Source of the DNA: a virus
Strand: one strand, 5' to 3'
Virus record (IMG/VR): IMGVR_UViG_3300048912_000010
Span: 1-22,115 of that record
Length of the DNA stretch: 22,115 bases
A program made the position numbers and the translations under genes. Below, one piece after another: positions 1-22,115 of this stretch (position 1 is its first letter; each line of letters opens with the position of its first letter). Below the pieces are notes generated by a model. It ran no database searches and was not told where the DNA came from. It worked only from the letters and a program-made list of their open reading frames with translations.

Positions 1-857
1 TGCCCATCATGTACGATAACATCCGAACCAGTCAGGACAACATGATAGCCATCAATATCTACGATGCAGTTCCTATTGAGAGCTCCAGAAATACCCAATA
101 CCTTCTGGAAAGCGAAAACAAATTGACCGCCTGTATAGGTCATTCGCCATACGCTATCTTCCTTGTAGATCATGAAGGAGTCACGCAGTTGCAGGCCATC
201 GATGATTGCGCCTTGGCTCTCGGCTAGGTCAGTCTCTCCAGCATCTTGCGTCGGATCAGCAGGATCCCAAGTAGAAGGAACCGAGCCAGGATCAGCAGGA
301 CTAGACCATTTCACCATGAACGGGAAATTGTTCCCTGCCTTAGTCACGTTGAGCGCGACCAAGAAATTGCGATATGTCCTCAACGCTTTGCAATAGGTAT
401 TCGCGGGCCAGTTATCCAGCGTCACCATGCGATTAGCGATGTTCAAATCCCATCGTTGCGGAGGATCAATCGTATTGCCAGCATTGAAGATCGGGATGCC
501 CGAAAGCAGCGTGCTAGTCCATTGATTCGGCGTGCCGGTGTAATTCACATCGACACCAGCAGTCTGACGTGTGAGATTCGTATGAACCGCTGCACCGCCG
601 CTGATTGTCGTAGCGTAGATCTTCTGTGCGCCAGCATAGAGCCAATAGCGCGTGCTTCCGACCGTCACAGGCAGAACATGGTAGGGGATTACCGCAGGAG
701 TTCCATATGCAGAGCCATGCCCCAAGAACTGCTGTGCGTAGCCATCGAGGAACCTGACGTTTTGAGCATCAGTCCATGCAGGTAGCGGCAATTCATGCTT
801 CGACAAGTCCTTAATCACACCTGCCGAGCCACAATTAGGGACACGCACATATGCCAT
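1..857 (-). CDS. P22 gp10-like tail/stabilisation protein, N-terminal 285 codons (partial)
   Basis: Reading leftward from ATG at 857 the frame stays open to the window edge, so the C-terminus is missing. The protein starts MAYVRVPNCGSAG and is rich in aromatic and beta-forming residues, with segments such as WRMTYTGGQFVFAFQ and VLTGSDVIVHDG near the cut. This pattern resembles the beta-propeller-like proteins that plug the portal/adaptor channel in P22-type tails (gp10 and relatives). It starts 2 nt after the stop of the fibre-assembly gene, so it belongs to the late operon. The GGATTGAAG before the ATG is only a weak ribosome site, so translation may be coupled. Structural role is fairly secure from context; the exact gp10 assignment is inference from residue pattern. 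Confidence 0.75.
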   Translation of the reverse strand, partial: MAYVRVPNCGSAGVIKDLSKHELPLPAWTDAQNVRFLDGYAQQFLGHGSAYGTPAVIPYHVLPVTVGSTRYWLYAGAQKIYATTISGGAAVHTNLTRQTAGVDVNYTGTPNQWTSTLLSGIPIFNAGNTIDPPQRWDLNIANRMVTLDNWPANTYCKALRTYRNFLVALNVTKAGNNFPFMVKWSSPADPGSVPSTWDPADPTQDAGETDLAESQGAIIDGLQLRDSFMIYKEDSVWRMTYTGGQFVFAFQKVLGISGALNRNCIVDIDGYHVVLTGSDVIVHDG

Positions 858-859
858 CT

Positions 860-1105
860 TCAATCCTTAATCAATTGAGCACGAAGATTCGCCGCTTCTT
901 CATTCCATGAGGCAATGCGAGACTGATCGCCTTCACGGATTGCACGAATACTCTTTGCATCGATTCGTTCAAGTTGAGCGATGATAGGGCGATTGATGTC
1001 CTCAGAAGAAAGTTTGCGAGAGTCGATTTCCTCTTGTTCTTCAGGAGTTGCATCACGCTCTTTCTGAACGCCATCTTTCTCATCCCAATAACAAATTTTA
1101 TTCAT
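860..1105 (-). CDS. Tail fibre assembly-like small protein (81 aa)
   Basis: An 81-aa, highly charged and mostly helical protein. The N-terminal part (MNKICYWDEKDGVQ) is followed by an E/D-rich linker and then a helical segment, RPIIAQLERIDAKSIRAIREG, ending in a short coiled-coil-like stretch. That organisation (short variable head, then an Arg/Ala/Glu helix ending LRAQL) is typical of small tail-fibre assembly or XkdW-like proteins encoded directly after tail fibres. The gene follows the tail fibre with a 2-nt gap and precedes the gp10-like gene by 2 nt, supporting a chaperone role for the fibre. No catalytic motif is seen. The functional call rests mainly on position and composition. Confidence 0.6.
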   Translation of the reverse strand: MNKICYWDEKDGVQKERDATPEEQEEIDSRKLSSEDINRPIIAQLERIDAKSIRAIREGDQSRIASWNEEAANLRAQLIKD

Positions 1106-1107
1106 TA

Positions 1108-2439
1108 TTACACCTTTGAAATTCCATAAACTTTGATACTTCCCTGAGCCAAGAAATTAGAGCCCCCACTCCATAAAAGACGGAACCCAGTAGCGACATT
1201 TGCCGCTGTATGTGCTCCATACCTTCCTCCACCTTGAGGAATGCCAGCGTTGTTAGAAGAAATACCAAAAGACAGAACACACTTTGCAAACGCCACCGCA
1301 CTATTTACATTACTGACCCTTATTGTTGCCGATCTAGGCTGATTAGCAACACCTCCTGCAATTACTTCAATAAATGAAACACCATTACTTCCAGATGCAG
1401 GGTCATCAATTTGATAAAATTGATAATTATTACCAGCATCTGCAACCCCGGCAACAGCTAACCTAATTCTCAAGTTTTCTGCGGCGGCGCTATTTATTCC
1501 GTCAATTTGTATTTCATAATCATCATATGTAGAACTAAATGTGTTTAGAAAATCTACATTTGCTGCCGCTGATGGAGTAAGCGGGCCTGCAATTAATGTA
1601 GATCCTGGCGGAGTAACAGCTAGGGCGCGGCCATCGGCTCTCTGGTATTTTACCAATCGGACTACGCCAGAAGGCTCACCACGGAATGTAGCACTGTCTC
1701 CAGCAGCAGTTACAATGTTTGCGCCTGTTGGAAGGATTAGGCTTGCTCCATTTGTAAGCGTTAAAATTCCATCAAATACAACTTCCCTCAATGCTCCAGA
1801 ATCGAGAGTAATACTTGTTATGGTCGTCGTCCCTGTGACATGCAAAAGATTGCCAGTTGCAGTCTGCAAATTGATCGAACTAGCACTAGGGATATCTGTC
1901 CCTCTTACTTCATCTTGAGCATAACCAACATGTTTCTTTGAGAAGCTTGCTGCTGACCCATTTGAAATCAAAAACCCTAAGGATTGTGCTGGTAGAGCAG
2001 TGCTGAATGATAGTTGATCAGCATAATTCTTAGTGATCGAATCTAGTCTGAATTCAGTTCCATTGAAAATCGCTTTATATGTTTGTCCCGATGCCAACTC
2101 CCCAGAAATCAGCGCAGCACCAGATACAGACCGCAGATTAATTGCGCCAAGACCGGATACATCAATTGTAGATGCTCCAGTATTTGAAACGACAGGAGAA
2201 AACACAATCGTCATATTTGTTATATATGACACTAGGGTAGGCGTAGGAGTAAGCGTATAAGCATTCGCTACGCCTCCATTAGTGCCGCCAACTAGGACAG
2301 CGCCAGTAATGCCAGCAAAGCTATTTTTCAAAGTCGATTTAATAAGGCGCAGATGGTCATCGCCACGGCTTTTAGGGTCAGAGCCAGTAGGATTTACCGA
2401 ATCTAGGGCGCTAATATAGTTGCCTACTTCCAATGACAT
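1108..2439 (-). CDS. Tail fibre / receptor-binding protein
   Basis: A 443-aa protein. The N-terminus (MSLEVGNYISALDSVNPTGSD, residues 1-21, and GDDHLRLIKSTLKNSF to about residue 42) is the conserved virion-attachment segment seen in many phage tail fibres, with the aspartate-rich G-D-D-H-L-R-L-I-K helix. The middle is low-complexity Ser/Thr/Ala/Gly beta sequence. The C-terminal ~150 residues (YDDYEIQIDGINSAAAENL to KVYGISKV) match the compact tip domain found on many fibres, including the terminal K-V-Y-G-I. The start is ATG 2439 with AGGAG six bases upstream. The next gene downstream is a fibre-assembly candidate. A plus-strand HNH gene abuts its ribosome site. Receptor specificity cannot be inferred. 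Confidence 0.85.
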   Translation of the reverse strand: MSLEVGNYISALDSVNPTGSDPKSRGDDHLRLIKSTLKNSFAGITGAVLVGGTNGGVANAYTLTPTPTLVSYITNMTIVFSPVVSNTGASTIDVSGLGAINLRSVSGAALISGELASGQTYKAIFNGTEFRLDSITKNYADQLSFSTALPAQSLGFLISNGSAASFSKKHVGYAQDEVRGTDIPSASSINLQTATGNLLHVTGTTTITSITLDSGALREVVFDGILTLTNGASLILPTGANIVTAAGDSATFRGEPSGVVRLVKYQRADGRALAVTPPGSTLIAGPLTPSAAANVDFLNTFSSTYDDYEIQIDGINSAAAENLRIRLAVAGVADAGNNYQFYQIDDPASGSNGVSFIEVIAGGVANQPRSATIRVSNVNSAVAFAKCVLSFGISSNNAGIPQGGGRYGAHTAANVATGFRLLWSGGSNFLAQGSIKVYGISKV

Positions 2440-2447
2440 GCTATACT
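2420..2447 (+). promoter_or_regulatory. Sigma70-like promoter for the plus-strand HNH gene
   Basis: TTGCCT (2420-2425) and TATACT (2442-2447) are separated by 16 bases and read rightward, placing a start site about 20 bases before the HNH ATG at 2475. The same bases on the other strand contain the AGGAG ribosome site of the tail fibre gene (2446-2450), so one short segment serves opposite strands. This is based on consensus match only. Confidence 0.5.
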
Positions 2448-2474
2448 CCTTTTATATTCTTTGATTGGGATCAT

Positions 2475-2981
2475 ATGGAAAATTGGCGAGATATTGAAGG
2501 CTATGAAGGATTTTACCAAGTAAGCGATCTTGGGAATGTACGAAGAATTGGAAGAGCAAAAGGCTCCGTAGTTGGAGCTATGCTTAAGCCATTCACTTCC
2601 ACCCATGGTTATCTTGTTGTCGGTCTCTGCAGGGAGAAAATTTCTAAAAAATTTTCTGTCCATCGTCTTGTTTTGTCGGCTTTTACAGAAAACAAAGGCA
2701 AGAATCTTGATGTTAGACATAAAGACGGAACAAGGATCAACAACAAACTTGAAAACCTTGAATGGGGCACTCGATCTGAGAACATGCAAGATGCTGCAAA
2801 GCATGGAAGAACAAATCGAGGGTTGAAAAATTTTAGCAACAAACTCTCTGAAAATGATGTGCTTTCGATTCGAGATGATGGTAGATCGCATTCCGCTATT
2901 GCTAGATCCTATGACATAAATCCAAGCGTAGTATCTAGAATAAAATCTAGGAAAGCATGGGGATGGCTTGAAGCTGGATGA
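2475..2981 (+). CDS. Free-standing HNH homing endonuclease (NUMOD4-HNH_3 type)
   Basis: A 168-aa protein on the strand opposite to all neighbours. Residues 1-20 (ENWRDIEGYEGFYQVSDLGNVRR) are the NUMOD4 motif. Residues ~50-95 hold the HNH_3 core: KFSVHRLVLSAF, then VRHKDGTRINNKLENLEWGT, with the paired His and Asn expected for metal-dependent nicking. The C-terminal part (AIARSYDINPSVVSRIKSRKAWGW) is a helix-turn-helix/NUMOD1-like DNA-binding segment. The start is ATG 2475, preceded by GGGA and a promoter candidate; the frame is open further upstream to 2433, but the NUMOD4 motif begins at this ATG. It lies in the 3-kb tail region between adaptor and tail fibre and ends 2 bases from the adaptor stop. 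It is likely a selfish free-standing homing gene. Confidence 0.9.
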   Translation: MENWRDIEGYEGFYQVSDLGNVRRIGRAKGSVVGAMLKPFTSTHGYLVVGLCREKISKKFSVHRLVLSAFTENKGKNLDVRHKDGTRINNKLENLEWGTRSENMQDAAKHGRTNRGLKNFSNKLSENDVLSIRDDGRSHSAIARSYDINPSVVSRIKSRKAWGWLEAG

Positions 2982-2983
2982 CA

Positions 2984-3622
2984 TTACCAGTTCCTCCCAT
3001 CAATTCGGACGCGCATAGGCCCGTTTTTATTAAACTCAAGCACATTTGCACCATCAATAGCATCAATGAAACGCTGATTAAAGCTATCCCTCAATGGGAG
3101 ATTGCGTGAGAAATCGCATGCTTCAACTAATGCGCCAAACAGATAAATATTCGGCCACTTATTTAGCAGAGTATTTGTCAGATTCGTATCGGTCAATGAA
3201 GGAATATCAAATCGATACATGGCGCTTATCGAATAGATCGCATCTGGTGTAGGGCCAAGATAAATCCTGCTTCCAATAATCGTGTAGCAACGTGGTGTGC
3301 CGCTTACTGCTGGCTCAAACATCTGATTGAATTCATCAGGAGCCATGTAATCGATTGTCGGCATTACGCCAGGGATCGATAGAGATTTCACCGAGAGGAA
3401 ATCAGTTGGCACAGTCGCATATTGAGTTCCAGCGACAGTCGCAATCGTTCCTGTCACGTCCTGAACGCGCTCAGTTAAGCGTGTGCGAATACGCACTTCA
3501 GCCAGATAGATCAGGTCGGCTACTTCGCCTGTCAGATCGTTACGGTGCATCCATGCGGCTACTTGGTCTTTCAACCATAGGTAGTCGCGAGTAGTTGTTA
3601 CGCTTTGAACGACAATAGTCAT
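2984..3622 (-). CDS. Head-to-tail adaptor protein
   Basis: A 212-aa protein. The N-terminal ~60 residues form a helical region (WLKDQVAAWMHRNDLTGEVADLIYLAEVRIRTRL) ending in a repeated Arg pattern, followed by beta segments (YATVPTDFLSVKSLSI, CYTIIGSRIYLGPTP) and a C-terminal helix (FGALVEACDFSRNLPL). This helical-bundle-plus-beta layout, with P-x-D-F/L and I-x-L-x-P-x-P signatures, is typical of phage adaptor proteins that dock beneath the portal (gp6/gp4-like). It starts 2 nt after the stop of the upstream structural gene. The downstream end is bordered by the plus-strand HNH gene. Exact family is inferred from pattern. Confidence 0.7.
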   Translation of the reverse strand: MTIVVQSVTTTRDYLWLKDQVAAWMHRNDLTGEVADLIYLAEVRIRTRLTERVQDVTGTIATVAGTQYATVPTDFLSVKSLSIPGVMPTIDYMAPDEFNQMFEPAVSGTPRCYTIIGSRIYLGPTPDAIYSISAMYRFDIPSLTDTNLTNTLLNKWPNIYLFGALVEACDFSRNLPLRDSFNQRFIDAIDGANVLEFNKNGPMRVRIDGRNW

Positions 3623-3624
3623 AA

Positions 3625-4566
3625 TTAGGCCGGTTCAAAAATTTGATACGCAACAATCGATGTGTCCGTGCCGCTGCTGCTTAGAATAGTGAATGAAGTT
3701 GCTGCAACTCGGGCAGAAATACGAAGGAATCCAGGCGTGCCGCCCGGAGTTTGGCAGCATACAAAAATCCTGCTATTGGCAGTGACGTTTGTAGTATTGA
3801 CAGTTACAGTACCGCCAACCAATGTAGCGACTCCCATTGTCCCATTTGATCCTTCTTTAATGCGCAGCCCTGCACCAAGAGTATTCACCGCCACATTGCC
3901 ATTGTTGAACGTGTGTTGGGCAGAGCCTTTTGAAGCGTAGGTAATGCCGATATTCGTATCGGAACCTTGCGCAGTCACCGAGGGGGATGCAGTAGCGATA
4001 GCTCCAGTGATATTCAGGAAGTTGACGGCAGTTGCGGTATGGCTAACACGAAGTTGCTCAAGCGTGCCGCTAGAAGTCAGGAAGCGATGAGCACCGGCAC
4101 CTTTTGTGTAATGCCCATAATTGATATCAGTATCCGAGCCTTCAGTGCCAACTTTGGGTTCGCCAAGCGTAACTGTGCCAATAGCCTGAATGCGATTGAC
4201 TGCATTGGTTGGAGCTTGTGAGATTCGGAGAGATTCAGCATTGGCTAGGCCACCAAGCGAAACTTGACCCGTAGCGGTCAAAGTGCTAAATAAGACAGCA
4301 TTCCCATCTGCCGGATCTTCCAGAAGGATATCAGTGATCGTGCGGGTAGTGATGCTTGCGCCGCTGATTTGAATCGTATAACGGCCATCGGCTGCATAGA
4401 ATTCAAAGTAGCCGTTTGCATCAGTCGTGAGGGGATTTGCGCGAGGTGTAGCACCATTATCGGAATAGATCGTTACTGCGCCACCACCAAATGCAGTTAC
4501 AGTAACTGAAACGCCCACAGCAGGCATTCCACTATCCAACAACACGCTATCGTAATATTTCTGCAT
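3625..4566 (-). CDS. Putative virion fibre/decoration protein with carboxypeptidase-regulatory-like N-domain
   Basis: A 313-aa protein. Residues ~1-70 look like a CarboxypepD_reg/Ig-like fold: G-V-S-V-T-V-T-A, then LTTDANGYFEFYAADGRYTI, the D-x-x-G-x-Y/F-x-F turn followed by G-R-Y-T-I. The middle contains two imperfect repeats around QGSDTNI / EGSDTDI with a following Y-x-x-K-G-A/S, suggesting a triple-helical fibre shaft. The C-terminus (FLRISARVAATSFTILSSSGTDTSIV) is a beta sandwich-like tip. Its ATG overlaps the preceding stop as TAATG, so it is translationally coupled. Because it sits before the adaptor, it could be a head fibre or tail appendage. The specific role is unknown. Confidence 0.55.
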   Translation of the reverse strand: MQKYYDSVLLDSGMPAVGVSVTVTAFGGGAVTIYSDNGATPRANPLTTDANGYFEFYAADGRYTIQISGASITTRTITDILLEDPADGNAVLFSTLTATGQVSLGGLANAESLRISQAPTNAVNRIQAIGTVTLGEPKVGTEGSDTDINYGHYTKGAGAHRFLTSSGTLEQLRVSHTATAVNFLNITGAIATASPSVTAQGSDTNIGITYASKGSAQHTFNNGNVAVNTLGAGLRIKEGSNGTMGVATLVGGTVTVNTTNVTANSRIFVCCQTPGGTPGFLRISARVAATSFTILSSSGTDTSIVAYQIFEPA

Positions 4567-4871
4567 TAGATCCTCCCGGGCCAGATCCTGAACATTTTGT
4601 TGTCAGGATCATTCACAATCTTTCGCAAGTGCGATTGATCATTCATAACCTCTTGGAAGGTCACTCCATTATCATTCATGTACTTCTCAATGATAATGAG
4701 CGGTATCTTCGCAGCATGGCGCATTTCTGAACTGCCATGATTTCCAGCATTATGCATCGCCTTCGCATATTCTGCAATCGGTGTGCAATCCTGGCTTCGA
4801 CCGATAAACATTTTGCCGTCATCGATCTTAATCTTTGTGGATACCGGATCGTTTTTATTCATGTTATTCAT
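4566..4871 (-). CDS. Conserved small phage protein, function unknown (101 aa)
   Basis: A 101-aa soluble protein with GRSQDCTPIAEYAKAMHNAGNHG, then a helical M-R-H-A-A-K-I-P-L-I-I-I-E-K-Y segment and a hydrophilic C-terminus ending FRIWPGRI. Similar small proteins occur among phage structural genes, but I do not know a function for this family. The chosen start is ATG 4871, preceded by GTGGGTG; a GTG at 4880 in frame would add three residues and a later ATG at 4862 would remove three. The stop overlaps the next ATG (TAATG), coupling it to the 313-aa putative fibre. No catalytic or membrane motif is visible. Confidence 0.65.
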   Translation of the reverse strand: MNNMNKNDPVSTKIKIDDGKMFIGRSQDCTPIAEYAKAMHNAGNHGSSEMRHAAKIPLIIIEKYMNDNGVTFQEVMNDQSHLRKIVNDPDNKMFRIWPGRI

Positions 4872-4886
4872 CGCACCCACAATTAA

Positions 4887-5201
4887 TTAGCAATCCTCAA
4901 GCGGTACCACATTCACAGTACCAGCAGCGGAATCCTGAATAGCAGCTACATGAGTAACGCCACGAGGGCATTCAAGAATCAGCGATTCACCAGGAACCAC
5001 CATTGCATCAGTTGCCAGCGCGGTCAGGCCGACAGTACCAAGGCGAACGTGAGCATTTGCAGTCGCAGTAATACGGTAATAGCGTGCAATCTCGCCGCTA
5101 GATGCTACTGGCAGCGCAGAACTAGCAGAAGCTGCGCCAGTCGTGATATTTACGCCTGTAGCGAAAATCATCACAGAGCTAGTATTGGTCGAACGATACA
5201 T
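4887..5201 (-). CDS. Small beta-rich structural protein, function unknown (104 aa)
   Basis: A 104-aa Ala/Thr/Ser/Val-rich protein with alternating hydrophobic beta segments (YYRITATANAHVRLG, MVVPGESLILECPRG, HVAAIQDSAAGTVNVV). It has only two cysteines and no signal peptide or membrane segment. The pattern suits a small virion protein such as a head-completion or decoration protein. AAAGGATTCGATATG provides a good ribosome site. It is the first gene after the cUUCGg terminator, so its expression probably depends on read-through. Function is not assigned. Confidence 0.65.
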   Translation of the reverse strand: MYRSTNTSSVMIFATGVNITTGAASASSALPVASSGEIARYYRITATANAHVRLGTVGLTALATDAMVVPGESLILECPRGVTHVAAIQDSAAGTVNVVPLEDC

Positions 5202-5214
5202 ATCGAATCCTTTT

Positions 5215-5238
5215 AAAAAAGCAGCCCCGAAGGGCCGC
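5215..5238 (-). terminator. Intrinsic terminator with cUUCGg tetraloop downstream of capsid/decoration genes
   Basis: On the minus strand a 7-bp stem (GCGGCCC / GGGCTGC, one G-U pair) is closed by a TTCG loop flanked by C and G, the extra-stable tetraloop, and is followed directly by six T. The G-U pair would be an A-C mismatch on the plus strand, so it works in the direction of the late genes. It lies between the decoration-like gene and the smaller structural genes, consistent with partial termination after the most abundant virion products. Confidence 0.85.
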
Positions 5239-5244
5239 CTTAGG

Positions 5245-5712
5245 TCAGATCAGGTAGTAATGGATATATGCAAATCCAACCAGACCAGCAGTAGTTGCTG
5301 ACCCCGTACCCGTCACAAATTGGCTAGTGGTCATCTTCTGAACACTCTTACCGTTCGCGCCTTTGTCATCAATGTTATTGACGACTTTCTCAGTGCCACC
5401 CAGTGCATAGGTATCAATGAGATTGGCGCTAGAAGTGGTACCGTTTGCAGCCACACCAAAGCTACCGTTTGCAGCACCAGTAGATTTAGTCGTGATATCC
5501 AGTTCCAGACGATCGATAATGATTGCCGAGTTCTCCGGATTAGCCCACGACAGAATTGCACCACCAGAAGTGGATGCAGTTGCGGTCAGGGCCACCTTTG
5601 CAATCTTCATATTGGCTGCACCAGTGCCACCAACTTTGAAGATTTCCGATGCGGTATCGTCTTCTACGAAGGCCATACCCCCATCGGAGCGCTGAACAAT
5701 ATTAGTTCCCAT
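5245..5712 (-). CDS. Putative capsid decoration/head protein (155 aa)
   Basis: A 155-aa Gly/Ala/Thr/Ser-rich protein starting MGTNIVQRSDGGMAFVEDD. It contains long beta segments with a conserved-looking L-x-L-D-I-T-T-K and several Asn-Gly turns, ending FAYIHYYLI. Its place directly after the major capsid gene and before a strong terminator suits a high-copy head protein (decoration or spike). AAGGAG lies at good distance from ATG 5712. There are no transmembrane segments or catalytic motifs. The decoration call is inferred from composition and position; a minor head protein is possible. Confidence 0.6.
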   Translation of the reverse strand: MGTNIVQRSDGGMAFVEDDTASEIFKVGGTGAANMKIAKVALTATASTSGGAILSWANPENSAIIIDRLELDITTKSTGAANGSFGVAANGTTSSANLIDTYALGGTEKVVNNIDDKGANGKSVQKMTTSQFVTGTGSATTAGLVGFAYIHYYLI

Positions 5713-5741
5713 AAATTTCTCCTTAGTTAACTAATATTGCC

Positions 5742-6602
5742 TCAGAGAATATCTACGATAGCACCGCCAGATTTCGGATTGCGAGCCTCCAGTGTGTACT
5801 CGCCGATGATCTGGCGACGGACGCTATCGCCAGTCTTAGCAAGCTCGTACTGATTCAGCGGACGCAGCCAGGCGACAGCCCACATATCGGACTGGAGAAC
5901 GAATACATCACGAGCACGTTGGAATCGGTTAGGAACTGCACGCAGTTGGCCAAAGTCTGAAATATAAATATCCAGTGCGGCAGTGACAGATTTGTCCTCG
6001 GCTTTATCGAAACGGGTTGCGTTGCCGGTAAAGGTCGAGAACGTCTGTTTAGCCAGTGGCCCCATCATGATCGTGTCGGGATTGCCGCCAGAGGTAAATA
6101 CCTTTTGCAGTACGTCTTTCAGCAGTGCTTCGGTAAATGCACGCTGAGTACCATCGGTCTGAGCCACGTTGGTAACGTAGTTCGGAGCGACATAGCCAGC
6201 ACCTGCATTCACGTTTGCCGAATCAACCCAACCTACCAGACCACGCGAACGGCGCGGAGCAGTAGCGGAGACAGCATTCTGAGTCAGGCCAACTTCGATA
6301 TCGCGCTTCAGTTCTTTCGAGCGCAGCGCCATCTGATAAGCCATTTCAGAATTGCGACCAGCCTTGTCAACGGATTCCTGAGAGCCGGAAACAGATGCGG
6401 TCTTAGAGGAAATCTGAGTGCGATTACCCAGGCGAACAGTTGGAGTGCTAGCCGATGCGGTAGCATCATCGCCTTCAACCTGTTCATTGTTCGCAGCGGT
6501 AGCCAGATCTTGAGTCTGCCATTCGTGCAGCGTAGCAGTCGCCTTGGTCTTGGCTGCCATGTTGAAGAATGGAGTATCCAGAGGTGCAATGTTGTAAATG
6601 GC
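5742..6602 (-). CDS. Major capsid protein, exon 2 (joined to 7592-7657)
   Basis: This is the main part of a split capsid gene. The frame runs from GCC at 6602 to the stop at 5742 and gives 286 residues; with the 22-residue first exon the spliced product is 308 aa. The joined sequence reads GNREDLTD then AIYNIAPLDTPFFN, which restores the N-terminal arm shared by the DUF5309/SU10-type capsid family. Further family features are the helical A-Y-Q-M-A-L-R-S-K-E-L-K-R-D-I-E segment (about residues 108-123 of the spliced protein), the R-R-S-R-G-L-V-G-W motif, and the C-terminal LRPLNQYELAKTGDS. The ATG at 6560 is internal and not the true start: used alone it would lose 36 conserved residues and would lack a convincing ribosome site. 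The capsid follows the scaffold gene, as in P22-like phages. Confidence 0.9.
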   Translation of the reverse strand, partial: AIYNIAPLDTPFFNMAAKTKATATLHEWQTQDLATAANNEQVEGDDATASASTPTVRLGNRTQISSKTASVSGSQESVDKAGRNSEMAYQMALRSKELKRDIEVGLTQNAVSATAPRRSRGLVGWVDSANVNAGAGYVAPNYVTNVAQTDGTQRAFTEALLKDVLQKVFTSGGNPDTIMMGPLAKQTFSTFTGNATRFDKAEDKSVTAALDIYISDFGQLRAVPNRFQRARDVFVLQSDMWAVAWLRPLNQYELAKTGDSVRRQIIGEYTLEARNPKSGGAIVDIL

Positions 6603-7591
6603 CGATTATGTTATCGGTAGGCTCTTTATCCTACCTTCTAGTACTTTCGCACTAGTCCAGACTATATCATCGCTTTCGCGCCGGGCACTCGTGGACGGAT
6701 TATCGTTTCCTCACCGTCTAGTCGTTGGAGCTTCTACATCCCTCGGCTTATTTAGCCTACATATGTAGCTTGCCTGCTGATTGCCCAATCCGACAAATTT
6801 TCAAACATTCACGCTTACCGTTACCAGTTACGTTGTAGTTTTGTCGGCTCTAAGGGGTTTCCAGCAATTCACCCAGTTTGCAATTGATGCCTATTGTGAT
6901 GACACTTCGGACAGAGAACTTCACTATTAGTCGGATCATAACGATGCTCAGGATGCTTTGCGAAAGACTTCACATGATGAACATGCAATTTCACTTTCAC
7001 GCCGCAGCATTCACAGGTTTTACCGTTCTCAACTCCGCATTCTTGGCATTTGTTGCCAGCTTGCTTGAGTGCGTTTTCACGCCATACTCTTGCTTGCCAA
7101 TTCTGCCTTGCGCGTCTGTTGATATCGGTGATTCCACCTCGCCAGTTTGGATTCTCTGCGCCGTACTTTGCATTCTCGATCCTCGATTTCCTGAGGTTTT
7201 CTAGATGCTCTTCGCTGAAAATTCGTCCTGGCTTTAACCTATGATTGCCATGCTCTTTCAAGATGATTCCATGTTCTTTAAGGCGCTTATGAACTATCGT
7301 TTCGCCTACTCCGAAGTCATTTGCGATATCTCGCATAGACTTCTCTTGATACATGGACTCAAGAACTTCTCTTGGCGGATCAAAACTCCTACGGCCCCCA
7401 TTTTTGTTCAACTGGATGCCAAGGCGCTTGAGTGTTAATCGGACTGTTTCAGCATTCACGCCGTACATCTTACCGATCTTCGCACAAGAGTAACCTTGAT
7501 AAAGCTTCTCTAATTCCTCTTTCGTTACTTCAAACTTTGCCATTCTCTGCCCCATCAACAATAAACGTCAATGGGACTATTATATCAATTA
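6603..7591 (-). ncRNA. Group I self-splicing intron (989 nt) in the capsid gene
   Basis: The conserved core is readable after the HNH stop codon. P: AATTGCTGGAAACCCC (6854-6869). Q: AATCAGCAGGCAAGC (6768-6782). R: CCAACGACTAGACGG (6714-6728). S: GATGATATAGTCTGG (6657-6671). R and S supply the P7 pairing GACTA with TAGTC. P1 is exon GGAT plus intron TA paired with TAGTCC near 7578, leaving the U-G wobble exactly at the exon 1 end. The intron ends in G at 6603. Two P9-type hairpins follow the core: CTAGTGC with GTACTAG around a GAAA tetraloop, and GGTAGG with CCTACC. The layout matches subgroup IA-like phage introns. An alternative junction one base later also keeps frame (Asp-Ser instead of Asp-Ala) but lacks the terminal U-G pair. 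Confidence 0.93.
6869..7543 (-). CDS. Intron-encoded HNH homing endonuclease
   Basis: A 224-aa protein inside the group I intron. Two helix-turn-helix segments come first (YSCAKIGKMYGVNAETVRLTLKRLG, about residues 14-40, and SMRDIANDFGVGETIVHKRLKEHG, about 62-88). A NUMOD3-like stretch follows (FSEEHLENLRKSRIENAKYGAENPNWRGG). The C-terminal nuclease has zinc-binding CQECG and CECCG pairs, the HVHHVKSF motif, an Asn in TNSEVLCPKCH, and final His residues. It would cut intronless capsid alleles to spread the intron. The stop codon (6869-6871) merges into the first conserved intron helix, so the gene sits in a peripheral loop. The start is ATG 7543 behind GGGGCAGAGA; ATG 7555 is possible. Transcription is presumably from the late operon. 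Confidence 0.92.
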   Translation of the reverse strand: MAKFEVTKEELEKLYQGYSCAKIGKMYGVNAETVRLTLKRLGIQLNKNGGRRSFDPPREVLESMYQEKSMRDIANDFGVGETIVHKRLKEHGIILKEHGNHRLKPGRIFSEEHLENLRKSRIENAKYGAENPNWRGGITDINRRARQNWQARVWRENALKQAGNKCQECGVENGKTCECCGVKVKLHVHHVKSFAKHPEHRYDPTNSEVLCPKCHHNRHQLQTG

Positions 7592-7657
7592 ATCCGTCAG
7601 GTCTTCACGATTACCGATAGCGGCAGTCGTCAGGAAGGTATTAGTTGGAGCAGTCAT
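7592..7657 (-). CDS. Major capsid protein, exon 1 (22 codons)
   Basis: ATG 7657 has a strong AAGGAG 8 bases upstream, overlapping the scaffold stop (TAAGGAG). The 22 codons end in GNREDLTD, the most conserved N-terminal motif of this capsid family; the frame then meets TAA at 7589-7591, just inside the intron. The exon ends in T7592, which can form the U-G wobble at the 5' splice site (exon GGAU with intron GUCC). Confidence 0.9.
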
Positions 7658-7668
7658 GTTATTTCTCC

Positions 7669-8700
7669 TTACAGAAGATTCATAAAGACATTCGCAGCAG
7701 CGTCAATGGACCCTGATTTCTTCAGGTCTTTCATTGCGCGAGTGCGATTATCAACAGTGTTTTGTTGTGGCACGCCGGGACGCTCTACCATGGTGGGCGC
7801 AGCAGTGACCTTCTTAGTCGCTTCTTTCGCTCGTGCCATGAGGCTGTCATATAGCATTGCCTTGCGCGCCATGAGAATCACGCGATGATCACCGAGATTG
7901 CCAATTTCATCTGGAGTGAATTCATTAGCCATCATGTGATCACGGATCTTTTCTCCATCAGCTTTCACTTTCGCTGCATCTTTCCATTCTGGGAGCTTGG
8001 CGTAGAGTTTCTCTAGCTGCTCCGCATCGTAGGCTTTCTTTGCAGCGGTCTGTTCCTGCTGATATTGCGCTTGCAGTCGTTGCAATTCCTGTTGAGCCTT
8101 GCCCATCTCCGCTTGTCTTAGTTCAAAGATGCGTTTTTGGGAAAGGTATTCGACAGGATCAGAATTCAAAAGCTCTTGCGTCAGCACTTTCTCTTGCTCA
8201 CGCAACAGGCTTTCATTCGTGATCATGAAGTTACTCAGTTCACGTGCGTAATGCTCACGTTCAGCTTTGGCTTGATTCGCCTGAGCTTCAGTAGCCTTAC
8301 GTTCTTCAGCAAGGCCCATCGTCTTTTGCGTGTAATCCGCTTGACGTAGGCCGCTCTTATACAGTTCCGGCAATTCCGACTTCTTGATTTGCACATCCTT
8401 GCCATCTACTTGGATGGTGAATGTGTCCTCTTCGGGCTGCCTTTCCTGTACGTTCTCTTCTTCCGCAGCCAGACGAGCGGCAATATCCTCTTCGGATTCG
8501 TCGCCAGTCTCTTGTGCTACTTCCTGTTTCTTCTCAGGCTCTTTCGCTTGAACTGGAGCAGGTTTAGCTGCTTCAGGCTCGGCAGAAGGATTCAGGATCG
8601 AAGCAAAGGCACTGGCCGCCTGATCGATGCCACCACCAATGGAACCTTCGCCATCAGCATCGCGAAAGATAAAGCGCTTGCGGAATTTATTGATGTTCAT
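7669..8700 (-). CDS. Scaffolding protein
   Basis: A 343-aa, very acidic and Glu/Gln/Ala/Lys-rich protein. Residues ~20-95 are low-complexity acidic linker (EEDIAARLAAEEENVQE). A short ordered segment follows (FTIQVDGKDVQIKKSELPEL). Residues ~115-260 form a long coiled coil (KATEAQANQAKAEREHYAREL, QQELQRLQAQYQQEQTAAKK). The C-terminal tail (RAMKDLKKSGSIDAAANVFMNLL) is a basic/amphipathic helix of the kind that binds the capsid protein. Length, composition and place between portal and capsid match P22-type scaffolds. AAGAGGACATT precedes ATG 8700. Its stop overlaps the capsid ribosome site (TAAGGAG), so expression is coupled. Confidence 0.88.
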   Translation of the reverse strand: MNINKFRKRFIFRDADGEGSIGGGIDQAASAFASILNPSAEPEAAKPAPVQAKEPEKKQEVAQETGDESEEDIAARLAAEEENVQERQPEEDTFTIQVDGKDVQIKKSELPELYKSGLRQADYTQKTMGLAEERKATEAQANQAKAEREHYARELSNFMITNESLLREQEKVLTQELLNSDPVEYLSQKRIFELRQAEMGKAQQELQRLQAQYQQEQTAAKKAYDAEQLEKLYAKLPEWKDAAKVKADGEKIRDHMMANEFTPDEIGNLGDHRVILMARKAMLYDSLMARAKEATKKVTAAPTMVERPGVPQQNTVDNRTRAMKDLKKSGSIDAAANVFMNLL

Positions 8701-8732
8701 AATGTCCTCTTGGATTCCTCACGGAGTGTCCA

Positions 8733-8888
8733 TTAAAGCGAAACAATCTCGCCGGTCGTCAATTGATAGGCTGCTTTGCCTACCTTTACTTCAATGTTTG
8801 CGCCGTTCTTCAGTTGGGCCAGATCATGCTTAGCTTCTGGATGCCAGCAGCGAACAACAGCGCGCTTTTCTGCATGTACTTCGGCCAT
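8733..8888 (-). CDS. Small phage protein, function unknown (51 aa, possible 112-aa longer form)
   Basis: The reading frame is open from ATG 9071 to the stop at 8733 (112 codons), but the best-supported start is ATG 8888, which overlaps the upstream stop as TGATG and is the coupling style used across this genome. The 51-aa product (MAEVHAEKRAVVRCWHPEAK, then IEVKVGKAAYQLTTGEIVSL) looks like one small beta domain. The extra 61 residues of the longer form are Gly/Gln/Glu-rich and lie wholly within the neighbouring gene in another frame, so they may be a shadow. No function is known. It sits between portal and scaffold. Confidence 0.6.
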   Translation of the reverse strand: MAEVHAEKRAVVRCWHPEAKHDLAQLKNGANIEVKVGKAAYQLTTGEIVSL

Positions 8889-9196
8889 CAACTCCAGCCA
8901 ATCAATTCCTTGACCTTCTGCGGCATCGTGCGCTTGCGCTCCAAATCCAGGCTCGCCAGTTTGCCCTTGTCCAACGTCGATTTCAGGCTGTTTTCCAGCT
9001 TCTGGCTCAACATGTACAGATTCCACAGGTGCTCTCTTCCGGTATGGTCTCTTGCCGGTGATTGTTTCCATTGTTCGATAATCTCCGATTGAATATCCGT
9101 GAATGCTGCTTGGAATGCCTCATTCTCAAGCACCAAACGAGCCTGATCAGCGTCGTAAATGCGCTTATTCAATTCCAATTCATCATCCAAGTTCAT
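8888..9196 (-). CDS. Conserved portal-downstream protein, function unknown (102 aa)
   Basis: A 102-aa all-helical protein: DDELELNKRIYDADQARLVLENEAFQAAF, then WKQSPARDHTGREHLWNLYMLSQKLENSL and a Lys-rich tail. Small proteins with this A-D-x-A-R-x-V/L-L-x-N-x-A-F and S-P-A-R-D-x-x-G-R-E pattern often follow portal genes in podovirus-like phages; their role is unclear. The start is ATG 9196, preceded by GGGGG at six bases and overlapping the last codons of the portal gene. A start at 9220 would add 8 residues and lacks a good ribosome site. Confidence 0.75.
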   Translation of the reverse strand: MNLDDELELNKRIYDADQARLVLENEAFQAAFTDIQSEIIEQWKQSPARDHTGREHLWNLYMLSQKLENSLKSTLDKGKLASLDLERKRTMPQKVKELIGWS

Positions 9197-11504
9197 TATT
9201 AACCCCCATGTTTGCGGCATCCTCAGCGGCAGCTAGGCTTGGATCATTAATCTGCCCCGCAGAGATTTGAGCAGTTACGATCTTCGTCTGTGCTTCCAGA
9301 TCAGCTTTATAGCGATCCAAAGCCAGTTGTTCGCGTGCGGTCTGCTCACGCTCCAAAGCCATCTGCTGACGATTTTGCTCACGAACAACCTCAATACGTA
9401 GCTCATTCTCGGCTTTCAAGCGCTGCTGCTCTGCTTCCAATTGCTGGCGATTGCGATCCACTTCCATTTGAACCTGCGCTTCGATCTGCTTAATCTGGAG
9501 TGCATTCTCTCGATCAGCCTGAGCCTGTTGAGCCTTGTAAGCCATTTCCCGCTGATGCGCCTGCTCATCCATCTGAGCCTTAACCAATGCAGGATCTTGC
9601 TGCTGCTGCGGAGGAGGATTGTTCTTCGGGTCGTTAAAGAACTCGTCACCATTCTTAAATCCGAGCGCATTAGCCAATTTGATATTGGCGTTATAGACGT
9701 TCTCAGGATTCGCTACGCCAATTGCCAAGCCTTGTGCCTGAGCTTGCGAGAGAGCCAGCAAATGAGCGACCAATTGATCCTTATTACCGGTACCAAGACC
9801 GACATTCACATGCAGGCTGAATTGGTTCGTCCATTCACGCGGATCGACGTTCACCCATTGGCCGCTGACCTTAATCATTTCTGGCTTGTTCTGATAGTTC
9901 ATTACAAGCTTCAGGATCATGTTTCCAAGGTCAGTGAATCCAGTCTCAGCCATGTAGCGAGAAATCGCCTCTACGCGTGAATCTGCTCTATTGGTGATGA
10001 TGTTTGCAGCAGTGGCGGTTTGCTGAAGTTGCAGACCATTTCCGCCTTGGCTTTGGCGAGTCCAACCGGTCGATTCTTCGGTGAAGCCTTCAAACCATTG
10101 CATCAGTTGCATGGCCGAGTTTGTGTCGCCGATACCTTGATCGAGTCGGCCTACAGCGCCAGGGGATTTAGTACGGACAATGCCGCCAGGAGTCGAGCGC
10201 AGCAGATCATCGAGATTCACCTGATTCTCTACCGCAAAGTAACGCCCATTCACTTGCAGATAGACGTTATCCAGTTGCGCACGAATCAGACTGGTATTGA
10301 CGCGCTGCGGCTCAATAGCCAGATCAGCAGGACACATACCGAAGAATAAGTGCGGCAATGGAATAGAGCCGAGTGCCACGAATGGTGGCTCATCGCATTC
10401 CTCATTGGTAAAGATATGAGTACCGGACTTGCAGACTTTGCGCCATTCAGCTACACCATCACCATCGAAATCGACTTGCATGTAGGCTTCAATAAGCCAC
10501 ACAAGGCGCTGCGATTCATCGATATAGCTGCCTTCTTCATTGAAATACGATTCGTCGTTATCGTAGTTCTCGCGCTCCACACGTTCCATGCTGTTTTCTG
10601 CGCCCGAATCTTCGGTCGGCAGATTATCAGGGATCGTATAACCAGCACTACGAAGTTGACCAATGGAGCGTTGAACACGATGCGCGCAGAATGGCGAAGT
10701 CTTGATCGACTTGGCACGGCGGCTAATCAGGAATTCCTCAGGCGGGACGTTCTCAATGCAGACGCGGCCACCTTCCTTAGTGCGCTTGCAAATAACGTCA
10801 TAGAGGACTGGATCAGGTTGGGCCTGAAGCGCTTCGTATTGCTGCTCCAGTTGCATGCCTTGCTGAGCTAGTTGCTGATCCTGAGTCTGCTGATATTGAG
10901 CCTGAATCTGGTCAAGCTGAGCCTTCATCTGCTCCAGCGCTTTATTCTTCTGATCGACCGCTTCTTCATCAGGATATGACTTCTGGCTAGTTACTTCGAT
11001 TTCCTCATCTTCCATGAGGATAGCCAATTGCACATCGGTCTGGCCGTTATAGCGCTCAGTAGTCTCAATATACGAGCTATCCCACCATACTTTGATAATC
11101 CCCACCTTCTGCATCAAAGCTTCACGAATCCATGTTGCAGTGATCGTGTAACCAGGATTCTTATTGCGGAAGATGTGATTGACGTACTCTGAGATAAGCT
11201 TGGCTTGAGGCTCGCCATCAGGACGGGTAGGCTCAAACTCGAATACGTTGTCCGAACCGTAGAAAGTTTTGAGCAAGGGCGCTTCCATGCCTAATACTGT
11301 ATTGCGAACAGTCGTATCGACTACGCGAGAACGTCCGTCAATCTCAGGAGGGGCCAAATCTTCTTTGGGGATGCCGAGGAAGTAGTATTCATTGCGGCGG
11401 CGCATTTCCTCAAGCTTGCCATCACCATAGCCGTAAGACTGGCGAAGCTCATTATCGATCATCGCCAGCAAATCATGTTCGGTCAAGCGTTCTGGTTTTG
11501 GCAT
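9183..11504 (-). CDS. Portal protein
   Basis: A 773-aa protein, similar in size to the P22-type portal. It contains the N-terminal helical clip region (ELRQSYGYGDGKLEEMRRRNEYYFLG), the wing/stem segments (EALMQKVGIIKVWWDSSY and CKRTKEGGRVCIENVPPEEFLI), and the conserved PPFVALGSIPLPHLFFGMCPADLA region. From about residue 640 to 755 there is a Gln/Glu/Arg-rich continuous helix (REMAYKAQQAQADREN, then LEAEQQRLKAENELRIE), suiting the C-terminal barrel of P22-like portals. A Gln-rich insert around 195-230 looks like another coiled coil. ATG 11504 has an in-frame stop immediately upstream (TAG ACC AAT ATG), so it is the first possible ATG, yet no ribosome site is visible before it. Confidence 0.93.
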   Translation of the reverse strand: MPKPERLTEHDLLAMIDNELRQSYGYGDGKLEEMRRRNEYYFLGIPKEDLAPPEIDGRSRVVDTTVRNTVLGMEAPLLKTFYGSDNVFEFEPTRPDGEPQAKLISEYVNHIFRNKNPGYTITATWIREALMQKVGIIKVWWDSSYIETTERYNGQTDVQLAILMEDEEIEVTSQKSYPDEEAVDQKNKALEQMKAQLDQIQAQYQQTQDQQLAQQGMQLEQQYEALQAQPDPVLYDVICKRTKEGGRVCIENVPPEEFLISRRAKSIKTSPFCAHRVQRSIGQLRSAGYTIPDNLPTEDSGAENSMERVERENYDNDESYFNEEGSYIDESQRLVWLIEAYMQVDFDGDGVAEWRKVCKSGTHIFTNEECDEPPFVALGSIPLPHLFFGMCPADLAIEPQRVNTSLIRAQLDNVYLQVNGRYFAVENQVNLDDLLRSTPGGIVRTKSPGAVGRLDQGIGDTNSAMQLMQWFEGFTEESTGWTRQSQGGNGLQLQQTATAANIITNRADSRVEAISRYMAETGFTDLGNMILKLVMNYQNKPEMIKVSGQWVNVDPREWTNQFSLHVNVGLGTGNKDQLVAHLLALSQAQAQGLAIGVANPENVYNANIKLANALGFKNGDEFFNDPKNNPPPQQQQDPALVKAQMDEQAHQREMAYKAQQAQADRENALQIKQIEAQVQMEVDRNRQQLEAEQQRLKAENELRIEVVREQNRQQMALEREQTAREQLALDRYKADLEAQTKIVTAQISAGQINDPSLAAAEDAANMGVNNELG

Positions 11505-11579
11505 ATTGGTCTAGGGTGTCGTCACGACATTGCTAGAAAACTGTTACAGGTAATTTCTCGCGATTTTATACCATATTTC

Positions 11580-12833
11580 TTACGCGTAGTTATATTTAGG
11601 GATATTCAACGTCCCTCCCCATGTTTCATTCGTCATATTGTCGGCATTCACGCATATGTACCGTAAACAGTCGCTGCCGTGGCTCCATTCATCATGCATC
11701 GGAGCGCCTGGCTCGTTAGTCTGCTGATTAATCGACCGACGATAGCGCTTAGCACATTGAATCAGGCGATCACACTTATCTTTATCGAGATAGATCCGGT
11801 TGAATGTCATCCTGACCAAACGAATACCATCCTCAATAGACATATTCGGCGTGATTGCTACGTCCCAGCCAAATGCCTGCATAATCTCTTCTGCACTCTT
11901 TCCAGTCTTGAAGTCCTTATTACGCCCATCATGCGGCAAATAAAGCGTGCCCCAATTGTAATTCTTCTTCTTCAGTTCAGCCGAGTAATGATCCAACGTC
12001 TTATGTGAGTCCTCAATGTATTCGATGATCCTTAGCTCAGATCCTTGCCGCTGAACCAAGCTAATCGCCATCGCGTCATTCCAGCCAAGATCGAATACAA
12101 CATGCACCTTTAGCATTGGGTCGTATGGAACGTCACGGATGCGTTTCTCAGATTCAACCTTTGCGATTTCATCGTAATAAATTGCCCCTGAGACAGCAGG
12201 CATACACTTGCCTTCCCATATGTTTTCGTATTCAGCCTTAGGCAATGTCGCCTGGGCGTGGAGGCGCTCCTTCTCCAAGACCTCAGGGAACCATTTATTG
12301 TCGGTATAGTTCATTTCGACAATCATGCAGTCCTCAGGAGCATTCGTTACGAAGCGATCATAAGTTTCGTCTGTCTCAAGCTCTGGATTGAAGCTCACCC
12401 ATATCTCAGAGCCATCCTTACGAATGGTTGGGATAAGCGTCTTCCATGAGCGCTTACTAACGGATTGCGCTTCTTCCACCCATACAATATCGCATCCCTC
12501 AAATGACTTGATGGAATCAACTGTTTGGTCTGATAGACCAGAGAAAGAGAACTCAGTGCCATTGCGGCCCCGAATCTCACCTTCCAGCACTTGATAGAAC
12601 GATGTAAGGTGAAGGCGCTCAATCTGGTCTTTGAGCAGCTTATGGACGGATTGCTTGATGGATTTCTGTACTTCACGAGTGCAGAGAATTCGGAGTTTTT
12701 TAGATGAGCCGAGGATTAGCAGTGCCTGGGCGAAGCTCCAAGACTTAGCGCTACCTCGACCACCTCTCGCGCCTTTATAGCGGATCTTCTTCGTCAGAAG
12801 GAATTCAAGCTTCGCGGGGAAGTCAATTTCCAT
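11580..12833 (-). CDS. terL: Terminase large subunit (PBSX/TerL family)
   Basis: A 417-aa DNA-packaging motor. Walker A is GARGGRGSAKS (residues 21-31) and Walker B with catalytic Glu is DIVWVEEA (115-122); the coupling motif lies near FNPELETDE. The C-terminal RNase H-like nuclease has acidic metal ligands in VVFDLGWND (Asp248), LPHDGRNKD (301-307) and HDEWSHGSDCLRY (Asp381, Asp388). Its ATG lies 11 nt inside the end of terS, as usual for coupled packaging genes. Length is normal for the PBSX-type family. It translocates DNA through the portal encoded next. Confidence 0.96.
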   Translation of the reverse strand: MEIDFPAKLEFLLTKKIRYKGARGGRGSAKSWSFAQALLILGSSKKLRILCTREVQKSIKQSVHKLLKDQIERLHLTSFYQVLEGEIRGRNGTEFSFSGLSDQTVDSIKSFEGCDIVWVEEAQSVSKRSWKTLIPTIRKDGSEIWVSFNPELETDETYDRFVTNAPEDCMIVEMNYTDNKWFPEVLEKERLHAQATLPKAEYENIWEGKCMPAVSGAIYYDEIAKVESEKRIRDVPYDPMLKVHVVFDLGWNDAMAISLVQRQGSELRIIEYIEDSHKTLDHYSAELKKKNYNWGTLYLPHDGRNKDFKTGKSAEEIMQAFGWDVAITPNMSIEDGIRLVRMTFNRIYLDKDKCDRLIQCAKRYRRSINQQTNEPGAPMHDEWSHGSDCLRYICVNADNMTNETWGGTLNIPKYNYA

Positions 12834-13275
12834 CTTTTGGCTTTACGAAGTTGATCTTCCAGTTCATTTCTACCGGGCCACCATTAGGGCCAGTATGCTC
12901 AACATCCTGCTTATCGCGCCATTCAGTAGGCTTGCGGTTCTTCAGCCAGAAGATAGCGGCAGTAGTATCAGGAGGATAGTATTTGATGATTGGGGTCTGG
13001 ATAATCTCTTTATCCACAACCCGGATATCGACTTCAGGATGCTCATAGCCAAGAGCGCGAGAGAACAAACTACGCTCCACTCGCGCATCAGCCTCCATCT
13101 TTCCAATCCTTAAGGAGTGACAAAATTTGTCACTTTCGTTCTTCCATCGATGAATTGTTCTTATGTCAACACCGAAGAAATCAGCCAATTCGGAATCAGT
13201 AGCACCGAGCTTACATAGCTTATTGGCCTGTTCGATGTATTCAGGTTTGAATTTACTTGGACGACCTGCTGTCAT
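12823..13275 (-). CDS. terS: Terminase small subunit
   Basis: A 150-aa protein that recognises the packaging site. The N-terminus has a helix-turn-helix, LGATDSELADFFGVDIRTIHRWKNES (about residues 23-48), preceded by GRPSKFKPEY, a common opening of phage small terminases. The central part (LFSRALGYEHPEVDIRVVD) and the C-terminal PPDTTAAIFWLKNRKPTEWRD are family hallmarks. The stop overlaps terL by 11 nt. A ribosome-like AAGGAATCC is rather far from ATG 13275. A 19-nt palindrome inside the gene (13116-13134) is listed as a possible packaging-site element. Confidence 0.93.
   Translation of the reverse strand: MTAGRPSKFKPEYIEQANKLCKLGATDSELADFFGVDIRTIHRWKNESDKFCHSLRIGKMEADARVERSLFSRALGYEHPEVDIRVVDKEIIQTPIIKYYPPDTTAAIFWLKNRKPTEWRDKQDVEHTGPNGGPVEMNWKINFVKPKDGN
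13116..13134. repeat. Palindrome inside terS, possible pac element
   Basis: AGTGACAAAATTTGTCACT is a perfect inverted repeat with 9-bp arms around a single central base. It lies in the terS coding region just after the HTH-encoding segment. In P22 and similar phages the headful packaging start site lies within the small-terminase gene, so this is a plausible but unproven recognition site. An operator or mRNA hairpin is also possible. Confidence 0.35.
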
Positions 13276-13321
13276 GTTTAAATCTGGATTCCTTCACAGG
13301 ATTGTCCAGCCTCACATGTTA

Positions 13322-14140
13322 TTAAGGAATGCGGCGGAAGAGTAATCCCTCCCATGAACCGCTGATAATCATACCTGCATTGCTAGTATAACTGCATCGC
13401 AATTGAAAGTCATTCAATGCAGGAACTAATATGCGTGTTTTCGGATCTAGACTCTTTGCTGATACGTCAGTGCAGGACATTGCTCGCGGCATTCGAACTG
13501 GCGAAGTAGCATTCGGGCCACGGAAATAGAACAGCATATCTGCGCCACGAGTACCACCACCGGCAGATGAGTTAATCTGAATGTCGATATCGTAAATTAG
13601 GAGAGCGTGGCCGGCAGGTACAGTATATTGACTCCCTTTATCAACGCCTGGAGTTAGGTCAGCTACTGCTGCGACTGGAACGACTGCGCGAGTAGTGCCG
13701 GCTCCTGCATCCCTGATGCGAATCTCACCAGCATTTCGCAGCCCTGATCCAACAGTGGTCAGACCTACAGAGTTAATACGATAGAACTGTGTCGCCAATG
13801 CAACAGCGGTAACGCCATTCATTGTGACGACTTCAGAGATTTCAGCGCCAGCAATGTCTAGGCCGCTTACCGTGATAGTCCGTGCACCTGTTCCTGCTGC
13901 TGCATCATTAGCAGCGCTGACACCCACGGAGACAGCCTCTAGACTTGTTGCAGCGGTCATCCATGGGTAGATACCACCATTCGTCCAAAGATCGTTTGCA
14001 GCCACGCCTGATCCAGCAATAGTGCATTGGCCTAGCCTTGTAACGCGGCGGATAATAGCGCCTGGCGCTGTGCCGCCCATCAGGCCAAGAGAAATATCCG
14101 CGAATATATCGCTCTTGGTATTTGTTACGTATTCAGTCAT
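13322..14140 (-). CDS. Putative beta-rich virion structural protein upstream of the terminase
   Basis: A 272-aa, Ala/Thr/Gly/Val-rich protein with alternating beta segments (ARTITVSGLDIAGAEISEVVTMNG, FYRINSVGLTTVG, HALLIYDIDIQINSS) and a C-terminal MIISGSWEGLLFRRIP. No catalytic residues, signal peptide or transmembrane helices are visible. The composition resembles head-fibre or decoration proteins of tailed phages. Its place before terS rather than after the capsid is unusual. A GAGGCAAAT site precedes ATG 14140. I do not recognise a named family. Confidence 0.6.
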   Translation of the reverse strand: MTEYVTNTKSDIFADISLGLMGGTAPGAIIRRVTRLGQCTIAGSGVAANDLWTNGGIYPWMTAATSLEAVSVGVSAANDAAAGTGARTITVSGLDIAGAEISEVVTMNGVTAVALATQFYRINSVGLTTVGSGLRNAGEIRIRDAGAGTTRAVVPVAAVADLTPGVDKGSQYTVPAGHALLIYDIDIQINSSAGGGTRGADMLFYFRGPNATSPVRMPRAMSCTDVSAKSLDPKTRILVPALNDFQLRCSYTSNAGMIISGSWEGLLFRRIP

Positions 14141-14200
14141 ATTTGCCTCGTGAGCGTTTCACAACGTGTCACTTGCCCGAAATTGGGCAGATGGGCAATT

Positions 14201-14353
14201 CTACTTCTTTTTCTTGACTTGTTGTTTTTTTGCTTCGCGTTGGACTCTGTAAGCAATTCCCGCCGCAACATCGGGACGTTTACCGCTCTTTATCTCAGTT
14301 TCAATATTACGAGACAATGCCTTTTTACTCGGTGATTTAATCAGCATTATCAT
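14201..14353 (-). CDS. Small basic phage protein (50 aa)
   Basis: A 50-aa Lys-rich protein: [40 protein letters not shown] followed by a Lys-rich tail. The pattern K-K-A-x-S-x-N-I/V-x-T-E-x-x-x-G-K-x-x-x-x-A-x-A-I-A-Y occurs in many short phage proteins of unknown function. The start is ATG 14353, overlapping the stop of the 69-aa gene (ATGA). It is too short for routine gene callers. A nucleic-acid-binding role is only a guess from charge. Confidence 0.75.
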
Positions 14354-14559
14354 TTGCCTTTCTTCAGGACTTTGTTCGCCTTGGCCCGGATCTTATCAGC
14401 TGTCGATTCACTGATTCGACCAGCATTCACAGCTTGTGTAACTCGCGCTTTGGCATTGGCAGCGTGAGCACGATCATTAATCACATATTTTCTTTCGCCA
14501 GGCATAGCGAAATCACTCTTTGGCAGCGAGTTCCGTTTCTTAGTGGTCAATGTAGCCAT
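14350..14559 (-). CDS. Small basic phage protein (69 aa)
   Basis: A 69-aa protein: [40 protein letters not shown], followed by a Lys/Ala helical tail. The segment S-D-F-A-x-P-x-x-R-x-Y-x-I-x-D-x-x-H-A-x-N-A is a recurrent motif of small phage proteins (DUF6582-like) without a settled function. GAGGATG sits before ATG 14559. It is the first gene after the intrinsic terminator and couples to the 50-aa gene through an ATGA overlap. Confidence 0.78.
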
Positions 14560-14609
14560 TTCATCCTCACAGTAATTGAAACTGCTTTCAAATATAGCAG
14601 ATATTGGAT

Positions 14610-14647
14610 AAAAAAATCCCGCTAGTGGCGCGTATGTCCACAGCGGG
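14610..14647 (-). terminator. Strong intrinsic terminator before the late structural operon
   Basis: CCCGCT (14642-14647) and AGCGGG (14618-14623) form the outer stem and GTGG with CCAC extends it inward, with one bulged T and a 9-nt loop. Seven T follow at 14610-14616 on the minus strand. It lies downstream of the HNH-AP2 gene and upstream of every structural gene. If the late operon is read from the promoter near 15465, this terminator must be overcome, as lambda tR' is by Q. Confidence 0.88.
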
Positions 14648-14764
14648 CAAATTGGAGGGTGATGCTAGGGGTGAAACAAAGGAAATCGGTGACAGCTTTA
14701 CACTGTCTTGGCATCTTGTAGCAGATGCTGCTCTCAATCTATAGCCAAATCATACATTACTTGG
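14648..14764 (-). other. Hairpin-rich segment between HNH-AP2 gene and terminator
   Basis: After the HNH stop three hairpins follow in a row: ATAGCCAA with TTGGCTAT, GCATCT with AGATGC (loop of six), and GACAG with CTGTC. No reading frame with a ribosome site is seen. The segment ends in a pyrimidine-rich stretch before the terminator. CACCCC here is complementary to GGGGTG of the leader upstream of the HNH gene, so both could be parts of one folded RNA interrupted by the gene. Confidence 0.4.
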
Positions 14765-15247
14765 CTATCCGAATGCAAACTCACCATGCAATTTTTTCAG
14801 TTCCGCCATGTATGCCGATGCCGCTTTTTCGGGAGTATCAAAAGTCCCGATATGGCGATCAAGCCCATCAACTCTTATTCTTGCTATCCATTTGCCATGA
14901 GTGCGCGACTTCCTTACTCCCTTTTTCCCACTCATGCTATCACTTCTAACTTTTCTGTTAGCTTTATTCTGTCTATCCGATGCAATCCTCAGATTGTCTA
15001 TTCGATTGTCATGCTTAATTCTATTTTTATGATCAATCTCACCGGTAGCGCAACAACCATAGTGCAGCTCCCATATTAACTGATGAGCCCTATAAGTCTT
15101 ACCTTTGAATTTAATAGTGACATAACCATGGCTGCCGATACTTCCAGCAACACTCCCAGAAGTTATGCCAGCTCGCGGAGAGATTATCCAATGTAAGTTC
15201 CCAGACAAAGGATCGTATGAGAGATTTTCGAGTAAATTCTTTTTCAT
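14765..15247 (-). CDS. HNH endonuclease with C-terminal AP2 DNA-binding domain
   Basis: A 160-aa protein. Residues ~1-45 carry a short beta region (LSYDPLSGNLHWIISP, then GYVTIKFKGKTYRAHQLIWELHYG). The HNH_3 core follows: GEIDHKNRIKHDNRIDNLRIASDRQNKANR, with His and Asn of the beta-beta-alpha-metal fold. Residues ~105-158 form an AP2-like domain (KGVRKSRTHGKWIARIRVDG, IGTFDTPEKAASAYMAEL). This combination is common in phage homing endonucleases. Start ATG 15247 has AGGGCATC before it. It is not inside a coding exon pair that I can rebuild; instead it lies between a structured leader and a terminator at the early/late boundary. Confidence 0.9.
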   Translation of the reverse strand: MKKNLLENLSYDPLSGNLHWIISPRAGITSGSVAGSIGSHGYVTIKFKGKTYRAHQLIWELHYGCCATGEIDHKNRIKHDNRIDNLRIASDRQNKANRKVRSDSMSGKKGVRKSRTHGKWIARIRVDGLDRHIGTFDTPEKAASAYMAELKKLHGEFAFG

Positions 15248-15456
15248 GATGCCCTATCATGTATCGCCCATAAGAGGACTAAGGCAGGACGTGGGCACGT
15301 CTTTTCGGAAGCGATCCTAGCCTAGTCATTTGACTCCTTACGAGAGTCAGGCGGCACCCCACGCCAGGAGGCCATAGTTTCTCGGTATCGTTACACTGAT
15401 CAGGCGTTTCTACCTCCGAGCGACCATTGGCACTAGCAGCCTCGGTGCGAGCATAG
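15248..15456 (-). ncRNA. Structured leader RNA at the early/late boundary
   Basis: About 210 nt between a TATAAT promoter and the HNH-AP2 ATG, with no credible ORF (the longest have 14-17 codons). Visible helices on the transcript: GACTC with GAGTC around 15332-15348, GACGT with ACGTC at 15288-15301, CTCGG/CCGAG elements at 15381, 15416 and 15441 that can pair in two alternative ways, and GGAGG/CCTCC plus ACGCC/GGCGT that would cross each other. I could not match it to tRNA, tmRNA, group I or group II cores. By position it could be a late leader like lambda 6S RNA or an antitermination element. Confidence 0.45.
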
Positions 15457-15460
15457 CTTG

Positions 15461-15489
15461 ATTATACCTTAAAACCGCTCCCATTTACC
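15461..15489 (-). promoter_or_regulatory. Putative late promoter (pR'-like)
   Basis: A perfect TATAAT lies at 15461-15466 on the minus strand, overlapping the end of the last early gene. The best -35 at normal spacing is GGTAAA or CGGTAA, a poor match, so it may need an activator or work weakly. It would give a transcript starting near 15454 into the structured leader, HNH gene and terminator. Confidence 0.45.
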
Positions 15490-15645
15490 GATATCTACTC
15501 TTTCCAATATCGAAGGTTTCTTAGGATCGTTGCTTGGGATATACGTTCTCTTTGTGATCTGGAATTTTTCACCGCCCATGCGATTCTCCTGGCGCTCAGT
15601 GTGAGCGTCTATCTGGCGCTTGGCTTCGTCATGGGCATATTTCAT
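15469..15645 (-). CDS. Small protein, function unknown (58 aa), last early gene
   Basis: ATG 15645 to TAA 15469 encodes a 58-aa charged soluble protein: MKYAHDEAKRQIDAHTERQE then GGEKFQITKRTYIPSNDP and a C-terminal KKPSILERVDIGKWERF. The start overlaps the stop of the gene before it (TAATG), with GGATCAGGA as ribosome site, which is strong support for translation despite its size. No family is recognised. Its last codons coincide with the promoter candidate. Confidence 0.7.
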   Translation of the reverse strand: MKYAHDEAKRQIDAHTERQENRMGGEKFQITKRTYIPSNDPKKPSILERVDIGKWERF

Positions 15646-15776
15646 TATTCCTGATCCTTTCCCTCATTGAAAAGGCGATCGTATTCTTTGGAGAACATCA
15701 GCAGATCACGAATGATCATTCCTGCCAATATTACGCCTAGTCCAATGAGAATTAAAGTAATCTCGATTCCGTCCAT
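15645..15776 (-). CDS. Small single-pass membrane protein (43 aa)
   Basis: ATG 15776 to TAA 15645 encodes MDGIEITLILIGLGVILAGM followed by IIRDLLMFSKEYDRLFNEGKDQE. Residues ~5-22 are a clear hydrophobic transmembrane segment with a short acidic N-terminus and a charged C-terminus. It starts 3 nt after the winged-helix gene stop and ends in a TAATG overlap with the 58-aa gene, so it is part of the early operon. It is too small for a typical holin and no lysis genes are near; function is unknown. Confidence 0.7.
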   Translation of the reverse strand: MDGIEITLILIGLGVILAGMIIRDLLMFSKEYDRLFNEGKDQE

Positions 15777-15779
15777 GGC

Positions 15780-16112
15780 TTATCCAATGCTCGCGTATTG
15801 ATTTCGCTCAGATCGCACCTTATCCATCACAGCCCGATGCTCCAGGCGTGGCTTGAGTATCTTGAATACTGGCTTTGCAGCCTGTTCAGCAGCAAGTTCT
15901 CGTTCGGTAGGCAAGTAATATCTCCTGCACTTACCCAATGGCTCTTTACGGATAATCTTGTCCTTATCCATGTTCTCCAGCACCAGGCGCAATGCTGGCA
16001 GTCCAATCTTTAGCTTGCGGCTCATCATCATGTCTGTGAATCCGCTAGGCTCATTCTTGAGTAAGCGCATTATTTCGTTTCGGGCGAATGCTTCGGTGTA
16101 TTCTTTTGTCAT
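15780..16112 (-). CDS. Winged-helix-like DNA-binding protein, candidate late regulator
   Basis: A 110-aa protein. Residues ~10-65 read as a winged helix: ARNEIMRLLKNEPSGFTDMMMSRKL, then GLPALRLVLENMDKDKIIRKE and the wing CRRYYLPTE. The C-terminal ~45 residues are basic and probably extended. It overlaps the preceding gene as ATGA and is followed only by two tiny genes before the late promoter candidate. That is where lambdoid phages place their late regulator, so a regulatory role is a reasonable inference. It is not recognisably a Q-family antiterminator. Confidence 0.65.
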   Translation of the reverse strand: MTKEYTEAFARNEIMRLLKNEPSGFTDMMMSRKLKIGLPALRLVLENMDKDKIIRKEPLGKCRRYYLPTERELAAEQAAKPVFKILKPRLEHRAVMDKVRSERNQYASIG

Positions 16113-16264
16113 TTTTCTTGTCCTTTGAATTCTCTAATAATAAATGGAGCGGTTACTTTATATTTCATTTCGCTATCTAAAACTTCTGTTCCAATTTCAA
16201 TTGGAAGAAATTCAATTTGCCTCCCATCGGGGAGAATCGCATAAAAGATAGTTTTCTCCGTCAT
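16109..16264 (-). CDS. Small protein, function unknown (51 aa)
   Basis: ATG 16264, with GGAG seven bases upstream, to TGA 16109 gives MTEKTIFYAILPDGRQIEFL, then PIEIGTEVLDSEMKYKVTAP and a terminal FIIREFKGQEK. It looks like a small beta protein. It starts one base after the stop of the 72-aa gene and ends in an ATGA overlap with the winged-helix gene. Both boundaries support it as a real gene in the operon. No family is recognised. Confidence 0.7.
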   Translation of the reverse strand: MTEKTIFYAILPDGRQIEFLPIEIGTEVLDSEMKYKVTAPFIIREFKGQEK

Positions 16265-16265
16265 T

Positions 16266-16484
16266 TCACACTCCATGATAGTTGTTGTAAATCTGCATTA
16301 TCTTCAACAATGCCCCATCTGATAATGGGCGCATGTCTCGCTTCTCCCCTGCAATCAGAGAGTAAATCTCCAATTGCCTTACATCATCTATTGCTAGCCT
16401 GTCTTTGTCTGCATATCGCAATACTTGGAGACAGGCTTGTGCTGCTTCTTCTCTTCCTATTCGACCGGGGATTGAGTAGGACAT
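16266..16484 (-). CDS. Small helical protein, function unknown (72 aa)
   Basis: A 72-aa mostly helical protein: MSYSIPGRIGREEAAQACLQ, VLRYADKDRLAIDDVRQLEI, then IMQIYNNYHGV at the end. No metal-binding or catalytic motif is visible. It begins 7 nt after the helicase-like gene, with GAAGTGAGA upstream, and its frame and spacing fit the early operon. Function is unknown. Confidence 0.7.
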   Translation of the reverse strand: MSYSIPGRIGREEAAQACLQVLRYADKDRLAIDDVRQLEIYSLIAGEKRDMRPLSDGALLKIMQIYNNYHGV

Positions 16485-16491
16485 AGCATTC

Positions 16492-17379
16492 TCACTTCAG
16501 CGAATAACGCATTGGGATCGCAGAACGATTGTCGAGATACTGTTGCGAAGACGGCTCAAACCAGAACCCAAACTTGCCTTCAAATTCTCCGTTGCGTTGT
16601 TTCTCACATACAAGCTGAGCGTTATGGATCGCTGAAACGTCATCCTCAGCCTTTTTATCTCGCCAGACGATAAAGACGTTGTCCACTTGATCAGTAATCG
16701 CTCCTGCGCCCTTTACGTCGAATTTACCGGGTGCTTTATGTTCATTCTCACCCTTGCGAACGTGATGCACCAGATGAACGTGGATATTGTGCGTATGCGC
16801 GAAGGCGCAAAGTTCGTTTACGAAATCTTTTTGAGCGTTGTAATCGTCCTCGCCTTTCACACATTTCATCAGGCTATCAATCACGAAGTGTTCAATGCCA
16901 AAATTCTTCTTTGCATAGCGCATAACAGCGATCACCTTACGCCATTCGACCGCGCCGACATGGTCATATACCCAAAGACGTTCGTTTGACCAGCTTGCCA
17001 TGCGATTCAGGAATTCAACACTCGGTTTACTATCACCGTAAGCTTGTCGGCCCATGCGTTGCATCTGACGAACAGGTTTCATTTCGAATGAAGCCACCAT
17101 AACTCGCTGCCCTTGCTGGCAGAGGTCTAGAGATACCTGGGAGAGAAACATACTCTTGCCGTGTCCATTCACCCCAGCCCAAAGAGAAACCTCAGCAGGG
17201 CGGAAATGAACTCGACCATGCGTCTTAGTCCAAAGCATTGTTGGCGCTTTTAGTTCCGGCGCATCAGAATGAAATGCCTCAATCGTTTCCTGTAACCAAT
17301 GCGAAGCCGGATAAACTGCGTGGCTCTCCGTTTCTTCCATGTAACCGCTGAAATCGATACTATCGTGAATGATGTTCAT
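16492..17379 (-). CDS. RecA-fold replicative helicase-like ATPase (DnaB/Twinkle type)
   Basis: A 295-aa ATPase with a single RecA core: Walker A GVNGHGKS (69-76), Walker B HFVIDSL (164-170), motif H3-like HLVHHVRKGE (202-211) and GAGAITDQVDNVFIVWR near the end of the core. It resembles the C-terminal helicase domain of T7 gp4/Twinkle and phage DnaB-like proteins. No zinc or TOPRIM primase domain is present, so it is the helicase half only, or a DNA-repair-type RecA-like ATPase. It overlaps the upstream gene by 4 nt and follows the O-like initiator, so a role in phage replication fork set-up is well supported. Confidence 0.87.
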   Translation of the reverse strand: MNIIHDSIDFSGYMEETESHAVYPASHWLQETIEAFHSDAPELKAPTMLWTKTHGRVHFRPAEVSLWAGVNGHGKSMFLSQVSLDLCQQGQRVMVASFEMKPVRQMQRMGRQAYGDSKPSVEFLNRMASWSNERLWVYDHVGAVEWRKVIAVMRYAKKNFGIEHFVIDSLMKCVKGEDDYNAQKDFVNELCAFAHTHNIHVHLVHHVRKGENEHKAPGKFDVKGAGAITDQVDNVFIVWRDKKAEDDVSAIHNAQLVCEKQRNGEFEGKFGFWFEPSSQQYLDNRSAIPMRYSLK

Positions 17380-17798
17380 TGCGTAAATGCCTTTTCGTCT
17401 TCTTCGTGCCAGTTACAGAAATCGATAACCCAACGCCAACCGTCTTTCAGGATCGAGCCATCATCAAGCAGCATTGTGTTCCGGCTTCCGCTGATTGCTT
17501 GTACCGGCTTTACCATCACTTCGGCTCCGCGCTTCATGTCATGCGCCCAAATGTATAGCCCGCTAGGCTCGCAAATCTTGATCTTCGGCAGCAATGCAGC
17601 CCAATCAGAATTGGAATCCATGAACACTACTACATCGAGAGCCTTGCACCACCGCCAGTCGTAATCTTGGCCCGGCGCGGGATGGCACTGGGGGTTTTCA
17701 AAACCTAGCTTGCCAACAAGGCTGACAATCACCGTATCCGCAGGTTTGAACCCTTTCATGCGAGCCTTAAAAATCTCTTCTGCGCCTGGTGCGATCAT
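17376..17798 (-). CDS. Replication-operon protein, function unknown (140 aa)
   Basis: A 140-aa protein between the O-like initiator and the helicase, overlapping both by 4 nt (ATGA). It has alternating beta and loop segments: DTVIVSLVGKLGFENPQC, a Trp/Asp-rich GQDYDWRWCKALDVVVFMDS, then KICEPSGLYIWAHDMKRGAE and DGWRWVIDFCNWHEED. The VVVFMDSNSDW stretch superficially resembles an acidic TOPRIM-like strand, but the rest does not support a primase. Strict operon coupling suggests a replication accessory role; family unknown. Confidence 0.65.
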   Translation of the reverse strand: MIAPGAEEIFKARMKGFKPADTVIVSLVGKLGFENPQCHPAPGQDYDWRWCKALDVVVFMDSNSDWAALLPKIKICEPSGLYIWAHDMKRGAEVMVKPVQAISGSRNTMLLDDGSILKDGWRWVIDFCNWHEEDEKAFTQ

Positions 17799-18499
17799 AG
17801 GACAACCTCACGTCTAGGTATCTTTTCGGAATTTATTGAGAGAGTGCCCGGTTTTTCATTACGAACCCACGTTCTCCATGTAGCTTGCCAATCTGCCTTC
17901 CTGCCTTTAACCCCAGGTTGAGCAATCCAGTAATCATAAAACCGTTCTGCAACTTCCGAAGGTCTAAGGTCAGGGCGATTTTCCTTGCAGTATTTCGTAT
18001 CCTCTTCAGAGGGATGCCAATCGGCAGGAAGACGAGTGGATTTATCTACTACTCTCTTCTCTTCTTTATCTTTATCTAGCGGTTGTTTGCGTTCGGTTGC
18101 GTTCGGTTGCGTTCGCTCATTTATCAGCGATTCAAGTTCCGCGATCCGTTCTTCTAATTTCTTCTTTTCTCTCCAGTACTTAGCGCGATCTGCTGAACCA
18201 TCTTCTCGTTCAGGTTGGCGTTTTTCCCAGCCTAAAATCAGATCACCGTCCAACACTCTTCCTTGCATTGCTGCAAGAATTGACTCAACTTCTTGGGTAC
18301 TTATATCAAGTGCAGTCGCAATGTCTTCTGCTTTGTTCGGTTGCGTTCGCCCGCGTTCGGTTGCGTTCGATGCGCTCACAAGCAGGTGAAGATAAACGCC
18401 AGTAACATTCCCAATAGACTGACCCGAATTCCTTGCGATGGTGCGCCACTTAGGATCGTTAGGCATTTCATGCCACAGACGGAGCCATTGGTTCGCCAT
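17795..18499 (-). CDS. O-like replication initiator
   Basis: A 234-aa protein. Residues 1-90 form a winged-helix-type DNA-binding domain (WLRLWHEMPNDPKWRTIARNSGQSI, GVYLHLLVSAS). Residues ~95-135 are a charged coiled coil (RAKYWREKKKLEERIAELES). The C-terminus has RFYDYWIAQPGVKGRKADW and TWRTWVRNE, the pattern found at the ends of many phage replication initiators and DnaT-like proteins. The gene itself contains two iteron clusters, as lambda O contains ori. It is coupled to the preceding gene through TAATG and to the next one through ATGA. Role: recognise the internal origin and recruit the helicase encoded two genes downstream. Confidence 0.82.
   Translation of the reverse strand: MANQWLRLWHEMPNDPKWRTIARNSGQSIGNVTGVYLHLLVSASNATERGRTQPNKAEDIATALDISTQEVESILAAMQGRVLDGDLILGWEKRQPEREDGSADRAKYWREKKKLEERIAELESLINERTQPNATERKQPLDKDKEEKRVVDKSTRLPADWHPSEEDTKYCKENRPDLRPSEVAERFYDYWIAQPGVKGRKADWQATWRTWVRNEKPGTLSINSEKIPRREVVL
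18087..18115. repeat. Iteron cluster 1 in the initiator gene (origin candidate)
   Basis: Three perfect copies of TTGCGTTCG occur at exactly 10-bp spacing (18087-18095, 18097-18105, 18107-18115). An AT- and pyrimidine-rich stretch lies directly to the left (about 18035-18080). Because 10 is not a multiple of 3, the repeat is at DNA level and yields different residues each time. This resembles iterons beside an unwinding element. Confidence 0.6.
18331..18369. repeat. Iteron cluster 2 in the initiator gene
   Basis: Four 10-bp units in a row. The second and fourth are perfect (TTGCGTTCG at 18341-18349 and 18361-18369), the third is CCGCGTTCG and the first is a degenerate TTTGTTCGG. It uses the same unit and period as cluster 1, about 225 bp away, and encodes residues 44-57. 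Confidence 0.55.
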
Positions 18500-18684
18500 T
18501 AGAACTTTTCTCCGATAGCGTTATCGTGCTCGACTTGCTTGTCGTTCAGAATGCGAGCTTCTTCCAGCGCCAGTTCTTCATGCGAACAGCAGCCAACAGA
18601 GCTATAAACGAGTGTTCCAGGGACTTTGTAGAGGACGTGATACAGGCCATCAATCGGGCCTGCAACTATGAAACGCTGGGGCAT
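18499..18684 (-). CDS. Small protein, function unknown (61 aa), first gene of the replication block
   Basis: A 61-aa protein: MPQRFIVAGPIDGLYHVLYK, then PGTLVYSSVGCCSHEELALE and an acidic helical tail. It suggests a short beta hairpin followed by one helix. It has a good AAGAAAGG ribosome site just after a long structured leader and ends in a TAATG overlap with the O-like gene, so its translation probably sets that of the initiator. No family is recognised. Confidence 0.72.
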   Translation of the reverse strand: MPQRFIVAGPIDGLYHVLYKVPGTLVYSSVGCCSHEELALEEARILNDKQVEHDNAIGEKF

Positions 18685-18702
18685 TTTTATTACCTTTCTT
18701 CC

Positions 18703-18821
18703 GGCGCATTAGGGAAGGGTCCTGGCCGGACCCCGCAACAGTCGGGGAGGAAGTTTTTCAGACTTACCACCCTTCTCTGATGCGCCCTGTTGTTGCAGTA
18801 ATCCATCTTCCTCGGCCAGGA
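18703..18821 (-). promoter_or_regulatory. Leader with mutually exclusive long pairings upstream of the replication genes
   Basis: Fold 1: arms 18769-18786 and 18703-18720 pair in 16 of 18 positions, enclosing a CCCCG/CGGGG hairpin (18731-18747). Fold 2: TCCTGGCC (18814-18821) pairs perfectly with GGCCAGGA (18720-18727), and GAGGAAG (18807-18813) pairs with CTTCCTC (18747-18753) around the same hairpin. The two folds cross each other, so they form either a pseudoknot or two alternative states. The element ends a few bases before the ribosome site of the 61-aa gene, which suits translational or attenuation control of the replication block. Confidence 0.5.
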
Positions 18822-18916
18822 TTCAGATGGTGCTCAGGACGTCAACGCATTGCGCGCCGACAATCAATTATCTCACTGCAAGTTGTTTCAAGCAAGAACC
18901 TTTGCAGCTTTCATAA

Positions 18917-18962
18917 TTGAACTGTTGCAATTTGATGCTCGGCAACGATTGCAACAGTTCAA
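18917..18962. repeat. Perfect 15-bp inverted repeat in the intergenic gap
   Basis: TTGAACTGTTGCAAT (18917-18931) and its exact reverse complement (18948-18962) flank a 16-nt spacer. No T run follows on either strand, so it is not a standard terminator. It lies 8 bases beyond the stop of the zinc-ribbon gene. It may be a protein-binding site, an RNA-stabilising hairpin or a Rho-related end. Confidence 0.6.
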
Positions 18963-18970
18963 CGGATATG

Positions 18971-19225
18971 CTAAAGATCTTCCATCTTCTCGATTTCTGC
19001 GATGATCCTGCGTTTAAGATCATCGAGAGCAGCCTTGCCAAGCTGAGACTTCATCTTGAACTTATCCGATCCCCCGTTCGGGCCAGATAGCACTTTGTCT
19101 CGGAATACTTCCACAGTGTAATGCGGCTTGTCGCAAGCCTTGCAGACATACCGCCTGGAGACAATGTCTTCTTTGGTGCGAGAGTCGGTGCAACTCAGTC
19201 TGGCGCTACAGTCGGGACACTTCAT
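18971..19225 (-). CDS. Small zinc-ribbon protein (84 aa)
   Basis: An 84-aa protein beginning MKCPDCSARLSCTDSRTKED, with a second pair in YVCKACDK. Two C-x2-C pairs about 22 residues apart form a zinc ribbon similar to that of Ogr/Delta activators and NrdR. The C-terminal half is helical and basic/acidic (GKAALDDLKRRIIAEIEKMEDL). It starts right after NinG, with AAGGAGGG overlapping the NinG end. A transcriptional role is plausible but unproven; the gene is last in its cluster before a 286-nt gap. Confidence 0.75.
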   Translation of the reverse strand: MKCPDCSARLSCTDSRTKEDIVSRRYVCKACDKPHYTVEVFRDKVLSGPNGGSDKFKMKSQLGKAALDDLKRRIIAEIEKMEDL

Positions 19226-19843
19226 TCATTTTCCCTCCTTCAGTTTCTTCAGTTTTAGTCTGTATTCGTCACGGATCTGCATCAGTTCTTCAATCGTCCA
19301 CTTCCGAGCCGCATTGTCTGATTCCAGAGCTTCGACTCGATCTAATCCGATCCTGGCGATTAGGCCAATACGGTATTCAACTGCGTTCCCGGAAAGGAAC
19401 TGGTTATCGTGCTTGCTCTGCGCATGAACATTATCCTCATTGAATCGCAAATGTGGCGCGCTTCCAACACTCCGAAAATGCCCCGCATCGGTCTGGTTTC
19501 CGCTCCAGTCCAAAGGCCGACCGCTAGAGATGCATGGATGACCGGCTAACATGTCACGGTACCTGATGAAACTATTAAAGACTTGTTGGGCTTCCCTAAG
19601 CCACATAGAGCGCGTTTTAAGCTTCTGCTTACGTAGACGGTCATCTCTCCTTGCCAGCGCCTCTCGCTTGCGTTTAGCGGCTTCGTGAGCGCATTCCGGC
19701 TTGCAGGCAATATGCGTCGTGCTACGAGGGATAAAATGCTCCTTGCAGATCCTGCATTTACGCTTACGCGGCCCTGGTGGCGGCTTCTTTTCAATCGGCA
19801 TAGTTCTCTTGAATGCTGTTCGTCGGAGTTCGCTAGTTCTCAT
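19226..19843 (-). CDS. ninG: NinG recombination/nuclease-like protein
   Basis: A 205-aa protein of the lambda NinG (Rap) family, which processes recombination intermediates. The N-terminus has a basic tail and a zinc motif (CRICKEHF, then HIACKPECAHEAAKRKREAL). The middle is coiled and basic. The C-terminal part has the family core FNSFIRYRDMLAGHPCISSG, DAGHFRSVGSAPHLRFNEDN, then HAQSKHDNQFLSGNAVEYRIG. The length matches lambda NinG. It begins with an ATGA overlap on the methyltransferase stop. Assignment is strong from these motifs. Confidence 0.93.
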   Translation of the reverse strand: MRTSELRRTAFKRTMPIEKKPPPGPRKRKCRICKEHFIPRSTTHIACKPECAHEAAKRKREALARRDDRLRKQKLKTRSMWLREAQQVFNSFIRYRDMLAGHPCISSGRPLDWSGNQTDAGHFRSVGSAPHLRFNEDNVHAQSKHDNQFLSGNAVEYRIGLIARIGLDRVEALESDNAARKWTIEELMQIRDEYRLKLKKLKEGK

Positions 19844-20444
19844 TGGCTAAGAATTCTCCATGCTGTCGCACAAACGCGTGGAACTTGTCCATTCCCAATG
19901 GCTTTATGTCGCTCCACTCCAAAGGCCATCCCATCAGCCATTCGCTGAATTCCGGGTTGCTGACGCCGCCAGGCAGCAATCCCCTCTTCGTCATTTCCTC
20001 CGGAAGTCGCACCCCTCGGGACGATTTCGAAGCCCTTTTCTTCACCGTTTCCGGCAATGGGCTTCCCTTTCCATCTGTTGCCGTTGGAGTAGGCCATAAT
20101 CCAGATTCTTTCGCGTTTGTGATCCATGCCGGTGGCGTTTGCTCCCAGCACTCCCCATTTTGCATTGAACCCCAATTGGGCCAGGTCTGCGAGAACTCTT
20201 CCAAGCCCCCGAGAAGTGAGCATTGGCGAGTTTTCCACGAAGACGAATCTTGGTTCCACTTCGCGAATGATCCGTTCCATGTGGCCCCATAATCCTGATC
20301 GTTCGCCGCCAATTCCTGCACCTTTTCCTGCTGCACTAATGTCCTGGCAGGGGAAGCCTCCAGAAACCACGTCAACACGGCCTCGCCATGGCTTTCCGTC
20401 AAAAGTCGTAACGTCAGACCAAATCGGGAAAGGTCGGAGAATTC
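19833..20444 (-). CDS. Overprinted conserved phage protein in a second frame of the methyltransferase gene
   Basis: In the +1 frame relative to the methyltransferase an ORF is open from 20612 to 19833 (259 codons). From ATG 20444 it encodes 203 aa that look like a genuine phage family: MEFSDLSRFGLTLRLLTESH, FLEASPARTLVQQEK, SSSWKTRQCSLLGG, WPNWGSMQNGECWE, GLWPTPTATDGKG, and NPEFSEWLMGWPLEWSDIKP. From memory, proteins with S-x-W-K-T-x-Q-C-S-L, W-P-R/N-W-G-S-M-x-N-G-E-C and W-L-M-G-W-P motifs are widespread in phage genomes, often unnamed or labelled methyltransferase-related. No good ribosome site is visible at 20444, so reinitiation or the 20612 start remains possible. Function is unknown. 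Confidence 0.7.
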   Translation of the reverse strand, partial: EFSDLSRFGLTLRLLTESHGEAVLTWFLEASPARTLVQQEKVQELAANDQDYGATWNGSFAKWNQDSSSWKTRQCSLLGGLEEFSQTWPNWGSMQNGECWEQTPPAWITNAKESGLWPTPTATDGKGSPLPETVKKRASKSSRGVRLPEEMTKRGLLPGGVSNPEFSEWLMGWPLEWSDIKPLGMDKFHAFVRQHGEFLANEN

Positions 20445-20616
20445 CATCGTTTTGTCGTTGCGCCAAAACTTGTGCGGCGTAGGCATCACGTTCAACTGCG
20501 CACACGGTTCGCCATCCGAGCAAGTGGCCTCCGAGGATTCCCCCTCCTGCGCCAGCGAACAGCGCGAGTTCTCGTAATCCTCCATTAGTGCTTTGCTGAA
20601 TAGCCATGTCATTCAT
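19840..20616 (-). CDS. C5 cytosine DNA methyltransferase
   Basis: A 258-aa enzyme that methylates cytosine C5. Motif I is FAGAGG (20-25). Motif IV is GGFPCQDIS with catalytic Cys90. Motif VI is VFVENSP (Glu128, with Ser in place of the usual Val). Motif VIII is HKRERIW (166-172). Motif X is AIGNGQVPRV (239-248). All key motifs sit in one frame, so the gene is intact, but the target-recognition region is short. ATG 20616 overlaps the NinB stop and its stop overlaps the NinG ATG. A second frame is open across almost the whole gene (next entry). It may protect phage DNA from host restriction or modify its own sites; specificity cannot be read. Confidence 0.92.
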   Translation of the reverse strand: MNDMAIQQSTNGGLRELALFAGAGGGILGGHLLGWRTVCAVERDAYAAQVLAQRQNDGILRPFPIWSDVTTFDGKPWRGRVDVVSGGFPCQDISAAGKGAGIGGERSGLWGHMERIIREVEPRFVFVENSPMLTSRGLGRVLADLAQLGFNAKWGVLGANATGMDHKRERIWIMAYSNGNRWKGKPIAGNGEEKGFEIVPRGATSGGNDEEGIAAWRRQQPGIQRMADGMAFGVERHKAIGNGQVPRVCATAWRILSQ

Positions 20617-21059
20617 CGTTCCTCGCGTGTATGGTAAATCACCCCAAGATTGGCCCCGAAGGCCATCAGCGCCTCTAAATATTGGGCCATACCTTTAACT
20701 GTAAGCTGTGTCGTACTCCCAACAAGAATGCGCTCACCAGCTGGATCGAAATCAAATTTCTGATAACCATCCTTGCATAGTTCAGGATCGAATTCATCCG
20801 GCAGAAGATTGCGCTTCATGAACTCATGCCATACCTCGGCGCTAAACTGACGGCCTTCTAGCCACGCTTGCTCGGCGATATCCTTTAGCGGGCCACTCCA
20901 CATTAAATCATTCTGCGACTTCTTACGGACTGGCCGATATGGCTCTACTGTCACTTGCATAGGCTTATCGCCGCATAACGGTAAATTCTTGATAAGTCCT
21001 AGCAAGGTATCGCGGTTACGCTCTTCACGAAGGAAGAATACGCGTTTGGGGAAGGTCAT
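20613..21059 (-). CDS. ninB: NinB recombination protein
   Basis: A 148-aa protein of the lambda NinB (Orf) family, a single-strand-DNA-binding recombination mediator of the RecFOR type. Family features are VTVEPYRPVRKKSQNDLMWS, LKDIAEQAWLEGRQFSAEVW, EFMKRNLLPDEF, then STTQLTVKGMAQYLEALMAF and GANLGVIYH. The length is close to the 146 aa of lambda NinB. The start chosen is ATG 21059, overlapping the upstream stop as ATGA; an in-frame ATG at 21086 would add nine unlikely residues. The stop overlaps the methyltransferase start. Confidence 0.94.
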   Translation of the reverse strand: MTFPKRVFFLREERNRDTLLGLIKNLPLCGDKPMQVTVEPYRPVRKKSQNDLMWSGPLKDIAEQAWLEGRQFSAEVWHEFMKRNLLPDEFDPELCKDGYQKFDFDPAGERILVGSTTQLTVKGMAQYLEALMAFGANLGVIYHTREER

Positions 21060-21502
21060 GGCATCACCACCATTCCGCGCATCCATGGGATTACCTTCAC
21101 GGTCAAACCATAAACTTGAATAACCGGCTCATTATTGCTGTCGCGAATCCCTCGTTTAAATTCAGTTTGGAAACTTATCGCACTGTGAAATTCAGGAGTA
21201 CTCATAAGCTTCGCGTAATCCTCGGAACCAATAAGTAAAGTTTGGCCTTCTTCACGGAAATATCCGAATAGGGCGCTCTTTTGCTTGTATAAGTTATGAG
21301 CAAATGAGGAAGAATCAATTGTATGCCGAGTGAATTCAGTCTTATCATCCCACCACTGGCACTCCAATTTTGTCAGCAGCCATATGCAAAGCCTTTGCAA
21401 CCAAAGCATCTTTTTCTTTGGATTTACCGCAAAAACATCATCACGTCTGAACTTCACAGTTCGCTCTTTGTACTCTACAAACTCTACTGTTTGGACGCTC
21501 AT
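21056..21502 (-). CDS. Early phage protein, function unknown (148 aa)
   Basis: A 148-aa protein: basic N-terminus, an amphipathic/hydrophobic stretch (MLWLQRLCIWLLTKLECQWW, about residues 32-51), a central SALFGYFREEGQTLLIGSED, and a beta-rich C-terminus ending TVKVIPWMRGMVVMP. Proteins ending in this I-P-W-M-x-G-M-V-V-x-P pattern are found near recombination genes in phages, but I know no function. The hydrophobic stretch contains Arg and Lys, so it may be a buried helix rather than a membrane segment. It overlaps the gene before it by TAATG and NinB by ATGA. Confidence 0.72.
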   Translation of the reverse strand: MSVQTVEFVEYKERTVKFRRDDVFAVNPKKKMLWLQRLCIWLLTKLECQWWDDKTEFTRHTIDSSSFAHNLYKQKSALFGYFREEGQTLLIGSEDYAKLMSTPEFHSAISFQTEFKRGIRDSNNEPVIQVYGLTVKVIPWMRGMVVMP

Positions 21503-21675
21503 TACCTTACCTCCGCCATCTTTGCCATTGCTGCCATCATCGCAATAGCAGTCTTACGGCCCCTCTCGTCCATTTTCTCGTAGAGCGCCAGGAGAACAGC
21601 TTTACGCGACTGTTCCTCGGTCAATACTGCGCGCTCGTTGTTGTTTGCACGTTTGATTCCGTCAAATGTAAGCAT
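21502..21675 (-). CDS. Small early protein, function unknown (57 aa)
   Basis: A 57-aa protein, MLTFDGIKRANNNERAVLTE then EQSRKAVLLALYEKMDERGR and a Met/Ala-rich helical end. The start is ATG 21675, with AAGGAG eight bases upstream; the open frame continues to 21738 but the ribosome site clearly favours 21675. It is all-helical and has no known motif. It overlaps the next gene by one base (TAATG) and follows the Cro-like gene by one base. Confidence 0.75.
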   Translation of the reverse strand: MLTFDGIKRANNNERAVLTEEQSRKAVLLALYEKMDERGRKTAIAMMAAMAKMAEVR

Positions 21676-21676
21676 G

Positions 21677-21895
21677 TTATTTCTCCTTTTTGATACGTAC
21701 ATAATAGGCTTCTGGCTGAACTTTTTTGTAGCCAGCATCGCGTAGCATCACTTCTGTTGGCAATTTCTCACCACACATCACAGCCGATACAAAAGCTGCT
21801 GATACTCCCCAGGCTCTAGCCGCCTCTCCCTGCGTTCGATACTTACGAGCGATCAGCACTCGTAGCTCGATTACGACTTCATCTTTAGTTTTCAT
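21677..21895 (-). CDS. Cro-like HTH regulator (72 aa)
   Basis: A 72-aa DNA-binding protein. The helix-turn-helix is TQGEAARAWGVSAAFVSAVM (about residues 21-40), followed by C-G-E-K-L-P and a short C-terminal strand region (YKKVQPEAYYVRI). This is the layout of small phage Cro/XRE regulators. It is the first gene leftward from the divergent control region, with GGAAAGGA before ATG 21895, matching the place of cro downstream of a PR-type promoter. Probable targets are the operator at 21945-21957 and possibly others nearby. The CI-type repressor would be outside the window. Confidence 0.85.
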   Translation of the reverse strand: MKTKDEVVIELRVLIARKYRTQGEAARAWGVSAAFVSAVMCGEKLPTEVMLRDAGYKKVQPEAYYVRIKKEK

Positions 21896-21923
21896 GGACT
21901 TCCTTTCCTTTGCACGTAAACCA

Positions 21924-21957
21924 AGTGTAGTTCATTTTCTAAAATCGTGCAACACGA
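21924..21957 (-). promoter_or_regulatory. PR-like early promoter with palindromic operator
   Basis: On the minus strand TTGCAC (21947-21952) and TACACT (21924-21929) are spaced by 17 bases, pointing at the Cro-like gene. The -35 lies inside the palindrome TCGTGCAACACGA (21945-21957; 5-bp arms, 3-bp centre), so a bound regulator would block polymerase. The other strand holds a second promoter for the divergent gene. Confidence 0.7.
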
Positions 21958-21987
21958 AAATACAACGCGATTGGTTGTTGATTTTTG

Positions 21988-22016
21988 TTGACTCGGCCCT
22001 GTAGTCATGAGAATAT
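21988..22016 (+). promoter_or_regulatory. Divergent sigma70-like promoter
   Basis: TTGACT (21988-21993) and GAATAT (22011-22016) with a 17-bp spacer point right, placing a start about 35 bases before the ATG at 22058. It lies back to back with the leftward early promoter, as in phage switch regions. A motif CAAC(7)GTTG at about 21963-21977 is a possible second operator. Confidence 0.55.
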
Positions 22017-22057
22017 GGGAACCATCAGCAGCCCAACAACACAAATAGGAGCCTGAA

Positions 22058-22115
22058 ATGTTCGAACGATTCCGCCAGCAGTTAGCAGAGATCCGCCGTC
22101 CTCGCCATGAAGCAG
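22058..22115 (+). CDS. N-terminus of divergently transcribed gene (partial, 19 codons)
   Basis: ATG 22058, preceded by AGGAGCC eight bases upstream, reads MFERFRQQLAEIRRPRHEA to the window edge. The ribosome site and divergent promoter make it a real gene. The start does not show a CI-type HTH yet, so it may be a repressor, an accessory immunity-region gene or other. Nothing more can be said from 19 residues. Confidence 0.55.
   Translation, partial: MFERFRQQLAEIRRPRHEA

Follow-up and report, generated by a model that had tools for sequence, protein, structure and literature searches.

The capsid gene and its two exons

How does a phage make its major capsid protein when the gene is interrupted, after only 22 codons, by 989 nt that contain an intact endonuclease gene? 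The question is raised by a stretch of 22,115 nt (positions 1 to 22,115 of IMG/VR virus record IMGVR_UViG_3300048912_000010), referred to here as the window. The initial annotation, made by reading the letters, had proposed a group I intron carrying an HNH endonuclease. The element is very probably a group I intron that is mobile and encodes an HNH homing endonuclease, and we infer both its self-splicing and its homing from comparisons of sequence.

Exon 1 (7657–7592, minus strand) encodes MTAPTNTFLTTAAIGNREDLTD and ends in ...CTGACGGAT; AAGGAG (7670–7665, minus strand), which probably serves the capsid gene as its ribosome-binding site, lies 7 nt upstream of the ATG at 7657. Exon 2 (6602–5742, minus strand), which starts AIYNIAPLDTPFFN... 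and whose protein opens with AIYNIAPLDTPFF, consists of 286 codons and a stop codon and encodes an SU10_MCP domain. Both are intact reading frames, with exon 2 undisrupted, and rejoined they encode the 308 aa first annotated, whose coordinates are correct to the base. A simple ORF list gives a truncated capsid ORF of 272 aa starting at 6560, the same product that had been expected from a standard gene caller.

The host protein is, as annotated, a major capsid protein and belongs to the SU10 type (Pfam PF17236, E 3.3e-95). Exon 2 matches phrog_1328 (major head protein; PHROGs) and the solved capsid 9ny2 aligns to residues 1–307 of the spliced protein (E 2.2e-60), with no gap at the junction. 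The SU10_MCP domain and this full-length match assign the protein to the SU10/LUZ24-type (LUZ24/PaP3) capsids, and the neighbouring genes (scaffold, portal, terminase and a virion structural gene) are those of LUZ24/PaP3-like podoviruses. The ungapped junction indicates that capsids of this type normally include the 22 exon 1 residues. In 78 of 78 uninterrupted relatives the motif GN(R/K)EDL is kept, with S/T/A at the next position and D/N (one E) after it. Since exon 1 is present in all of these and in the solved capsid chain, it can be soundly inferred that capsid supply would depend on splicing.

Intron boundaries and ribozyme core

The closest IMG/VR relative, with 97% of exon 2 residues identical, is the intronless contig L002, in which GNREDLTD is followed directly by AIYN with no insertion. 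When the unedited window is compared with L002, the blastn alignment ends at 7592 and restarts at 6602, while positions 5000 and 5001 of L002 are contiguous. Both splice sites are thereby set without recourse to an intron model, exactly where the exon boundaries had been placed, and they delimit an intron of 989 nt (7591–6603, minus strand) whose last base is G.

Intron_gpI (RF00028) is the sole RNA family matched by Rfam in the window. The match covers P3–P9 (6949–6638, minus strand) and, at 63.8 bits (E 2.6e-14), exceeds the gathering score of 50, so that the covariance search bears out the group I assignment. The P, Q, R and S elements and the P7 pairing, said earlier to be readable, were all located on the minus strand: the core strands of P (6874–6859) and Q (6782–6768) and, from the Rfam match and the core alignment, R with the 5′ strand of P7 (CUCCAACGACUA; 6730–6719) and S with its 3′ strand (GAUGAUAUAGUCU; 6671–6659). 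The core helices are all intact in the window; P7, the guanosine-binding helix (GACUA/UAGUC), is invariant across the core alignment.

In an RNAalifold analysis of 14 introns, 28 of 45 predicted core pairs change on both sides, including pairs in P3, P5, P6, P8 and P9. A further covarying helix (columns 171–173 with 198–200) lies between the 5′ strand of P7 and the 3′ strand of P3. An extra helix at this position (P7.1) is a mark of subgroup IA, and the covarying helix tentatively suggests this subgroup. In a comparison of the intron DNA with phage records similarity was confined to short core segments and reflects no more than the conservation of group I cores.

A family of introns at one capsid codon

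At least 35 other IMG/VR contigs have an insertion at the same capsid codon; both exons are visible in 31 and four end before one of the exons. This set, in which the window is not counted, combines the loci from pattern scans with 28 HNH-family loci and contigs L036, L066, L101 and L107. In IMG/VR, 15 stretches fit a search pattern in which a stop codon comes after the end of exon 1 (GGNAAYMGNGARGAYYTNNSNRAYTAA), and capsid exon 2 lies downstream of the matches wherever the contig is long enough. Among loci from this pattern and earlier scans, 12 of 13 tested pass the Rfam group I threshold; the thirteenth (L089) repeats the L099 contig in shorter form. Two matches in bacterial/archaeal genomes (L245 and L246), with neither capsid exon 2 nor an HNH or Rfam match, were rejected as chance.

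Strict peptide patterns taken from the window HNH protein alone gave no match. A scan with an alignment of eight HNH proteins (A2) found the 28 HNH-family loci, every one of them at this codon of this capsid gene. Of 14 newly scanned HNH loci, ten are above the Rfam threshold; for the most divergent members the intron call is based on the site and length, on the terminal G and on the exons alongside. Identity of the host capsids to that of the window falls as low as about 36%, and the introns measure from 255 to 1031 nt. The terminal G noted in the window (position 6603) recurs in all of the readable introns (33/33, window included).

Occupied sites have a characteristic exon 1 end. G(G/A)AT is found at 27 of 27 distinct occupied sites and at 19 of the 178 distinct empty sites among the matches listed (about 11%), while T at −1 is found at 27/27 and 90/178, respectively; Fisher tests give p 1e-21 for G(G/A)AT and p 7e-8 for T at −1 alone, on related sequences that are not independent.

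The consensus of the intron 3′ end occurs in 19 contigs and in 13 of these lies in a capsid gene, five of the SU10 type and eight of the phrog_267 type (four assigned by tests against PHROGs and four by similarity); because the pattern was built on capsid introns, 13/19 is no estimate of capsid preference. In the eight contigs L095, L096, L100, L102, L104, L105, L106 and L111, the group I 3′ ends fall in one conserved region of phrog_267/Phage_capsid_4 capsids. In L108 a group I 3′ end (at 8437) lies at another, C-terminal site of an SU10-type capsid gene, which therefore has at least two intron sites.

P1 and the candidate guide sequence

The candidate internal guide sequence of the window, GUCC (7577–7574, minus strand; intron +15), pairs with GGAU of exon 1. 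The U–G wobble first read at the 5′ splice site stands as far as the U and the U.G pair are concerned; the P1 helix around it has only 4 bp (GGAU/GUCC) and is overlapped by a hairpin of 12 bp (GUCCCAUUGACG.../...UUGAUGGGGC; 7577–7548, minus strand; about −16.5 kcal/mol). Candidate readings of this predicted hairpin are P2 or a competing fold. The short P1 is the weakest point of the group I assignment in the window.

Across the family P1 covaries with the exon (GGAU/GUCC, GAAU/GUUC, GAGGAU/GUCCUC and GCGAAU/GUUCGC), and covarying versions of the upstream guide sequence are found in L270, L272 and L273. Four introns (L036, L066, L116 and L121) have a second guide sequence, of 6–7 bp, between the ORF and the core (19 nt before the latter), which places the ORF inside the P1 loop. 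The window intron is without the segment that holds this downstream guide sequence. The L036 intron (4002–4997) has two candidate guide sequences, at +14 before the HNH ORF and at +715 after it, and is possibly an intermediate between the two layouts.

A P1 of 4 bp that competes with a 12-bp hairpin, together with the missing downstream guide, could mean that the element is a real group I intron that has become defective in splicing, either as a dying allele or as a minority variant of the sample. This is unlikely: the core helices and both exons of the window are undamaged, and L247, L107, L250, L251, L257, L259 and others share the upstream arrangement of GUCC. As it is common to these introns, the arrangement is probably functional.

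The ORF of 272 aa would also allow a reading with no splicing at all, in which the capsid is translated from the internal ATG at 6560 and the upstream segment is the insertion of an unrelated HNH gene. This seems very improbable, given that the insertion falls exactly at a codon boundary, contains an intact ribozyme core with conserved covariation and has the identical site in 35 other contigs, and that the N-terminal residues which such a start would omit are retained in the solved capsid and by each of the 78 uninterrupted relatives.

The HNH endonuclease

The intron contains an intact ORF of 224 aa (7543–6869, minus strand), most likely starting at ATG 7543, with its stop codon inside the ribozyme core. 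The protein consists of two HTH-like segments, a GxxNPNW segment and an HNH/zinc ribbon. The Pfam HNH score (25.4 bits against a threshold of 21.4) and the presence of the catalytic and zinc-binding residues uphold the HNH endonuclease of the initial annotation. LHVHH, N207, CxxCH and H220 are invariant in eight relatives and dN/dS of the ORF between relatives is 0.06–0.10. Against 50,697 phage records the protein had one weak partial match only. The putative enzyme may nick, may cut or may be inactive.

A hairpin precedes the HNH start in the window, L036, L066, L116 and L121, with GGGG or GAGG in its 3′ arm; in the window GGGG lies just upstream of the start. In T4 introns a hairpin holds back translation of the ORF. 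By analogy, the hairpin before the HNH ORF could possibly hold back HNH translation.

Signs of mobility, transfer and decay

Site-specific mobility is indicated by sequence footprints as well as by the single site of the 28 HNH-family loci. The introns of L259 and L260 are 99.6% identical, while the first 60 nt of their flanks are 93% and 97% identical and the whole flanks 73% and 75%. A near-identical intron with short similar flanks is as predicted by homing with short co-conversion, and the pair is read as the footprint of a recent jump. Between the window and L002 no sign of co-conversion was seen, the identity of the flanks (92–96%) being like that of the wider region.

HNH and capsid distances correlate across the family (Mantel r 0.83, p 0.0001). 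In L121 and L251, where the capsids are 92% identical and the HNH proteins 66%, the HNH and capsid trees disagree with high support. The correlation and this local conflict together point to an old association with occasional transfer. The intron of L247, sister to that of the window, agrees with the capsid phylogeny of the window in both trees. The window is a single metagenome contig, yet an assembly chimera with the intron of another phage is scarcely credible, given this agreement and the same-base insertion in 35 independent contigs from many samples, 31 of them with both exons.

The relatives include empty, ORF-bearing, frameshifted-ORF, ORF-deleted and ORF-less alleles at one site. The HNH ORF of L115 is frameshifted. 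Two introns correspond to longer ones with an internal deletion: L274 (392 nt) to L257 (948 nt), and L118 to L121. ORF-less introns are found in L112, L118, L119, L122 and L123, and those of L112, L119 and L122 are compact.

The favoured explanation, that of a mobile, self-splicing group I intron, would run as follows. Based on its structure and the comparative data, the ribozyme in the capsid transcript would excise itself, so that codon 22 (GAU) is followed directly by codon 23 (GCC) and the transcript again encodes the full major capsid protein of 308 aa. The intron-encoded HNH protein would nick or cut intronless capsid alleles near G(G/A)AT|N in co-infecting relatives, and recombination would then copy the intron in with short flanking tracts. 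Later loss of the ORF, and possibly of the intron, would complete a full homing life cycle across the relatives.

Other features of the window and of L002

Two frames of about 258 codons overlap almost fully on the same strand (20616–19833, minus strand). The first encodes a C5 cytosine methyltransferase (PF00145, E 6e-33); for the second the match is to phrog_1008 (E 9e-24). Both frames are open over about 230–268 codons in five divergent phages (L275–L279), where the second protein is 34–44% identical to that of the window; most of these records annotate one frame only. The two frames are a possible conserved, fully overlapping gene pair.

A NUMOD4/HNH_3 endonuclease ORF (2433–2981, plus strand) lies between two minus-strand structural genes. 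L002 is without about 538 nt exactly at this ORF (window about 2440–2977), which makes it look like a recent free-standing insertion. An HNH_3/AP2 endonuclease ORF (15247–14765, minus strand), with no Rfam intron match nearby, is apparently also free-standing. L002 has an extra ORF of 263 aa with collagen-like G-x-y repeats (6724–7515), absent from the window at about 4865–4880.

Comparison with known introns

The T4 td, nrdB and nrdD introns and those of SPO1/SP82 have group I cores with homing endonucleases, and ORF-less and ORF-bearing versions occur at one site. The SPO1/SP82 intron enzymes are HNH proteins. The T4 and SPO1/SP82 introns interrupt genes of nucleotide metabolism and polymerase genes, and their ORFs lie in other loops than that of the window. 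Both groups are covered by reviews (PMC2988022, PMC3984707).

For the mycobacteriophage LittleE, Pope et al. (2013, PMC3706429) reported a major capsid gene interrupted by a probable group I intron, with splicing demonstrated by RT-PCR and N-terminal sequencing. As in the window, exon 1 ends in U, the intron ends in G and there are a putative homing endonuclease and an intronless relative. Unlike the phage of the window, LittleE is a siphovirus with an unrelated capsid context, and its endonuclease, which the figure legend labels HNH and the text LAGLIDADG-like, is encoded on the opposite strand; in contrast to the family described here, no same-site family is described in PMC3706429. A capsid-gene intron of lactococcal Tuc2009 is also cited there.

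Group I introns were also reported in MCP genes of metagenomic crAss-like phages, where they complicate annotation (Yutin et al. 2021, PMC7886860). These belong to another phage group with another capsid, and the Zeta group has several introns per gene; unlike for the window family, no single-site homing series is described in the excerpted text. As cited in PMC3517423, the group I intron of LUZ24 (Ceyssens et al. 2008) occurs in a podovirus of the group (LUZ24/PaP3/tf) with the same capsid type as the window but interrupts the DNA polymerase gene.

In the open-licence literature no paper was found on the capsid intron site or the HNH family of the window. Capsid-gene introns were already known (LittleE, crAss-like phages, Tuc2009); the lineage of the window and its site fidelity appear to be undescribed. 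The element is of an ordinary class, in a family whose sequences give unusually clear natural evidence of homing.

Implications

An ordinary gene caller reports the window capsid without its first 36 residues, and major capsid proteins are common markers in the classification of uncultivated phages. The series of alleles, in an essential and highly expressed gene, would make the homing rate, the cost of the intron and the demand on splicing measurable, both through comparison of sequences and with simple assays. Tentatively, and with rather less than even confidence, the HNH family may be a lineage dedicated to one codon of SU10-type capsid genes across capsids down to about 36% identity, in which the position of the ORF relative to the guide sequence has switched between after P1 (as in the window) and inside the P1 loop (L036, L066, L116 and L121), with L036 carrying both guides. 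If so, the targets of the HNH enzyme would be capsid genes of competing phages.
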